Below are positions 1 through 64,000 of a stretch of 64,000 nt of DNA, piece by piece (position 1 is the stretch's first letter; every line of letters starts with the position of its first letter). The translations under genes and the position numbers were made by a program. The notes beneath the pieces were generated by a model, which saw nothing but the letters and a program-made list of their open reading frames with translations, had not been told where the DNA came from and searched no databases. Source of the DNA: Actinomycetospora sp. NBRC 106378 (GTDB taxonomy: Bacteria > Actinomycetota > Actinomycetes > Mycobacteriales > Pseudonocardiaceae); contig NZ_BSTT01000007.1 in NCBI RefSeq assembly GCF_030269685.1, positions 124,001 through 188,000 of the forward strand. Reading direction: 5' to 3'.

Positions 1-637
1 CGAGCGCCACCAGCACGAACGGCACGAAGACCGCGAGCACGGGGGTCTGCCGCCCGACGACGGCGCCGAGGACGTCCTCGGACAGGCCGGTGACCTGCGC
101 GAGCGTCGTGATCGGGACCGCGATGGCGCCGAAGGCGACCGGAGCGGTGTTGGCAACGAGAGCGACGACGGCGGCCTTGAGCGGCTTGAAATCGACCGCC
201 ATCAACATGACGGTGCAGATCGCGACCGGAGCCCCGAACCCGGCCAGCGCCTCGAGCAGCGCCCCGAAGGCGAAGGCGATGATGATGGCCTGCACCCGCT
301 GGTCGTCGGAGACGGAGCTGAAGGAGCGCCGCAGGACGTCGAAGTGCCCGGTGCGCACCGTCATCCGGTAGATCCACAGGGCGTTGATGACGATCCAGAG
401 GATCGGGAAGAACCCGAACACGGCGCCCTCGGTGCCGGCGAGCACCGCCTGGCCGACCGGCATCGCGTAGACGAGCACCGCGACCAGCAGCGAGACCACG
501 AGGGCGATGATCGACGCGAGCCACGCCCGCACCCGGAGGCCGCCGAGCAGGACGAACAGGACGAGGAGCGGGAGGGCCGCCACCAACGAGCTCCAGGCCA
601 GGGACCCGAGTACCGGCGCGTACTGCTGCACGTACAT
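1..637 (-). CDS. lldP: L-lactate permease, LctP/LldP family (C-terminus cut by window edge)
   Basis: Encodes the first 212 residues of a lactate permease, an inner-membrane carrier importing L-lactate or glycolate with protons. The visible part begins MYVQQYAPVLGSLAWSS and contains several hydrophobic helices and the family signature GALLEALAGFGAPVAI, followed by VALVANTAPVAFGAIAVP. The ATG start (635-637) is preceded by a GAGGAG ribosome site (complement of 646-652) at 8-base spacing. The gene is divergent from the peptide transporter that starts at about 773, so the two share a 135-base control region. The family is usually 500-560 residues long, so more than half lies outside the window. 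Family assignment is firm; substrate (lactate or glycolate) is inferred. Confidence 0.88.
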   Translation of the reverse strand, partial: MYVQQYAPVLGSLAWSSLVAALPLLVLFVLLGGLRVRAWLASIIALVVSLLVAVLVYAMPVGQAVLAGTEGAVFGFFPILWIVINALWIYRMTVRTGHFDVLRRSFSSVSDDQRVQAIIIAFAFGALLEALAGFGAPVAICTVMLMAVDFKPLKAAVVALVANTAPVAFGAIAVPITTLAQVTGLSEDVLGAVVGRQTPVLAVFVPFVLVAL

Positions 638-772
638 GGCTGATGACTCCTCGTCGTCGAGTTGCCGTGCCTAGTACCCCATCCGGGGTGGAACACTCCA
701 CATGGAATTCACGGGACGGAATGTCGCCCGGCCACTGGTGCGGACCTCTCAGGTTTGTCACAGTGTCCGTTC

Positions 773-2308
773 GTGACCATCACCCCTGGTAACCCCGACG
801 ATCCGAAGGCGGTCGATCCCGCCGACGGAGGCGTGACGACGGCCGACACCCCCGACCCCGGCCAGGACTTCTCCGCCGACCGCCGCTTCTTCGGCCATCC
901 GCTCGCGCTCGCGAACCTGTTCTCGGTGGAGCTGTGGGAGCGGTTCAGCTTCTACGGGATGCAGGCCGTCATGGCCTACTACCTCTACACGCAGGTGGCC
1001 GAGGGCGGGCTGGGCCTGCCGAAGGAGGCCGCGACCAGCATCATCGGCGCCTACGGCGGGATGGTGTACCTCGCCTGCGTCGGCGGGGCGTGGATCGCCG
1101 ACCGGGTGCTCGGCGCCGAGCGGACCCTGTTCTTCTCCGCGTGCACGGTGATGCTCGGCCACATCGCGCTGGCCCTGATCCCGGGCCTCGGCGGCGTCGT
1201 GGTCGGCCTCATCCTGGTCGCGCTCGGCTCGGGCGGGGTGAAGACCTCCGCGACGTCCGTGGTCGGTTCGCTGTACCGCCGCGACGACCCCCGGGCCGAC
1301 GCCGGGTTCTCGATCTTCTACATGGGCGTCAACATCGGCGCGCTGGTCGGGCCGCTGTTGACCGGTCTCGCGCAGACCACGATCGGCTTCCACTGGGCAT
1401 TCGGTCTCGCCGCGATCGGCATGGCGCTCGGCCTCGGTATCTACGTCACGGGCCGCAAGAACCTCCCGGCCACCGCGAACGTGGTCCCGACGCCGCTCAC
1501 GCCGGGGGCCTGGCAGCGGCCGGTCGGCATCGTCGTGGCGGCCGTCGTCGTCATCGTCGTGCTGTTCGTGGTCGGCGTGCTGACCGCGGAGAACCTGTCG
1601 ACCGCGGTGGCGATCGTGGTGGCGGTCATCGCGATCGCGCTGTTCACGACGCTGCTCCGGAGCCCGAAGGTCACGGCGGACGAGCGTTCGCGCACCCGGG
1701 CCTACATCCCGATGTGGCTCGCCAGCGTCGTGTTCTGGTCGCTGTTCCAGCAGCAGTTCACGGTGGTGACCCTCTACACCGACGAGCGCCTCGACCGGAT
1801 GCTCGGCGGCTGGGAGATGCCGATCGCGTGGGTGAACTCCCTCGAGCCGTTCTTCGTCATCGTCCTCGCACCGCTGTTCGCGGTGCTGTGGACCCGACTG
1901 GGCGAGCGGGCTCCGTCGACGCCGGTCAAGTTCGCGATCGGCGCGGGCGGTATGGGGGTGGCGTTCCTGCTCTTCCTGCCCTGGGCGGGCGGTACCGGCA
2001 ACACGACCCCGGTGCTCGCGATCGTGCTGATCATGCTCGTGTTCGCGCTGGCCGAGATGAACCTGTCGCCCGTGGGGCTGTCGCTCTCGACCCGGATCGG
2101 GCCGGAGGCGTTCCGGTCGCAGTCGGTGGCGCTGTTCTACCTGTCGGTCTCGCTCGGCTCGACGCTCGCGGGCACCATGGCGGGCTTCTACGACCCGTCG
2201 ACGGAGGGCACGTACTTCTCGGTCATCGGGATCGCGGCCCTCGTCCTCGGCGGGGTGCTGCTCGCTCTCGCGCCGTGGGTGAAGCGGGCGATGCGCGGCG
2301 TGCGCTGA
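773..2308 (+). CDS. POT/PTR family proton-dependent di/tripeptide transporter
   Basis: A 511-residue member of the proton-dependent oligopeptide transporter family (DtpT type), importing di- and tripeptides. Evidence is the PTR2 signature ELWERFSFYGMQAVMAYYLY early in the protein, which holds the ExxER proton-coupling motif, then about 14 hydrophobic helices with the conserved segment FSIFYMGVNIGALVGPLL. The start is uncertain. GTG at 773 is chosen; GTG at 833 directly behind a GGAGG would remove 20 residues without touching helix 1, and an ATG at 662 would run back into the promoter and ribosome site of the divergent lactate permease. It is followed by two palindromic repeats and a convergent metallopeptidase gene, so it is probably monocistronic. 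Confidence 0.88.
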   Translation: MTITPGNPDDPKAVDPADGGVTTADTPDPGQDFSADRRFFGHPLALANLFSVELWERFSFYGMQAVMAYYLYTQVAEGGLGLPKEAATSIIGAYGGMVYLACVGGAWIADRVLGAERTLFFSACTVMLGHIALALIPGLGGVVVGLILVALGSGGVKTSATSVVGSLYRRDDPRADAGFSIFYMGVNIGALVGPLLTGLAQTTIGFHWAFGLAAIGMALGLGIYVTGRKNLPATANVVPTPLTPGAWQRPVGIVVAAVVVIVVLFVVGVLTAENLSTAVAIVVAVIAIALFTTLLRSPKVTADERSRTRAYIPMWLASVVFWSLFQQQFTVVTLYTDERLDRMLGGWEMPIAWVNSLEPFFVIVLAPLFAVLWTRLGERAPSTPVKFAIGAGGMGVAFLLFLPWAGGTGNTTPVLAIVLIMLVFALAEMNLSPVGLSLSTRIGPEAFRSQSVALFYLSVSLGSTLAGTMAGFYDPSTEGTYFSVIGIAALVLGGVLLALAPWVKRAMRGVR

Positions 2309-2316
2309 CCTGCTCC

Positions 2317-2377
2317 CCGAGGTGCACGTGGGGCAGGTCCGGGCGCTCTGGAACCTGCTCCACGTGTCCCTCGCGGG
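2317..2377. repeat. Palindromic intergenic element, family A, copy 1
   Basis: An imperfect inverted repeat of about 60 bases with outer arms CGAGGTGCACGTGG and CCACGTGTCCCTCGCGGG. It is the first of a pair in the convergent gap between the peptide transporter and the metallopeptidase. The same element occurs as pairs in the gaps at about 27.4 and 51.5 kb. It can form a hairpin and may serve as a bidirectional terminator. Confidence 0.7.
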
Positions 2378-2397
2378 CGCCTGGCCCGTTGCTCCGG

Positions 2398-2461
2398 TCG
2401 CGAGGGTGACCTCAGACAGGTCGACGGGCCGCCCGCCCTGCCTGGTGTGCCCCTCGCGGGA
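2398..2461. repeat. Palindromic intergenic element, family A, copy 2
   Basis: Second member of the pair, 20 bases after the first. Arms are CGCGAGGGTGACCTCAGACAGG and CCTGCCTGGTGTGCCCCTCG. It ends four bases before the stop codon of the convergent metallopeptidase gene. Confidence 0.7.
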
Positions 2462-2464
2462 GGC

Positions 2465-3478
2465 TCAGAGCGCATTCGTCGAGAACGTGTCGCAGCGGGT
2501 CGGGTCGCCACCGGTGTAGCCGGTGGTCAGCCAGCGCTTGCGCTGGTCGGACGACCCGTGGGTGAAGGTGTCCGGGTTGACGGTGCCGCCCCCGAGCTTG
2601 CCCTGGATGTAGTCGTCGCCGATGCGCTGGGCGGCGTCGACGGCGGATCCGAGGTCGGCCGGCGTGATGTCCTCGATGAGGGCGGGCCGACCGGCCGCCG
2701 GCTGGCTCGCGTGGTTCATCCACACCCCGGCGTAGCAGTCGGCCTGCAGCTCGAGGCGCACCGAGTCCGACGTCGCGCCCTGCCGGGACCGCACCTTCGC
2801 CTCGGTGCCGAGCTGGGCCTGCACGTGGTGGCCGTACTCGTGGGCGAGCACGTAGGCGTTCACGAGCGGCCCACCCTGCGCGCCGAACTGCTGCTGGAGC
2901 TGGTCGTAGAAGCTCAGGTCGATGTAGACCAGGTTGTCGCCCGGGCAGTAGAACGGGCCCGCGCTGGAGTCGGCCGACCCGCAGGCGGTGCGCACCGAGC
3001 CGGTGAAGAAGGTCGTGTCGACCCGCTCGTAGGTCGGTTGCGCGCCCCGCACCGCCGACGCCGCCCGCGCGTAGCCGCCGCCCGCCCAGTACGCCTGGAT
3101 CGAGTTGATGTCGGCGACGATCGCGCAGTCCAGCTTCGTGTTGGCGTCCCGCCCGGTGCGGCACTCGCTCGCCAGGTCGCTCGTGCCGACCCGGCCCGGG
3201 CCGCCGGGGTCGCCGAACCCGCCGGCGACGCCGGTCGTCATCCCGGATCCGCCCCCGAGGAACTGCACCGCGAGGAACCCGATCACGGCGACGACGATGA
3301 CACCGAGGCTCGCCTTGCCGCCGCGGCCCCGGAGGAGCAGGCCGAGGACCAGCGCGATCAGCCCGCCACCACCGCCGCCGCCCCCACCGAGGCCTCCGAA
3401 GCCTCCGGAGCCCCCGGACGAGCCCCGCTGGTCGGTGACCTCGGACGCGTCGAGCTGGGCGTCGTCGTCGTAGCGCAT
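2465..3478 (-). CDS. Membrane-anchored neutral zinc metallopeptidase (YpfJ/COG2321 family)
   Basis: A 337-residue predicted zinc protease. It begins MRYDDDAQLDASEVTDQRG, then a glycine-rich stretch, one transmembrane helix at about residues 70-90 (LGVIVVAVIGFLAVQFLGGG), and an extracytoplasmic catalytic domain with HEYGHH at residues 213-218 giving the HExxH zinc site. Downstream RLELQADCYAGVWMNHASQP supplies the likely third ligand region, as in the YpfJ family. The ATG at 3478 has a GGAGG ribosome site 8 bases upstream; the frame stays open further upstream without family-like sequence. Substrates are unknown. The gene is convergent with the peptide transporter across a repeat pair. Confidence 0.88.
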   Translation of the reverse strand: MRYDDDAQLDASEVTDQRGSSGGSGGFGGLGGGGGGGGGLIALVLGLLLRGRGGKASLGVIVVAVIGFLAVQFLGGGSGMTTGVAGGFGDPGGPGRVGTSDLASECRTGRDANTKLDCAIVADINSIQAYWAGGGYARAASAVRGAQPTYERVDTTFFTGSVRTACGSADSSAGPFYCPGDNLVYIDLSFYDQLQQQFGAQGGPLVNAYVLAHEYGHHVQAQLGTEAKVRSRQGATSDSVRLELQADCYAGVWMNHASQPAAGRPALIEDITPADLGSAVDAAQRIGDDYIQGKLGGGTVNPDTFTHGSSDQRKRWLTTGYTGGDPTRCDTFSTNAL

Positions 3479-3549
3479 CGCGAAGTTCCTCCGGCCGTGT
3501 CGGTTCGCGTCGATCCTGTCGCGCTCACCTACCCGACCGGAAGCCGGGC

Positions 3550-3687
3550 CTACGACCGGTAGTTCTTCCGCCCGTTCCACGCGTTGCGTCCGTCGCGCCG
3601 CGCCCTTCCGGTCTCGGCACGCCACCGCCCGAGGAAGTAGCCGATGACGATCCCCACCAGCACGAACAACATCCACGCCTCGACCAC
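3550..3687 (-). CDS. Small single-pass membrane protein, 45 aa, unknown function
   Basis: A short frame from GTG 3687 to TAG 3550 encoding a protein that starts VVEAWMLFVLVGIVIGYFLG, a clean single transmembrane helix, followed by a basic tail rich in Arg ending NGRKNYRS. An AGGGGGG ribosome site lies about 8 bases before the GTG. The helix-plus-basic-tail design and the codon bias support a real small gene. It lies 71 bases upstream of the metallopeptidase on the same strand and may be co-transcribed with it. No function can be assigned. Confidence 0.5.
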   Translation of the reverse strand: MVEAWMLFVLVGIVIGYFLGRWRAETGRARRDGRNAWNGRKNYRS

Positions 3688-3798
3688 GCAGGCCCCCCTG
3701 TCCGGTGTCTGCCGTCAGGCGTAGCACGGGTGTTCGAGTGGTGGTCGGGAAATTGCGACGGTCGGTGGCCGAGGTTCAGTCTCCCGGCCCAGTCGGGC

Positions 3799-5244
3799 TC
3801 ACGGTGGAGTGGTCTCGTCCGCCGGTTCCGGCGACGCCGTGTCGATCGTCGGCGGGGTGGTCGTCGCGGCGGGAGCCGCGGCGGGGGCCGCGGCGGTGGT
3901 GGACGGGGCCTGCGAGGTGGGCGCCGCCGGCGTGGTGACCGGCGTCGTGGTCGCCGGCGGCGTGGACGACGGCATGGGCGTGGACGTCTCCGGTGCGGGC
4001 ACCGCCGACCGGAACCCGGGAGCGCTGAGCGAGGCCGACCGGGCGGGAGCCGACTGCGGGACCACCGCGGCGGGCAGCGGCGCGCCCGCGGCGAGCGGCG
4101 TGAGCCGGGTCTTCATCAGCTCGACGCGGTAGGTCGTGTACTGCGACATCGTGAACCAGATGTCCGGGCCGTCGTTCCAGCGTGGCGTGAGGTAGGGCGC
4201 GTAGGCCTGGGGGAACTCCTTGGTGGTCGTGACCACCTGGGCGGGCGTCCACGGGCCGGTCGGCGTGGTGGCCGTCCGCAGGACGACCTCGCCGGTGTCG
4301 TCGACCAGGTACATCATGATCCAACGCTGGTAGTAGGCGTTCCAGCGCACCGAGAGCTCGCCGACCGGGCCCTTCACCACCGGGACGGCGTTGGCCTCCC
4401 CCGCTACCCAGTCGGTGCCGTTCCAGTAGCGGTAGGCCGTGGTGTCGGTCAGCTTCTCCGCCGGGACCCGGGCCAGGGAGAGATCGCCGTAGCGACCGCC
4501 GGGGATGCCGTACACGTAGATCTGGGAGCCCGGAGCGGTGCCGGCCTCGACCGGCGAGGCCGGGTCGTCGGGTCCGCCCGGCCGGACGTAGGCGACCTGA
4601 CCGAACTTGGAGTCGGCGGCCCAGCGGGCGCCGGAGTCGGTCCAGGTGGTGCCGCCGTCGGTGGAGGTGACCATGCCCGCGCCGGTGAGCCGCCAGTGAC
4701 CGGGCCGGTCGAAGCTCTGCACCGACATGTACTGCAGGTTCATCGTGGTGTTCTTCGCCCCGGTCGCGATGCCGTAGGTCGGGATCACCGTCTCCTGCAC
4801 GCCCTTGCGCTTCTGGGAGGGGATCAGTTCCTTCGCGTGCCCGCCGCGGTCGGTGATCATGCCCTTGAACGAGAGCCCGTTCGCCGGGGAGGCGGGCGGG
4901 TCGATCGAGGCGATGACGTTGGAGCGCCAGTCGGTGTGCGGCACGGAGAAGAAGTTCTTCGCCGCCGGGGCGCCGAAGGTGTCGCCGAACGTCATCGCCA
5001 TGCGCGGCCCCACCATGAACATGTGCCCCAGGTCGGTGCCCTCGACCCCGTACCGTGCGCCGGTGTCGTTGATCGATCCGGCGCCGACGAGGTCGGCGAC
5101 CTTCGCGGTGGCCGACCGCTCGACCGCCCAGGCGCCCGTCTCGGCGGGGGCCGCCACCGCGGCGGTCCCGACCGTGAACCCGACGAGGGCGGCCAGGCCG
5201 GCGGTCAGCCCGGCGAGGACCCGCCGGCGGCGTGGGTGCTCCAT
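3799..5244 (-). CDS. Secreted DUF4185 domain protein with Ser/Thr/Pro-rich tail
   Basis: A 481-residue exported protein. The N-terminus MEHPRRRRVLAGLTAGLAAL carries arginine pairs and a hydrophobic core ending AAVAAPAET, a Tat- or Sec-type signal peptide with probable cleavage near residue 33. Residues 45-350 match the DUF4185 pattern (GTDLGHMFMV, MAMTFGDTF, repeated W/Y-rich blades such as YRYWNGTDWV and STDGGTTWTDSG), which suggests a beta-propeller related to sialidase-like folds. The last 110 residues are a low-complexity PA/T/S tail. The start at MEHPRR is preferred because the frame further upstream lacks signal-peptide character. The enzymatic role of DUF4185 is not known to me. Confidence 0.82.
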   Translation of the reverse strand: MEHPRRRRVLAGLTAGLAALVGFTVGTAAVAAPAETGAWAVERSATAKVADLVGAGSINDTGARYGVEGTDLGHMFMVGPRMAMTFGDTFGAPAAKNFFSVPHTDWRSNVIASIDPPASPANGLSFKGMITDRGGHAKELIPSQKRKGVQETVIPTYGIATGAKNTTMNLQYMSVQSFDRPGHWRLTGAGMVTSTDGGTTWTDSGARWAADSKFGQVAYVRPGGPDDPASPVEAGTAPGSQIYVYGIPGGRYGDLSLARVPAEKLTDTTAYRYWNGTDWVAGEANAVPVVKGPVGELSVRWNAYYQRWIMMYLVDDTGEVVLRTATTPTGPWTPAQVVTTTKEFPQAYAPYLTPRWNDGPDIWFTMSQYTTYRVELMKTRLTPLAAGAPLPAAVVPQSAPARSASLSAPGFRSAVPAPETSTPMPSSTPPATTTPVTTPAAPTSQAPSTTAAAPAAAPAATTTPPTIDTASPEPADETTPP

Positions 5245-5394
5245 GCGGGCGCACGCTAGGAAGCGCAGGCGCCGCGCCCGGGGCGCGAAACGCCCGATCA
5301 CCCACAGGTGTCCCACCGACCACCCGGGGAACGCCGTGGCCGTCGGGCATGATCACCGTACGCCGACCGACACCCCGTTCGAGGAGTCCCGATC

Positions 5395-6582
5395 GTGAGC
5401 GCGGAGATCGACACGCGAGCCCTGGCGTCCCTGGTGCGGCCGGGAGCGCGGATCGCGCTGGCCGACGGGTGCGGCGCACCCCGGGCCGCATACGCGGCGC
5501 TCGGCGCGATCGCCCGCGAGCGCGGCGACCTGCGCCTGCTCCTCGGATGGATGCCCGCGTCGGTGGAGGGCCTCGACCTCGCCGCGTTCGCCGACGCCCG
5601 CACCGTGATGCCGGGCTGGGGCCTGCGGACGGGGGTCGCCGCCGGCCACGTCCGGGCCGTGCCCGCCCGGCTCTCCGCGATGCCCGCGCTGCTGGCGGGT
5701 CCGCTCCGGCCGGACCTCCTCGTCCTGGCGGCCGCCCCAGGGCCCTACGGGCCGGTGCTGGGCAGCGAGGTGTCCTGGCTGCGCGCGGTGATCGACGCCG
5801 GGGTGCCGCTCGCGGTCGTGCTCGACGAGGCGCTCCCCCGCGCCACCGCCGGCCCGCCGCTGCCCGAGGACCAGACCTTCGTGATCGGCCACACCGCGGA
5901 CGGCCCGGCGACGGTGCCCGTCGCCCCCGAGCCGAGCCCCGAGCACCGGCGGATCGGCGAGCTGGTCGCGGGGCTCCTCCCCGACGACGCCCGGGTCCAG
6001 TGGGCGCCGGGGCAGCTCGGCCAGGCGGTGGTACGCGGCATCCTCGAGCGGGGCCGCCCGGTGCACGCCGACTCCGGGCTGCTCGGCGACCCCGTGGTGG
6101 ACCTCGACGAGGCCGGGTTGCTCGCCTCGACACCGACGGCGACCTACCTCGTCGGCACCCCGCGCCTCTACGACTGGGCCGACGCGCACGGACGGGCCGG
6201 CCGCCCGGTGCTCCACGGCGTCGAGGTCACCCACGACCCGAACCGGCTCGCGGCCGACCCGCCGCTGGTCGCGGTGAACACGGCGGTGGAGGTCGACCCG
6301 GACGGGCAGGTCAACGTGGAGGGCACGGCCTCGGCCCTCGTCGGCGGGATCGGCGGGCACCCCGACTACGCCGCGGCCGCCACCCGCTCACGACGCGGCC
6401 TGTCGGTGGTCGCCCTCGCCAGCACCCACCGCGGGCGGTCGACCCTGGTCGACCGCCTGTCGCGACCGGTCACGACGGCGAGCCACGACGTCGACGTCGT
6501 GGTCACCGAGCACGGGGTGGCCGACCTGCGCGGTCTCGACCGGGAGGAGCGCCGCACGGCGCTGCGTCGACTCTGGCCCTGA
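5395..6582 (+). CDS. Acetyl-CoA hydrolase/CoA-transferase family protein
   Basis: A 395-residue protein of the 4-hydroxybutyrate/acetate CoA-transferase family. Supporting segments are HADSGLLGDPVVDL, VEVDPDGQVNVEGTASALVGGIGG and the C-terminal VVTEHGVADLRGLDREERR, which correspond to the family's CoA-binding and active-site regions. GTG at 5395 follows a GAGGAG ribosome site by 8 bases. Homologues move CoA between acetate and other short acids or hydrolyse acyl-CoA; the substrate here cannot be read from sequence. It stands alone, nine bases from a convergent small gene. It is shorter than typical 430-residue relatives, mostly in the N-terminal half. Confidence 0.8.
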   Translation: MSAEIDTRALASLVRPGARIALADGCGAPRAAYAALGAIARERGDLRLLLGWMPASVEGLDLAAFADARTVMPGWGLRTGVAAGHVRAVPARLSAMPALLAGPLRPDLLVLAAAPGPYGPVLGSEVSWLRAVIDAGVPLAVVLDEALPRATAGPPLPEDQTFVIGHTADGPATVPVAPEPSPEHRRIGELVAGLLPDDARVQWAPGQLGQAVVRGILERGRPVHADSGLLGDPVVDLDEAGLLASTPTATYLVGTPRLYDWADAHGRAGRPVLHGVEVTHDPNRLAADPPLVAVNTAVEVDPDGQVNVEGTASALVGGIGGHPDYAAAATRSRRGLSVVALASTHRGRSTLVDRLSRPVTTASHDVDVVVTEHGVADLRGLDREERRTALRRLWP

Positions 6583-6590
6583 CGCAGGCG

Positions 6591-6887
6591 TCAGCTCGCG
6601 AGCACGCGCTCCTGCCGCGTCTCCTCGCGGAGCACCTCCATCAGGGCGGTGGCGAGATCCCCCGCGGCGGGGTCGTTGACGAGCAGCAGCAGGGCGATCA
6701 GGACGCGGGCGTGGGCGCGGCGCTGCACCCCGCCGACCGCCGGGGCGCCCTCGGTCAGCGGCAGCGCGTTCTGCGCCAGGGCCAGGGCGACGTCGTGCGC
6801 GAGGCCCTCGAGGATCCACACCTCGACCTGCGTCACGACGGACGCCGCCAGATCCTCGAGCCGTCCCGGTTCCGCCACGTCGGCCAT
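6591..6887 (-). CDS. Hypothetical protein, about 98 aa, alpha-helical
   Basis: Starts MADVAEPGRLEDLAASVVTQ and is predicted to be almost entirely helical, with a hydrophobic helix near RVLIALLLLVNDPAAG. No family recognised. Two starts are possible: ATG at 6887, or GTG at 6908, which lies 7 bases after a TAAGAC box and would give a leaderless 105-residue product. It is convergent with the CoA-transferase (9-base gap) and divergent from the gene at 7117. Confidence 0.6.
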   Translation of the reverse strand: MADVAEPGRLEDLAASVVTQVEVWILEGLAHDVALALAQNALPLTEGAPAVGGVQRRAHARVLIALLLLVNDPAAGDLATALMEVLREETRQERVLAS

Positions 6888-6915
6888 CACCCCTGTTCCA
6901 ACGTTCACGTAGGTA

Positions 6916-6921
6916 GTCTTA
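6916..6921 (-). promoter_or_regulatory. Candidate -10 box TAAGAC for the small gene ending at 6591
   Basis: TAAGAC on the minus strand lies 7 bases before GTG 6908, the spacing expected for a leaderless transcript. Confidence 0.35.
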
Positions 6922-7102
6922 CTGATCACGGACCGATGTCCGGACCCCCCTTTTCCGACGGGTGGACGGTGCCCGTTGTCGCCCGCCGGAGTGGCGCCGT
7001 GACCCCCGGTGCACGGGTTCGGGGTCCGTGCGTGCGCGACGCCGCAGGTGAAACCCAGGTGACCCCGAACCGCGATCCGGCGACACCGACGTGAACGGCG
7101 GG

Positions 7103-7108
7103 TAGCGT
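7103..7108 (+). promoter_or_regulatory. Candidate -10 box TAGCGT, leaderless start at 7117
   Basis: TAGCGT ends 8 bases before the ATG at 7117 and no ribosome site is visible, which fits a leaderless mRNA. Confidence 0.45.
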
Positions 7109-7116
7109 CGGGCCGT

Positions 7117-7452
7117 ATGGCCGACCGTGTGCTGACCAGCGTCCCGACGGGCCCCGAGGCGGCACCGGCCCTCCCGCCGGAGAAGCACGGGGACCCGCTG
7201 TCCGCGCCGGACCTGCTGGACGCGCTCGACCGGGGCGACGACGCTGCCGTGCGCGCGTGGATCACCGCACACACGCCGGAGCCGGAGAGCCTCCTCATGT
7301 ACGGACTGTTCCTCGGGGCGGGCGTCCTCGGGTTGGTGGAGTGGCCCGCGGTCCTGCTGTCCTGCCTCGGGCAGCTGGTGGTCGACCGGCGCTTCGGCGG
7401 GGTGGAGAGCCTCGCGGCCCAGCTGCGGGCACGGGTCGCCGCGGTCGGCTGA
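7117..7452 (+). CDS. Hypothetical protein, 111 aa, with a hydrophobic central segment
   Basis: Starts MADRVLTSVPTGPEAAPALP. Residues 65-90 (LLMYGLFLGAGVLGLVEWPA and following) are hydrophobic and could be one membrane helix or a buried helix; the C-terminus is helical and basic. No family recognised. It is preceded by a TAGCGT box without ribosome site and followed by two strong hairpins, so it forms a single-gene transcript divergent from the gene at 6591-6887. Confidence 0.65.
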   Translation: MADRVLTSVPTGPEAAPALPPEKHGDPLSAPDLLDALDRGDDAAVRAWITAHTPEPESLLMYGLFLGAGVLGLVEWPAVLLSCLGQLVVDRRFGGVESLAAQLRARVAAVG

Positions 7453-7641
7453 CCCGCCTCGTCGTCGGGCGGGCCCCGCCGACCCGGTCCCGGAACGAAC
7501 GTCTCCGGCGCAATCAGGAGGGACACCCCGGCGACCGGGAGCATCCGCGGCGTGGCAGCGGCGGGAGGTGTCGTCGGTCATGGGGCGGCCGCATCACGTT
7601 GCGTACAACCAGTTGAAGATGGCACAGTCGCCCGCGCCGGG

Positions 7642-7660
7642 CTCCTCGCCCCCCGAGGAG
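7642..7660. terminator. Hairpin with 7-bp stem in convergent gap
   Basis: CTCCTCG and CGAGGAG are separated by a 5-base C loop. It is the first of two consecutive hairpins between the gene at 7117 and the convergent csoR. Confidence 0.5.
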
Positions 7661-7668
7661 TCCGGTCA

Positions 7669-7703
7669 GACCCCGTCGCCCCTCCCCCCGGGGCGACGGG
7701 GTC
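7669..7703. terminator. Strong bidirectional terminator hairpin (14-bp perfect stem)
   Basis: GACCCCGTCGCCCC pairs perfectly with GGGGCGACGGGGTC over a 7-base loop. It lies 22 bases past the csoR stop codon, in the convergent gap, so it can end transcription from both sides. There is no long U-tract, as is usual in high-GC actinobacteria. Confidence 0.75.
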
Positions 7704-7725
7704 GCTCCAGCGGCCGACCCGTCGG

Positions 7726-8028
7726 TCAGGACCGCACGAGCCGGGCGATCGCGGCCGAGGCCTCCGCGACCTTCTCCTTCGCCTCCGCGTCCCCCGCCTT
7801 GGCGGCGTCGACCACACAGGAGCCCATGTGCTCCTCCAGCAGCGCGAGCGCGAGGTTCTGCAGCGCGCCGGTCACGGCGCTGACCTGCGTGAGGACGTCG
7901 ATGCAGTACTTGTCCTCCTCGACCATGCGCGCGATGCCCCGGACCTGGCCCTCGACGCGCTTCAGGCGTCGCAGGTGCGCGTCCTTGTGCGGGGAGTAGC
8001 CGTGCTGGTGCTCGCTCACGGGTGTCAT
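7726..8028 (-). CDS. csoR: Copper-sensing transcriptional repressor CsoR
   Basis: A 100-residue helical repressor of the CsoR/RcnR family. The Cu(I) triad is intact: Cys42 (KYCIDVLTQ), His67 and Cys71 (EEHMGSC), with the same 25- and 4-residue spacing as the mycobacterial protein. It begins MTPVSEHQHGYSPHKDAHLR with a His-rich leader. The initiating ATG is 8028 or the adjacent 8031. No clear ribosome site is present, because the start overlaps the operator ATACC-N-GGTATAC region. It is divergent from copA, so the two operator-like palindromes between them can control both genes. By family precedent, Cu(I) binding releases DNA and derepresses the efflux ATPase. Confidence 0.93.
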   Translation of the reverse strand: MTPVSEHQHGYSPHKDAHLRRLKRVEGQVRGIARMVEEDKYCIDVLTQVSAVTGALQNLALALLEEHMGSCVVDAAKAGDAEAKEKVAEASAAIARLVRS

Positions 8029-8029
8029 C

Positions 8030-8048
8030 ATACCGGGGTGGGGTATAC
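8030..8048. promoter_or_regulatory. CsoR operator-like palindrome 1
   Basis: ATACCGGGGTGGGGTATAC overlaps the csoR start codon. It has the GC-rich centre flanked by TAC/GTA expected of CsoR boxes, so CsoR would repress its own gene here. Confidence 0.6.
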
Positions 8049-8066
8049 CTTCCCCGATTGACTCGA

Positions 8067-8083
8067 ATACCCCCCAGGGGTAC
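8067..8083. promoter_or_regulatory. CsoR operator-like palindrome 2
   Basis: ATACCCCCCAGGGGTAC lies 12 bases before the copA start and resembles the TACCCC-GGGGTA boxes bound by actinobacterial CsoR proteins. It is placed to control copA and, through coupling, the following nuo-like genes. Confidence 0.65.
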
Positions 8084-8094
8084 CACTGGTAGAC

Positions 8095-10311
8095 GTGGAG
8101 ACGATGACGCCCGCCGTCGACGGCCGCACGAGCACGCAGCTCGCCATCTCCGGGATGACGTGCGCCTCGTGCGCGATGCGCATCGAGAAGAAGCTCAACC
8201 GCCTCGAGGGCGTCACCGCGAGCGTCAACTACGCCACGGAGAACGCGCACGTCGACCACCCGGCGGGGATGGCGACGGACACGCTGGTCGAGACCGTCGA
8301 GAAGCTCGGCTACGGCGCGACCCCGCCGGCGACGCGCGAGGAGCCCGCATCCGGGGAGTCCGACGGCTCCGACCCCGAGGTCGACGCGCTCCGTCACCGC
8401 GTGCTGGTCAGCGCGGCGCTCTCGGTGCCCGTCGTGGCGCTCGCGATGGTCCCCGCCTGGCAGTTCGTCGACTGGCAGTGGATCTCCCTGGTGCTGGCCG
8501 CTCCCGTCGTCGTCTGGGGTGGGTGGCGCTTCCACCGGGCCGCGGCGGTGAACCTGCGCCACGGCACGGCGACGATGGACACCCTGATCTCGGTCGGCAC
8601 GCTCGCCGCCCTGCTGTGGTCGGTCTGGGCGCTGCTGTTCGGGGACGCCGGCATGCCGGGCATGACCCACGAACTCTCCTTCACCGCCGACCCGGGCGAC
8701 GCGATCTACCTCGAGACCGCGGCCGCCGTCACCACGTTCGTGCTCGCCGGCCGCTTCTTCGAGGCCCGCGCCAGGCGGCGGGCCGGCGCCGCGCTACGCG
8801 CCCTGCTGGACCTGGGCGCCAAGGACGTCGCGCTGCTCACCGAGGACGGCGAGCAGCGCGTCCCGGTGGAGCGGCTCGTCGTCGGGAACCAGTTCGTGGT
8901 CCGCCCGGGCGAACGGGTCGCGACCGACGGCGTCGTCGTCTCCGGGGTCGGCGCGGTCGACGCGAGCACCGTGACCGGGGAGTCGGTGCCGGTCGAGGTG
9001 TCGCCCGGCTCCGAGGTGGTCGGGGGCTGCGTCGCCGTCGGGTCGCGGCTGGTGGTGCGCGCGACGCGGGTCGGCGCGGACACCCAGCTCGCGCGCATCG
9101 CGGCGCGGGTGGCCGACGCGCAGAACGGCAAGGCTGCGATCCAGCGGCTGGCCGACCGGGTGTCGGGCGTGTTCGTGCCCGTCGTGATCGCGGTCGCCGT
9201 GCTCACCTTCGTGGGCTGGCTCGTGGTCCCGGGCGACGTGAGCGGGGCCTTCACCGCCGCCGTCGCCGTCCTCATCATCGCCTGCCCGTGCGCGCTCGGC
9301 CTGGCCACGCCGACGGCCCTGATGGTCGGCACCGGCCGGGGCGCACAGCTCGGCATCCTGCTGCGTGGCCCGGAGGTGTTGGAGTCCACCCGGCGCGTCG
9401 ACACCGTGGTCCTCGACAAGACCGGCACCCTCACCACGGGGCGGATGCGGCTGGTCGGGGACGTGGAGGACACCGCGCTCCGGTACGCCGCGGCGGTCGA
9501 GGACGGGTCCACCCACCCGATCGCGCGGGCGATCGCGGAGGCGGGCCGGCGCGCGGGGGCGCTGCCCGCCGCGACCGACGCACGGACGATCGACGGACTG
9601 GGGGTGAGCGGGACGGTGGACGGCGTGGACGTGCTCGTCGGCCGGCCCGCGCTGCTGGCCGAGCGGGGGATGCCCCTCACCGCCGCACTCACCGCCGACC
9701 TCGAGGCCGCGCAGGCCGACGGGGCCACCGCCGTCGTCGTCGGCTGGGACGGCACGGCGCGGGCCGTGCTCGCGGTGGCCGACACCGTCCGGGAGACCTC
9801 GGCCGACGCGGTGCGCGCGCTGCGCGACCTCGGCGTACGGCCCGTGCTGCTCACCGGCGACCACGAGGCGGCCGCCCGGGCCGTGGCGGCGAGCGTGGGC
9901 ATCGACGACGTCCGCGCCGGGGTGCTGCCGGAGGGGAAGGCCGACGCGGTCGCCGCACTGCAGGCCGAGGGGCACACGGTGGCGATGGTGGGAGACGGCG
10001 TGAACGACGCCGCTGCGCTCGCCCGGGCCGACCTCGGGCTCGCCATGGGTGCGGGCACGGACGTGGCGATCGAGGCGGGCGACGTGACGCTGGTCCGCGA
10101 GGACCTGCGCGCGGTGCCCGACGCGCTGCGCCTCGCCCGCCGCACCCTCGCGACGATCCGCGGCAACCTGTTCTGGGCGTTCGCCTACAACGTGGCCGCC
10201 CTCCCGCTGGCCGCGTCCGGTCTGCTCAACCCCATGATCGCGGGCGCCGCGATGGCGTTCTCCAGCGTGTTCGTCGTGGGCAACAGCCTGCGGCTGCGGC
10301 GGTTCCGGTGA
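8095..10311 (+). CDS. copA: Copper-exporting P1B-type ATPase CopA
   Basis: A 738-residue heavy-metal ATPase that pumps Cu(I) out of the cytoplasm. An N-terminal metal-binding domain carries GMTCASC (Cys23 and Cys26), followed by eight membrane helices. The translocation motif CPC is at residues 397-399 (IIACPCALGLATPTA), the phosphorylated Asp441 is in DKTGTLT, and a hinge motif GDGVNDAAALA and the HP motif (GSTHPIA) are present. GTG 8095 or ATG 8104 may start it. It is divergent from csoR. Its stop codon overlaps the GTG of nuoA (GTGA at 10308-10311), so translation of the following complex-I-like genes is probably coupled to it. This linkage is unusual. Confidence 0.95.
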   Translation: METMTPAVDGRTSTQLAISGMTCASCAMRIEKKLNRLEGVTASVNYATENAHVDHPAGMATDTLVETVEKLGYGATPPATREEPASGESDGSDPEVDALRHRVLVSAALSVPVVALAMVPAWQFVDWQWISLVLAAPVVVWGGWRFHRAAAVNLRHGTATMDTLISVGTLAALLWSVWALLFGDAGMPGMTHELSFTADPGDAIYLETAAAVTTFVLAGRFFEARARRRAGAALRALLDLGAKDVALLTEDGEQRVPVERLVVGNQFVVRPGERVATDGVVVSGVGAVDASTVTGESVPVEVSPGSEVVGGCVAVGSRLVVRATRVGADTQLARIAARVADAQNGKAAIQRLADRVSGVFVPVVIAVAVLTFVGWLVVPGDVSGAFTAAVAVLIIACPCALGLATPTALMVGTGRGAQLGILLRGPEVLESTRRVDTVVLDKTGTLTTGRMRLVGDVEDTALRYAAAVEDGSTHPIARAIAEAGRRAGALPAATDARTIDGLGVSGTVDGVDVLVGRPALLAERGMPLTAALTADLEAAQADGATAVVVGWDGTARAVLAVADTVRETSADAVRALRDLGVRPVLLTGDHEAAARAVAASVGIDDVRAGVLPEGKADAVAALQAEGHTVAMVGDGVNDAAALARADLGLAMGAGTDVAIEAGDVTLVREDLRAVPDALRLARRTLATIRGNLFWAFAYNVAALPLAASGLLNPMIAGAAMAFSSVFVVGNSLRLRRFR

Positions 10312-10667
10312 GCCCCTTCGTGGCGCTGGCCGTCGTCGGCGGGGCCGCCCTGGTCGGGGTCGGGCTGGTCGTCGCCGTGTCGTGGACGCTGCGGGCGACC
10401 CGCGGGCGGCGGCGTCCCCTCGTCGCCGCCCCGCACGCGGGCGGGATGCCGGTGGTCGAGCACGCCGTGTCCCGCTGGCACGTCCGCTGGCCGACCCTCG
10501 CGCTGGTCTTCCTGGCCTTCGACATGGAGATGCTCTTCATGTACCCGTGGACGCTCGTCGTCGCGCGGACCGGCACCGGTGCCGCGGTCGAGATGTTCGT
10601 CTTCCTCGCGGTCCTGCTCGTCGGGGTCGGCTACGCCTGGCGGGAGGGCGCCTTCCGGTGGTCCTGA
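10308..10667 (+). CDS. nuoA: NuoA-like subunit of a truncated complex-I module
   Basis: A 119-residue three-helix membrane protein homologous to NuoA/ND3. It retains the hallmark FLAFDMEMLFMYPW (conserved FD.E and PW) in the loop and second helix. In complex I this subunit lies next to the quinone site. GTG 10308 overlaps the copA stop by four bases, and the 3' end overlaps the next gene by 10 bases, so these genes are expressed as one unit. Confidence 0.88.
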   Translation: MSPFVALAVVGGAALVGVGLVVAVSWTLRATRGRRRPLVAAPHAGGMPVVEHAVSRWHVRWPTLALVFLAFDMEMLFMYPWTLVVARTGTGAAVEMFVFLAVLLVGVGYAWREGAFRWS

Positions 10668-11653
10668 CCTCCGTCGTCGCGCGTCGCCCGCACGTCCTGA
10701 CGGTCGCGCCCGCGACCGTGGACGCCGGGCTGCGTACGGCCGTCGAGGCGGAGCTCGCCCGCCGCCGCTGGCCTGCGGCGTCCTCCCCCGCCGACACCGA
10801 CGTGGTGCTCGTGCTCGGCACACCGGGGCCGAGGCTCGCCGACGTGGTCCGGTCGGTGTGGGCGACGGTCCCGGCGCCCCGGGCGCTGGTGGGAGTCCCG
10901 ACGGAGGTCGCGCTCCGGTCGGTGCTCGACGAGGCGGCGGCGGGGCTGGTCGCGTCGCGTGGCAGGACGTCGTTGCTGTCGGCCAGTGACAGCAACGACG
11001 TCCTGCCACAGGAGGTGGGCGAGCCCCAGATGGCCGACCTCGCCTTCTACGACCACGACGGGCTCGCCCTCGACGCGCTGCACGTGGCGGTCGGGCCGGT
11101 CCTCCCCCACTGGCCGGCCGGTCTCGTGGCGCACGTGACCCTGGCCGGGGACCTGATCACCGACGCGCGGGCCGAGGTGCTCGACGTGCCGGCCAGCGTC
11201 GGCCCCGGCAGCCGCGGGCGGTCCCCGCTCGGCCCGGACCGGACGCGGCTCGACATCCTCACCCGGGTCCTCGGTCTCCTCGGCGCCGACCACCTCGCCG
11301 CCCGGGCCCGGCAGTTGCGCGACCGCGACCCGGAGCCCGGCGAGCTCACCACCTTCGGGCGGCGGCTGCGGCGGAACCGGCCGCTGCGCTGGGCCCTCCG
11401 GGACGTCCCGCTCGTCGGCGGGCCGGTCGAGGAACGGACGCTCGAGGAGCGGGTCGCGAACCTCGCGGGCGCGCTGGGCGGCAGCCTCCCGCCCCCGGTG
11501 CGGCCGACCGCCGAGAAGGCCGTGCAGGCGATGGTCGGGCTCGAGCTCGGCGCCGCCCGGCTCGCCCTCGCCGCGATGGACCCCGACACCGCCCTCGGCG
11601 CCGGCCCGGTCACCGCCTTCACCCCGGCGGAGGTGGCCCATCAGCATCACTGA
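10658..11653 (+). CDS. Degenerate NuoB/NuoD-like protein of the truncated complex-I module
   Basis: A 331-residue soluble protein at the position where nuoB, C and D normally lie. Residues about 15-85, with DTDVVLVLGTPGPRLADVVR and WATVPAPRALVGVP, follow the pattern of NuoB (a 'DLMIVAGTVT...MPEPRWVI'-like stretch) but show no cysteine able to hold cluster N2. Residues about 125-180 (ALHVAVGPVLPHWPAGLVAH and LITDARAEVLD) resemble the start of NuoD. Between them residues 101-118 are encoded by a perfect 51-base palindrome. My reading is a NuoB-NuoD fusion that lost redox function but may keep a structural role. The relationship is inferred from position and motif shape and needs structure comparison. 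Confidence 0.6.
   Translation: MVLTSVVARRPHVLTVAPATVDAGLRTAVEAELARRRWPAASSPADTDVVLVLGTPGPRLADVVRSVWATVPAPRALVGVPTEVALRSVLDEAAAGLVASRGRTSLLSASDSNDVLPQEVGEPQMADLAFYDHDGLALDALHVAVGPVLPHWPAGLVAHVTLAGDLITDARAEVLDVPASVGPGSRGRSPLGPDRTRLDILTRVLGLLGADHLAARARQLRDRDPEPGELTTFGRRLRRNRPLRWALRDVPLVGGPVEERTLEERVANLAGALGGSLPPPVRPTAEKAVQAMVGLELGAARLALAAMDPDTALGAGPVTAFTPAEVAHQHH
10959..11009. repeat. Perfect 51-bp palindrome inside coding sequence (family B relative)
   Basis: Two 22-base arms, GTGGCAGGACGTCGTTGCTG plus TC and its exact complement, flank the 7-base loop GGCCAGT. The 51 bases equal 17 codons and are read in frame as a linker (SLLSASDSNDVLPQ). One arm matches the 46-bp element found at 60496, 62505 and 62796. 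Confidence 0.85.
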
Positions 11654-11663
11654 GCTGGTCGAG

Positions 11664-12560
11664 TTGGTCCTCCTCGCCCCCGCCCTGGTCGTCGTCGCCG
11701 GGCTGGCGGCGGCCGCCGGCGCCGCCACGGCCGGCGAGGGGCCGACCGCACCCGTCGTCGAGACCCTGCGCCTGCTGACCAAGCAGCGCCGCCGCACCCT
11801 CTCCGACGACCCCGCCCTCGCCCGGATCGGCCTGACCGCGCTCCCGGTCGCCGCCGTGCTCGCGCTCGCCGTCGTCCCGCTCGGTGACCGGGCGCCGGTC
11901 GACCTCGGCGTCGGGGTCGTGTGGTTCAACGCGATGGAGGTCGTCGCCTGGTTCGCGGTGTGGGTGGTCGGCTGGGGACCGAACGCGGCCACGAGCCTCG
12001 CCGGCGGGTACCGCGTCCTCCCGCTGGGACTCGCCTACGAGCTGCCGCACATGCTCGCGATCATCACCCCGGCGATCGCCGCGGGCTCGCTGTCCCCCGG
12101 GGTCATCGCCGCCGCCCAGCACGACCTCTGGTACGCCGTGTGGATGCCGGCGGCCTTCCTGCTCTACCTGCTCTCGGTCGCCGCCATGGCCTTCTGGGGC
12201 CCGTTCGCCGCGCCGCTGGGCCGCGACCTCGCGGGCGGTGCCGCCGCCGAGCACGCCGGGCTGGACCGGCTGCTCCTGCTCGCCGGGCGCTGGATGCTCC
12301 TCACGGCGGCCGCGGCGATGGCGGTGCCGCTCTTCCTCGGCGGCGGGGCGCCGCCGCCGATCACCGGGCCCGACCCGTTCCCCGGGCTGCCCGTGCTGTG
12401 GTTCGCGGTCAAGCTCGTCGTCGTGCTCGGGCTGCTCCTCGCCCTACGGCGCGCCGTGCCGATGCTGCGGATGGCCCGGTTCGCCACCCTCGCGTGGACC
12501 GTCCTCATCCCCCTCGCCGTGGCGCAGGCGCTCGTCGTCACCGTGGTGGTCCTCCCGTGA
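11664..12560 (+). CDS. nuoH: NuoH-like subunit with altered quinone-site loop
   Basis: A roughly 298-residue multi-helix membrane protein in the NuoH position. GWGPNAATSLAGGYRVLPLG and AYELPHMLAIITP align with the conserved NuoH loop and helix containing YE(V/L)P. However, the acidic loop normally reading ETNRAPFDLPEAE is replaced by AMAFWGPFAAPLGRDLAGG, so the glutamates that line the quinone channel are missing. Start is uncertain: TTG 11664 is used, while a GGAGG at 11629-11633 would better suit an ATC or CTG start between 11640 and 11655. It overlaps nuoJ by GTGA at its end. Confidence 0.8.
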   Translation: MVLLAPALVVVAGLAAAAGAATAGEGPTAPVVETLRLLTKQRRRTLSDDPALARIGLTALPVAAVLALAVVPLGDRAPVDLGVGVVWFNAMEVVAWFAVWVVGWGPNAATSLAGGYRVLPLGLAYELPHMLAIITPAIAAGSLSPGVIAAAQHDLWYAVWMPAAFLLYLLSVAAMAFWGPFAAPLGRDLAGGAAAEHAGLDRLLLLAGRWMLLTAAAAMAVPLFLGGGAPPPITGPDPFPGLPVLWFAVKLVVVLGLLLALRRAVPMLRMARFATLAWTVLIPLAVAQALVVTVVVLP

Positions 12561-13072
12561 TCGCGCTGGTCGCCGCCCTGGGCGCGGTCGCGGTGATCAC
12601 CGGGCTGCTCGTGTTCACGGTCGACTCGATGGCGCGCGCGACGTTCCTGCTGCTCGCGTCGTTCGTCGCGGTCGCGGTGGTGCTGATCGGCTTCGGGCTC
12701 GGCTACCTCGGGACCGTCGTGATCCTCATGATGACGATCGAGATGATGATCATGGTCGTCTTCATGGTCATGCTCATGATGAACCCGGCCGGGCTCATGC
12801 CGATGACGATGGTCCACAACCGCCGCGGCTCCTGGGCCATCGCGCTCGTCGCCTTCGGGCTCCTCACCGCGGGCGTCTGGCTGGTCCCCTTCCCGGTCCG
12901 GGCGAGCGCAGCGTCGCGGGGTGTGACGTCGGGTCCTGCCGTGGGTCCGGACCCGACGGTCGCCCTGGGCGACGCGCTCATGGGCGGGCAGATGCTGACG
13001 ATGATGACACTCGGCCTGGCGCTGCTGGCCACGATCGTCGGAGCCGTCGCCGTGGCGGTGAGCCGACGGTGA
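12557..13072 (+). CDS. nuoJ: NuoJ-like subunit with methionine-rich segment
   Basis: A 171-residue membrane protein with five hydrophobic helices in the NuoJ position (GYLGTVVILMMTIEMM matches the conserved Gly-rich helix 3 region). Residues 58-85 contain 12 methionines (58, 59, 63, 64, 66, 70, 72, 74, 75, 81, 83, 85), many spaced as MxM or MM, and a second cluster ALMGGQMLTMM follows later. Such density is not expected of ordinary NuoJ and resembles methionine motifs that bind Cu(I), suggestive given the upstream copA. Starts with GTG overlapping the nuoH stop and ends with GTGA overlapping nuoK. Confidence 0.82.
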   Translation: MIALVAALGAVAVITGLLVFTVDSMARATFLLLASFVAVAVVLIGFGLGYLGTVVILMMTIEMMIMVVFMVMLMMNPAGLMPMTMVHNRRGSWAIALVAFGLLTAGVWLVPFPVRASAASRGVTSGPAVGPDPTVALGDALMGGQMLTMMTLGLALLATIVGAVAVAVSRR

Positions 13073-13380
13073 CCGAGCTCGTCCTGCGGATCGCGCTCAC
13101 CGTCGCCGCGGCGCTCGTCGCGACCGGGCTCTACGGGGCGCTCTCGCAGCAGTCGATCGTCATGATCATGATGGGCCTGGAGCTGGTGGTGAACGGCCTG
13201 ATCCTGGGTGCGGGCGCGTTCTGGTGGGCGGGCGGGCAGCCGGTCGCGGCGAGCGTGCTGATCGTCGTGCTCCTGACCGTGATGGCCGTCGAGATGGCCC
13301 TGGGCTTCGCCGTGGCCCTCGCGCTCTACCGCGCCCGGCAGGTCGACCTGACCGACGACGCCGGGGAGCTCGCCGGATGA
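13069..13380 (+). CDS. nuoK: NuoK-like subunit
   Basis: A 103-residue, three-helix protein homologous to NuoK/ND4L. Both membrane glutamates needed for proton transfer are present: IMMGLELVVNGLIL (equivalent to Glu36) and VMAVEMALGFAVAL (equivalent to Glu72). GTG start overlaps the nuoJ stop by four bases, and its own stop overlaps the nuoL ATG (ATGA), so it is translationally coupled on both sides. Confidence 0.9.
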   Translation: MTELVLRIALTVAAALVATGLYGALSQQSIVMIMMGLELVVNGLILGAGAFWWAGGQPVAASVLIVVLLTVMAVEMALGFAVALALYRARQVDLTDDAGELAG

Positions 13381-15263
13381 CGCTCCTCCTGGCACTGCTC
13401 ATCGCCGTCCCCGTCCTCGCCGGTCTGGTGCTGCTCACCGCCTTCCCGCGCGCGACCGGGGCGCGGGTGGTCGCGGCGGGGCTGGTGGCGGCCGTCGTCA
13501 CCGCCGCGCTGGCCCTCCAGCTCGCGACCGCCCGCCCCGTCCTCGGGCTCCCGGTGCTGATCGTCCCGCTGGTCCCGGGGATCACGTTCACCTACGCCGT
13601 CGACGGCCTCGGCGCGGTCCTCGCGGTGACGGTCGCCGTGATCGGCGCACTCGTGCTCCTCGCGGCCGCCGGGGAGGACCGGCTGCGACGGGGCCGGTTC
13701 GTCGGGATGGTCCTCGTGTTCCTCGGGGCCATGCTCGCCACGGTCACCGCCGCAACGCTGCCCGCCCTGCTCGCTCCCTGGGAGGTGATGGGCGCGGCGA
13801 GCTGGGCCCTCATCGCCTTCGACCGCCGCGACCCGGCGGTCGGGCCCGCCGCCGGCCGCGCCTTCCTGACGACGAGGACCGCCGACGTCGGGCTCTACCT
13901 CGCCACCGGCGCTGCGCTGGCCGCCGGGGTCCCCGGCCTGTCCCTCGCCGGGCTCGCCACCGCCGACCCCGGGTGGACCTCGCTGATCGCGGCCGGGCTC
14001 GTCGTCGCCGCCCTCGGCAAGTCCGCGCAGCTGCCGTTCTCCGGCTGGCTCTCCGGGGCGATGATCGGACCGAGCCCGGTCTCGGCGCTGCTGCACTCGG
14101 CGACCATGGTGGCGGCCGGCGCGGTGCTGCTCATCCGCGCAGCTCCCCTGCTCGCGACGACGGGCTGGGCCGCGACCACCGTGGCGTGGGCGGGCGCCCT
14201 CACCGCGGTGGTGCTCGGCCTCGTCGCCTGCGTCCAGCGCGACCTCAAGCAGCTGCTCGCCGCGTCCACCTGTTCGCAGGTGGGCCTCATGGTGCTCGGC
14301 GCCGGGGTGGGCGCCCTCGGCGGGGCGGCCGGCCTGCTCGTCGCGCACGCCGCGGTGAAGGCGCTGCTCTTCCTCGCCGCGGGCGGCTGGCTCGCGCTGC
14401 TGCGCACCCGTGCCCTGCCCGCGCTGCGGGGCGCGGCCCGGCGGCACCCCGCGGTCGGCGTCCCCTTCACCGTCGGCGCGATCGCGCTCGCCGGGGTGCC
14501 GCCGCTGTCGATCTGGTGGACCAAGGACGCCGTGCTCGCCGCCATCCCGCTCGGTGACGGCGGGCTGACCGTGGCCGCGCTGCTGGCGACGACGCTCTCC
14601 GCGGTCTCCGCCACTCGCGCTGCGTGGTTCGTCTGGCGGCCCGTGCGCTCGCCGTCGATCCGGCGGGGACCGGATCGCGCCGGGCGCTCCGGCCGCCCCC
14701 GCCGCCACGTCCCGGTCGCCATCACCGCCGCTCTCGCCGTCCTCACGGTGCCCGCGGTCGCGCTGGGCGCCGTCGGCGTGGCGGTCGGGCTCGTGCCCGG
14801 CGCCGATCCGGGCGAGCTGGTGACGACGGGGGTGGTGGTCGTCCTCGCGGCCGCGGCCACCTGGGCGCTCCACACACGCCCGGTGCAGCTGCGCTCGCGG
14901 GCCTGGGGTCGGGCGGCCGGCACCGCACGCGGCTGGTTCGGGCTCGAGCGGCTGGTCGGACCCGTCGTCGGGACCCCGGTGCTGGCGCTGGCGCGGCTGC
15001 TCGACCGGGCCGACGCGACCCTCGGTGCGGCCGTGCCCCGGGCCGCGACGACGGTGCCGGACCTGGCCCAGGGCGTCCAGCGGTACGGCGAACGGCCGGT
15101 CGCGGCGGCGGTCGACCGGCTCGCCACCGGAATCCGCCGTCTCGGTGACCTCGCGCGGCGCCCGCAGACCGGGCAGCAGCACCAGTACTACGCCCAGGGG
15201 GTGATCGCGATCGGCGTGCTGGCGGCCGTGGCGGTGGTCGTGGTGTCGGCGGGGGTGCGCTGA
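13377..15263 (+). CDS. nuoL: NuoL-like antiporter subunit
   Basis: A 628-residue antiporter-like membrane subunit. Key proton-channel residues are visible: the helix-5 Glu in LAPWEVMGAASW, the helix-7 Lys in ALGKSAQLPFSGWL, HSATMVAAG in helix 8, and a Lys in PPLSIWWTKDAVL. The C-terminal 120 residues form a helical, Arg-rich extension before a final helix, consistent with the lateral helix region of NuoL. ATG overlaps nuoK (ATGA) and the stop overlaps nuoM (TGATG). It therefore looks capable of proton translocation. Confidence 0.92.
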   Translation: MTLLLALLIAVPVLAGLVLLTAFPRATGARVVAAGLVAAVVTAALALQLATARPVLGLPVLIVPLVPGITFTYAVDGLGAVLAVTVAVIGALVLLAAAGEDRLRRGRFVGMVLVFLGAMLATVTAATLPALLAPWEVMGAASWALIAFDRRDPAVGPAAGRAFLTTRTADVGLYLATGAALAAGVPGLSLAGLATADPGWTSLIAAGLVVAALGKSAQLPFSGWLSGAMIGPSPVSALLHSATMVAAGAVLLIRAAPLLATTGWAATTVAWAGALTAVVLGLVACVQRDLKQLLAASTCSQVGLMVLGAGVGALGGAAGLLVAHAAVKALLFLAAGGWLALLRTRALPALRGAARRHPAVGVPFTVGAIALAGVPPLSIWWTKDAVLAAIPLGDGGLTVAALLATTLSAVSATRAAWFVWRPVRSPSIRRGPDRAGRSGRPRRHVPVAITAALAVLTVPAVALGAVGVAVGLVPGADPGELVTTGVVVVLAAAATWALHTRPVQLRSRAWGRAAGTARGWFGLERLVGPVVGTPVLALARLLDRADATLGAAVPRAATTVPDLAQGVQRYGERPVAAAVDRLATGIRRLGDLARRPQTGQQHQYYAQGVIAIGVLAAVAVVVVSAGVR

Positions 15264-16795
15264 TGCTGACCGTGATGTGGGTGGCGCCGCTGGTGGTGGC
15301 GCTGCTGCTGGTCCCGGTGACGCGCCGCGAGGTGCTGCTGGGCGCGTGGATCGTGCTCGCGCTGCTCGAGGCGGTGCTGGCGGGGGTGGCGTGGGCCGGT
15401 GTCGGCACCGGCTACGCGCACGAGGTGGTGGTGCCGTGGATCCCGGCGTTCGGGGTCGGCTACCACCTGGGTCTCGACGGCCTGTCGGCGCCGCTGGTGG
15501 CGATGACGACGGTGGTGTTCCTCGCCGTGGCGCTGTACTCGCTGCGCGCCGACCCGGCCCAGGACGGCGACACCGACCCCCGGCGCACCCGCGGCTGGGT
15601 GCTGCTCTTCCTGGGGCTCGAAGCGGTGTCGGTCGGGGTGTTCGTCGCCCTGGACCTCGTGCTGTTCTTCGTCTTCTTCGACGTCGCGATCGTGCTCATG
15701 TACTTCGTGATCGCGGGCTGGGGCAGCGGCGAGCGGGCCCGCAGCGCCCTGCAGTTCTTCCTGTACACCTTCGTCGGGTCGCTCGTGATGCTGCTCGGCT
15801 TCCTCGCGCTCGCCGTCTCCGGGCCGGCGCTCACCTTCGACATCCCGACGCTGGCCGCCCGTCCCCTCGGCGGCACCGCCGGGACCCTCGCCCTCGTGGC
15901 CATCGGCGTCGGGCTCGCGATCAAGACGCCGGTCTGGCCGGTGCACACGTGGCTCCCGCCGGCCCACACCGACGCCCCGGCGGCCGGGTCGGCGGTGCTC
16001 GCGGCGGTGCTGCTGAAGATGGGGACCTACGGGTTCGTCCGGATCGCGCTGCCGCTGCTGCCCGGGCCGTGGCGCTCGGTCGCGCTGGTCGCGGTGGTGC
16101 TCGGCGTGGTGTCGGTGCTGTGGGGCGCGCTGGTCGCGCTCGCCCAGCGCGACCTCAAGCGGATGATCGCCTACACCTCGGTGAACCACATGGGCTACGT
16201 CCTGCTCGCCCTCGGCGCCGCCGGTTTCCTGACGGCGGGTCCGGCGGCCCGGGGCCTCGCCGTCACCGGCGCCACGGTGCAGATGGTCTCGCACGGCCTG
16301 GTCACGGCGGCGCTGTTCCTGCTGGCCGGCGTGCTGCGCGAACGCGGCGGGACCTCGGAGATCGGCGCCTGGTCGGGGATCGCGGGCCCGATGCCGCGCT
16401 TCTCGTGGACCTTCGCCGTCGCGGCGTTCGCCTCCCTCGGCCTGCCCGGCCTGTCCGGGTTCGTCGCGGAGTTCTCGATGATCGCGGGATCGCTGGCCGC
16501 CGTGCCGGTCGCGGCCGCGCTGTCCGCCCTCGGGCTCGCCGTGACCGCCGCGCTGTTCGTCCGGGCGCTGCAGTCGATGCTGCTCGGCGACCGGCACCTC
16601 CCGCGCCGAGCGGAGCGGGTGCCGCCCCGGACGGGCACCTTCCGACGGCCGGCCCCGGTCGACCTGCGGGTGGCCCAGACCGTGGCCGTCGGGCTGCTGC
16701 TGGCCGGCTCGCTCGCGATCGGGGTGGCGCCCGCCCTCGTGACCTCGACGATCGCGCCCGCGGCCGCGACGGTGGTGGACCTGGTGTCGCGGTGA
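15263..16795 (+). CDS. nuoM: NuoM-like antiporter subunit
   Basis: A 510-residue antiporter-like subunit. It has HLGLDGLSAPLVAMT at the family-typical position, the channel lysine in VGLAIKTPVWPVHTWLP, and QRDLKRMIAYTSVNHMGYV in the central helices. The helix-5 acidic residue is Asp (VFFDVAIVLMYF) where most NuoM proteins have Glu. It starts with ATG overlapping the nuoL stop (TGATG) and ends in a GTGA overlap with nuoN. Confidence 0.92.
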   Translation: MLTVMWVAPLVVALLLVPVTRREVLLGAWIVLALLEAVLAGVAWAGVGTGYAHEVVVPWIPAFGVGYHLGLDGLSAPLVAMTTVVFLAVALYSLRADPAQDGDTDPRRTRGWVLLFLGLEAVSVGVFVALDLVLFFVFFDVAIVLMYFVIAGWGSGERARSALQFFLYTFVGSLVMLLGFLALAVSGPALTFDIPTLAARPLGGTAGTLALVAIGVGLAIKTPVWPVHTWLPPAHTDAPAAGSAVLAAVLLKMGTYGFVRIALPLLPGPWRSVALVAVVLGVVSVLWGALVALAQRDLKRMIAYTSVNHMGYVLLALGAAGFLTAGPAARGLAVTGATVQMVSHGLVTAALFLLAGVLRERGGTSEIGAWSGIAGPMPRFSWTFAVAAFASLGLPGLSGFVAEFSMIAGSLAAVPVAAALSALGLAVTAALFVRALQSMLLGDRHLPRRAERVPPRTGTFRRPAPVDLRVAQTVAVGLLLAGSLAIGVAPALVTSTIAPAAATVVDLVSR

Positions 16796-18195
16796 CCGCC
16801 GACCTCCTCGTGCTGGCCCCGGAGGCGCTGCTCGCGCTGGGGGCCGTGCTCGGGCTCGCCGTCGGGACCTGGCTGCCGCCCGGCCGGGAGGGCGCGGTGC
16901 GCGGGATCGGGGGCGTCCTCGCCGTCGCCGCCGCCGTGGCGGCGCTGACCGGGCCACGGGGTCCGGCCTTCGACGGCACCTACCTGGTGGACACGGCGAC
17001 CACGGTGGTGCGGGTCGTGGTGGCGGGCGCCGTCGTCGTGACGCTGGTGCTGGCCGGGGACCGTCCGGACGTCAGCGGTGGCCCACGGCCGACGTCGGGT
17101 GACAGCGGTGGGCCACCGCTGACGAGCGCCCGGGGCGACACCGCCTTCGCCGTGCTGCTCCAGCTCTCCGCGGTCGGCGCGATGCTGCTCGGCGGCGCCA
17201 CCGACCTGCTCCTGCTCGCCGCCGCGGTCCTGCTCGCCGGCCTCCCGCTCGCCGCGCTGGCGGGTCTCGCCCGGGACGGCCGGGCCACTGAGGCGGCACT
17301 CAAGTACTTCCTGACCTCCGCCCTCTTCGGCCTGCTCGCCCTGACCGGCACCACGCTGCTGCTCGGCCTCGCCGGCGCCACCACCTATCCCGCCCTCGTG
17401 GGCCTCACCGGAGCCGCACCCGCCGTCGGGATCGTGCTCGTGCTCGCCGGGCTGCTCATGGCCGCCGGGGCCGTGCCCGCGCACTACTGGGTCCCCGACG
17501 CCGTGGACGGCACCTCGCCCGTGACCGGCGCGGTCCTGACGACGACCGCCAAGATCGGCGCGCTCGTCGCGCTCTGGCGGTTGACCCTCGCCGTCCCGGC
17601 CGTCCCGACGCCGCTGCTCGTCGCGATCCTCGCCGTCGCGTCGATGACCCTGGGCAACCTCGCCGCGTTCGCCCAGACCTCGCTGCGGCGCCTGCTCGCC
17701 TACTCGACGGTCAGCCAGGTCGGGTACCTGCTCGTGCCGGTCGCGGTCGCGCGGGAGACGGCGCTGGCCCTGCCGACCCTGCTCGGCTACCTGGCCGCGT
17801 ACACCGTCACCAACCTGGCCGTGTTCGCCGTCGTCGCCGCGCGCCCGCAGGCCCTCGAGATCGGCGAGCAGCGCGGCCTGGCCCGGCGTCATCCCGCGCT
17901 CGCCGTGGCCCTGGCGGTCGGCCTGCTGGGCCTGGTCGGCACGCCCCCGACGGTCGTGTTCGCGGGCAAGCTCGGCGTCTTCGCGGCCGCGCTCGACGGC
18001 GGGGCGGCGTGGCTCGCCGTCGTCGCGGTGGTGAACTCGATCGCGAGCCTCTTCTACTACCTGCGCTGGATCGCCCCGGTGTTCTCCGCGGGCGACCCGG
18101 TGCTGCGCGACCCGGTGGCGCCCCGGGCCCGCGCGGTCGCCGTCGGCCTGGCCGTGGTGTCGGTGGTGGGCACGGTCGCCCTGGCGACGCTCTGA
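16792..18195 (+). CDS. nuoN: NuoN-like antiporter subunit carrying an in-frame palindrome
   Basis: A 467-residue antiporter-like subunit, last gene of the operon. It keeps EAALKYFLTSALFGLLAL, the lysine in VLTTTAKIGALVALWRL, and SLRRLLAYSTVSQVGYLL. The helix-5 Glu usually found before this point is absent (LLLLAAAVLLAGLPLAALAG), so one half-channel may be non-functional. Residues 94-111 (DVSGGPRPTSGDSGGPPLTS region) are encoded by a 53-base palindromic repeat in a loop between helices. GTG start overlaps nuoM. After its stop there is a 117-base promoter region for the ammonium transporter. Confidence 0.9.
   Translation: MTADLLVLAPEALLALGAVLGLAVGTWLPPGREGAVRGIGGVLAVAAAVAALTGPRGPAFDGTYLVDTATTVVRVVVAGAVVVTLVLAGDRPDVSGGPRPTSGDSGGPPLTSARGDTAFAVLLQLSAVGAMLLGGATDLLLLAAAVLLAGLPLAALAGLARDGRATEAALKYFLTSALFGLLALTGTTLLLGLAGATTYPALVGLTGAAPAVGIVLVLAGLLMAAGAVPAHYWVPDAVDGTSPVTGAVLTTTAKIGALVALWRLTLAVPAVPTPLLVAILAVASMTLGNLAAFAQTSLRRLLAYSTVSQVGYLLVPVAVARETALALPTLLGYLAAYTVTNLAVFAVVAARPQALEIGEQRGLARRHPALAVALAVGLLGLVGTPPTVVFAGKLGVFAAALDGGAAWLAVVAVVNSIASLFYYLRWIAPVFSAGDPVLRDPVAPRARAVAVGLAVVSVVGTVALATL
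17071..17123. repeat. Palindrome inside nuoN (16-bp perfect arms)
   Basis: GTCAGCGGTGGCCCAC at 17071-17086 is the exact complement of GTGGGCCACCGCTGAC at 17108-17123. It is read in frame as a Gly/Pro/Ser-rich loop, which suggests an inserted mobile palindromic element. Confidence 0.8.
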
Positions 18196-18222
18196 CACAC
18201 CCGGCGTCGTCTGTCCGGGCTG

Positions 18223-18238
18223 TTCACAGATCGGAAAC
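18223..18238 (+). promoter_or_regulatory. Candidate GlnR half-box upstream of the ammonium transporter
   Basis: TTCAC-N6-GAAAC matches the actinobacterial GlnR pattern GTNAC-N6-GAAAC with one mismatch, 75 bases before the amt start. Ammonium transporter genes are classical GlnR targets, so nitrogen-starvation activation is plausible. Confidence 0.35.
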
Positions 18239-18312
18239 CGGCGGCGTGTGACGGGACGACGGCACTTACGGCAGTCTGTTTTGCGCTGGACGGGTGAAGG
18301 TGGTGTCGGAGT

Positions 18313-19722
18313 GTGATCAATACCGGGGACACGGCGTGGGTCCTGGCGTCGAGCGCGCTCGTCATGCTGATGACGCCGGGCCTGGCCTTCTTCTACGGCG
18401 GCATGGTGGGCGCCCGCAGCGTGCTCAACATGCTGATGATGGTGTTCGCCTGCCTGGCCGTCGTCCCGGTGCTGTGGCTGCTCTACGGCTACTCGGTGGC
18501 GTTCGGCTCCGACGCCACGGAGCTGGGCCTGTTCGGCGGCCTGGAGCACGCGGGGATGCGGGCCGTCATCGGGGCGACGGTCACGTCGGCGCCGGGTCAC
18601 ACCATCCCGATGTTCGCCTACGTGATGTTCCAGCTCATGTTCGCGGTGGTGACCCCGGCCCTCATCGCCGGAGCGATCGCCGCCCGCGCGCGGTTCGGCG
18701 CCTGGATGGTCTTCGTGGCGCTCTGGTCGACCCTCGTCTACTTCCCGGTGGCGCACTGGGTCTTCGACTTCTCCGGGTACGCGTCGTCGGTGTCCGGTGG
18801 GCCGGCCGACGGGGGCTGGATCGCCAACGTGCTCAAGGCCGAGGACTTCGCGGGGGGCACGGCGGTGCACATCAACGCGGGTGCCGCCGCCCTCGCGCTC
18901 GCCCTCGTGCTCGGGCGTCGGGAGGGCTGGCCCCGCTCGGCACCCCGGCCCCACCACGTACCGTTCATCCTGCTCGGCGCCAGCCTCCTGTGGTTCGGCT
19001 GGTACGGGTTCAACGCCGGCTCGGCGCTCGCCGCCACCGACACCGCAGGGCTCGCGTTCACCAACACCACCGGCGCGACCGCGGTCGCCGTCCTCGGGTG
19101 GATGGCGATCGAGTGGCTCCGGGACGGGCAACCGACGACCTTCGGCGCGGCGTCCGGGGCCGTCGCGGGCCTCGTGGCCGTGACACCCGCCTGCGCCTAC
19201 GTGAACACCGTCGGTGCCCTGTGCATCGGGCTGGCCGCGGGGGTGGTCTGCGCCTGGGCGGTCGGCTGGAAGTACCGCCTCGGGTTCGACGACTCCCTCG
19301 ACGTGGTCGGGGTGCACCTCGTCGGCGGGCTGATCGGCGTGCTGCTCATCGGCCTGTTCGGCACGTCGAGCACCGGCACCACCGGCGCCGCGGACGGCCT
19401 CCTCTACGGCGGGGGCCTCGACCTGCTCGGGAGGCAGGCGCTCGCCGCGGGCGCGGTCGGCGTCTACTCGTTCCTCGTGGCGGGCTTCCTGGGCGTGGTC
19501 ATCTCGGCGACCATCGGCTTCCGGGTCCGCCGGGACGAGGAGCTCGCGGGCATCGACGAGAACGAGCACGCCGAGACCGCGTACGACCTCGCCGGGCTGC
19601 TGTCGGACCCCAGCCGGCCCCGGAGCGGGCCGCCCCCCGCCGGGCGGCACGCCTCCCCCGACGGCTCCTCGAACGGGGTCGGTCGGCCCGACCCGGCGGC
19701 CCTGCCACCGTGGGCGCAGTGA
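18313..19722 (+). CDS. amt: Ammonium transporter (Amt/MEP/Rh family)
   Basis: A 469-residue, 11-helix ammonium channel for uptake of NH4+/NH3. Hallmarks are ALVMLMTPGLAFFYGGMVG in helix 1, the first pore histidine in FAGGTAVHINAGAAALALAL, and the second in DVVGVHLVGGLIGVLLIG. FGWYGFNAGSALA is also conserved. The C-terminal cytoplasmic tail after FRVRRDEELAGIDENEHAETAY is extended by about 55 Pro/Ser-rich residues. GTG 18313 follows GGAG weakly. Neither glnB nor glnD follows it, unlike the common amtB-glnB-glnD arrangement. The nearby urease genes give an internal ammonia source. Confidence 0.95.
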   Translation: MINTGDTAWVLASSALVMLMTPGLAFFYGGMVGARSVLNMLMMVFACLAVVPVLWLLYGYSVAFGSDATELGLFGGLEHAGMRAVIGATVTSAPGHTIPMFAYVMFQLMFAVVTPALIAGAIAARARFGAWMVFVALWSTLVYFPVAHWVFDFSGYASSVSGGPADGGWIANVLKAEDFAGGTAVHINAGAAALALALVLGRREGWPRSAPRPHHVPFILLGASLLWFGWYGFNAGSALAATDTAGLAFTNTTGATAVAVLGWMAIEWLRDGQPTTFGAASGAVAGLVAVTPACAYVNTVGALCIGLAAGVVCAWAVGWKYRLGFDDSLDVVGVHLVGGLIGVLLIGLFGTSSTGTTGAADGLLYGGGLDLLGRQALAAGAVGVYSFLVAGFLGVVISATIGFRVRRDEELAGIDENEHAETAYDLAGLLSDPSRPRSGPPPAGRHASPDGSSNGVGRPDPAALPPWAQ

Positions 19723-19748
19723 CAGTCCTCGGGACGCACGACGACGGC

Positions 19749-19754
19749 TAGCGT
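19749..19754 (+). promoter_or_regulatory. Candidate -10 box TAGCGT, leaderless start at 19762
   Basis: TAGCGT is followed by 7 bases and then GTG 19762. The absence of a ribosome site supports a leaderless transcript and decides this start over GTG 19753. Confidence 0.45.
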
Positions 19755-19761
19755 GCGGCGG

Positions 19762-20763
19762 GTGATCACTGCCTTCGGCGCCGACTTCGACGTCGAGCCC
19801 GGGTACCTGAACACGCCGTCGGTCGGCATCCCGCCACGGCACGTGGTCGACGCCGTCCGCTCCTGGGTCGACGACTGGGCCGCGGGCCGCATCTCCGCCC
19901 CCGCGATGGACGGCCCGGTCGACGTGACCCGCGCCGCCTTCGCGGCCCTCACCGGCTTCCCGACGACGGACGTGGCGGTCGGGTCGGTCGTCTCCGGACT
20001 GCTCGGGCCGGTCGCCGCGTCGTTCCCCGCGGGCACGCGCGTGCTCACGGCGGCCGGCGAGTTCACCAGCGTGAGCTTCCCGTTCGCCGCCTGCGGGCAC
20101 GAGGTCACCGAGGTCCCGGTCGCCGCGGTCGGCGAGCGCGCGGGCGACCACGACGTCGTCGCCGTCAGCGTCGCGCAGTCCGCCGACGGCACCCTGGTCG
20201 ACCTCGACGCCCTGCGCGGGTCGGGGGCCGTCGTCGTGCTGGACGCGACGCAGTCGCTGGGCTGGCTGCCGGCGGACCTGTCCTGGGCCGACGTCGTCGT
20301 CGCGGGCGGGTACAAGTGGCTGCTCTCGCCCCGCGGCTGCGCGTGGGGGGCGTTCTCCGCGCGGGCCCTGGAGCGGGTGACGCCGAGCGCGGCGGGGTGG
20401 TACGCGGGCGAGGACCGGTGGGACGCGGTCTACGGCCTCCCGCTCCGGCTGGCCGGGACGGCCCGTCGCCTGGACGTCTCCCCCGCCTGGTCGGCCTTCG
20501 CAGGTGCGGCCGTCGCCCTGCCGTGGCTGGCCGGGCTCGACCGGGCCGCCGTGCACGCGCACGGCGTCCGGCTCGCGGACCGCCTCCGCACGGCCCTCGA
20601 CCTCCCGCCGTCGTCGAGCCCGATCGTCTCGATCCCGGGCGACCCGCAGCGCCTGCTCGACGCCGGTGTGCGCTGCGCCGCCCGGGCCGGCGCCACGCGG
20701 GTCGGCCTCCACCTGCACAACACCGACGCCGACGTCGACCTCGTGCTGGACGCCCTGAGATAG
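19762..20763 (+). CDS. Class V aminotransferase-fold PLP enzyme (EgtE/kynureninase-like)
   Basis: A 333-residue fold-type I PLP enzyme. The cofactor lysine is in ADVVVAGGYKWLLSPRGCAW, and VVLDATQSLGWLPADL gives the aspartate and glutamine that bind the cofactor. The N-terminal EPGYLNTPSVGIPP is typical of the kynureninase/cysteine-desulfurase/EgtE group. Relatives include EgtE, the lyase of ergothioneine synthesis, but no other egt gene is seen nearby, so substrate is open. It is 17 bases downstream of a long hairpin's partner region and is probably a single-gene transcript. Confidence 0.78.
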   Translation: MITAFGADFDVEPGYLNTPSVGIPPRHVVDAVRSWVDDWAAGRISAPAMDGPVDVTRAAFAALTGFPTTDVAVGSVVSGLLGPVAASFPAGTRVLTAAGEFTSVSFPFAACGHEVTEVPVAAVGERAGDHDVVAVSVAQSADGTLVDLDALRGSGAVVVLDATQSLGWLPADLSWADVVVAGGYKWLLSPRGCAWGAFSARALERVTPSAAGWYAGEDRWDAVYGLPLRLAGTARRLDVSPAWSAFAGAAVALPWLAGLDRAAVHAHGVRLADRLRTALDLPPSSSPIVSIPGDPQRLLDAGVRCAARAGATRVGLHLHNTDADVDLVLDALR

Positions 20764-20775
20764 GGGGGCGGGCGC

Positions 20776-20821
20776 CGAGTGCGGCGATGTGCGTCACCTC
20801 CGACACACATCGCCGCACTCG
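20776..20821. repeat. 46-bp palindrome, 16-bp perfect arms; possible terminator
   Basis: CGAGTGCGGCGATGTG (20776-20791) pairs with CACATCGCCGCACTCG (20806-20821). It starts 12 bases past the stop codon of the PLP enzyme, so it could terminate that transcript. Its form is that of a mobile palindromic repeat. Confidence 0.75.
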
Positions 20822-20947
20822 CCGACGAGGAACGACCACGACGGCGGTGGGTGACATCACGGGCGCCACCCGAGACGGTGCCGTGCGCTGGGCCGACGGC
20901 ACAGGCGACGTGGCTCACCCGTCGTCAGGAAGACCGAGCAGGCACCC

Positions 20948-20963
20948 TGGGGAGCGCTCCCCA
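20948..20963. promoter_or_regulatory. 16-bp perfect palindrome upstream of the gene at 20983
   Basis: TGGGGAGCGCTCCCCA is self-complementary without a loop, 19 bases before the start codon. This is the form expected of a dimeric repressor site, but the protein is unknown. Confidence 0.35.
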
Positions 20964-20982
20964 ACGCGTCTGGAGGTGCGAC

Positions 20983-21291
20983 ATGCGCACCCGCGTCCGT
21001 CACGGGCACGCCGTGACCGCCCTGCTGCTGCAGGCCCGCTCGATCGTCCTCGTCCGGCGTCGCACCGGGCGCTACGACGACCTGTCCGACGCGGCGGTCA
21101 ACGTCGTGAGCAACGGGCTGACCGGCGTGGCCGTCGACCCGTCCGCGGTGCCGGCGCCGCTGCGTGAGGAGGCGACGGCGCTCGCCCACCGCATCGTCGA
21201 CGACGACCACCCCGAGGACTCGCCGCTGTGGCCGCCGCCGGGCGAGGACCTGCCGGTCACCAGCTGGATCCACCCGTCACTGGTCGCCTAG
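20983..21291 (+). CDS. Hypothetical protein, 102 aa
   Basis: Starts MRTRVRHGHAVTALLLQARS and has a central stretch GRYDDLSDAAVNVVSNGLTG. No family recognised and no membrane helix or signal is clear. A TGGAGGTG ribosome site 5 bases before ATG 20983 and good codon bias support it. Its 3' end overlaps the convergent zwf stop by 15 bases. Confidence 0.6.
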   Translation: MRTRVRHGHAVTALLLQARSIVLVRRRTGRYDDLSDAAVNVVSNGLTGVAVDPSAVPAPLREEATALAHRIVDDDHPEDSPLWPPPGEDLPVTSWIHPSLVA

Positions 21292-22740
21292 CGTCCAGCC
21301 GATCGGCTCGGCGAGGCGCAGCGCGTCGCGCGGTCCCCAGGACCCGGGCTCGTAGGACTCGATCGGCGCCGAGCCGTCGAGGGCGGCGCCCGCGGCCTCC
21401 CAGACCTCCTCGAGCCCGTCGGGCCGGGTGAACAGCGTCCGGTCGCCGAGCAGGATGTCGTGGATGAGCCGGACGTAGGGCGGCAGCGGGTCGCCGCCGT
21501 GCACGTCGTGCAGCGGGATCGTCGTCCACTGCGTGGTGAGCTGGGACTGGCTGCCGGGCAGCTCGATGTTCATCGAGATGCCGAGCTCGCCGTCGCCGGA
21601 GAGGTCGAAGCGGATGACGTTGCCGCGCTGGGGGATGTCGGCGCCCGCCCCGCCGTCCTCGTCGGGCGCGCAGTAGGGGCCACCCTGCGGGTCGCGCATC
21701 ACCAGCGAGACCTTCTGGTGGCTCTCGGCCATCTTCTTGCCGGTCCGCATGAGGAACGGGACGTCGCGCCAGCGGTCGGTGTCGACGAACATCCGGGCCG
21801 CGACGAAGGTCTCGGTGTCGGAGTCGTCGGCCACCTCGTCGATGTCGCGGTAGCCGTCGAACTGTCCGCGCACCACGTCGTCGGTGGTGAGCGCACGGAA
21901 GGCCTTCACCGCGTCCGCGCGGGCCTGCGCGATGTCGTCCGCGGCGAGACTCCTCGGCGGCTCCATCGCGATCTCGGCCGCCACCTGGAACAGGTGGGTG
22001 ACGAGCATGTCGAGCACCGCACCGGTCTCGTCGTAGAACTCGGCCCGGTCGGCGACGTCGAGGGTCTCCGGGACGTCGATCTGCACGGCGGCGACGTGGT
22101 GGCGGTCCCAGCTCGACCCGAACAGGCCGTTGGCGAACCGCAGCGCACGCAGCTGCTGGGTCGCCTCCTTCCCGAGGAAGTGGTCGATCCGGTAGATCAC
22201 GGACTCGTCGTAGACCCGGTGCACCGCCTCGTCGAGCGAGCGGAACGACTCCAGCGAGGTGCCGAACGGCTTCTCGTAGACCACGCGGCTGCGCTCCACG
22301 AGGTCGTGGGCGGCGAGCGCGTTGGTGTAGTCCTCGAAGGTGGTGGGCGGGAGCCCGAGGTAGTGCACCCGCTGGACGGCCGACGGATCGCCGTCGCCCA
22401 GCTCCTGCTCGGCCTGGGCGACCTTGTCGACCAGCTCGCCGGGGTCGTCGACGGTGAAGCCCTTGCCGGCGAAGTGCAGGCGACCGGCGAACTCCTCCCA
22501 GACGTCACGGGGACCGTCGTCGGGCTTCGGCCCGAACTCGGTCAGCTTCTCGTGCACGTGGGAGCGGAAGTCGTCGTCGGAGAGCTCGCGGCGCCCGCTG
22601 CCGATCAGCTGCCACTGCGCGGGCAGGAGCTTCTCCTGGGCGAGCCGGAAGAACGCCGGCAGCACGAGCCGTGCCGCGAGGTCGCCGCTCGCGCCGAACA
22701 GGACGAAGACGGTGGGCGGGGTGCCTCCGGGATCGGTCAC
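21277..22740 (-). CDS. zwf: Glucose-6-phosphate 1-dehydrogenase
   Basis: A roughly 487-residue NADP-dependent dehydrogenase that opens the oxidative pentose phosphate pathway. FVLFGASGDLAARLVLPA is the nucleotide-binding turn, EKPFGTSLES binds substrate, and RIDHFLGKEATQQLRALRFA contains the catalytic His region. GTG 22740 is used; GTG 22776 would add 12 basic residues. It differs from the canonical actinobacterial zwf setting (tkt-tal-zwf-opcA) because none of those genes is adjacent, so it is probably a second copy. It lies 68 bases downstream of the DHA2 exporter on the same strand. Confidence 0.9.
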   Translation of the reverse strand: MTDPGGTPPTVFVLFGASGDLAARLVLPAFFRLAQEKLLPAQWQLIGSGRRELSDDDFRSHVHEKLTEFGPKPDDGPRDVWEEFAGRLHFAGKGFTVDDPGELVDKVAQAEQELGDGDPSAVQRVHYLGLPPTTFEDYTNALAAHDLVERSRVVYEKPFGTSLESFRSLDEAVHRVYDESVIYRIDHFLGKEATQQLRALRFANGLFGSSWDRHHVAAVQIDVPETLDVADRAEFYDETGAVLDMLVTHLFQVAAEIAMEPPRSLAADDIAQARADAVKAFRALTTDDVVRGQFDGYRDIDEVADDSDTETFVAARMFVDTDRWRDVPFLMRTGKKMAESHQKVSLVMRDPQGGPYCAPDEDGGAGADIPQRGNVIRFDLSGDGELGISMNIELPGSQSQLTTQWTTIPLHDVHGGDPLPPYVRLIHDILLGDRTLFTRPDGLEEVWEAAGAALDGSAPIESYEPGSWGPRDALRLAEPIGWTLGDQ

Positions 22741-22808
22741 GAAGACCTGCTTCCCCCGCTTGCCCCTGCTTGACACGTCCGCGGGCACGCGAGGGTCCCG
22801 ACGGCGGG

Positions 22809-24254
22809 TCAGCCGGGGTCGGGGGCGGGTTCGGAGACCCCGCAGTGCGAGCACTCGTGCACCTGGAAGCGCGACGTGGGGCGCAGCAGCAGGGCCGTGA
22901 GCAGGGCCGCACCCAGGAGCAGGCACGCCGCGATGACGACGGCCCGGTGGTAGCCCGCCGAGAACGCCACCGGGTCCGTGTAGTCCGCCCCGGCGATGCC
23001 CGCGGCGGCGGGGATCACGGCGACGGCGAGCAGGCCGGCGGCGCGGGCGACGGCGTTGTTCACCCCGGACGCGACCCCCGCGTGCCGGTCGTCGGCCGCG
23101 TCGAGCACGGTCGCGGTCAGCGGCGCCACGGTCGCCGCCAGCCCGAGCGCGAACAGCACCACCGCGGGCAGCACCTCGGTCCAGTACGAGGCCCCCGGCC
23201 CGACCCGCAGGAGCAGCAGCATGCCGCCGGCGGCGACCACCAGGCCGACCGTCATCGGCAGCCGCGGCCCGATCCGCGTCGCGAGCCGTCCGGCGCGGGC
23301 GGAGAGCAGCAGCATCACGAGCGTGATCGGGAGGGTCGACAGCCCGGCCCGCAGCGGCGAGAAGCCGGCGACCACCTGCAGCTGCAGCACCAGGAGCACG
23401 AACAGCACCCCGAGCGCGGCGTACATCAGCAGCGTCACGACGTTGAGGGCGCTGAACCGCGGGTTGGCGAACAGGTCCGGCGGGACGAGCGGCGAGCGCG
23501 ACCGACGTTCCACCACGACGAAGGCGACGAGCGCGACCACCCCGGCCGCACCCGTCGTCAGGACCGCCGGGGTGGTGCCGGCCGCACCGGCCTCGGTGAG
23601 CGCCCAGGTGACGGCGCCGAGCCCGACGAGGGCGAGGACCGTGCCCGGGAGGTCGAGGTGCTGCGCGGCGGACGGGTCGCGCGACTCCGGCACGTGGCGC
23701 AGCGCGGCGGCCACGACGACGGCGGCGACCGGGAGGTTCACGAGGAAGACCGCCCGCCAGTTCCACTCGACGAGCCAGCCGCCGACGAAGGGACCCACGG
23801 CGCCGGCCACCCCGGCGAGACCCGACCACGCCCCGATCGCCGCGGCGCGGTCCTCCCCGTGGAAGGAGGCGGAGATCAGGGCGAGCGAGCCCGGCGTCAG
23901 GAGCGCACCGCCGACGCCCTGCAGCGCGCGGGCCGCGATCAGCACCTCCACCGACGGCGCGAGACCGCACAACGCGGACGCCACGGCGAACCAGACGACG
24001 CCGACGAGGAACACCCGCCGACGCCCGAACCGGTCACCCAGGGAGCCGCCCAGCAGGATGAACCCGGCGAGGGTGAGCGTGTAGGCGTTGATCGTCCACT
24101 GGAGGTCGGCGAACTCGGCACCGAAGTCCGACCCGATCCGCTCGAGGGCGACGTTCACCACCGTCGAGTCGAGCATCGCCAGACCCGACCCGAGCACCGT
24201 CGTCGCCAGCACCCAGCGCCCGGCCGGGGTCCGCATCCGCAACTCGGTCGTCAC
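22809..24254 (-). CDS. DHA2-family (14-helix) MFS drug exporter with Cys-rich tail
   Basis: A 481-residue major facilitator of the EmrB/QacA type. LGSGLAMLDSTVVNVALERI holds motif D1 (LDxTVVNVALP) and GGSLGDRFGRRRVFLVG is motif A. The C-terminal residues VHECSHCGVSEP carry Cys-x2-Cys with a nearby His, a small metal-binding-like tail that most exporters lack. GTG 24254 lies 8 bases after a minus-strand TAGCGT box, so the mRNA is likely leaderless. It is divergent from the M50-like gene with overlapping -10 boxes. Exported substrate unknown. Confidence 0.88.
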   Translation of the reverse strand: MTTELRMRTPAGRWVLATTVLGSGLAMLDSTVVNVALERIGSDFGAEFADLQWTINAYTLTLAGFILLGGSLGDRFGRRRVFLVGVVWFAVASALCGLAPSVEVLIAARALQGVGGALLTPGSLALISASFHGEDRAAAIGAWSGLAGVAGAVGPFVGGWLVEWNWRAVFLVNLPVAAVVVAAALRHVPESRDPSAAQHLDLPGTVLALVGLGAVTWALTEAGAAGTTPAVLTTGAAGVVALVAFVVVERRSRSPLVPPDLFANPRFSALNVVTLLMYAALGVLFVLLVLQLQVVAGFSPLRAGLSTLPITLVMLLLSARAGRLATRIGPRLPMTVGLVVAAGGMLLLLRVGPGASYWTEVLPAVVLFALGLAATVAPLTATVLDAADDRHAGVASGVNNAVARAAGLLAVAVIPAAAGIAGADYTDPVAFSAGYHRAVVIAACLLLGAALLTALLLRPTSRFQVHECSHCGVSEPAPDPG

Positions 24255-24262
24255 AGGTCCCC

Positions 24263-24272
24263 ACGCTACGGT
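24263..24272. promoter_or_regulatory. Overlapping divergent -10 boxes
   Basis: Minus-strand TAGCGT (24263-24268) and plus-strand TACGGT (24267-24272) share two bases. Each lies 8-10 bases from the GTG of its gene (24254 and 24283). The two leaderless promoters must exclude each other, giving a compact switch. Confidence 0.45.
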
Positions 24273-24282
24273 TCCGGGCACT

Positions 24283-24996
24283 GTGCTCGAACCACTCGGT
24301 GACCTCACCGCCGCCCAGACCCAGGTCGCCCTGGTCGTCTGCGCCGGCCTCGTCGCCCTGCTCGTCATCGCCTTCGACTCGACCTGGCGGGTCGCGCGGA
24401 ACGTCGTGACGATCGCCCACGAGGGTGGGCACGCGCTGGTCGCCATCGCGACCGGCCGGACCTTGACCCGCATCCGCCTGCACTCCGACACCTCCGGCGT
24501 GACCCTGTCGAAGGGTCGGCCGACCGGCCCCGGCATGGCGCTCACGGCCTTCGCCGGCTACCCGACGCCGCCGCTGCTCGGGCTCGGGGCCGCCGCCCTG
24601 GTTGCGGGCGGGGCGGTCCCGACGATGCTCGGTCTGGCGATCATGGTGCTGCTCGGCACGCTCGTGCTGATCCGCAACGTCTTCGGGGTGGTCTCGGTGG
24701 TCCTGACGGGGGCCGTCGTCGCGCTGGTCATCGCCTACGGCTCGGTGACGTGGCAGTACGCCTTCGCCTGCTTCGTCACCTGGTTCCTCATCGTGGGCGG
24801 ACTGCGGACGGTGCTGGAGATGGCGCAGAAGCGCTCACGGCTGCAGCGCCGGGGCGCCCCGACCTCCGACCCGGACCAGGTCGAGCACCTCACCGGGATC
24901 CCGGCGGGCGCGGTCGTCGCGCTGTTCGCCCTGGTCGGCGTGATCTCGCTGATCCTCGCGGCGAACCTGCTCCTCGCCTGGCCGCCGCTACCGTGA
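24283..24996 (+). CDS. M50B-like membrane metalloprotease homologue
   Basis: A 237-residue membrane protein of the M50B-like family. The zinc motif HEGGHALVAIATGR lies in or near helix 2 (HExxH present), followed by LSKGRPTGPGMALTAFAGYP. About six hydrophobic helices follow, with a cytoplasmic linker KRSRLQRRGAPTSDPDQVEH before the last helix. A second conserved NPDG-type Asp motif of true site-2 proteases is not seen, so peptidase activity is uncertain. It starts at GTG 24283 and overlaps the convergent FhuF-like gene by nine bases. Confidence 0.75.
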   Translation: MLEPLGDLTAAQTQVALVVCAGLVALLVIAFDSTWRVARNVVTIAHEGGHALVAIATGRTLTRIRLHSDTSGVTLSKGRPTGPGMALTAFAGYPTPPLLGLGAAALVAGGAVPTMLGLAIMVLLGTLVLIRNVFGVVSVVLTGAVVALVIAYGSVTWQYAFACFVTWFLIVGGLRTVLEMAQKRSRLQRRGAPTSDPDQVEHLTGIPAGAVVALFALVGVISLILAANLLLAWPPLP

Positions 24997-25692
24997 CGCG
25001 AGCACGCAGTCACCGCACGTCCCGCCACCGGGCACCCGGTAGAACAGGCAGCACGTCCGGCGCCTGAACCCGATGCCGGTCGGGTGCCCGGGCTCCGGCC
25101 CGAACTCCCCCAGCCCCGTCAACGGCGGGTTCCCGACGACGGCGCGCGCGACCTCGACCGCGTGGCCGGCGGCACCCGGGCGGTCGGTGAGGATCATCCG
25201 CAGCGCGCCGCCCACCGACGACGCGACGTTGCCCCACAGGACCTGCGCCGAGACGGCCGCCTGCTCCTCGATCGCGGTGAGGACCGGCTGCAGGGTCCGG
25301 GCGATCTCGGCGGTGGCGGCGGCGCCGAGGTCGTCGTGGTCGATCGCGTCCGGGACCTCGACCCACAGCGGGGCGGGCCCGCCGGACCACGGACGCCAGT
25401 GGAGCCGGTCGTGCAGGCGGGGCACCAGCCCGTGCAGGGCGGCGGCGCCGAGGACCAGGCCGGTGATCCGCGCCGACACCGAGAGTCCGAGCAGCGACCC
25501 GGCGACGCGGCGCGAGGCGCCGAGCTGACCGGCGATCGCGTCGATGCGGGCGTCGAGGACGTCGCCCCGGAACTCCGGCAGCGGGCGCCAGGAGGGGTCG
25601 GCGCCCTCGACCCGGCCGGTCGCGAGGACGAAGAAGCCCCCCAGTGCGTCGACGTCGGCGAGCGCCTCGGTGGCCGTCGGGGTGGGAGCCAT
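24988..25692 (-). CDS. FhuF-like ferric-siderophore reductase ([2Fe-2S] C-terminus)
   Basis: A 234-residue protein ending RRRTCCLFYRVPGGGTCGDC, the CC-x10-C-x2-C pattern of the FhuF C-terminal [2Fe-2S] domain. FhuF proteins reduce Fe(III) bound to hydroxamate siderophores in the cytoplasm. The middle shows the FhuF-typical DRLHWRPWSGGPAPLWVEVP and WGNVASSVGGALR. ATG 25692 is chosen; ATG 25737 would add 15 residues. No siderophore gene adjoins it. It is convergent with the M50-like gene and divergent from the repeat membrane protein. Confidence 0.83.
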   Translation of the reverse strand: MAPTPTATEALADVDALGGFFVLATGRVEGADPSWRPLPEFRGDVLDARIDAIAGQLGASRRVAGSLLGLSVSARITGLVLGAAALHGLVPRLHDRLHWRPWSGGPAPLWVEVPDAIDHDDLGAAATAEIARTLQPVLTAIEEQAAVSAQVLWGNVASSVGGALRMILTDRPGAAGHAVEVARAVVGNPPLTGLGEFGPEPGHPTGIGFRRRTCCLFYRVPGGGTCGDCVLASR

Positions 25693-25740
25693 GGGGCCAT
25701 CGTCCCGGAACCACGTCGCGGTGGGTGTCGTACCCATTCG

Positions 25741-25746
25741 TTAGAT
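25741..25746 (+). promoter_or_regulatory. Candidate -10 box TTAGAT, leaderless start at 25754
   Basis: TTAGAT (or TAGATT one base on) lies 7 bases before ATG 25754 with no ribosome site. Confidence 0.4.
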
Positions 25747-25753
25747 TCGGCGC

Positions 25754-27373
25754 ATGGTCGAGTCCGGTCTGCGCTTCGCGTTCGCCTTCCTGCCGGCGGG
25801 CGTCGCCGTCGTCGTGGGCCTCGTCCTGGCCGTGCAGCGCCGTCGGGTGCAGCCCGACGTGGCGACGCCGGCCGTCTGGGGCCTCGCGCTCCAGCTCGTC
25901 GCGATCGTCGCGGGCGCCCTCATCAACGTGATCCCGTCGTCGATCGTGGAGGGCGGCGGGGACCCGCAGACGGCCATCACCGTCGCCACCGTGATCTCCC
26001 TGGTCGTCGCGGCCCTCACCGTGATCTCGTGGGTGCTGATCCTCACGGCGCTGTTCCGGCGTCTGCCCGCCGCGGCGGGCGCCGACGCGCCGACCGCCGC
26101 CGTGCCCACCCCGCCCCCGGGCAACGCCTTCGAGCCGTTCGCCGACGACGCGCCCACCGGACGACACGCGCTGCTCGACGAGCACGGCCAGCAGGTGGTC
26201 GCCCAGGCCGGGGTGCGGCTCTCCCCGCAGACGGCGGGGCTCGCCGCCGGCGCGGCCGGGGTCGCGGGGGTGGGTGCGGCAGCCGCCGCCACGGGGTCGG
26301 GGCCCTTCGCCGCGCCGCCCGTCCCGGCGCACACCGCGGACCTGCCGACCGAGGCCGTGCCGGTGGTCCGCGCCCCGTCCGCGGGCCCGGCGGCGCCGGC
26401 TGGTGACGCCACGGCCGAGCAGCCCGATCCGGGGCCCGCCGGGGTGGACGAGTCCGCCGTCGGCGGCACCCCCACCGGCCCCGGGCCCGACGACGCCGCG
26501 GCGCCGGCGTCGCCTGCCGAGGTCGCTGCACCCGTCGTGCCTGCCGGACCTGCCGGACCTGCGCAGCCCGACCCCGGGCCGTCCGGCGTCGACGAGTCCG
26601 CCGTCGGCGGCACCCCGACCGGTCCGGACGCGTCCTCCGAGTCCTCCGAGGCCGCCGCCGACCTCACGCCCGGGCCGGATGCCGCCCGCGCAGCCGACGG
26701 TGTCGCCGCCGCAGCAGCGGTCGACGTCGACGAGGCGGCCGTGGGCGGCACCCCGACCAGCGCGGACGCCGACCCCGGCACGTCCTCGCCCGCTGACGGA
26801 GCTGCCCCCACCGGCCCGGCGTCCGCCCCGCAGCCTGCCGTCCGTCCGTCGCCGACCGCGAACGGGTCGACGACCCCGGCGTCCGGTCCGCAGCCCGCGG
26901 TACGGCCTACTCCTGAGGGCCCGAGCGCGTCGACGCCGCCGTCCGCTCCCCAGCCCGCAGTAAGGCCGTCGCCCGAGGGCCCGAGCGCGTCGACGCCGCC
27001 GTCCGCTCCCCAGCCTGCGGTGCGGCCGTCGCCCTGGCCGACGCCCACCCCGGAGTCGGCGGTCGACACCCGCGGGCCCGCAGAGGAGCAGCCGTCGGAA
27101 CCCTCGACGGGCGGTCCCGCGAGCCACCCGGGGCTCGCCGGCACGATGCGGTCGCCGCGCCCCACCCCGACGCCTGCGGGCGGCTCGGACCTGTTCAGCC
27201 CGTCGGCGCCGCTCCCGGAGATCGCCGACGAGGCCGTGGGCGGCACGCCGGTCGAGCCGCAGGAGTCGCGCGCGCCGCGAACGCGGTCGTCGAGCACCCC
27301 GGTGGCGGGGTGGTTCGAACCGGTCACCGACGGGTCGGCCGACGGGGCCGGCACGGAGAACCGGGACAACTGA
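25754..27373 (+). CDS. Membrane protein with Pro/Ala-rich internal repeats, unknown function
   Basis: A 539-residue protein with three hydrophobic helices in the first 110 residues (FAFAFLPAGVAVVVGLVLAV, WGLALQLVAIVAGALINVIP, VISLVVAALTVISWVLILTA), then a 430-residue disordered tail. The tail has two repeat types: four copies of DE(S/A)AVGGTP and four copies of A/S-x-PQPAVRP(S/T)P. The helical part resembles DUF2561-like actinobacterial small membrane domains only loosely. It may be a cell-envelope protein with an extended Pro-rich arm. It is followed by a tandem duplication that copies its last codons. Confidence 0.72.
   Translation: MVESGLRFAFAFLPAGVAVVVGLVLAVQRRRVQPDVATPAVWGLALQLVAIVAGALINVIPSSIVEGGGDPQTAITVATVISLVVAALTVISWVLILTALFRRLPAAAGADAPTAAVPTPPPGNAFEPFADDAPTGRHALLDEHGQQVVAQAGVRLSPQTAGLAAGAAGVAGVGAAAAATGSGPFAAPPVPAHTADLPTEAVPVVRAPSAGPAAPAGDATAEQPDPGPAGVDESAVGGTPTGPGPDDAAAPASPAEVAAPVVPAGPAGPAQPDPGPSGVDESAVGGTPTGPDASSESSEAAADLTPGPDAARAADGVAAAAAVDVDEAAVGGTPTSADADPGTSSPADGAAPTGPASAPQPAVRPSPTANGSTTPASGPQPAVRPTPEGPSASTPPSAPQPAVRPSPEGPSASTPPSAPQPAVRPSPWPTPTPESAVDTRGPAEEQPSEPSTGGPASHPGLAGTMRSPRPTPTPAGGSDLFSPSAPLPEIADEAVGGTPVEPQESRAPRTRSSSTPVAGWFEPVTDGSADGAGTENRDN
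26917..27017 (+). repeat. 60-nt direct repeat within the Pro-rich coding region
   Basis: A block beginning GAGGGCCCGAGCGCGTCGAC and running about 41 identical bases occurs at 26917 and again at 26977. It encodes the EGPSASTPPSAPQPAVRPSP repeat and marks recent expansion. Confidence 0.75.
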
Positions 27374-27385
27374 CCCGATCCGCGA

Positions 27386-27447
27386 CCGCGAGGTGCACGC
27401 CAGGCAGCCCTGGGAGCCCGCGAACCTGCCTGATGTCACCCTCGCGG
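27386..27447. repeat. Palindromic intergenic element, family A, copy 3
   Basis: Arms CGCGAGGTGCACGCCAGGCA and CCTGCCTGATGTCACCCTCG. It lies in the convergent gap between the Pro-rich protein and ureD, 12 bases past the former's stop. Confidence 0.8.
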
Positions 27448-27498
27448 CACGGCCGGCACGAAGAACCGGGACAACCGGCCCCGGCCGGGCCGATCCGC

Positions 27499-27560
27499 CC
27501 GCGAGGTGCACGCCAGGCAGCCCCGGGAGCCCGCGAACCTGCCTGATGTCACCCTCGCGG
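27499..27560. repeat. Palindromic intergenic element, family A, copy 4
   Basis: Near-identical to copy 3. The duplicated unit (about 105-113 bases) also includes a copy of the last codons of the upstream gene (GGCACGaAGAACCGGGACAA), so this pair arose by tandem duplication. Confidence 0.8.
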
Positions 27561-27573
27561 CACGGCCGGCAGG

Positions 27574-28308
27574 CTAGCCCGCCGACACCCGCACGTCCGG
27601 CTCCCCATACGCCGCGAGCACCCGAGCGACGCCGCGCACCGTCCCGACCGCCGACACCATCGAGCCGGGGCCGGCGAGCGGGGTCTGCGCCCAGACCACG
27701 TCGTCGTCCGCACCACCGTCCTCGGCGTCGCCCGGCTCCCCCACCCGCACCACCGTGCCGACGGATCGCGCATCGGCGGTCCCGCCGATCCCGGTGAGCG
27801 CCGGGTCCGCACCGTCCAGGACGGTCGTCGTCGCGAGCAACGGCCGCCCCTCGACCGACGCGCGCACCGACGAGGAGCAGCGGCCGCCGGACTGTCCGGC
27901 GCGCCCGAGCACCACCTGCTCCACCACGCGCGCCACCGCCCCGGCCGCCGCCTCGATCCGCACCGACGGCGCCCACACGGCGCCGTCGCAGACCACCGTC
28001 GGCTCCGGCAGCCACGCGAACTCCGCCCCGGCCCCGAGCCGCACGTCGACCGCGAACGACGCCTCCGTCCCCGCCTCCCGGCCCGGCTGCACCACGGTGG
28101 CCGCGGCCGAGTGCACGGTGAGGCGCTCCCCCGGGCCCAGGTCGATCGCGAGCGCCAACCGGTCACCGCCGAGTGGCCCACCGCCGACGGCGACCACGTG
28201 GACCTGACGCACCCCGGTCCGGCGCAGCACCACCGGCGGCGACGACGCCCAGCGCACCCGCCCGTCGAGGACCGACAGCCGTGCCGCCGACGCGACCGAC
28301 GTGGTCAC
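27574..28308 (-). CDS. ureD: Urease accessory protein UreD (UreH)
   Basis: A 244-residue urease chaperone that binds apo-urease with UreF and UreG to deliver nickel. Typical UreD features are [20 protein letters not shown] (the conserved T-x-x-A-K/V patch) and [20 protein letters not shown]. It is shorter than the usual 260-280 residues, with a reduced C-terminus. GTG 28308 overlaps the ureG stop (GTGA), so it is coupled to ureG. Last gene of the cluster, convergent with the Pro-rich protein across the repeat pair. Confidence 0.87.
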
Positions 28309-28964
28309 GCGGTGACCCGGACCTGGGCGCGCACCCAGTCCACCACCTCCGGGATCGGAGCGGTGCGCACGCTGACCAGGGCGGTCGGCTTCCCGTCGCG
28401 GACGCGCGCGGCGTCGGCGGCCATCCGCTCGGTGTCCGCGCCGACCAGCGGGCCGAGGTCCACCTTGTTGATCACCAGGAGGTCGGCGCCCGCCACGCCC
28501 GGCCCGCCCTTGCGCGGCACGTCGTCGCCGCCGGCGGTGTCGATGACGAAGATCTGGCGGTCGATCAGCCCGTAGCTGAAGGTCGCGGTGAGGTTGTCCC
28601 CGCCGGACTCGACGAGCACCAGGTCGGGATCGAACCGCTCCACGAGGTCCTCGACGGCGTCGAGGTTCGCGGTGACGTCGTCCCGGATCGCCGTGTGCGG
28701 GCAGCAGCCGGTGCGGACGGCGGCGATCCGGTCGGCGTCGAGCACGGCCTCGCGGCGCAGGAAGTCGGCGTCCTCGGTCGTGTAGATGTCGTTGGTGACG
28801 ACCGCGAGCGAGAGCTCGTCACGCAGCACCCGGCACAGCGCCGCGACCAGCGCCGTCTTGCCGCACCCCACCGGCCCGCCGATCCCGATGCGCACCGCAC
28901 GACCCGGCTTGGGGTGGTCGTGCGCACCCCCGGACAGGTCGAGTTCGTCGAGTCTATGAAGCAA
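28305..28964 (-). CDS. ureG: Urease accessory GTPase UreG
   Basis: A 219-residue SIMIBI-class GTPase that powers nickel insertion into urease. P-loop [18 protein letters not shown], the nickel-binding CPH in [32 protein letters not shown], and [12 protein letters not shown] for guanine recognition are all present. The start is TTG 28964, 6 bases after GAGGGAG, and overlaps the end of ureF by 11 bases; a His appears early ([17 protein letters not shown]), as in metal-storing UreG N-termini. Confidence 0.93.
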
Positions 28965-29637
28965 AGAGAGCTCCCTCGGATCGGACGTGCAGGACGGCGA
29001 GCACCTCCGGCAACGGTATCGTCGCCGTGGGCAGCAGATCGGGGTCGTCCGCGAGCGCGGCCGCCGTCCCCGCGTCGGAGGCCTTCCCGACGACGGGTCC
29101 GTGCTCGGCCAGGGCGCGGGCGTGAACTCCGGCGAGGGCGAGCGGGTCGAGCCCGAGGAGCCGCACCGCGGCCGAGCACACCTGCCCGACGAGGTGGTGG
29201 ACGGCGAGCGCGGCCGCGTCGTGCGGGGCGCCGCCCGCTGCGGCGACGGTGACGCCGAGCACGAGGGCCTGGTGCGGTCGGGTCCCGAGCCGGTCGACGG
29301 CGGCCGTCGGCCAGGCGGCGCGCACCGTGCGGAGCATCGCCCGCCCCTGTTGGCGCGACACCTCGCGCAGCGCCGCCACCGGGGTCCGCGCCGACAGCGC
29401 GGCGTCCCACGGCGTCCAGTCGGGCTCCGGGCGGTCGGCCACCAGCGCGCAGGCCGCGGCCGCCGCGGCCGCCGTCACCAGACCCGTCGTCGGGACCCGG
29501 CCGGCGAGCCAGGCCGCGACGTCGTCCGGAGCGCGGACGAGACCGCGGCGCACCGCCGCCTCGATGCCGCCGGAGTGGGCGTGCCCGCCGGTCGGCAGCC
29601 GCGAGTCGGCGAGCAGCCAGAGGTCCGGGGCGAGCAC
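28954..29637 (-). CDS. ureF: Urease accessory protein UreF
   Basis: A 227-residue all-helical urease chaperone that gates UreG. The conserved start [20 protein letters not shown] and the later [16 protein letters not shown] and [19 protein letters not shown] are diagnostic. GTG 29637 lies 6 bases after a minus-strand TAGGGT box, so ureF-ureG-ureD have their own promoter, separate from ureA-ureBC. Within the gene, 29082-29098 carries one copy of a 17-base motif that also occurs in the ureBC linker. Confidence 0.9.
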
Positions 29638-29643
29638 CGCCCC

Positions 29644-29649
29644 ACCCTA
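29644..29649 (-). promoter_or_regulatory. Candidate -10 box TAGGGT for ureFGD
   Basis: TAGGGT on the minus strand, 6 bases before the ureF GTG, consistent with a leaderless transcript for the three accessory genes. Confidence 0.45.
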
Positions 29650-29685
29650 GGGCCGGCGTGTTACCGGCAGGAGACTCAGTCGCGC

Positions 29686-30852
29686 CTACGGCAGAGGGCC
29701 GGTGAAGGTCGCGGCTTCGAGGACGAACCCGGGGCGCACGTCGACCTGGAGGTCACCGGTCTCGACGGGCACGCTGAACCCGACGGTGTACGTCGTGCTC
29801 TTCCCCGGCTGGACCGACGTGCTCGGCGGGAGGCCGATCTTCTTGGGGATGTCGACGATCGAGGTCGCCTCCTGGCCACCGACCGACGCACTGGTGATCG
29901 CCGTGGCGGGCTGGAAGACCTCGTTCGTGCCGTTCTGGATGGTGACCTTGACCTGGACGTTCTTGACGCCGTCCGCGCCCGCGGCCGAGGACGACGGCGA
30001 GAAGGCCGTCGGCGCTGCCACAGTGACCTGGAGGCCGTTGGGATACGAGATCGGCGTGCCGAACGCCGCGGTGTTGCTCGCCGGGGCCTCCGACCCGCTC
30101 GCCGGTGCCGACACGTTCGGCGAACCCGCGACCGGTGCGAGGTCGTTCACGGCGCTCGTGAAGGCGGCGGCATAGATGATGCAGATCAACAGACCGAGTG
30201 CCGAGACGACGAGCCCCGCGATCGACATCCCGCGTCCGCCGCGGGAGCGAGAACGGACCAGGCCGATACCGGCGAGAATCAGACCGATGATCACCAGCGG
30301 CCACGCGATCACCCCGATGAAGGGGATGAAGGAGAGGATCAATCCGATCAGCCCGACGACGAAGCCGGCCGTCGCGAGCCCGTTGCCGCCACTCGACGTG
30401 GGTGCCGCGGGCGTCGCAGCGGGAGCCGGTCCGCTTGCGGGACCGGACCCGTATCCGGCCGGTGCCCCGAAGCCCTGCTGCTGGCCGTACTGGCCGTACC
30501 CCTGCTGCTGGCCGAAGGTGTGCTGGCCGTAGCCCTGCTGGCCGTAGCCCTGCTGGCCGTAGCCCTGCTGGCCGTAGCCCTGCTGGCCATAGCCCTGCTG
30601 GCCATAGCCCTGCTGGCCATAGCCCTGCTGGCCATAGCCCTGCTGGCCATAGCCCTGCTGGCCATAGCCCTGCTGCTGGCCGTACCCCTGCTGCCCGTGG
30701 TCGCCGGAGCCGTGTCGTCCGCCGTAGCCCTGCTGCGGGCCGTCGTGATCGGGCCCGGCTGCTCCGGCGTCGCTCGACGGCCTCCAGGCCTGCTGCCCCT
30801 CGCGCTCCGAGCCCCCATGGCGACTGCGTGACGCGTCCATCGGATCGGTCAT
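29686..30852 (-). CDS. DUF4190/DUF4352-type membrane protein with GYGQQ-repeat N-terminus
   Basis: A 388-residue protein in three parts. Residues 1-130 are a low-complexity, prion-like segment dominated by QQGYG repeats. Residues 155-240 hold helices [40 protein letters not shown] and [20 protein letters not shown], typical of DUF4190. Residues 270-388 are an extracytoplasmic beta domain of the DUF4352/TelA-like type ([20 protein letters not shown]). ATG 30852 has a GGGACG-like ribosome site. It interrupts the urease cluster between ogt and ureF but shows no link to urease. Its role may be envelope-associated; unknown. Confidence 0.78.
30526..30675. repeat. Minisatellite: ten tandem 15-bp units
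   Basis: Ten consecutive copies of GCC(G/A)TAGCCCTGCTG. The first four have G and the last six A at the fourth position, showing two waves of expansion. On the minus strand each unit encodes QQGYG, so copy-number change keeps the frame. Confidence 0.95.
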
Positions 30853-30966
30853 CTGTCGTCCCTCCCCCCGATCCGGACAGAAGATCCGTCCGGGCGGTGA
30901 AGGTTAGGCGATGGCAAAGTGGTCGGCATCACGGCGGAGCGCGATGCTCCGGACGCCGGGCGGCAC

Positions 30967-31461
30967 TCAGCCGAACAGCGTCGGCGCCCCGAGGCCCTCG
31001 AGGTCGAGCAGCGCCCGCTTGCGCTCCATGCCCCCGCCGTAGCCGGTGAGCGACCCGCTCGCCCCGATCACGCGGTGGCACGGCACGACGATGCTGACCG
31101 GGTTCTTCCCGTTCGCGAGGCCCACCGCGCGGACGGCCGTCGGCGCTCCGATCGCCTCCGCGAGCTCTCCGTAGGTCCAGGTCTCGCCGAAGGGGATCGT
31201 GCGCAGGCCGGCCCACACCCGGGACTGGAACTCCGTGCCGCGCAGCACCACGTCCACGGTGAACGCGCGCAGCTCCCCGGCGAAGTAGGCGGCGAGCTCC
31301 TCCCGGGCAGCGGGCGCCGCGTCGTCGACCCGCTCCCCCAGCTTCTCGACGGACGGTCCGTGCCGGTGGTCGGTCATGAACAGCCCGGACAGCACCCCGT
31401 CGTCGGCGCGCAGCGTCAACGGCCCGAGCGGGCTGTCCGTGATGGAGTGCGTGACCGCCAT
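30967..31461 (-). CDS. ogt: Methylated-DNA--[protein]-cysteine S-methyltransferase
   Basis: A 164-residue suicide DNA-repair protein that takes the methyl group from O6-methylguanine. The active-site motif IVVPCHRVIGASGSLTGYGG holds the acceptor Cys, and FQSRVWAGLRTIPFGETWTY precedes the recognition helix with the arginine finger region AVRAVGLANGKNP. No AraC/Ada domain is fused. A GGGAGG ribosome site precedes ATG 31461 by 8 bases. It lies within the urease region, separated from ureBC by a 40-base hairpin. Confidence 0.94.
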   Translation of the reverse strand: MAVTHSITDSPLGPLTLRADDGVLSGLFMTDHRHGPSVEKLGERVDDAAPAAREELAAYFAGELRAFTVDVVLRGTEFQSRVWAGLRTIPFGETWTYGELAEAIGAPTAVRAVGLANGKNPVSIVVPCHRVIGASGSLTGYGGGMERKRALLDLEGLGAPTLFG

Positions 31462-31480
31462 GCAGGTGACCTCCCGCCCT

Positions 31481-31520
31481 GTGAGTACGTCTCCGTGTCC
31501 TGACACGGAAAAGTACTCAC
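31481..31520. terminator. 40-bp hairpin between ureBC and ogt
   Basis: GTGAGTAC ... GTACTCAC as outer arms and TCCGTGTC ... GACACGGA as inner arms, with a 3-base internal mismatch (GTC/AAA) and a 2-base loop. It begins 15 bases beyond the ureBC stop, so it probably ends the ureA-ureBC transcript. It could equally be a mobile palindrome. Confidence 0.7.
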
Positions 31521-31535
31521 GGGCGAAGCCACCTC

Positions 31536-33602
<2,067 letters not shown>

Positions 33603-33639
33603 TCGCTGCCCCCGTCGCTCCGCTCGCGCTCCGCTCGCC

Positions 33640-33942
33640 TCACTGGATCGGCTCGTGCACGGTGACGAGCTTCGTCCCGTCCGGGAACGTCGCCTCCACG
33701 GCCACGCTGGGCACCATCTCGGGTACGCCCTCCATGACGTCGTCGCGGGTCAGGACGTGCTGTCCGTCCGCCATGAGCTCGGCCACCGACCGGCCGTCCC
33801 GCGCGCCCTCGAGGATCCACGAGCTGAGCAGGGCGACCGCCTCGGGATGGTTGAGCCGGAGCCCGCGGCCCCGCCGTTCCCTCGCGAGGTTGGCCGCCAC
33901 GTGCAGCAGCAGCTTCTCCTGTTCGTGGGGCGACAGCAGCAC
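33640..33942 (-). CDS. ureA: Urease gamma subunit UreA
   Basis: A 100-residue structural urease subunit. [20 protein letters not shown] and [20 protein letters not shown], then [20 protein letters not shown] and the end [10 protein letters not shown], are standard UreA. GTG 33942 is preceded by GGAGGAG at 6-7 bases. It is 37 bases upstream of ureBC and 32 bases downstream of the permease, so the three probably form one transcript for urea or precursor uptake and hydrolysis. Confidence 0.95.
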
Positions 33943-33974
33943 CTCGGGCTCCTCCCGGTCGGGTGGCGGCGAGA

Positions 33975-35612
33975 CTACGGGGCGGCCGGCAGGACGTGGT
34001 CCCCGCTGCGGTCGGTGGACAGGCACAGCGAGCAGACGTGGCCGGTCCCGGTGCCCGAGGCGGTCATGTCGGGGCGCTCGAAGTCCTGGTCGCACACCTG
34101 GCAGTGCAGCGTCTCGCCCGAGGGGTTGCCGAGCTCGTCGAGCATCGGCGAGTCGATCCCGTCCTCGGAACGGCGCAGGTAGTACTTGCCCTTCGTCGCG
34201 ATCGCGAGGATCGGCGGCAGCACGAACGCGAGCCCGATCGCGACCAGCGGGGAGTACGAGGCGAGCGTCGAGCCGAGCGCCCCGAAGAACGCGAGGATCG
34301 AGACGCCGGCCGAGACGATCATCGAGACGAAGCCGACGGGGTTGACGTCGTAGATCATCCCGCGCCGGAACTCGGGCTGCTTCGGCGAGAGCCCCAGGAC
34401 GTACTTGTTGATCGCGATGTCGGTGGCGACCACGACCACCCACGCCATGCCGCAGTTCGCGTAGAAGCCGAGGATCGTGTTCAGGAAGTCGAACATGTTC
34501 GCTTCCATGAGGATCAGCGCGATCACGAGGTTGACGCCGAGGAACACGAGCCGCCCCGGGTAGTACTTGGTGACGCGGGTGAACGAGTTCGTCCATGCCA
34601 GCGACCCGGAGTAGGCGTTGGTCACGTTGATCTTGATCTGGCTGATGACGACGAGGATCACCGCGAGGGTGAGGGCGAGCCAGCCGGGCAGGATGTCGTT
34701 GTAGATGACGACGAACTGGCGCACCGGTTCGTTGGCGAACTCCGACGCACCCGCCACGTTCGCCAGCAGGTACACCGCGAGGAACAGCCCGACCACCTGC
34801 TTGGCGGCGCCGAAGATGACCCAGCCCGGTCCCGCGAGGACGACGGCGGTCCACCAGCGCCGCGAGTTCTCGGGCGTCTTCGGCGGCATGAAGCGCAGGT
34901 AGTCGATCTGCTCGGCGATCTGCGCGATCAGCGAGAGGCACACACCGGCGGCGAGGAAGACGGCACCGAGCGACGGGGCCCCCTGGCCCTCCTCACCCTG
35001 GTAGGCGAAGAACGTCTGCACCGACTCGGGGTGGCTCAGCAGCAGGTAGACGAACGGCGCGACCATGAGGATCAGCCACAGCGGCGTCGTCCAGAGCTGC
35101 AGTTTCGAGAGCAGGCTCATCCCGTAGACCACGAGCGGGAAGATGATGATCGTCGAGAGCGCGTAGCCCGCCCACAGCGGCAGGCCCAGGCCCAGTTCGA
35201 GGCCCTGCGCCATGATCGAGCCCTCGAGGGCGAAGAAGATGAAGGTGAACGTCGCGAAGATGATGTTCGTGACGACGGACCCGTAGTAGCCGAAGCCGCT
35301 GCCCCGGGTGATGAGGTCCAGGTCGAGGTTGTAGCGCGCGGCGTAGAAGGCCAGCGGGAACCCGGACAGGAAGATGACGACCGCGAACACGCCGATCCCC
35401 CACAGCGCGTTCACGGTGCCGTAGGAGATGCCGATGTTCGCGCCGATCGCGAAGTCGGCCAGATAGGCGATGCCACCCAGCGCCGACGTGGCGACCACGC
35501 CCGTGGACCATTTCCGGTAACTGCGCGGCGCGAACCGGAGGGTGTAGTCCTCGAGGGTCTCGTTGGCCTTCGCCGGGGGCGCCGCCGCCTGCGCCTGCAC
35601 GTCCTGCGACAT
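33975..35612 (-). CDS. NCS1-family (purine/cytosine/allantoin type) permease with zinc-ribbon tail
   Basis: A 545-residue, 12-helix transporter. [20 protein letters not shown] before helix 1 and the long conserved stretch of helices fit the nucleobase-cation symporter-1 family. After the last helix the tail adds about 50 residues with [11 protein letters not shown] and HVCSLCLST, a four-Cys zinc-ribbon-like domain that ordinary NCS1 carriers lack. Its position 32 bases ahead of ureA suggests it imports urea, allantoin or a purine feeding urease. A GGGGTGGG ribosome site precedes ATG 35612. Substrate is inferred from context only. Confidence 0.8.
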
Positions 35613-35682
35613 CTGCCCACCCCTTCGTACCGGCCGACCCGCTCGGGTGGCGCACGGTGAAGCCTGGGTGAGCCCGATGTGG

Positions 35683-36681
35683 TCAGCTTTGCCGCGGTGT
35701 CACAGGGTCGTTAACGGCCACTCGAACGGGGGGCGAGGGACAGTGCTCCTCGTGATCGGCGTGCTCGGGCGTCTCGATCTGCAACGTGGAGTGATCGAGC
35801 CCGAACTCCTCGCGCAGGGCGGCGGCGGCGCGGTCGAGCACGCTGCCGTCGTCGGCACGGCCCTCGCAGTGCGAGGTGGTGCCGTCGTCGACGACGAGAT
35901 GGGCCGACGCGGCCGGGGTGCGGTCGGAGATGACCCACACGTGCAGGTCGTGGACCTCCCGCACCCCGGGGACCGCGAGCAGGGCGGCCCGGACCTCCTC
36001 GACGTCCACGCCCGGGGGCGCGCCCTCGAGCAGGACGTGGGCGGTCGTCGAGAGCAGCCCCACGGTGCGGGGCACGAGGATCGCCACGATCACCAGAGAG
36101 GCCACGACGTCGGCGTACGGCCACCCGGTCAGCAGCAGCACGCCGGCGGCGACCATCACCGCGACCGATCCGAGGGCGTCGCCCAGCACGTGGAGCGCCG
36201 CCCCCCGGACGTTGAGCGAGCCGCTGCCGCCGGAGAGCACGGCGAGCGAGATCAGGTTCCCGACGAGGCCGACCGCACCGAAGATCAGCAGCGCGACCCC
36301 GGGGACCTCGGGCGGGGCGTCGGCCAGCAGGCGTTCGACCGCCTCGACCGCGACCCACACGGTGACCGCGAGCAGCGCCAGGGCGTTGACGGCGGCACCG
36401 AGCACCTCGCTGCGCCCGAGCCCGAACGTGCGGCGCGCACTCGGCGGGCGCTGCGCCAGGCGCGCCGCGACCACGGCCATGACCAGCGCCGCCACGTCGG
36501 TGACCTGGTGCCCGAGGTCGGCGAGCAGCGACAGCGACCCGGTGATCGCGGCACCGACCGCGCCCGACACGAGCACCAGGGCCGTGATCCCGAGCGCGAC
36601 GGTCAGCCGGCGGCCGTCCGCCGCCGCCCCGTGTCCGTGGCCATGTCCGTGGCCATGTCCGTGCCCGTGGTCGTGCCCCAT
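35683..36681 (-). CDS. Cation diffusion facilitator (zinc/cadmium/cobalt exporter, CzcD type)
   Basis: A 332-residue metal exporter. The N-terminus MGHDHGHGHGHG continues as a His-Gly repeat that buffers metal. Helix 2 has SLLADLGHQVTDVAALVMAV and helix 5 has ALHVLGDALGSVAVMVA, the HxxxD pairs of the transport site. A C-terminal ferredoxin-like domain (VREVHDLHVWVISDRTP) follows. Start at ATG 36681 is 7 bases after a TATCGT box. An ATG at 36711 would disrupt this promoter. A palindrome overlapping the promoter suggests metal-dependent control. Confidence 0.9.
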   Translation of the reverse strand: MGHDHGHGHGHGHGHGHGAAADGRRLTVALGITALVLVSGAVGAAITGSLSLLADLGHQVTDVAALVMAVVAARLAQRPPSARRTFGLGRSEVLGAAVNALALLAVTVWVAVEAVERLLADAPPEVPGVALLIFGAVGLVGNLISLAVLSGGSGSLNVRGAALHVLGDALGSVAVMVAAGVLLLTGWPYADVVASLVIVAILVPRTVGLLSTTAHVLLEGAPPGVDVEEVRAALLAVPGVREVHDLHVWVISDRTPAASAHLVVDDGTTSHCEGRADDGSVLDRAAAALREEFGLDHSTLQIETPEHADHEEHCPSPPVRVAVNDPVTPRQS

Positions 36682-36688
36682 GACCCGG

Positions 36689-36713
36689 ACGATACATGCA
36701 CGGATGCGCATGT
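36689..36713 (-). promoter_or_regulatory. -10 box and candidate metal-sensor operator of the CDF gene
   Basis: TATCGT (complement of 36689-36694) is the likely -10. It abuts an inverted repeat ACATGC-N8-GCATGT at 36694-36713. This resembles sites for ArsR/SmtB-type zinc sensors in form, not proven in detail. Confidence 0.35.
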
Positions 36714-36730
36714 GGGGATGGTGTGAGCGC

Positions 36731-37282
36731 TCAGACCGTGATCGTCGGACCGAGTGCGAGCGTCGCCGCCCCGCGGTGCTCGGCGACGAGCCGGTAGGCC
36801 CCGTCGACGAGGGCGAACTCCGCGATCGGCCCGTCCGGGTCGACGATCACGTAGTGCTCGACGCCCGCCTCGGCGTACTCGGCGAGCTTCGCGACGCGGT
36901 CGGTGCGCCGGGATCCGGGCGAGAGCACCTCGACGGCCGCGACGACGTCCCCGGGACCGCCACGCGCCCGGTCGGGGACGTGCTCGACGGGGACCACGAC
37001 GACGTCCGGCACCCGGACGGTCGCCGGCCCTCGACCGTCGATCACCAGCTCGACCTCCGGCAGGGCGGTGAGTCCGTCGGGGAGCTGCTCCCGCAGCTGG
37101 TGGCACAGGCGGAACACCAACTCCTGGTGCCGGTACGAGGGGCGCGGGCTGACGACCATCACCCCCTCCACCAGCTCGTACCGCGCGGACGTGTCCTCGG
37201 GCAGCGCCTCCCACTCCGCCAGGTCGATCAGGTGATCGGGCGGGTGCGGGGGCCAGGCGGGGCCGGCAGCGGTCATGGTCAT
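36731..37282 (-). CDS. Uma2 family (DUF820) predicted restriction-endonuclease-fold protein
   Basis: A 183-residue protein of the Uma2 family with the PD-(D/E)xK nuclease fold. Motif elements are YELVEGVMVVSPRPSYRHQE, the acidic VRVPDVVVV and AAVEVLSPGSRRTDRVAKLAEYAEAGV, where E and the later K form the predicted catalytic site. Uma2 genes are common in Streptomyces-type and cyanobacterial genomes, often many copies, with unknown biological role. GGAGGTGAG precedes ATG 37282; ATG 37276 is an alternative. Confidence 0.85.
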   Translation of the reverse strand: MTMTAAGPAWPPHPPDHLIDLAEWEALPEDTSARYELVEGVMVVSPRPSYRHQELVFRLCHQLREQLPDGLTALPEVELVIDGRGPATVRVPDVVVVPVEHVPDRARGGPGDVVAAVEVLSPGSRRTDRVAKLAEYAEAGVEHYVIVDPDGPIAEFALVDGAYRLVAEHRGAATLALGPTITV

Positions 37283-37341
37283 CTCACCTCCTCGGACGTC
37301 GCGCATCGTCGCACGGTTCCCGACCCACGAAATCGGGTGCG

Positions 37342-37359
37342 ACCCGTCGTCGGGAAGGG
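37342..37359. repeat. 18-bp recurrent motif (copy upstream of the GNAT gene)
   Basis: ACCCGTCGTCGGGAAGGG lies 13 bases before GTG 37373 and is identical to 43206-43223. Its core CCCG-N4-CGGG can form only a short hairpin. Confidence 0.6.
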
Positions 37360-37372
37360 TTGGCTGCCTGCC

Positions 37373-37939
37373 GTGGCCATCACCTTCCGGCGCGTCGCGC
37401 GGGACGACTTCCCGCTGATCGGGCGCTGGCTGGCCGAGCCCCACGTCGCGCGGTGGTGGGCACACGACCCGAGCCCGGCGGCGGTGGAGCGGGACTTCGG
37501 GCGGACGCTGCGCGGCGAGGAGCCCGCCGAGGACCTGGTCGCGGACCTCGACGGGCGCCCGCTCGGCCTGTGCCAGCGTTCGTTCTGGCACGCCTACCCG
37601 GAGGAGGTCGCCGAGTACGCGGGACAGATCGACGTACCGACCGACGCCATGACCATCGACTACCTCGTCGGCGACCCCGCTGAGGTCGGGCACGGCATCG
37701 GGACCGCCCTGATCCGGGACCTCGCCGCCGACACCTTCGTCACCCACCCCGACGCCGGCTGCCTGCTCGTCCCCGTCGCGACGGGCAATCGGGCCTCCTC
37801 GCGGGCACTGGAGAAGGCCGGGTTCCGGTTCGTCGGCGCGGCGCTCGCGTCCCCCGACAACCCCGTCGACCCGCCGGACCACCGCGTCTACCGCCTCGAC
37901 CGGTCCGCTCCCCCGTCGCTGCGCCCGCCCCGGCACTAA
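37373..37939 (+). CDS. GNAT N-acetyltransferase, AAC(6')/IucB-like
   Basis: A 188-residue acetyltransferase. ITFRRVARDDFPLIGRWLAE and PHVARWWAHDPSPAAVERDF open the fold as in aminoglycoside 6'-acetyltransferases and siderophore acetylases. IDYLVGDPAEVGHGIGTALI includes the acetyl-CoA-binding pyrophosphate loop. Substrate is not determinable and the gene need not confer resistance. GTG 37373 is used, and the stop lies 9 bases before the next start with its -10 box inside the end of this gene. Confidence 0.82.
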   Translation: MAITFRRVARDDFPLIGRWLAEPHVARWWAHDPSPAAVERDFGRTLRGEEPAEDLVADLDGRPLGLCQRSFWHAYPEEVAEYAGQIDVPTDAMTIDYLVGDPAEVGHGIGTALIRDLAADTFVTHPDAGCLLVPVATGNRASSRALEKAGFRFVGAALASPDNPVDPPDHRVYRLDRSAPPSLRPPRH

Positions 37940-37942
37940 CAT
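37937..37942 (+). promoter_or_regulatory. Candidate -10 box TAACAT, leaderless start at 37949
   Basis: TAACAT overlaps the GNAT stop codon and ends 6 bases before GTG 37949; no ribosome site is present. Confidence 0.4.
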
Positions 37943-37948
37943 GCGCCG

Positions 37949-38581
37949 GTGCCCGAGAACCCCTGGCTCGTCGTCACCGGAGGGACCGCCGGACCCGGCT
38001 ACGCGGAGCGCTTCGCGACGATGGCCGCCGAGGGCGCCGACCTGCACGGCGAGGCCCGGCGGGTCCACGCGCTGCTCGACGGGACGCCGTCCGACGTCCT
38101 CGACGCCGGGTGCGGCACGGGTCGGGTCGCGATCCACCTCGCCGAGCTGGGACACCGCGTCGAGGGGGTCGACCTCGACGCCTCCATGCTCGACGAGGCC
38201 CGTACCGCCGCCCCGCACCTGCCGTGGCACCTGCGGGACCTCGCGACGCTCGACCTCGGTCGACGCTTCGACCTCGTGGTCGGCGCCGGCAACCTGTGGC
38301 CGCTGCTCACCCCCGGCACGCACGCCCGCGTGATCGCCCGGCTGGCGGCGCACCTGCGCCCGGGCGGACTGCTCGTCCTCGGGTTCGGGCTCGATGACGG
38401 GCACGTCCCCTTCACCCTTCCCGACGGCGTGCCGTTCCCCGACCTGCACGCCTACGACACGGCCGCCGTCGGCGCCGGCCTGCAGCTGCTCACCCGCACC
38501 GCCGACTGGGACGGGCGCGAGCCCTTCACGGGCGGCGGCTACGCGGTGAGCGTCCACCGTCGAGGGAGCACCACCCCGTGA
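37949..38581 (+). CDS. Class I SAM-dependent methyltransferase
   Basis: A 210-residue methyltransferase with motif I VLDAGCGTGRVAIHLAELGH, the acidic loop VEGVDLDASMLDEAR and post-motifs FDLVVGAGNLWPLL. It is of the small-molecule or unassigned type, and no substrate domain is visible. Leaderless GTG start. Its stop overlaps the GTG of the antiporter gene (GTGA at 38578-38581), so the two genes are coupled. Confidence 0.85.
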   Translation: MPENPWLVVTGGTAGPGYAERFATMAAEGADLHGEARRVHALLDGTPSDVLDAGCGTGRVAIHLAELGHRVEGVDLDASMLDEARTAAPHLPWHLRDLATLDLGRRFDLVVGAGNLWPLLTPGTHARVIARLAAHLRPGGLLVLGFGLDDGHVPFTLPDGVPFPDLHAYDTAAVGAGLQLLTRTADWDGREPFTGGGYAVSVHRRGSTTP

Positions 38582-40140
38582 ACGGCCTCGCCCTCCTCAT
38601 CGTCCTCGTCGTCTCGCTCGCGGTCACCGCCCTCGCCGACCGCTTCCGCGTCTCCTCCCCGCTGCTGCTCGTGCTGGTCGGTCTCGTGCTGTCCTTCGTC
38701 CCGGGCATCCCCAACGTCCCCCTGGACCCCGACCTCGTCCTCTTCCTCGTCCTCCCGCCGCTGCTCTACTCGGCCGCGCTGGAGTCGTCCGCGCTGCGGA
38801 TCCGGGAGAACCTCAACCGCATCGGCCAGCTCGCCTTCGGCCTGGTCATCTTCACGACGGTGGCCGTGGGTCTCGTCGCGTGGCTGGTCGTCCCGGGTCT
38901 GCCGCTGGCGAGCGCGCTGGTCCTCGGGGCGGTCGTGGCACCGCCCGACGCGGTCGCCGCCGCGTCGATCGGGCGCCGCCTCGGGCTGAACCGCCGCATG
39001 ATGACCGTGCTCGAGGGCGAGAGCCTGCTCAACGACGCGACGGCCCTGACGCTGTTCCGGGTGCTGCTGGCCGTGGCCCTCGGTACCGGGGCCTCGCTGT
39101 GGGAGGGCATCGGCGAGTTCGTCCTCGCCGCGGCGGGCGGCATCGTCCTCGGCGCGGCCGCGGGCTGGCTGATCCACCGCGTGCGGCTGCGGCTGGGCGA
39201 CTCGTCCCTGGAGAGCGCGGTCGGGCTCGTCGTGCCGTTCGCGATCTACCTGTTGGCGGAGGACCTGCACGCCTCCGGGGTGCTCGCCGTCGTGATCGCG
39301 GGGCTCTACCTCGGGCACCGGTCCAACGAGGGCGGGTTCGCGACCCGCATCCAGGACCAGGCCGTCTGGAAGGCCCTCGACCGTCTGCTCGAGGCCCTCG
39401 TCTTCGCCCTGATCGGGCTGCAGCTCGCGGTCGTCGTCGCCGACCTCCGGATCTCCTTCGGCGTCATCGCCTGGGCCTCGGTCGCCGTCCTCGCGGCGAC
39501 GATCCTCGCCCGCTTCGTCTGGATGTTCCCGACGATCTACCTCCCGCGCCTCCTGCCGAAGGTCCGGGCGCGCGGTCCGGCGATGCCCGCCCGGGTGCCC
39601 GTGGTCCTGTCCTGGGCCGGCATGCGCGGGGTGGTGACGCTGGCCGCGGCGTTCACGATCGACCCGGCGATGCCCGGCCGCGACATCGTGGTGTTCCTCG
39701 CCTTCGTGGTGACGGTCGGGACCCTGCTCCTCCAGGGCCTCTCCCTGCCCTGGGTGATCCGGCGGCTCAACGTCTACGACACCGGGGGCCAGGCCGACAC
39801 CCTCAAGGAGGCCGCCGCCAAGCAGGCGGCCGCCGAGCAGGCACTGAGCCGCCTCGAGGAGCTCACCACGACCGACGGCGACCGGACCCCCGGCCACGTC
39901 ACCGACCAGCTCCGCTCCTGGGCCGAGCAACGCTCCAACGGCGCCTGGGAACGCCTCGGGCGCCCCGCCGCGGAGATCGGCGAATCGCCCTCGGTGGCGT
40001 TCGTCCGGCTGCGCCGCGCCATGCTCGACGCCGAGCGGCAGACCTTCGTCCGCTTCCGCGACATGGGCCGCCTCGACGAGTCCGCCATGCGCGAACTGCT
40101 CCGCGAGCTGGACTACGAGGAGGCCATGCTCGACCGCTGA
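38578..40140 (+). CDS. CPA1-family Na+/H+ antiporter (NhaP type)
   Basis: A 520-residue cation/proton antiporter with about 12 helices. VVAPPDAVAAASIGRRLGLN carries the substrate-binding Asp, and LEGESLLNDATALTLFRVLL contains the family ND motif. The last 130 residues form a cytoplasmic helical tail (LKEAAAKQAAAEQALSRLEE) ending LLRELDYEEAMLDR. It exports Na+ (or K+) for pH and salt balance. GTG overlaps the preceding methyltransferase stop. A 317-base gap with palindromic repeats follows. Confidence 0.9.
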   Translation: MNGLALLIVLVVSLAVTALADRFRVSSPLLLVLVGLVLSFVPGIPNVPLDPDLVLFLVLPPLLYSAALESSALRIRENLNRIGQLAFGLVIFTTVAVGLVAWLVVPGLPLASALVLGAVVAPPDAVAAASIGRRLGLNRRMMTVLEGESLLNDATALTLFRVLLAVALGTGASLWEGIGEFVLAAAGGIVLGAAAGWLIHRVRLRLGDSSLESAVGLVVPFAIYLLAEDLHASGVLAVVIAGLYLGHRSNEGGFATRIQDQAVWKALDRLLEALVFALIGLQLAVVVADLRISFGVIAWASVAVLAATILARFVWMFPTIYLPRLLPKVRARGPAMPARVPVVLSWAGMRGVVTLAAAFTIDPAMPGRDIVVFLAFVVTVGTLLLQGLSLPWVIRRLNVYDTGGQADTLKEAAAKQAAAEQALSRLEELTTTDGDRTPGHVTDQLRSWAEQRSNGAWERLGRPAAEIGESPSVAFVRLRRAMLDAERQTFVRFRDMGRLDESAMRELLRELDYEEAMLDR

Positions 40141-40212
40141 GCACCGCGGGACGCGGTGCGGCTCGGGGCGCGGGCATCGCACGTGCCCTCGGGTCTCCCC
40201 GCCGCACCGGCT

Positions 40213-40351
40213 CCGACGCGTCGCGCACACACTCCAGGCCTCACGGCGAACGACCCCGTCCACCCCGACGCGTCGCGCACACAGTTGTCCGCGCGACGCG
40301 GAGGAGTCACCGCACCCCGTCCCCGACCCCGCCCGACGGTGTGCGCGACGC
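40213..40351. repeat. Cluster of GCGTCGCGCACA repeats in the 317-bp gap 40141-40457
   Basis: This is the only gap over 300 bases. CCGACGCGTCGCGCACACA occurs at 40213-40231 and 40265-40283, and the complement TGTGCGCGACGC at 40340-40351. CGCGTCGCGC (40269-40278) and GCGCGACGCG (40291-40300) form a hairpin with a 12-base loop. The element follows the antiporter stop and could terminate it. Apart from a TAGGGT box near the right end, nothing else is recognised in the gap. Confidence 0.65.
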
Positions 40352-40444
40352 ATGAGCCGTCCCACCCGCCGCCGGTCCCGGACACGCAGGACGAGGGAGA
40401 CGACCTCGTCGCTCCTGCGAAGCTGCGGCAGGCCGGGAACTGGC

Positions 40445-40450
40445 TAGGGT
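40445..40450 (+). promoter_or_regulatory. Candidate -10 box TAGGGT, leaderless start at 40458
   Basis: TAGGGT is followed by 7 bases and GTG 40458, which decides this start over GTG 40449 inside the box. Confidence 0.45.
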
Positions 40451-40457
40451 GCCGGAC

Positions 40458-41702
40458 GTGAGCGGCGCGGATCCCCTGCTCGACAGCCTGCGAGCCGCGG
40501 TCGCGGCGGCCCCGGAGGACGCGACGCTGCGGCTGCACCTGGCCGGGCTGCTGCTCGACGCCGGGGAGCAGCAGGAGGCGATCTCCCACGTGGCGGCCGT
40601 GCTCGGCCGCGAGCCGGGGCACGCCGGGGCGGCCGCGCTGATGGCCCGTGCGCTGGCACCCGCCGCGACCGAACCGCCCGAGCCGGCCCCGGCCGCCGTC
40701 GGGAAGCCCTCCTTCGACTGGGACGCCGCCGAGGCCGAGGTCAGCGACGTCGTCGGGCCCCGGTTCGCGGCCGAGACCGAGGAGCCGGAGCGCGTCCCGG
40801 CGCACCCGCCGTCAGGCGGTGGCCGGTTCGCGGTGGAGCGCCCGGACCTGCGCCTGGCCGACGTCGGCGGCATGGACGCGGTGAAGAAGCGCCTGGAGGC
40901 GGCGTTCCTGGCACCGCTGCGCCACGAGAAGCTGCGGGCGCTCTACGGCAAGAGCCTGCGCGGCGGGCTGCTGCTCTACGGGCCCCCGGGGTGCGGCAAG
41001 ACCTTCTTCGCGCGGGCGCTCGCGGGTGAGCTGGGCGCGAGCTTCCTCTCGATCGGCATCCACGACGTGCTCGACCAGTGGGCCGGCCGCTCCGAGCGGA
41101 ACATGCACGACGTCTTCCTCGCCGCCCGCGCCGCGGCGCCGTGTGTCCTCTTCCTCGACGAGCTCGACGGGATCGCGCAGAAGCGGTCGGCGGTCGTCGG
41201 CGGGGTGCTGCGGCAGGTCATCACCCAGCTGCTCGCCGAGCTCGACGGGGTGTCGGCGGACAACGAGGGCGTGTTCGTGCTGGCGGCGAGCAACATGCCG
41301 TGGGACGTCGACCCGGCCCTCCGGCGGCCCGGACGGTTCGACCGGACGGTCCTCGTGGTGCCGCCGGACGACGACGCCCGGCGGGCCGTCCTGGAGTACC
41401 ACCTGCGCGACCGTCCGGTGGAGAACGTCCGCCTCAAGCCCCTCGTCGCGCGCACCGCGGGGTTCTCCGGCGCCGACCTCGCCCACCTCTGCGAGGCCGC
41501 GACGGAGCGCGCCCTGCTCGACTCGGTGAGCACCGGCACCGCCCGGATGATCACCCAGGAGGACCTGCTCGCAGCCGCCGCCGAGGTACGGCCCTCGACC
41601 GGCCCGTGGTTCACCACCGCCCGCCAGGTGGCGCTGTACGCCAACGGCGACGGCTCCTACGACGAGCTCGCCACGTACATGAAGCGCCACAAGCTGCTGT
41701 GA
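40458..41702 (+). CDS. AAA+ ATPase (Cdc48/FtsH-like single AAA domain) with TPR-like N-terminus
   Basis: A 414-residue ATPase. Residues 1-65 form TPR-like helices (LRLHLAGLLLDAGEQQEAIS). The AAA domain has Walker A GPPGCGKTFFARALA, Walker B CVLFLDELDGIAQKR (DELD in place of the usual DEID), sensor 1 VLAASNMPWDVDPALRRPGR with the two arginine fingers, and sensor 2 GFSGADLAHLCEAA. The end is TYMKRHKLL. It likely remodels a membrane or protein complex together with the following TPR membrane protein, to which it is coupled by GTGA. Confidence 0.88.
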   Translation: MSGADPLLDSLRAAVAAAPEDATLRLHLAGLLLDAGEQQEAISHVAAVLGREPGHAGAAALMARALAPAATEPPEPAPAAVGKPSFDWDAAEAEVSDVVGPRFAAETEEPERVPAHPPSGGGRFAVERPDLRLADVGGMDAVKKRLEAAFLAPLRHEKLRALYGKSLRGGLLLYGPPGCGKTFFARALAGELGASFLSIGIHDVLDQWAGRSERNMHDVFLAARAAAPCVLFLDELDGIAQKRSAVVGGVLRQVITQLLAELDGVSADNEGVFVLAASNMPWDVDPALRRPGRFDRTVLVVPPDDDARRAVLEYHLRDRPVENVRLKPLVARTAGFSGADLAHLCEAATERALLDSVSTGTARMITQEDLLAAAAEVRPSTGPWFTTARQVALYANGDGSYDELATYMKRHKLL

Positions 41703-42862
41703 GCCCCGGAGAGGCCCGGCGCCGTGCGGGCCTGCTCGTCGACGCCCGGCAGTACGACCGGGCGCGCCCCGAGATCGCCCGCGCCCTCGCCGAGGACCCG
41801 GACGACGCCGCCGCCTTCCACGTGCTCGCCCTGCTCGAGCAGCGGGTCGGCCATCACGACGACGCGCTCGCGGCCCTCGACCGGGCCGCCGCGCTCGGTC
41901 TCCCCCCGCGCGCGCACCTCACCAGCCGGCTCGACACGCTCTACCACGCCCGACGGTTCCCGGAGGCCGTCGCGACCGCCGAGGAGCTGCTGCTCCACGA
42001 CCCGCACCAGGTCACGGCCCACGTCCTGCTCGCCCAGATGTTGGGGAGCGAGGGCCGGGCGGACTACCACCGCGCGCGGGCCCACGGCGAGTACGCGGTG
42101 CAGCTCGCGCCGGAGAACGACCACGCGCACTACGCGCTCGGACAGGTCCTCGCCTCGACGCACGGCCGCCGGGGCGCGCGCGCAGCCCTCCCCCGCCTGC
42201 AGGAGGCGGTGCGTCTGCGGCCGGACGACCCGGCGAACCTCAACGCCCTCGGCGTGGTCGACCTCACCCTCGGCCGCTCGCGGCGGGCCCTGCGCGCATT
42301 CGCCGATGCGCTCGCGCTCGACCCGACCCTGGAGCCCGCCGCCTTCAACGTGCCGCTCGCGATGCTCGGCCTGGTCCGTCGGGCGGGGCTGGTGATGACG
42401 CTGCTGTTCCTCGCGGCCGCAGTCGTCGGCGTCTCGCTCGCCCCACGGCTCCCGACGTCGCGGGCGGGCGCCTCGGCGGGCGCGGGCGCGATCGGGCACG
42501 GGGTGGCGGTCGTCGCGGTGCTCGCCGTCGTCGGCCTCGTCGTCGTCGCCCTGCGGCGGTCGGTACCCCCGACGATCCGGCCCGCGGCGGCCCGCGCGTG
42601 GCGGCGGGATCCGGTCCTCGCGCCGCTCGTGATCGCGGGGGCGGTGCTCGCGGGGCTGAGCCTCGTGATGGTCGCGCTGCCCGTGCCCGACGGGGTGCAC
42701 GTCCCGCCGCTGCTGCTCCTCGGGCTGGTGGTGCGGGTGGTCGCCGTGCTGCTCAGCCGGACGCGGACCGCCCGCTACGGTCGCGAGCGGCGGGCCGAAC
42801 GGGCCGAGCTGTGGCGGCCGTCGGAACGGCCGCCACGGCCCGACGTCACACGGTCGTCGTGA
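41699..42862 (+). CDS. TPR-repeat membrane protein coupled to the AAA ATPase
   Basis: A 387-residue protein. Residues 1-220 are TPR helices (RPEIARALAEDPDDAAAFHV, HDDALAALDRAAALGL, RALRAFADALALDPTLEPAA). Residues 230-370 hold four membrane helices (LVMTLLFLAAAVVGVSLA, GVAVVAVLAVVGLVVVALRR and others), ending in an Arg-rich tail. GTG 41699 overlaps the AAA stop. The architecture suggests a membrane adaptor presenting the ATPase to substrates. Its 3' end overlaps the convergent EthD gene by 17 bases. Confidence 0.8.
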   Translation: MSPGEARRRAGLLVDARQYDRARPEIARALAEDPDDAAAFHVLALLEQRVGHHDDALAALDRAAALGLPPRAHLTSRLDTLYHARRFPEAVATAEELLLHDPHQVTAHVLLAQMLGSEGRADYHRARAHGEYAVQLAPENDHAHYALGQVLASTHGRRGARAALPRLQEAVRLRPDDPANLNALGVVDLTLGRSRRALRAFADALALDPTLEPAAFNVPLAMLGLVRRAGLVMTLLFLAAAVVGVSLAPRLPTSRAGASAGAGAIGHGVAVVAVLAVVGLVVVALRRSVPPTIRPAAARAWRRDPVLAPLVIAGAVLAGLSLVMVALPVPDGVHVPPLLLLGLVVRVVAVLLSRTRTARYGRERRAERAELWRPSERPPRPDVTRSS

Positions 42863-43157
42863 GCTCCTGGAACTCCATGTCGACCCCGGCCTGGGCGAAG
42901 GTGTCCAGGTCGGCCACGGCCGCCTGACCGGGCTCGGAGCCCAGCGAGGCCTGGGCGGCCTCCTTCGAGTCCCAGTCCAGCACCGCGATCAGCGCGTGGG
43001 CCGGCTGCGACCCGTCCGGCGTCTCGCAGACGCCCCACGTGAACGACCGGAGGTCGGGCAGCTTCGCTGCCAGCGGCGCGTGGGTGTCGCGGTAGTGCGC
43101 GACGAAGGCGTCCTTGTCGGCGGGGTGGTGGTAGCTGGCGGTCAGGCGGTACGTCAT
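42846..43157 (-). CDS. EthD-domain protein
   Basis: A 103-residue dimeric alpha/beta-barrel type protein. MTYRLTASYHHPADKDAFVA followed by YRDTHAPLAAKLPDLRSFTW is the EthD signature (H..K.P.L). EthD proteins accompany P450 or degradation systems, but no such partner is nearby, so the role is open. GGGAGGG precedes ATG 43157. It lies 67 bases downstream of the dioxygenase gene on the same strand. Confidence 0.85.
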   Translation of the reverse strand: MTYRLTASYHHPADKDAFVAHYRDTHAPLAAKLPDLRSFTWGVCETPDGSQPAHALIAVLDWDSKEAAQASLGSEPGQAAVADLDTFAQAGVDMEFQELTTTV

Positions 43158-43205
43158 CGAACCCTCCCTGCGGAATTCCGTGTGCGCTGCAACACAACCA
43201 GCCCC

Positions 43206-43223
43206 ACCCGTCGTCGGGAAGGG
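43206..43223. repeat. 18-bp recurrent motif (copy after the dioxygenase gene)
   Basis: ACCCGTCGTCGGGAAGGG, identical to 37342-37359, ending one base before the dioxygenase stop codon. Confidence 0.6.
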
Positions 43224-43224
43224 G

Positions 43225-44184
43225 TCAGGAGCGATCGGTGACGATCGGGTTGTGGGCACTCGCCGCGGTCTCGCCCGGCTCGGTGTCGGGCACGAAGAGC
43301 CGCCAGTCCCCGCTGACCATCGTGGGGCGGTCGATCACGCGAGCCCCGTCGGCGTAGTACGTCGCGCCCAGCACCATGCGCGGCTGCGTCGTGTGGTTCG
43401 CGCCCGCGGTGTGGAAGCACAGCGTCGAGTGGAAGCTGACGTCGCCGAGCGCGAACGGCTCGTCGTGGACCACGACGCCCGCGTCGCGCAGGGTCTCCGA
43501 CACCGTCAGGTCGTAGGAGGTCCCGACCTTGTCGAAGGGCACGTCGGCCACCAGCTTCCACGTGTCCATCCCGCGTGCGAACGAGAGCGGACCCATCGCC
43601 GCCGGGACCGCCTGCAGCGGCATCCACGTCGAGATCACGTCGTGGGAGTCGAGCGGGAAGTGGTGGGCGTCGTAGTGCCAGGGGGTGCGGCCCGCGCCGG
43701 GCTCCTTGCAGAGCGCGCTGTCGTGGTAGAGCCGCAGCGTGTCGTGGCCGAGGAGCGCCGCGCAGATGCCGGCGATGCGCGGCGACAGGACGGCCGCCCG
43801 GACCAGCGGGTCCTCCAGCCACATCATCTCGCGGGCGCGCAGTGCTGACCCGGTCGTCGTGGCGAGAAGGTCGGTGAGGCGCCGGCGCAGCACCTCCGCC
43901 GCGCCCGGGGACACCACGCGGGGCAGGACGACGAAGCCGTCGGCGGCGAAGGCCCCGGCCGCCCCGAGGGGCAGGTCGTAGGGCTCGGCGAACTCGGCGA
44001 TCACGGCCGCGTCGCCGGGGAGCGGGCCGGGGTCGGAGGCGGGGATCTCGACCGGGGTCCTCGGCGCCTCGGTGCCGGCGAGGGACATGTACCAGTCCCA
44101 CCACTGCTCGTTGTCGCCGTCCCAGGCGGGGGCGACGTCGTCGGGGGCACCGGCCGCGGTGGCTTCGCTGAGGTGCGGGTTCAT
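43225..44184 (-). CDS. Phytanoyl-CoA dioxygenase (PhyH) family Fe(II)/2-oxoglutarate enzyme
   Basis: A 319-residue non-haem iron dioxygenase. The facial triad is visible as HxD in TPWHYDAHHFPLDSHDVIST and the distal His in STLCFHTAGANHTTQPRMVL, where Arg may bind 2-oxoglutarate. PhyH enzymes hydroxylate amino acids, ectoine, CoA esters or natural-product scaffolds. ATG 44184 overlaps the stop of the upstream methyltransferase (ATGA), so the two act on a common metabolite by inference. No ectoine genes are adjacent. An ATG at 44199 is an alternative start. Confidence 0.86.
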   Translation of the reverse strand: MNPHLSEATAAGAPDDVAPAWDGDNEQWWDWYMSLAGTEAPRTPVEIPASDPGPLPGDAAVIAEFAEPYDLPLGAAGAFAADGFVVLPRVVSPGAAEVLRRRLTDLLATTTGSALRAREMMWLEDPLVRAAVLSPRIAGICAALLGHDTLRLYHDSALCKEPGAGRTPWHYDAHHFPLDSHDVISTWMPLQAVPAAMGPLSFARGMDTWKLVADVPFDKVGTSYDLTVSETLRDAGVVVHDEPFALGDVSFHSTLCFHTAGANHTTQPRMVLGATYYADGARVIDRPTMVSGDWRLFVPDTEPGETAASAHNPIVTDRS

Positions 44185-45017
44185 GCGGGTCTCTCCCATG
44201 TGAGGACGTGGACGACCTGGGTGAAGCGGTATCCGTCGTCGTTCCGCCGACCGGCGAGGTACTCCCCCACCGCGCCCTCGGACTCCATGCGGTCGAGCGA
44301 GACCGAGTCGTCGAAGACGCAGCGCTGGAGGAAGCCCTCGATCACGGCCCGGTCGGGATGGCCGACGTCGTAGTGGATCGGGGCGACGGCGGGCTCGACG
44401 CCGGCCCCGACGAGCGCCTCGCGGACCTGCTCGGCGGTGGTGAAGGGCACCGCGTCCGGGGCGAAGGTGGCGCGGTACGCCTCCGCGAAGCGCAGGTAGT
44501 GCGAGTCCGCGGACGCGTGGACGATCGCGCCGAACCCGCCCGGGCGCTGCGCCGCGACCATCCGCGCGATCCCCGCGCCGATCTCGGCGGGCGGGACGGC
44601 GTAGAGGGCGTGCGTGGCCCAGGCGACGTCGAACCCGCCGGCGTCGTCGGGCAGGTCCTGGATCCGGCACTCGTGCTCGGCGCCGACGGTGAACGGCGCT
44701 GCGAGCACCGAGCGGGCCTCGGCGATCGAGAACGGTGACGGGTCGAGCAGGTCGATCTCGACCCGGAGGTCGCCGACGGCGTCCGCGAGGCCCCGCCGTT
44801 GCAGCTCGGCGGGGAACTTCCCGCTGCCGCAGGCCACGTCGAGCACCGTGGTGGCAGCGCCCCGGGCGTGGCCGCGCAGGTCGGCGGCCCAGTCCCGGGC
44901 GGCGACGATCTGCCGGTAGTCCTCGACGGCGAGGGCGTAGAACGCCTCCATCCCCGCGCGGCCCTCCTCGGCCCAGTGCGCGAGGCTGCGTTCCTCGGTG
45001 GTGCCCTGCTGCGGCAT
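44181..45017 (-). CDS. Class I SAM-dependent methyltransferase coupled to the dioxygenase
   Basis: A 278-residue methyltransferase with motif I TTVLDVACGSGKFPAELQRR, motif II region VEIDLLDPSPFSIAEARSVL and GGFDVAWATHALYAVPPAEI. The C-terminal 60 residues (LQRCVFDDSVSLDRMESEG) form an added substrate lid. GGAGG is 8 bases before ATG 45017. The tight coupling with a PhyH dioxygenase suggests a two-step tailoring of one small molecule. No core biosynthetic enzyme is seen beside it. Confidence 0.85.
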   Translation of the reverse strand: MPQQGTTEERSLAHWAEEGRAGMEAFYALAVEDYRQIVAARDWAADLRGHARGAATTVLDVACGSGKFPAELQRRGLADAVGDLRVEIDLLDPSPFSIAEARSVLAAPFTVGAEHECRIQDLPDDAGGFDVAWATHALYAVPPAEIGAGIARMVAAQRPGGFGAIVHASADSHYLRFAEAYRATFAPDAVPFTTAEQVREALVGAGVEPAVAPIHYDVGHPDRAVIEGFLQRCVFDDSVSLDRMESEGAVGEYLAGRRNDDGYRFTQVVHVLTWERPA

Positions 45018-45096
45018 GCGACGCGCCTCCGTAAGAGCCGTGACGGGCTTGTCTCCCGAACAGAACCACGTCCCCGCACCCTCGGCAGGGCGAGCG

Positions 45097-45729
45097 TCAC
45101 CGACGCCGGAGGCGGGCGACCAACCGCGTCGTGAGCGGGTCGAGCAGCAGGGCGAGCAGCGCGAGGTACCCGACGGCGGGGACGACCACGGCGAGCAGGA
45201 AGGCGAGGACGACGTTGCCCGTCGCGGCGATCATGCGGGTGACGAAGACGTCCGGGGGGCGGCGGAGGTCGCCCTCGGCGAGCCCGGTCCGGCGCATGAG
45301 CACGGTCATCGCCGTCAGCAGCCCGCTGCACACCGCGAGCACCGCGATGTAGAGGCGCAGCACGAACGGCTCCGAGCCGTAGGTGGAGACCATCTGCGTC
45401 GTGAACGGCAGGACGACGATGGTCAGCACCCACAGGAGGTTGAGCAGCACCAGGCCCCGTGTGAGACGCGCACCGAAGCCGAAGAGCCGGTGGTGGACCA
45501 GCCAGAAGCGGCCGATGACGGCGAAGCTCAGCACGAAGCTGCCGAACACCGAGAGGTTGTCGAGGACGAGATCCTGCGGCGGTCCGGCGGGCCGGTCGTC
45601 GGAGGGCACCAACTCGGTGAGCTGCAGGACGAGCAGCGTGAGCGCGATCGCCACGGAGGCGTCGACGAACGCGACCATCCGCGCCTGACCGGGGAGCGCG
45701 TCCGGGTCGGGCTCCCCCTCCACGGTCAC
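45097..45729 (-). CDS. TMEM175-family (DUF1211) potassium channel-like protein
   Basis: A 210-residue, six-helix membrane protein. The first helix RMVAFVDASVAIALTLLVLQ follows the R-x3-F-x-D motif of TMEM175, with Val where the family usually has Ser (FSD). Later helices (FVLSFAVIGRFWLVHHRLFG, RGLVLLNLLWVLTIVVLPF) match the DUF1211 pattern. Prokaryotic members form tetrameric K+-permeable channels. GTG 45729 overlaps the phosphatase stop (GTGA), so it is the last gene of a HIT-phosphatase-channel operon. Confidence 0.82.
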   Translation of the reverse strand: MTVEGEPDPDALPGQARMVAFVDASVAIALTLLVLQLTELVPSDDRPAGPPQDLVLDNLSVFGSFVLSFAVIGRFWLVHHRLFGFGARLTRGLVLLNLLWVLTIVVLPFTTQMVSTYGSEPFVLRLYIAVLAVCSGLLTAMTVLMRRTGLAEGDLRRPPDVFVTRMIAATGNVVLAFLLAVVVPAVGYLALLALLLDPLTTRLVARLRRR

Positions 45730-46340
45730 AAGAGGTCCGCCACGTGGCCCGTCTCGTTGACCGACCGCACCTTGCGGGTCCCCGAGCGGGACACGAGGAC
45801 CCGGCTCAGGCCCGCGTGGTCCAGCGGGAACGTCAGGGGCCGGGCCAGGGCGAGCTCGAGCGCGAGGAACATGTTGATCGTGCCCGCGTGGCAGACGACC
45901 AGCACCGACTCGCGGCCGGCGTCGGCGTGGCGCGCCAGGATGCGGTCGAAGGCGCCGCGCACCCGGGCGGTGAAGGCCCCGACGTCGACGAACTCGGGGA
46001 GGAAGCCCTCCTTGATCCGCTCCCAGTCCGGGTCGTCGGAGTCGATCCGCTGGTGGACCGGGGTGTAGGAGGAGCGACCGAGGTCGAACTCCGCGAGGTC
46101 GGTCTCGACCACGGGCGTCAGACCGAGCGCGTCGGCCACCGGCTGCGCGGTCTCCTGCGCCCGCCGCATCCCGGAGACGACGATCTCGGTGATCTTCTCG
46201 CTGGTGTTGTTCGCGGCCCACCACCCGAGCGCGCTCGCCTGGACACGGCCGCGGGAGGAGAGCTCCGGGTCCGCCGGGGCACCGTCCGGGCCGGCCTCGG
46301 CGGCCTCGGGCTCGGCGTGGCGGGCGAGGATGAGCTGCAT
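45726..46340 (-). CDS. Histidine phosphatase family protein
   Basis: A 204-residue phosphoglycerate-mutase-like phosphatase. LILARHAEPEAAEAG holds the RHx core with the phospho-accepting His, RRAQETAQPVADALGL the second Arg, and VLVVCHAGTINMFLALEL the second catalytic His. The substrate is unknown. The ATG start at 46340 overlaps the stop of the HIT gene (ATGA). It may process a nucleotide metabolite with its HIT neighbour, which is inference. Confidence 0.88.
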   Translation of the reverse strand: MQLILARHAEPEAAEAGPDGAPADPELSSRGRVQASALGWWAANNTSEKITEIVVSGMRRAQETAQPVADALGLTPVVETDLAEFDLGRSSYTPVHQRIDSDDPDWERIKEGFLPEFVDVGAFTARVRGAFDRILARHADAGRESVLVVCHAGTINMFLALELALARPLTFPLDHAGLSRVLVSRSGTRKVRSVNETGHVADLL

Positions 46341-46765
46341 CAGGCGGGCACCTGGTCGCCGTGGCCCGCCGCCCGCAGGCCGGCGCGGATCCGCTCGGCC
46401 TGGTCGTCCATCGCGGCCTGGTCGGGGTCGGCGGCGGCCTGGGTGAAGTCGAAGGCCTCCAGCCCCCACGCGGGGTGGACGTGGACGTGCAGGTGCGGCA
46501 CCTCGAAGCCGGCGATCATGAGGGCGACCCGCGGGGGCTCGAAGACGTCGCGGAGGACGGTGCCGATGGTCCGGGCCGTCGTCATCGCGTGCTCGAAGAG
46601 CCCGGTTGGCGCGTCGATCCACTGGTCAATCTCCTCGCGGGGCACCACGAGGGTGTGGCCGGGCCCCAACGGGTTGATCGAGAGGAACCCGACGACCTGG
46701 TCGTCGGACCACACGAATCGCCCGGGGATCTCGCCGTTGATGATCTTGGTGAAGACGGTCGCCAC
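46340..46765 (-). CDS. HIT-family nucleotide hydrolase/transferase
   Basis: A 141-residue HIT protein. VFTKIINGEIPGRFVWSDDQ is the usual opening and VPHLHVHVHPAW gives the HxHxH catalytic triad. Members cleave AMP-lysine, AMP-amino acid or dinucleoside polyphosphate bonds. GTG 46765 lies 7 bases after a minus-strand TAGGCT box. It is the first gene of a three-gene operon and is divergent from glgX. Confidence 0.9.
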   Translation of the reverse strand: MATVFTKIINGEIPGRFVWSDDQVVGFLSINPLGPGHTLVVPREEIDQWIDAPTGLFEHAMTTARTIGTVLRDVFEPPRVALMIAGFEVPHLHVHVHPAWGLEAFDFTQAAADPDQAAMDDQAERIRAGLRAAGHGDQVPA

Positions 46766-46772
46766 GCGCCGG

Positions 46773-46778
46773 AGCCTA
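46773..46778 (-). promoter_or_regulatory. Candidate -10 box TAGGCT for the HIT-phosphatase-channel operon
   Basis: Seven bases before GTG 46765 on the minus strand, without ribosome site. Confidence 0.45.
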
Positions 46779-46806
46779 ACGACCGCGGGGTGTCGGTGCG
46801 GGCCGG

Positions 46807-46812
46807 TAGCGT
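46807..46812 (+). promoter_or_regulatory. Candidate -10 box TAGCGT for glgX-treY
   Basis: TAGCGT lies 47 bases before the glgX ATG. A GAGGAG ribosome site precedes the ATG, so this transcript would have a normal leader, unlike its divergent neighbour. Confidence 0.35.
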
Positions 46813-46859
46813 GGCCCGGGTCGGCGACCTGTCGGTGTTCGAGGTGTTGAGGAGAATCG

Positions 46860-49066
<2,207 letters not shown>

Positions 49067-49070
<4 letters not shown>

Positions 49071-51415
49071 GCGGACGCATCCCCTCCTCGACCTACCGGC
49101 TCCAGCTCTCCCCCGAGCAGACCTTCGCCGCCGCGACCGACCTGGTCGGCTACCTCGACGACCTCGGGGCGGGGGCGCTGTACTGCTCCCCGCTGCTGCA
49201 GCCCTCCCCCGGCTCGATGCACGGGTACGACGTCGTCGACCCCACGAAGGTCAACGACGAACTCGGCGGTGAGCAGGCGCGCGTGGCCCTGATCGGCGCG
49301 CTGCGCGAGGCCGGGCTGAAGGCGCTGATCGACCTCGTGCCCAACCACATGGGCGTCGCGGTGCCGGCCGCCAACCCGTCGTGGTGGTCGCTGCTGGCGC
49401 TCGGGCCGGAGTCGCCGTACGCGTCCTGGTACGACGTCGACCTCTCGGTGCCGATCCTCATCCCGGTGCTCGGGTCACCGGAGGACGTCGAGAAGCTCGA
49501 GCTGTCCGACGACGGCTCCGAGCTGCGGTACTTCGAGCACCGCTACCCCGTGGCGCCGGGGACGGGCGAGGGCACCGCGCAGGAGGTGCACGAGCGGCAG
49601 CACTACCGGCTCGTGCACTGGCGGCGCGGCAACGCCGAGCTGACCTACCGCCGGTTCTTCGACGTCTCCGACCTCGCGGCCGTCCGCGTGGACGACCCGG
49701 AGGTCTTCGACGCGACCCACGCCGAGGTCCTGCGCTGGGTCGGGTCCGATCCCGACGTCGTCAGCGGCCTGCGCATCGACCACCCCGACGGGCTGACCGC
49801 GCCCGGCGCGTACCTGCGACGGCTCCGCGAGCGGCTGGGTGACGACGCCTGGCTGTTGGTGGAGAAGATCACCTCGCTGCGCGCGGACGGCGCCGTCGAG
49901 GCGCTGCCGGCGTCGTGGCCGGCCGACGGCACCACGGGCTACGACGCACTGCGCGAGGTCTGCGGCCTGTTCGTCGACCTGCGCGGCGAGTCGCTGATCG
50001 AGCAGATCGCGGCCGAGCACACCGGGGAACGCCGGCGCCTGTCGGTGGCCGAGCACGTCGCGAAGCGGCTGGTCACCGACGAGATCCTGGTCGCCGAGGT
50101 TCGCCGCATCGCGCGCCTGGTGCCGGACGGCGAGGAGTCCGACGACGTCGTGCAGGACGCGGTGGCGGAGCTGCTGGCGGCCTACCCGGTGTACCGGTCG
50201 TACCTCCCCGAGGGGCGGGCCGACCTGGAGCGGGCGGTCGACACGGCCGCGACGGCGCGGCCCGAGCTGGCGCCCGTGGTCCGCCGAATCCGGGCGGCGA
50301 TGATCGCCGACCCGGACGGGCCGCTGACGCTGCGGGTCGAGCAGACCAGCGGGATGGTCACCGCCAAGGGCGTCGAGGACACCACGTTCTACCGGTGGAA
50401 CCGGTTCGTCGCGCTCAACGAGGTCGGCGGCGCCCCCGACCGGTTCGGGGTCTCCCCCGCCGAGTTCCACACGGCCGCCGCCCACCGCGAGGCGGCCACG
50501 CCGCTGGCGATGACGACGCTCTCCACGCACGACACGAAGCGTTCCGAGGACGTCCGCGGCCGGCTCGCGGTGCTGTCCGAGCTCACCGCGGAGTGGGGCG
50601 CGTTCCTGCGCACGCACTCGGCTCGCCACCCCCTCCCGTCGCCGTCCCTCGAGCTGCTCGCGTGGCAGTCGGTGATCGGGGCGTGGCCGCTCACCGAGGA
50701 CCGGCTCGTCGGCTACCTGACGAAGGCGTCGAAGGAGGCGAAGCTCGTCACGGCCCACGTCGACGCGAACGCCGAGGTCGACGAGCAGATCGCGGCGTGG
50801 CCGGCCCAGGTGCTGGGCGACGCGGAGACGGTCGGCGAGATCGAGTCGTTCGTGGCGGGGATCGACGCGTACGGCCGGTCGAACTCACTCGGTCAGAAGC
50901 TGCTGCAGATCGCCGGTCCGGGCGTGCCGGACGTCTACCAGGGCACGGAGCTGTTCGAGTACTCGCTGGTCGACCCGGACAACCGGCGTCCCGTCGAGTT
51001 CGCCCGCCGTCGCGAGCTGCTGGCGCGCATCGACGGCGGATGGCTGCCGCCGGGGGACGACCCCGACGGCGCGACGAAGCTGCTCGTGACCGCGGCCGCG
51101 CTGCGCCTGCGCCGGTTCCGCCCCGAGCTGTTCGACGGGTACGCCCCGCTGCCGGCCTCGGGTCCGGCCGCCGACCACGCCGTGGCGTTCGCCCGGGGCG
51201 GCCCCGCCGGACGGGAGCGTCTCGTGGTCGTGGCGACGCGGCTCCCGGTGGGGCTGGAGGCGGCCGGGGGCTGGGCCGACACGGTCCTCCCGCTGCCCGC
51301 CGGCGCGTCCGACTGGACCGACATGGTCACCGGTGAGGCCGTCGACGGCTCCGCCCCGGCCCTGGCGGACCTCCTCGCCCGCTACCCCGTCGCGCTGCTC
51401 GTGCGCCCGGCCTGA
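49067..51415 (+). CDS. treY: Malto-oligosyltrehalose synthase TreY
   Basis: A 782-residue GH13 enzyme that turns the reducing-end glucose of maltodextrins into a trehalose unit by internal transglycosylation. [20 protein letters not shown] is the family N-terminus, [15 protein letters not shown] and [18 protein letters not shown] give the catalytic Asp, VEKITS the Glu, and [20 protein letters not shown] and [20 protein letters not shown] are TreY signatures. GTG 49067 overlaps the glgX stop. Its partner TreZ lies 7.3 kb away on the same strand. Confidence 0.95.
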
Positions 51416-51429
51416 CGGCCGCCGCCGCT

Positions 51430-51491
51430 CCGCGAGAGCTACACCAGGCAGGATCCGAGCCTCCGGAACCTGCCTGGCGTGCACCTCGCGG
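51430..51491. repeat. Palindromic intergenic element, family A, copy 5
   Basis: Arms CGCGAGAGCTACACCAGGCA and CCTGCCTGGCGTGCACCTCG. It begins 14 bases past the treY stop in the convergent gap with the ferric-reductase-like gene. Confidence 0.8.
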
Positions 51492-51534
51492 AGGGTTCGG
51501 ACGGGGCCGGGCAGGTCGGGCCCGCTGGGCCGTT

Positions 51535-51595
51535 GGCGAGGGTCACACCAGGCGGGGATCACCGGTCCGGGACCTGCCTGGCGTGCACCTCGCGG
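51535..51595. repeat. Palindromic intergenic element, family A, copy 6
   Basis: Arms GGCGAGGGTCACACCAGGCG and CCTGCCTGGCGTGCACCTCG. It ends two bases before the stop codon of the convergent gene. Confidence 0.8.
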
Positions 51596-51597
51596 GG

Positions 51598-52338
51598 CTA
51601 CGGCCGCCGTCTCGGCGCGAGCGGGACCACCCGGCGGGCCGGAGCCACCGTGGGCAGCACCTCGGTCTGCGCGTCGACGGGCGACATCGTCTCGGTCACG
51701 GCCTCGCCCGCCGGGGAGGGCGCCGCCCGCACCACGGGCACCTCCCCCGTGACCGCGCGGATCGCCTCCTCCGGCACCCGGCCGCGTTCGGACACCGGGA
51801 CGGAGGTCCGCCGGGTGTCGCGGCGGCGGTAGAGGAGCGCGCCGACGATGGCGACGGTCGAGAGCAGCGGCACCCCGAGCGTCCACCACGTCGTACCGCG
51901 GAACGACAGGTTGAGCACCGCGTGCGCCACCACGACCGGCCAGCACAGGTACGAGGACCAGTGCACCCAGAACCACACGCGTCGCGAGATCCGGGACCGC
52001 AGCACCGAGGTCACGATGATCGCGATGATCAGGTCGAAGGCGAGGGTGCCCATCGCCGCGCCGATCGGGTTGTACAGCGCGATCCCGGGCACGAACACGT
52101 CCACCACGCGCAGGTGCACGTAGTCGGTGACCAGCACCGTCACCACGTGCAGCACCACGAACACGACCGTGATGAGCGAGAGGTTGCGGTGCAGCGCGAC
52201 GAGCACGAACCGGGGCAGGCCCAGGTCCGCGTTCTTCACCACCGAGGTGTTGTGCAGGATTCCCAGGACGACGACGAGGCTGAGCAGCAGCAGACCCATG
52301 GCCCCGAGGGCCCGCGAGACGAACCAGAGTTGGAGCAC
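51598..52338 (-). CDS. Ferric-reductase-like transmembrane (haem b) protein
   Basis: A 246-residue membrane protein with six helices. Paired histidines across helices (FVLVALHRNLSLITVVFVVLH and WVHWSSYLCWPVVVAHAVLN) are the bis-haem pattern of the ferric reductase-like/YedZ group. The final 90 residues form a Pro/Ala-rich soluble tail without FAD- or NAD-binding domains, so the electron donor must be a separate protein. GTG 52338 lies 4 bases before the stop of the upstream small gene. It is convergent with treY across the repeat pair. Confidence 0.83.
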   Translation of the reverse strand: MLQLWFVSRALGAMGLLLLSLVVVLGILHNTSVVKNADLGLPRFVLVALHRNLSLITVVFVVLHVVTVLVTDYVHLRVVDVFVPGIALYNPIGAAMGTLAFDLIIAIIVTSVLRSRISRRVWFWVHWSSYLCWPVVVAHAVLNLSFRGTTWWTLGVPLLSTVAIVGALLYRRRDTRRTSVPVSERGRVPEEAIRAVTGEVPVVRAAPSPAGEAVTETMSPVDAQTEVLPTVAPARRVVPLAPRRRP

Positions 52339-52342
52339 CGCG

Positions 52343-52591
52343 TCACCGCGTGAAGGGCGTGTAGACGAGCGGCCCCTCCTGCGGGCGCGTGTACTGGTAC
52401 TCCAGCGGCGTCACGCGCGGCACGTCGGGGGCCGAGGCGGTCGCCGAGATCGCCGCCTGCAGCCCGACCGTGAGCGCGGCGGCGATCGCGGTGATCCACG
52501 CGGTGGTCTCGACGATCATGCGCTTGTTCGTCTCGTGCTGGGACTTCTTGCGCGCGCCCGTCCCCGCCCGCACCGCTCCCGACGCCGCCAC
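52343..52591 (-). CDS. Small membrane protein upstream of the haem b protein, 82 aa
   Basis: Starts VAASGAVRAGTGARKKSQHE (basic leader) followed by one helix IVETTAWITAIAAALTVGLQ and an extracytoplasmic tail ending YTRPQEGPLVYTPFTR. No family recognised. The GTG start at 52591 has a GGGGGC-type ribosome site. The 4-base spacing to the next gene suggests an operon in which this could be a periplasmic anchor or electron-donor adaptor, which is inference. Confidence 0.62.
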   Translation of the reverse strand: MAASGAVRAGTGARKKSQHETNKRMIVETTAWITAIAAALTVGLQAAISATASAPDVPRVTPLEYQYTRPQEGPLVYTPFTR

Positions 52592-52649
52592 GCCCCCAGG
52601 ATGCCGGATGAAGCCGGAGTGAGATCACCCGAGGGGCGTGGCTGCGCGA

Positions 52650-53690
52650 TCAGCCCAGCAGCGTCGCGTCGGCCGGGGAGAGCCGGTCGGTGATCGTGTT
52701 CTTCTGGTGCCAGTAGGGGTAGAGCAGTGGCATCGCCGAGACCTCGTCGAGGCGGCGGATCTCGTCGTCGGACAGGGCGAGGTCGGCTGCGGCGAGGTTG
52801 TCGGCCAGCTGCTCCTCGGTGCGCGCTCCGATCACCAGCGAGGTGACCCCGGGCTTGTGCAGCAGCCAGGCGTTGGCCACCTGGGCCACCGACACCCCGT
52901 GGCCGTCCGCGATCTCCGCGGCGACCTCGATGATGTCGTAGAGCCGCTCGCGGTCGTGCACCGGCGGTTCGGACCACTCGCCGAGATGGCGGGAGGTCTC
53001 CGGGTCGTCCTGGCCGCGCCGGAACTTGCCCGAGAGCAGGCCGCCGGCGATCGGGCTCCACACGAGGATGCCGAGTCCCTGGTCGATCGAGACCGGGACC
53101 AGCTCGTTCTCGGCCTCGCGGGCCTGCAGGGTGTAGTGGATCTGCTGGGAGACGAAGCGCTGGAACTCGCCGCGCTCGGAGACGGCCAGCGCCTTCATGA
53201 TGTGCCAGGCCGAGTAGTTCGAGCAGCCGATGTAGCGGATCTTGCCCTTGCGCACCAGCGTGTCGAGGGCCTCGAGGGTCTCCTCGAGCGGGGTCTGCCC
53301 GTCCCAGCCGTGGAGCTGGTAGAGGTCGATGTGCTCGACGCCGAGGCGACGCAGGCTGTCCTCGCAGGACCGCACGATGCGGGCGCGGGAGGCACCGCCG
53401 TCGTTCGGACCGTCGCCCATCGGGAAGCGCATCTTGGTGGCGAGGTAGACGTCGTCGCGGTGGTTCTTCGTCGCCTGTCCGACGATCTCCTCGGACCCGC
53501 CCGCCGAGTACATGTCCGCGGTGTCGACGAGGTTCACGCCGTGCTCGACGCAGAGGTCGATCTGGCGGGTGGCGCCCTCGACGTCGGTCGTGCCGAGCTG
53601 CTCGAACATGCCCCGGCCGCCGAAGGTCATCGTGCCCATCGTCATCGTCGAGACCTTGAGTCCCGACCGGCCCAGCTGCCTGTACTCCAT
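52650..53690 (-). CDS. Aldo/keto reductase
   Basis: A 346-residue NADPH-dependent oxidoreductase of the AKR superfamily. NLVDTADMYSAGGSEEIVGQ carries catalytic Asp and Tyr, VYLATKMRFPMGDGP the Lys, and YQLHGWDGQTPLEETLEALD the His. GASRARIVRSCEDSLRRLGV and VWSPIAGGLLSGKF are also typical. The C-terminal VTSLVIGARTEEQLADNLAA binds the NADP phosphate. Substrate unknown. It lies between the haem protein pair and the large signalling gene, all on the minus strand. Confidence 0.93.
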   Translation of the reverse strand: MEYRQLGRSGLKVSTMTMGTMTFGGRGMFEQLGTTDVEGATRQIDLCVEHGVNLVDTADMYSAGGSEEIVGQATKNHRDDVYLATKMRFPMGDGPNDGGASRARIVRSCEDSLRRLGVEHIDLYQLHGWDGQTPLEETLEALDTLVRKGKIRYIGCSNYSAWHIMKALAVSERGEFQRFVSQQIHYTLQAREAENELVPVSIDQGLGILVWSPIAGGLLSGKFRRGQDDPETSRHLGEWSEPPVHDRERLYDIIEVAAEIADGHGVSVAQVANAWLLHKPGVTSLVIGARTEEQLADNLAAADLALSDDEIRRLDEVSAMPLLYPYWHQKNTITDRLSPADATLLG

Positions 53691-53742
53691 GACCGTCGGG
53701 TGCCCGCCCCCGCGCGTCGCCGAACAGGGGTGGCGGGGCCGG

Positions 53743-56700
53743 TCAGGACCGGGCGGCCTCCCGCGGCGAGGCGAGCCCGCTGAGGGCGAGGACGCGGGCG
53801 GCAGGCCCGGTCTCCGGGAGCACCAGCGTCGCCCCGGCGTCGGCCGAGGTGAGCAGCACGCCGATGCCGGCGCTCGCGAGGTACCCGACCCCGGTGACGT
53901 CGACCGACCACGTCGGCGCGGGCGGGGTGGCGACGACCCGGGCCAGCACCTCGGCCCCGGCGAGGTCGAGGTCCCCGGCGACCCGGACGGTGCCGCCGTC
54001 GACGGTCACCGACACCTCGCGGTCGGGGGCCGACGCGGAGGCGGGTACCTCCCGGTCGCTGCGGCCGGAGCGCCGCGCCGGCGGCACCGTGAAGGACACC
54101 GTCGTGCCCTCCGACCCGGTGTCGAGCACCACGTCGGAGGCCAGCGCCCGGATGAGGGACAGTCCACGGCCCCGGTGCCCGGGATCGGTCGGGATCTCCC
54201 GCCACGTGCCGTGGTCGGTGACGGCCACCGCGGCGCCGCCGTCGGGCTGGACGGTGAGGGTGACGGTGACCTCGGCACCGGCGGGCGGGACCGCGCCGTA
54301 CGCGTGCTCCACGGCGTTCGTGGCGGCCTCGCCGAGCGCGAGCTGGAGGTCCTCCGCGACCTCGTCGCGCAGGCCCGCCGGCCCCGACCAGGCCCGGACC
54401 GCCCGGCGCATCCGTGCGAGCTCGGCGGGATCCGCCGGGAAGGTGCGGGTCATCGGCGAGGGCGCCAGCCGCAGCACCACGACCGCGACGTCGTCGATCG
54501 CCTCGCTCGGGGCGAGGGCGTCGAGCAGGTAGGTCGCCGTCGGTTCGGGAGCGACGTCGGGTCGGGCCGCGGCGACCGCGACGAGGCGGTCGAGGCCCTC
54601 GTCGAGGGACTCCCCGCGGCGCTCCACCAGGCCGTCGGTGTAGAGCACGAGGTCGTCGCCGTCGGCGATGGTCACGACGCCCTCGGTCCGCGGCACCCGC
54701 GACTCCTGGGCGAGGCCGAGCAGCGGGCCGTGTCCGGCGGCGTCGGTCAGCAGCCGGGGGCCGGCCCCGTCGACGAGCAGGGCGGGCAGGTGGCCCGCGC
54801 GCGCCCAGCGGACCTCGCCGGAGTCGGTGTCGACGAGCACGCAGATCGCGGTGGAGGCCCGGGCGCCGGGCACCCGGGCGACGAGCCCGTCGAGGAGGTC
54901 GAGGGCGGGCCCGGGACCGTGGCCCGCGAGCAGGTACCCGGACAGCGCGGTGCGGAGCTGTCCCATGACGGCCGCCGCGGCGGTTCCCTGCCCCACGACG
55001 TCGCCGACGACCACCGCGACGTGGTGGGAGCCGACCTCGACGACGTCGTACCAGTCGCCGCCCGCCGAGGTCCCGACCGCGCCCGGGAGGTAGCGGACGG
55101 CGACCGGCAGCCGCGCCACCTCCGGCAGCGCCTGCGGCAGCAGGGAGCGCTGCAGGGTCTGCGCGATCTCGTGCTCGGCCCGGAAGAGGCGGGCGCGGTC
55201 GAGGGCGACCGCGCAGGGCTCGGCGAGTGCCAGCAGCGTCGTGCGCTCCCCCGCGTCGAGCCGGCCCAGGACGTCCCGGCCGACGGCCAGGGCGCCGACG
55301 ACGTTCCCCGCCGCGATCAGCGGCACGGTCACCACCTTGCGCATGCCCCGGGCGCGCATGAGGGCCACCAGCTCCGGGTCCTGCGCGTCCTCGGGCTCGC
55401 CGGGCTCGGGCTCGTGCACCCAGACGGACCGCTCGGAGCGCACGGCGCGGGTGAGCAGGGTGTCGGCGCCCAGGGACACGACGTCACCGTTCGACCGCGG
55501 GTCGCGCGACTGCGGACGGCGGGCGACCATCCGGAGCTCGCGCGCGGCGCGGTCGTACTCGAAGACCGCCGCCTGGGCGTCCTCCCCGAGGAGTTCGACG
55601 ATGTGCTCCATCATCGCCCGCCCGACCTCGGACGGGGTCGCGGCCGCGGAGAAGGCCGCCGTGGCGTGCTGCACGATCCCGAGCCGGTGGGCGGCGCTGC
55701 GCTCGTCGGCGTAGAGCAGCGCGTTGTCCAAGCTCGGCAGGACGCGGGCGACGACCTCCTCGACGAGGCCGCGGTCGGCCTCCGACCACGCGGCGGCGGT
55801 CGGGTCCCGCTCGAGCACGACCACCCCGATCGTCCGGTCGCGCACCCGCAACGGACGCCGGAGCCGGTGGCCGTCCTCGCCGTCGTCGACGTCGTCGACG
55901 TCGACGTCGCCCTTCTCGTCGATCTCGACGCGATCGGCCAGACCCGCCTCGCGCAGCACCCGCGCGAGCTCGCGCAACCGCCCCGCGACGGTGTCGGTGG
56001 ACTCCATGCCCGCGCCGACCTCGGCGAGCAGGCGGGCTCGGTCGGCCTCCCGCAGCCGGGTCTCCACGTCCACGGCGGCACCGACCCAGCCGGTCGCCCG
56101 GCCGTCGGGCCCGGGCACGGGCGTGGCCTGCTCGACGAGGCGGTGGTACGTGCCGTCCACGTGCCGCAGCCGGAAGTCGGTCTCCCAGCTGCGCCCCTCG
56201 GCGCGGGCGAGGCCGACCGCCTCGTCGTAGCCCGCCCGGTCGAGCGGGTGCATCCCCGTGACCCAGCCCTCGCCGAGCTCCCCGGCCCGGTCGCGTCCCG
56301 TGAACCGCGTCCACCCGGCGTTGAGGAAGACCCGCCGGCCCTCGGCGTCGGAGACCCAGATCATCGCCGGGGCGAGATCGGCGACCGCGGTGAAGCGGGC
56401 CTCCGCCTCCCGCCGGGCCCGACTCAGCTGCAGGTGGGCCTGCACACGGGCCTGCAGCTCGCCGGGGGCGAACGGCTTGACCAGGTAGTCGTCGGCCTGC
56501 GCGGCCAGCCCCTCGACCGCCGCCTCCTCGTCGGCGCGCGCGGAGAGCAGCAGCACCGGGACGCGGGAGGTGCGCGGGTCCGCGCGCAGCGCCGCCAGCA
56601 GCCCGAGGCCGTCGCGGCCCGGCATCATGACGTCGGAGACCACCATGTCGGGCGGGTCGGCCAGGGCCAGCTCGAGGGCGGAGTCGCCGTCGACCGCCGT

Positions 56701-58644
56701 CACCACGGTGCACCGGGGAGCGAGCAGCCGGCTCACGTACGCCCGCATGTCCGCGTTGTCGTCGGCCACCAGGACGCGGCCGATCACGCCCCGGTCGGGG
56801 TCGGGCCCGGGCGGGGTCGGGTCGGCGGGCACCCACAGCTCCGCCTCGTCGACGAGGGCACGGGACCGGCCGGAGCCGTCCTCGGTGTCCTCGGCGTCCG
56901 CCGCGTCGCCGCGGAGCTCGGTGACCGGCATCAGCACGGTGAAGGTGGTCCCCCGGCCGGGTTCGCTCGCGACCTCGACCGACCCGCCGTCGTACTCGAC
57001 GAGCTCGCGGACCAGCGCGAGCCCGATCCCGCTGCCCTCGGCGCTGCGGGCCCAGGCGCCCTCCACCCGGTGGAACCGCTCGAAGAGCCGCGGCAGCTCG
57101 TCGGCGGCGATCCCGATCCCGGTGTCGGCCACGGTGAGGACCGCGCGGCCGCCCTCGCGACGCAACCGCACGGTCACGGTGCCGGTCTGCGTGTACTTGA
57201 GCGCGTTCGCGACGAGGTTGAGCACGATGCGCTCCCAGCCGACCCGGCTGAGGGAGACCGACGTCCCCCACGCCGGGGCGTCCACGACGTAGTCGAGGCC
57301 GCCACGTTCCATCGCCGAGGCCACCATCCCGGCGACGTCGGCGGTGAGGCGCCCGAGGTCGACGGGGCTGCGGCGGGGCTCGGCGCTGCCGGCCTGCAGC
57401 CGGGCCACCTCCAGCAGGTCGCCGACGAGCCGGGTGAGGCGCCGGGTGTTGCGGGCGACCACCTCGAGGTCGGCGCGCGCCCGGGCGGGCGCGAGGTCGG
57501 GGGCTGCGAGCAGCCCGTCGACGGGCCCCGAGATCAGCGTGAGCGGCGTGCGCAGCTCGTGGCTGGCGTCGGCGAAGAACCGGCGCCGCGCCTCGTCGAG
57601 CTCGGCCAGCGCCTCGGCCCGCCGTCGTTCGGACTCCCCGGCGCGCGCGTCGAGCACGCCGGAGGTGACCTGGCCGGCGACGAGCTCCACGAAGTCGCGG
57701 TAGAGGTCGTCGAAGGCGAGGAAGCGCGAGAGCCCGACGACGAGGACGCCGAGCAGGTCGCCGGAGGGGGCCCCGGGCGGGCGCAGCGGCACGAGGACGA
57801 CCCGGTCGCAGTCGTCGGGCACGGCGTCGCGCACTCCGGCGGGCAGCTCGACCGGGACGGTGCCCTCCCGTGCCCGCCCGAGCGGCCAGGGCCCGGACCC
57901 GTCGTCGAGACCCGCGGTGACCGGCGCCGCCGGGCCGCCGCGCGCCGTCCCGACGGCGGCGGCGAGCCGCAGGTCGTCGGGGTCCTGGTCCTCGTCGGGA
58001 CCGCGGAGGTAGACCAGTCCGAACGGCAGGTCGGCGTGGTCGCCGCCGAGGACCTCGCCGGCGGCGTCGGCGACCTCCCCGGTGGTGCGCGCGGTGGTCA
58101 TCGCCGTCGCGAGGTCGCGCAGGAACGCCATCCGCCGCTCGGAGAGCACCCGGGGCGTGGTCTCCGTCACCGCGCAGAACAGCCCGTGGATCCGGCCCTG
58201 CTCGTCGGCCAGCGGGCTGTAGGAGAACGTGTGGTAGGTCTCCTCGGGCCAGCCGTTGCGCTCGAGGTGGAGCAGCAGGTCCTCGTCCCACGTGGACTCA
58301 CCCCGCTCGGTCACGGCGGTCACCTGCGGCAGCACCGCGTCGTAGACCTCCGACCACACCTCCCGGAAGGGGCGGCCCAGCGCCCACGGGTGCTTCCCAC
58401 GCAGTGTGTCCCGCTGGTAGGAGTCGTTGTAGAAGAACGTGAGCTCCGGCCCCCAGGCCATCCACATGGAGAACCGCGAGGCCAGCAGGACGCGGACGAC
58501 GGTGCGCAGCTCCTGGTGCCAGGACCGGGACGGACCGAGCGGGGTCGCCGACCAGTCGACCTCCGCCATGGCCGAGGCCACGTCGCCGTCCCCGGCGAAC
58601 AGGGGGTCGACCCCGGCCCCGTCCTCGTCCGGGCTCGCTGACAT
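53743..58644 (-). CDS. Giant hybrid regulator: PAS-GAF-histidine kinase-REC-PAS-GAF-PP2C(SpoIIE)-RsbW-like ATPase-STAS
   Basis: A 1633-residue cytoplasmic sensor with a whole partner-switching pathway in one chain. In order: PAS-like domain (about 25-160), GAF (about 170-330), HisKA with phospho-His362 in ASHELRTPLTLIS, HATPase (LNLVANALKYTQTG), receiver domain with phospho-Asp671 in VVSDVMMPGRDGLG, PAS (about 745-870), one or two GAF domains (about 880-1130), PP2C/SpoIIE phosphatase with Asp1197 in AGGDWYDVVEVG, an RsbW-type anti-sigma kinase ATPase with Asn1443 in ATNAVEHAYG, and a STAS domain with Ser1591 in GYLASAGIGVLL. GGAGGAG precedes ATG 58644. It probably governs an alternative sigma factor of the stress type, a prediction from the domains. 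No sigma gene is adjacent. Confidence 0.88.
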   Translation of the reverse strand: MSASPDEDGAGVDPLFAGDGDVASAMAEVDWSATPLGPSRSWHQELRTVVRVLLASRFSMWMAWGPELTFFYNDSYQRDTLRGKHPWALGRPFREVWSEVYDAVLPQVTAVTERGESTWDEDLLLHLERNGWPEETYHTFSYSPLADEQGRIHGLFCAVTETTPRVLSERRMAFLRDLATAMTTARTTGEVADAAGEVLGGDHADLPFGLVYLRGPDEDQDPDDLRLAAAVGTARGGPAAPVTAGLDDGSGPWPLGRAREGTVPVELPAGVRDAVPDDCDRVVLVPLRPPGAPSGDLLGVLVVGLSRFLAFDDLYRDFVELVAGQVTSGVLDARAGESERRRAEALAELDEARRRFFADASHELRTPLTLISGPVDGLLAAPDLAPARARADLEVVARNTRRLTRLVGDLLEVARLQAGSAEPRRSPVDLGRLTADVAGMVASAMERGGLDYVVDAPAWGTSVSLSRVGWERIVLNLVANALKYTQTGTVTVRLRREGGRAVLTVADTGIGIAADELPRLFERFHRVEGAWARSAEGSGIGLALVRELVEYDGGSVEVASEPGRGTTFTVLMPVTELRGDAADAEDTEDGSGRSRALVDEAELWVPADPTPPGPDPDRGVIGRVLVADDNADMRAYVSRLLAPRCTVVTAVDGDSALELALADPPDMVVSDVMMPGRDGLGLLAALRADPRTSRVPVLLLSARADEEAAVEGLAAQADDYLVKPFAPGELQARVQAHLQLSRARREAEARFTAVADLAPAMIWVSDAEGRRVFLNAGWTRFTGRDRAGELGEGWVTGMHPLDRAGYDEAVGLARAEGRSWETDFRLRHVDGTYHRLVEQATPVPGPDGRATGWVGAAVDVETRLREADRARLLAEVGAGMESTDTVAGRLRELARVLREAGLADRVEIDEKGDVDVDDVDDGEDGHRLRRPLRVRDRTIGVVVLERDPTAAAWSEADRGLVEEVVARVLPSLDNALLYADERSAAHRLGIVQHATAAFSAAATPSEVGRAMMEHIVELLGEDAQAAVFEYDRAARELRMVARRPQSRDPRSNGDVVSLGADTLLTRAVRSERSVWVHEPEPGEPEDAQDPELVALMRARGMRKVVTVPLIAAGNVVGALAVGRDVLGRLDAGERTTLLALAEPCAVALDRARLFRAEHEIAQTLQRSLLPQALPEVARLPVAVRYLPGAVGTSAGGDWYDVVEVGSHHVAVVVGDVVGQGTAAAAVMGQLRTALSGYLLAGHGPGPALDLLDGLVARVPGARASTAICVLVDTDSGEVRWARAGHLPALLVDGAGPRLLTDAAGHGPLLGLAQESRVPRTEGVVTIADGDDLVLYTDGLVERRGESLDEGLDRLVAVAAARPDVAPEPTATYLLDALAPSEAIDDVAVVVLRLAPSPMTRTFPADPAELARMRRAVRAWSGPAGLRDEVAEDLQLALGEAATNAVEHAYGAVPPAGAEVTVTLTVQPDGGAAVAVTDHGTWREIPTDPGHRGRGLSLIRALASDVVLDTGSEGTTVSFTVPPARRSGRSDREVPASASAPDREVSVTVDGGTVRVAGDLDLAGAEVLARVVATPPAPTWSVDVTGVGYLASAGIGVLLTSADAGATLVLPETGPAARVLALSGLASPREAARS

Positions 58645-58678
58645 CCGTGCTGCTCCTCCATGCCGTCGTGCGCGACCG

Positions 58679-58684
58679 ACCCTA
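58679..58684 (-). promoter_or_regulatory. Candidate -10 box TAGGGT of the giant regulator gene
   Basis: Minus-strand TAGGGT lies 34 bases before ATG 58644, leaving a short leader with the GGAGGAG site. Confidence 0.35.
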
Positions 58685-58747
58685 ACGCCGCGGGCGTGTA
58701 CCCGGTTCGCACGGCGACGCGTCGTCCGTGCCGGGAGGATCATCGTC

Positions 58748-60484
58748 ATGACGGGTCTGGGCGTCGACGGGGCGTTCTCGGTGTGGGCTCCGACGGCCGA
58801 TTCGGTGGCCGTGGTGGTCGACGGGGTGACGTGGCCGATGGCGGCGGAGGAGGGCTGGTGGAGCGCCGTCGTCGACGGCGCCGGCCCGGGCAGCACGTAC
58901 GCCTACTCCCTCGACGGCGCGGACCCGCTGCCCGACCCGCGCTCGCGCCGCCAGCCCGACGGCGTCCACGCCGCCTCGCAGGTCTGGGCGCCGCCGGGCC
59001 TGCCCGACGACGGGTGGACGGGACGGGGTCTCCCGGGCGCGGTGATCTACGAGCTGCACGTGGGCACGTTCACCCCCGGCGGGACCTTCGACAGCGCCGT
59101 GGAGCGGCTCGACCACCTGGTCGAGCTCGGCGTGACGATCGTCGAGGTCCTGCCCGTCAACGCCTTCGACGGCACCCGCGGCTGGGGCTACGACGGCGTG
59201 CTGTGGTTCGCCGTGACGGAGAACTACGGCGGACCCGACGGATTCCGCCGGTTCGTCGACGCCTGCCACGACCGTGGCCTGGGCGTCGCGGTCGACGTCG
59301 TCTACAACCATCTCGGGCCGTCCGGGGCCTACCTCGACCGCTTCGGGCCCTACTTCGCCGGCTCGAACGACTGGGGGTCGGCGCTCAACCTCGACGGCCC
59401 CGGCTCGGACACCGTGCGCGACTACATCCTCGAGAACGTCTCGATGTGGTTCGTCGACTTCGGGGTGGACGCGCTGCGGCTCGACGCGGTGCACGCCCTG
59501 CGCGACACCCGGGCCACCCACCTGCTCGAGGAGATGGCGGTCCACGTCCAGGGGCTGGAGGCCACCCTGGGCCGGCCGTTGACGCTGATCGCCGAGTCCG
59601 ACCTCAACGACCCGCGGCTGGTCACCCCCCGGGAGGCCGGCGGCTACGGGCTGGACGCCCAGTGGTGCGACGACATCCACCACGCCCTGCACTCGACGCT
59701 GACCGGCGAGACCCAGGGCTACTACGTCGACTTCGGCGACCTGGAGACCCTCGGGACGGTGCTGCGCGAGGCGTACGTGCACGCCGGGACGTGGTCGACG
59801 TTCCGCGGCCGCACCCACGGGCGCCCCGTCGACCTCGACCGCGTGCCCGGGTGGCGGTTCCTCGCCTACCTCCAGGACCACGACCAGGTCGGCAACCGCG
59901 CGGGCGGTGACCGGCTCTCCGCGTCGCTGTCCCCCGGCCGCCTGGCCTGCGGCGCGGCGCTGGTGTTCTGCTCGCCCTTCACGCCGATGATCTGGATGGG
60001 CGAGGAGTGGGGCGCCTCGACCCCGTGGGCGTTCTTCGTCGGGTTCGACGACCCTGGGCTGCAGGACGCGGTCCGCGAGGGACGCCGACGGGAGTTCGCC
60101 GAGCACGGCTGGGGCGCCGAGGAGGTCCCCGACCCCACCGACCCTGCCACGTTCGAGCGCTCCCGCCTCGACTGGTCCGAGCCCGAGGAGGGCCAGCACG
60201 CATGGCTGCTCGACGTCTACCGCTCGCTCACCGCACTGCGCCGCACCGAGCGGGAGCTCGCCGACCCGCGCCTGGACCGGGTGCACGTCGACGTCGACCC
60301 GGGCGCCCGGACCCTCGTGGTGCACCGCGGAGCGCTGCGCCTCGTGGTGAACCTCGGCGCGGGCGAGGCGACCGTGCCCCTGGACGGGGCCACCGACGTG
60401 GTGTGGTCGCCGTTCGAGGTCGGGCTCTCCGAGGCGGCCGTGGTGCTGCCGGCGGAGTCGTGTGCGGTGATCCGGACGTCGTGA
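58748..60484 (+). CDS. treZ: Malto-oligosyltrehalose trehalohydrolase TreZ
   Basis: A 578-residue GH13 enzyme releasing trehalose from the product of TreY. The N-terminal domain (GAFSVWAPTADSVAVVVDGV) is followed by GAVIYELHVGTFTPGGTFDS, GVAVDVVYNHLGPSGAYL, VDALRLDAVHALRD (nucleophile Asp), LIAESDLNDPR (acid Glu) and FLAYLQDHDQVGNRAGGDRL. ATG 58748 has a GGAGG site 9 bases upstream. Together with glgX-treY it completes the TreXYZ glycogen-to-trehalose route. The gene is divergent from the giant regulator. Confidence 0.94.
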   Translation: MTGLGVDGAFSVWAPTADSVAVVVDGVTWPMAAEEGWWSAVVDGAGPGSTYAYSLDGADPLPDPRSRRQPDGVHAASQVWAPPGLPDDGWTGRGLPGAVIYELHVGTFTPGGTFDSAVERLDHLVELGVTIVEVLPVNAFDGTRGWGYDGVLWFAVTENYGGPDGFRRFVDACHDRGLGVAVDVVYNHLGPSGAYLDRFGPYFAGSNDWGSALNLDGPGSDTVRDYILENVSMWFVDFGVDALRLDAVHALRDTRATHLLEEMAVHVQGLEATLGRPLTLIAESDLNDPRLVTPREAGGYGLDAQWCDDIHHALHSTLTGETQGYYVDFGDLETLGTVLREAYVHAGTWSTFRGRTHGRPVDLDRVPGWRFLAYLQDHDQVGNRAGGDRLSASLSPGRLACGAALVFCSPFTPMIWMGEEWGASTPWAFFVGFDDPGLQDAVREGRRREFAEHGWGAEEVPDPTDPATFERSRLDWSEPEEGQHAWLLDVYRSLTALRRTERELADPRLDRVHVDVDPGARTLVVHRGALRLVVNLGAGEATVPLDGATDVVWSPFEVGLSEAAVVLPAESCAVIRTS

Positions 60485-60495
60485 CCCCCGCCCTC

Positions 60496-60541
60496 GTGGC
60501 AGGAAAGCGTCGTTGCTGTCATCCGGTGGGGGGTTCCGCCG
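60496..60541. repeat. 46-bp dispersed element, family B, copy 1
   Basis: GTGGCAGGAAAGCGTCGTTG followed by CTGTCATCCGGTGG and a shorter arm. It lies in the convergent gap between treZ and acs. Confidence 0.75.
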
Positions 60542-60560
60542 CATCGTCAGGCGCGCACCG

Positions 60561-62483
60561 TCAGCTCTGCAGCGCCGCCCGTGCCTGGTCGAGGGCGGTC
60601 GGGTCGACGATCGACGTCGTGTCCCCCGGCTCCCGGCCCGACGCCAGGTCGAGCAACAGCCGGCGCATGATCTTGCCGGAGCGGGTCTTCGGCAGGACCG
60701 ACACGACGTGCACCTGCTGCGGGCGCGCGACCGGCCCGAGTTCTCGGGTGACGTGCGCCCGCAGGTCCGCGGTCAGGTCCTCGTCGGGCGCACCCTCGCC
60801 GCGGGTGACGACGAAGGCGACGACCGCCTGACCCGTCGTCGGGTCGGGCGCGCCGATCACCCCGGCCTCCCCCACCCGCGGGTGGCTGACGAGCGCCGAC
60901 TCCAGCTCGATCGACGACAGACGGTGCCCCGAGACGTTCATGACGTCGTCCACGCGGCCCTGCAACCAGACGTACCCCTCGGCGTCGATGCGGGCGCCGT
61001 CGCCCGCCAGGTACCAGCGCTGCGCGCGGAAGCGCTCGAAGTAGGAGGAGACGTAGCGGTCGGGGTCGCCCCAGACAGTGCGGGCCATCGACGGCCAGGG
61101 ACGGTCGACGACGAGCAGTCCGCCCTCGTCGGGATCGGCGTCGGTGCCGTCCTCGCGGACCACCTTCGCCGAGACGCCGGGCAGCGGCTTCGTCGCGGAG
61201 CCGGGCTTGAGCGTCGTCGTGCCGGGCAGGGGCGCGACCATCGCGGCTCCGGTCTCGGACTGCCACCAGGTGTCGACGATCGGGCACCGCCCGCCGCCGA
61301 CGTGGGAGTGCAGCCAGCGCCACGCCTCGGGGTTGATCGCCTCGCCGACGCTGCCGAGCAGGCGCAGCGACGACAGGTCGTGCCCGTCGGTGATCTCGTC
61401 GCCCCAGGTCATGAACGTCCGGACCAGGGTGGGCGCGGTGTAGTACACGGTGACGCCGTAGCGCGCGAGGATCTCGAAGTGGCGGCCGCGGTGCGGGGTG
61501 TCCGGCGTGCCCTCGTAGAGGACCTGGGTGACGCCGTTCGCGAGCGGGCCGTACACCTCGTAGGTGTGCGCCGTGACCCAGGCGAGGTCGGCCTGGCACC
61601 AGTAGACGTCGTCGTCGCGGTGGTCGAAGCACGCCCACGCGGTCCACGCCGTCTGCGTCAGGTAGCCGCCCATGGTGTGGACCAGGCCCTTCGGCCGGCC
61701 CGTCGTCCCGGACGTGTAGATGAGGAACAGCGGCGTCTCGGCGTCGAAGGCCTCGGCGTCGTGCGTCTCCGGCTGCCCGTCGACGACGTCGTGCCACCAG
61801 ACGTCGCGGCCCTCGGTCCACGGCACGTCCTGCCCGGTGCGCCGGACGACGAGCACGTGCTCGACGTCGGTGTCGGTCACGGCGTGGTCGGCGTTCTCCT
61901 TGACCGGGACGGCCTTCCCGCGCCGGTACTGCCCGTCGGTGGTGACGACGACCTTCGCCCGCCCGTCGGTCACGCGGAAGCGCAGCGCCTCGGCCGAGAA
62001 CCCGCCGAAGACGAGCGAGTGCAGCGCACCGATCCGCGCGCACGCCAGCATCACGACGACCGTCTCGACGAGCACCGGCAGGTACACGACGACGACGTCA
62101 CCCTTCCCGACGCCGAGCCCGGTCAGCGCGTGCGCCGCCTGCGCCACCCGCCGCTGCAGGTCCGCGTAGGTGACGGCGACCCGGTCCCCCGGCTCGCCCT
62201 CCCAGTACAGCGCGACCTTCTCCCCGCGGCCCGCGGCGACGTGCCGGTCGACGCAGTTGTGCGCGACGTTCAGCCGGCCGTCGGCGAACCAGGTGACGAA
62301 CGGGTGCTCGGAGCCGTCGTAGCCGACCGTCGGCTCCCGTTCCCAGTCCAGCTCTCGGGCCCGGGCGAGCCAGAAGGCGTCGAGGTCGGCCTCGGCCTCG
62401 GCGCGCAGCCGGGCCTCGTCGGCGGCGGTGACGTTCGCGCGGGCGGCGAGGTCGGCGGGCGGGGCGTAGCGGTCGTCGTCCAT
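60561..62483 (-). CDS. acs: Acetyl-CoA synthetase (AMP-forming)
   Basis: A 640-residue ligase making acetyl-CoA from acetate, ATP and CoA. FLIYTSGTTGRPKGLVHTMG is the P-loop, YYTAPTLVRTFMTWGDE and VDTWWQSETGAAM bind acetate and adenylate, and the C-terminal PKTRSGKIMRRLL has the lysine regulated by acetylation in Acs enzymes. ATG 62483 follows GGGGG. Length matches the family (about 650). It allows growth on acetate and overflow recycling. It is convergent with treZ. Confidence 0.94.
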   Translation of the reverse strand: MDDDRYAPPADLAARANVTAADEARLRAEAEADLDAFWLARARELDWEREPTVGYDGSEHPFVTWFADGRLNVAHNCVDRHVAAGRGEKVALYWEGEPGDRVAVTYADLQRRVAQAAHALTGLGVGKGDVVVVYLPVLVETVVVMLACARIGALHSLVFGGFSAEALRFRVTDGRAKVVVTTDGQYRRGKAVPVKENADHAVTDTDVEHVLVVRRTGQDVPWTEGRDVWWHDVVDGQPETHDAEAFDAETPLFLIYTSGTTGRPKGLVHTMGGYLTQTAWTAWACFDHRDDDVYWCQADLAWVTAHTYEVYGPLANGVTQVLYEGTPDTPHRGRHFEILARYGVTVYYTAPTLVRTFMTWGDEITDGHDLSSLRLLGSVGEAINPEAWRWLHSHVGGGRCPIVDTWWQSETGAAMVAPLPGTTTLKPGSATKPLPGVSAKVVREDGTDADPDEGGLLVVDRPWPSMARTVWGDPDRYVSSYFERFRAQRWYLAGDGARIDAEGYVWLQGRVDDVMNVSGHRLSSIELESALVSHPRVGEAGVIGAPDPTTGQAVVAFVVTRGEGAPDEDLTADLRAHVTRELGPVARPQQVHVVSVLPKTRSGKIMRRLLLDLASGREPGDTTSIVDPTALDQARAALQS

Positions 62484-62504
62484 CCCCCGTCGTGTTCCCC
62501 CCTC

Positions 62505-62550
62505 GCGGCAGGAACGCGTCGTTGCTGGCGTCCAGTGGGAGGAAACCCAC
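62505..62550. repeat. 46-bp dispersed element, family B, copy 2
   Basis: GCGGCAGGAACGCGTCGTTG then CTGGCGTCCAGTGGGAGG. It lies between acs and the 70-aa gene, in the same orientation as copy 1. Confidence 0.78.
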
Positions 62551-62558
62551 ACCGTGGA

Positions 62559-62771
62559 TCAGTCCGGCGGGTCGTCGATGAGCTCGTCCAGCGTGACGAA
62601 CAGCGGTTCGCCCCGCTCCCGGGCCCGAGCGGCGGCGCGCCGGGCGGCGGCCGCGATCCGGGCCAGTTCGTCGGCGCCGACCACCCGGGTCTGCACGACC
62701 TCACCCGACTCGTCGGTCAGCGTGACGGCGACCAGGCCGGTCTCGCGCTCCTCCGAGAACGACAGCGGCAT
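62559..62771 (-). CDS. Hypothetical protein, 70 aa
   Basis: Starts MPLSFSEERETGLVAVTLTD. The first 30 residues look like a small beta sheet (VTLTDESGEVVQTRVV) and the rest is an Ala/Arg-rich helix followed by EPLFVTLDELIDDPPD. No family recognised. It is bracketed on both sides by family B repeats, one 8 bases after its stop and one 25 bases before its start. Confidence 0.6.
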   Translation of the reverse strand: MPLSFSEERETGLVAVTLTDESGEVVQTRVVGADELARIAAAARRAAARARERGEPLFVTLDELIDDPPD

Positions 62772-62795
62772 GGCTCCACCCTAGGTGCCGACGAT

Positions 62796-62841
62796 GTGGC
62801 TTCCCTGCCACTGGATGCAGGCAACGACGCTTTCCTGCCAC
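62796..62841. repeat. 46-bp dispersed element, family B, copy 3 (inverted)
   Basis: Complement reads GTGGCAGGAAAGCGTCGTTG then CCTGCATCCAGTGGCAGG. It is opposite in orientation to copies 1 and 2 and directly abuts the stop codon of the MalY-type gene. Confidence 0.78.
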
Positions 62842-64000
62842 TCAGGCGAGGGCCGCCGCCATCCGCTCCAGCGCCTCGGCCAGCACCGGCCGCGGCGTCG
62901 CCAGCGTGAGCCGCATCCCGCCGGGCCCGCCGCACCGCGTGCCGTCGGTCATCACCACGCCCGCCTCCCGGGCGAAGAACGCCGCCGGCGACTCGTCGAG
63001 CCCCAGCCCCGTGGCGTCGAGCCACGCCAGGTACGTCCCCTCCGGCACCACCGTCCCGACGCCGGGCAGGGTCGCCTCGCGCAGCAGCGCACGGTTGCCG
63101 TCGAGGTAGGCCAGCACGTCGTCGAGCCACTCCCGGCCGTGCGCGTACGCCGCCGTCGAGGCGAGGACACCCGGCGTCGCCGTGCTGTGCTCGGCGAGGT
63201 AGCCGCGTTCGGCCCAGGTGGCGGCGTCGGCGGCGTTCGACAGGATCACCTGGCCGCACTTGAGGCCGGGCAGGTTCCACGCCTTCGACGCCGAGGTCGC
63301 CGTGACGGTGTGCGCGGCCGCCGTCTCCGAGGTCGACGCGTACGGGACGTGCGGCCGGCCGTCGAAGGTCAGCGGGGCGTGGATCTCGTCGGCGAACACC
63401 CGCGCTCCGTGCCGCTCGACCACGGCCGTCACCGCGGTGAGCTCCTCGCGGGTGAACACCCGGCCCGTGGGGTTGTGCGGGTTGGTCAGCACGAGCAACC
63501 GCGCGCCCGACGACGTGAACGCGGCGTCCAGGGCGTCGAGGTCGAGCGCGAAGGGGTCACGGGTCATCGGCACCGGGACCATCTCCCGCCCCAGCTGCCC
63601 GGGCACCGTCAGGAACGGCATGTAGGCGGGCATCGGCAGCAGGACCGGGCTGCCGGGCGGCGTGACGTGCTCGATCGTCGCCACCAACGCGGTCATGACG
63701 TCGGGGACCGGCCGGATCCGCTCCGGGTCGATCGACCAGCCGAACCGGTCGGCCCAGAACGCCGAGCAGGCGGCCGCGAGGTCGGCGACCCACGCGTCGG
63801 CGAGGTAGCCGAACCGGGACGCGTCGGCGCTCGCGCGGACCGCCTCGGCGACCGGACCCGCCGTCGGGAAGTCCATCTCGGCGACGAACGCGCCGATGAG
63901 CTCCCGGCCGTGCCGGTCGACGCCGTCCGCGACGCCCTGGCCCGACCACTTCCACGTGCCGCCCGCCCGCATCGCGTCGGCGGTCAGGGCGTCGAACGGG
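62842..64000 (-). CDS. MalY/PatB-type PLP-dependent C-S lyase (N-terminus cut by window edge)
   Basis: At least 386 residues of a fold-type I PLP enzyme of the cystathionine beta-lyase MalY/PatB family. The frame stays open to the window end, and the residues before MRAGGTWKWS (PFDALTADA) match the family's usual N-terminus, so the true start lies beyond 64000. VLTNPHNPTGRVFTREELTA, VFADEIHAPLTFDGRPHVPY and the cofactor lysine in TSASKAWNLPGLKCG are diagnostic. It splits cystathionine or other cysteine S-conjugates to pyruvate, ammonia and a thiol. Confidence 0.9.
   Translation of the reverse strand, partial: PFDALTADAMRAGGTWKWSGQGVADGVDRHGRELIGAFVAEMDFPTAGPVAEAVRASADASRFGYLADAWVADLAAACSAFWADRFGWSIDPERIRPVPDVMTALVATIEHVTPPGSPVLLPMPAYMPFLTVPGQLGREMVPVPMTRDPFALDLDALDAAFTSSGARLLVLTNPHNPTGRVFTREELTAVTAVVERHGARVFADEIHAPLTFDGRPHVPYASTSETAAAHTVTATSASKAWNLPGLKCGQVILSNAADAATWAERGYLAEHSTATPGVLASTAAYAHGREWLDDVLAYLDGNRALLREATLPGVGTVVPEGTYLAWLDATGLGLDESPAAFFAREAGVVMTDGTRCGGPGGMRLTLATPRPVLAEALERMAAALA

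Follow-up and report, generated by a model that had tools for sequence, protein, structure and literature searches.

Introduction

Short palindromic sequences that recur throughout a bacterial genome have been described under several names, and in-frame insertions of such palindromes are known from Rickettsia and from some REP-rich bacteria (PMC10969869, PMC3733652). The Rickettsia palindromic elements (RPE) are given a length of about 150 bp (PMC10969869). The CGTC-tagged REP superfamily, as treated by Di Nocera et al. (2013, PMC3733652), has a stem of 8-9 bp, a loop of 4-5 nt and a CCA tail; its members lie mostly at the 3' ends of genes, less than 20 bp from convergent ORFs and as inverted dimers, while their intragenic copies encode 20-30 amino acids, with no dedicated transposase known (PMC3733652). 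The five phyla listed for these repeats do not include Actinobacteria (PMC3733652). The GTAG REP/REPIN sequences, finally, are characterized there as short palindromes, often arranged as inverted doublets, which are extragenic and lie 3' of genes (PMC3733652). In the open-licence PMC literature, we found no description of such a family in Actinomycetospora, nor of coding REPs in Actinobacteria.

A perfect palindrome within a NuoB-like gene

The locus considered here lies in a 64-kb stretch of an Actinomycetospora genome (the window, by which we mean the whole stretch analysed; the genome is designated G000 and those compared with it G001, G002 and so forth). An inverted-repeat search recovered two arms of 22 nt each, 100% complementary and separated by a 7-nt loop (Table 1), which bears out the original prediction of a 51-bp palindrome with two exact 22-base arms and a 7-base loop. 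Among the perfect inverted repeats of the window with an arm of at least 13 nt and a loop of at most 20, it is the longest, the runners-up having arms of 16 and 14. When hairpins were sought in the window together with a 400-kb segment of this genome, 26 were recovered, as against 1 in codon-shuffled sequence. The segment 10949-11019 folds with a z-score of -10.7 as RNA and of -9.0 as DNA. The palindrome is real and far above chance. At the gathering score, Rfam has no match on the element, the sole match of the window lying elsewhere; sub-threshold Rfam matches to seven loci of the element were mainly to microRNA hairpins (13/17).

Table 1. Coordinates and strand of the palindrome, its host gene, the adjacent genes and the further family members in the window
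Feature	Position	Strand
Perfect palindrome, a short-arm member of the dispersed family, read as protein on + within RGRTSLLSASDSNDVLPQ	10959..11009	.
Left arm GTGGCAGGACGTCGTTGCTGTC, with copies elsewhere in the genome	10959..10980	+
Loop, 7 nt	10981..10987	.
Right arm, exact reverse complement of the left arm	10988..11009	-
Host gene, ~331 aa, weak NuoB-like N-terminal part, C-terminal part called NuoD-like by the original prediction only; palindrome in a length-variable linker	10658..11653	+
Upstream gene NuoA (PF00507)	10308..10667	+
Downstream gene NuoH (PF00146)	11664..12560	+
Asymmetric family member, between convergent genes, stop codon 11 nt away on either side	60495..60550	+
Asymmetric family member, between tandem genes	62504..62559	+
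Asymmetric family member, between tandem genes	62786..62841	-

The palindrome had been described as lying in frame over 17 codons; it does indeed lie inside an open gene, but codon 10958-10960 (CGT) contributes only its last two bases to the 51 nt and codon 11009-11011 (CAG) only its first, which brings the number of codons touched to 18. The placement at a junction of NuoB-like and NuoD-like modules likewise stands in part: the NuoB-like label is weakly backed by matches to the profiles 2fug_6 (E 1.5e-4, profile positions 39-77) and TIGR01957 (E 0.002), whereas the searches of the host protein returned no match for the NuoD-like label.

The fused protein is present in 18/61 genomes. Our linker alignment has 18 sequences from 17 of these 18 genomes (G001 contributes two, and G026, where the gene is cut by a contig end, is omitted), and in all 18, four of which come from other genera, the junction is read through without a stop. 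Against a benchmark in which the top codon-shuffle score in any species was 13, a strong inverted repeat (score 16-30) occurs in 5/18 linkers, namely those of G000, G002, G016, G014 and G009, while the score is at most 11 in 13/18, including those of the other genera G022, G027, G030 and G051. The five palindromes are unlike one another: those of G000 and G002 are built as arm, loop and arm, that of G016 is degenerate, and G014 and G009 have two facing asymmetric halves. Conservation of the inserted peptide in distant orthologues, which the original prediction had named as the mark of ordinary coding sequence, is not what we found: outside the circle of close relatives another sequence, often rich in His, Asp and Gly, forms the linker. 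Since 13 of the 18 stop-free orthologues have no strong palindrome, the fusion antedates the element, and the suggestion that the palindrome may mark how two genes became fused does not hold, as relatives without it carry the same fused protein.

Two further features of this protein may be recorded here. A Met stands ahead of the C-terminal part (MADLA...DRDGL) in 17/18 of the orthologue sequences; and the His/Asp/Gly-rich linker of other species could, judging from its composition, serve in metal binding or contain an internal start.

Sequence, architecture and distribution of the hairpin family

The arm of the palindrome belongs to a dispersed family, as predicted; it is, however, both arms that match the family and not one alone. 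The window genome has 130 exact half-sites of the form GGCAGGA-N0..8-CGTCGTTGCTGTC, as against 0 for the reversed control. The usual arm of the family is GTGGCAGGAAAGCGTCGTTGCTGTC, of which the window palindrome has a form shorter by 3 nt, and three further copies lie at the far end of the window (Table 1). Two architectures can be distinguished: a perfect or near-perfect palindrome (arm, 7-nt loop, arm), and an asymmetric copy whose second half reads GTGGCAGGAAnGCCnCATCGTCG. The palindromic form measures 57 nt, or 54 or 51 nt with short arms, its length being divisible by three in 47/47 distinct palindromes.

Short arms occur in five palindromes, in both arms in three and in one arm in two; the one-arm short forms look like intermediates. 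By our own arithmetic, the 3 both-arm 3-nt deletions seen compare with about 0.3 expected were the arms independent. Substitutions in the arms are in 70 cases one-sided, in 3 mirrored and in 3 two-sided but different, and since the changes are mostly one-sided, arm-to-arm copying is a mere possibility and at most occasional. Strong arm-to-arm correction by template switching accordingly finds little support, with 3 mirrored substitutions against 70 one-sided ones.

From 44 asymmetric copies we derived a two-hairpin structure, in which the first hairpin has 8 pairs and a 9-nt loop and the second 5 pairs and a 6-nt loop, with a CGTC word on the 3' side of hairpin 2 in the family consensus. Its covariation score is 0.213 versus 0.151 for shuffled alignments (reached in 0/500 shuffles), and slid versions of the structure score at most 0.098. 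Two of the five pair measures were not clearly above shuffles (two-sided-change pairs, 43/500; further pair types, 169/500), and the drawn structure was not recovered by RNAalifold on the asymmetric copies.

A covariance model derived from the 44 copies finds matches in 18/18 Actinomycetospora genomes and in 3/43 others, with 3 to at least 96 matches per genome of the genus (96 candidates were scored). Among the matches listed for the 23-base arm against GTDB contigs (at least 60 stretches) are Actinomycetospora soli, A. chiangmaiensis and a single record from Pseudomonas. The half-site of Pseudomonas sp. JUb42, although exact, has no surrounding element and was taken as chance. Half-sites of the G000 type number 130 in G000, 62 in G002, 77 in G016, 12 in G014 and 1 in G006, with 0 in the other 56 genomes.

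Placement at the 3' ends of genes

Placement was studied on 106 copies from part of the genome (positions 1-400000 of contig C1, all of contig C7, the regions round the other half-sites among the first 100 of the 130, and the short-arm loci), with genes called by our own codon-usage gene callers. Of these copies, 36 are convergent, 46 tandem, 7 divergent and 16 inside genes, with 1 not placed. Given that the intergenic bases of the C1 and C7 stretches are shared 15/54/31% among convergent, tandem and divergent regions, the convergent class is in excess (P 5e-9) and the divergent class in deficit (P 2e-7); coding sequence makes up 90% of the bases but has only the 16 intragenic copies.

The tandem and convergent copies adjoin the ends of genes closely, 72/82 of them lying at most 25 nt from the nearest stop codon, with a median of 12 nt and one overlapping the stop by 28. 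In the tandem asymmetric copies it is the conserved arm that adjoins the stop (24/28). Outside the arms of 49 palindromes the sequence is C-rich before (about 10 nt, on both sides) and G-rich after, and no T-rich tract was present downstream of these 49. Nor did we find a strand bias of G.U over A.C mismatches (14:10 in tandem copies, 4:12 in intragenic ones), a result that lends no support to a role at the RNA level. Half-sites also occur as inverted pairs about 0.7-2 kb apart, at 14 loci of the window genome.

Copies inside genes, read as protein

Among the 16 intragenic copies, the peptides of which were read by eye, 14 share one frame (GRKASLLS..DSNDAFLP), 2 use a second and 0 the third; two of the 14 stand at residues 11 and 27 of called genes and may in fact precede the start of translation. 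In the 94 readings of the 47 distinct palindromes, frames 1 and 3 are open in 93, and frame 2 in 42. The hosts identified by search are a GGACT-domain protein, an AMP-binding enzyme, a PrmC/MTS-like methyltransferase and an NADH:flavin oxidoreductase; those recognized by reading of the sequence only are a Ser/Thr kinase linker, a biotin carboxylase and arabinosyltransferase-like proteins. As a separate observation, a 962-aa called protein at L085 (G000:C4; gene ~96-2981, minus strand) has two family elements in two different frames.

The PrmC-like gene has a match in 25/25 genomes searched, 16 of which were aligned. The insert is present in G000, G014 and, in decayed form, G002, and absent in 13/16 (G001, G004-G006, G008-G013, G015, G040 and G044), where its place is taken by about 5 residues; on this alignment, the PrmC-like copy reads as an insertion relative to most relatives. 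No target-site duplication is visible at this insert, which also replaces the ~5 residues. The GGACT gene was matched in 13/21 genomes and aligned in 11 (G003 and G004 were left out, and G007 aligned badly): G000 and G002 have the palindrome, G006 a different hairpin, and G001, G005 and G008-G012 a gap. Since the family is dispersed, copies are in frame in unrelated genes and the PrmC-like gene has a clean empty site in most aligned relatives, the predicted identity as a coding palindromic insertion like the RPE is supported.

The AMP-binding enzyme differs in that no empty site occurs among the readable sequences (G013, which could not be framed, was left out). G000, G002, G014, G006 (with a private sequence) and G009 all have elements there that are in register and share one reading frame, so that this copy is an older one; G015 has a longer, unlike stretch at the element site.

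Turnover in relatives and species-private hairpins

Of the 9 copies on contig C7, 8 could be compared with both flanking genes found, and a family member occurs at 7/8 of these sites in G002 and at 8/8 in G016, the latter count including a head-on pair detected by iterated search alone. At one site G002 has an unrelated hairpin, and at one the single palindrome of G000 and G002 corresponds to two facing asymmetric elements in G016. Because these sites are shared among G000, G002 and G016, and no empty site was found in the AMP-binding enzyme, movement within the clade looks rare. More distantly, both comparable intergenic sites of G006 are empty, and one of the two in G009 has other hairpins.

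Some relatives have amplified versions of their own. The G006 hairpin has 78 copies in G006 and 0 in 7 other genomes, and occurs at three coding sites which in G000 hold the G000 type: the linker (where the G006 copy is read in another frame than that of G000), the GGACT gene and the AMP-binding enzyme. Likewise, the arm of G009 has 34 copies in G009, 10 in G013 and 0 in 7 others, and two of the copies of this private arm are the two halves in the NuoB-like linker. That the same coding sites carry species-private hairpins suggests that copies are homogenized or overwritten within a genome. This raises the prospect of a sequence-specific system in Actinomycetospora that overwrites shared sites, coding linkers and loops included, with each species' own hairpin, i.e., a concerted evolution without RAYT in which linker peptides would change together with the tens to a hundred copies in non-coding sequence. 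We advance this tentatively, at a little under even chances, its probability being raised by the private G006 version standing in register at a third coding site, that of the AMP-binding enzyme.

Relationship to described families

The resemblance to RPE, compared by description, lies in the short dispersed palindromes, their in-frame position in unrelated genes and the recurrent encoded peptide (PMC10969869, PMC3733652); in-frame palindromic inserts in unrelated protein genes, the feature that typifies RPE, are what we observe in the 16/106 copies inside genes, 14 of them in one frame and with an empty site. The differences are one of length (51-57 nt here versus ~150 bp in PMC10969869), of host (a high-GC actinobacterium) and of the tight placement of the intergenic copies past stop codons.

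With the CGTC REPs, as presented in PMC3733652, the family shares the convergent or tandem placement at 3' ends, the intragenic copies and the lack of any transposase found (Y1_Tnp being the one domain searched for), and it has a CGTC word after the second hairpin. Unlike in those repeats, the stems have 8 and 5 pairs, the loops 9 and 6 nt, and the CGTC lies 3' of hairpin 2. Short palindromes, inverted doublets, and an extragenic location 3' of genes are also features of GTAG REP/REPIN (PMC3733652); however, there is no GTAG in the family consensus. A search for Y1_Tnp (PF01797) gave 0/18 genomes of the genus as against 5/14 control genomes, and on account of this absence in 18/18 we reject an identity with RAYT/REPIN.

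The likeness extends to intrinsic terminators, in the stable hairpin about 12 nt past the stop codon (72/82 within 25 nt) and the near-symmetric copies between convergent genes. It ends with the lack of a T-rich or U-tract after the palindromes, the C-rich leader outside the arms, the conservation of sequence over more than 100 half-sites and the copies inside genes. As for the features of a MITE, no duplication is visible at the PrmC-like insert and no transposase was seen by eye at the 10 half-site loci inspected out of 14. For each of the named families tested, one or more of the defining features are wanting here; the family works like REPs and, inside genes, like RPE.

Other repeats in the window and its genome

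Several repeats of other kinds were observed alongside this family. The 13-mer TTCCCGACGACGG occurs in the window at 19957, 25130, 29084 and 33260 (+) and at 37344 and 43208 (-); it has 25 occurrences in 400 kb of C1 and 15 in C7, of which 19/25 and 10/15 are inside genes, and a word containing it tops the repeat list in the stretches of four of five relatives (not G009). It may be a word of the Chi, uptake or nucleoid type. Paired copies of a second family of dispersed inverted repeats (CGCGAGGTGCACGCCAGGCAG ... CCTGCCTGGCGTGCACCTCGCGG-like) lie in the window at 2312-2470, 27383-27571 and 51424-51595, and a similar sequence lies beside elements at L005, L031 and L035. Other hairpin families (CAGGTGAGCAC..., ACGAACGG...) are found between convergent genes of the C1 stretch (L163-L182), at 168653, 150214, 176105, 259679 and 395149, and a CAGGTGAGCA-type hairpin occupies a G002 site where G000 has an A-type element. 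Window positions 30460-30705 hold a 15-nt tandem repeat array with 12 overlapping register copies, which probably codes for a repetitive low-complexity peptide. The sole Rfam match of the window at the gathering score is 5_ureB_sRNA (RF02514; 32795-33090, 47.9 bits), which is unexpected in an actinobacterium.

Origin of the palindrome and competing explanations

We consider it probable that what is translated here is a copy of a REP-like hairpin specific to the genus, which is a passenger inside the gene and a transcript-end hairpin at its usual sites, and the copies of which are homogenized. The course of events may be pictured as follows. An ancestral copy would have entered the NuoB-like fusion protein at its pre-existing linker, which tolerates changes of length, and might have survived there because it added a stop-free, polar, linker-like peptide and kept the frame. 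The usual 3' copies would most likely be bidirectional transcript-end hairpins, active in termination or 3'-end protection, while the copy in the gene would be a tolerated neutral passenger, unfolded by ribosomes. A sequence-specific process might then spread or overwrite the copies within one genome.

The strongest rival, though one that we deem rather unlikely, is a selfish miniature element akin to a MITE or REPIN, still mobile and moved by a transposase other than Y1/RAYT, for which the 3' site would be merely harmless. It would account for the in-frame insertions with empty sites in the GGACT and PrmC-like genes, for the species-private amplified versions of G006 and G009 and for the inverted half-site pairs. 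Against it stand the lack of a transposase recognized by eye in the 10 loci inspected of the 14 with such pairs, the absence of Y1_Tnp throughout the 18 genomes of the genus, the orthologous positions largely common to G000, G002 and G016, and a distance of 12 nt past stops which is tighter than harmlessness alone predicts; moreover, the private version of G006 in the AMP-binding enzyme, being in register, looks like overwriting and not like a new insertion.

A regulatory hairpin of the nuo-like operon, retained for pausing or premature termination (attenuation), is distinctly improbable. The great stability of the RNA fold argues for it, as do the strong inverted repeats of differing sequence in the same linker of five genomes (G000, G002, G016, G014 and G009). 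Yet 13 of the 18 linkers have no strong inverted repeat, similar insertions occur in unrelated housekeeping genes, and hairpins that are translated are normally melted by ribosomes. To a protein-binding or uptake-type sequence (for a nucleoid protein, gyrase or competence), spread by selection with the hairpin as a by-product, we assign a slightly smaller probability still. Uptake sequences in other bacteria also occur as inverted pairs at gene ends, and the 23 nt are strongly conserved in many copies. The stems, however, co-vary above shuffled alignments and differ as a whole between species whose sites are kept, for which reasons structure is favoured over a fixed binding word.

The palindrome as the scar of a fusion of NuoB-like and NuoD-like genes, with the element a former terminator between them, draws on the position at the module junction and on the usual place of the element between tandem genes, 12 nt past a stop; it is very improbable, already largely refuted by the same open frame in species and other genera without the palindrome, and as the fusion predates the palindrome we reject it. 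A chance palindrome in ordinary coding sequence has a next to negligible probability, for it runs against the perfect 22-nt arms, the dispersed family and the empty sites, and nothing was found in its favour.

Conclusions

The preferred reading, that of a REP-like hairpin family of the genus with translated copies, bears on questions which this organism is well placed to answer. The Actinomycetospora system offers an empty site, copies with hybrid arms and species-private versions at the same codons. Since the genus is free-living and high in GC, and many of its species have been sequenced, the insertion of such elements, their homogenization and the fate of the peptide that they add are directly testable in it.
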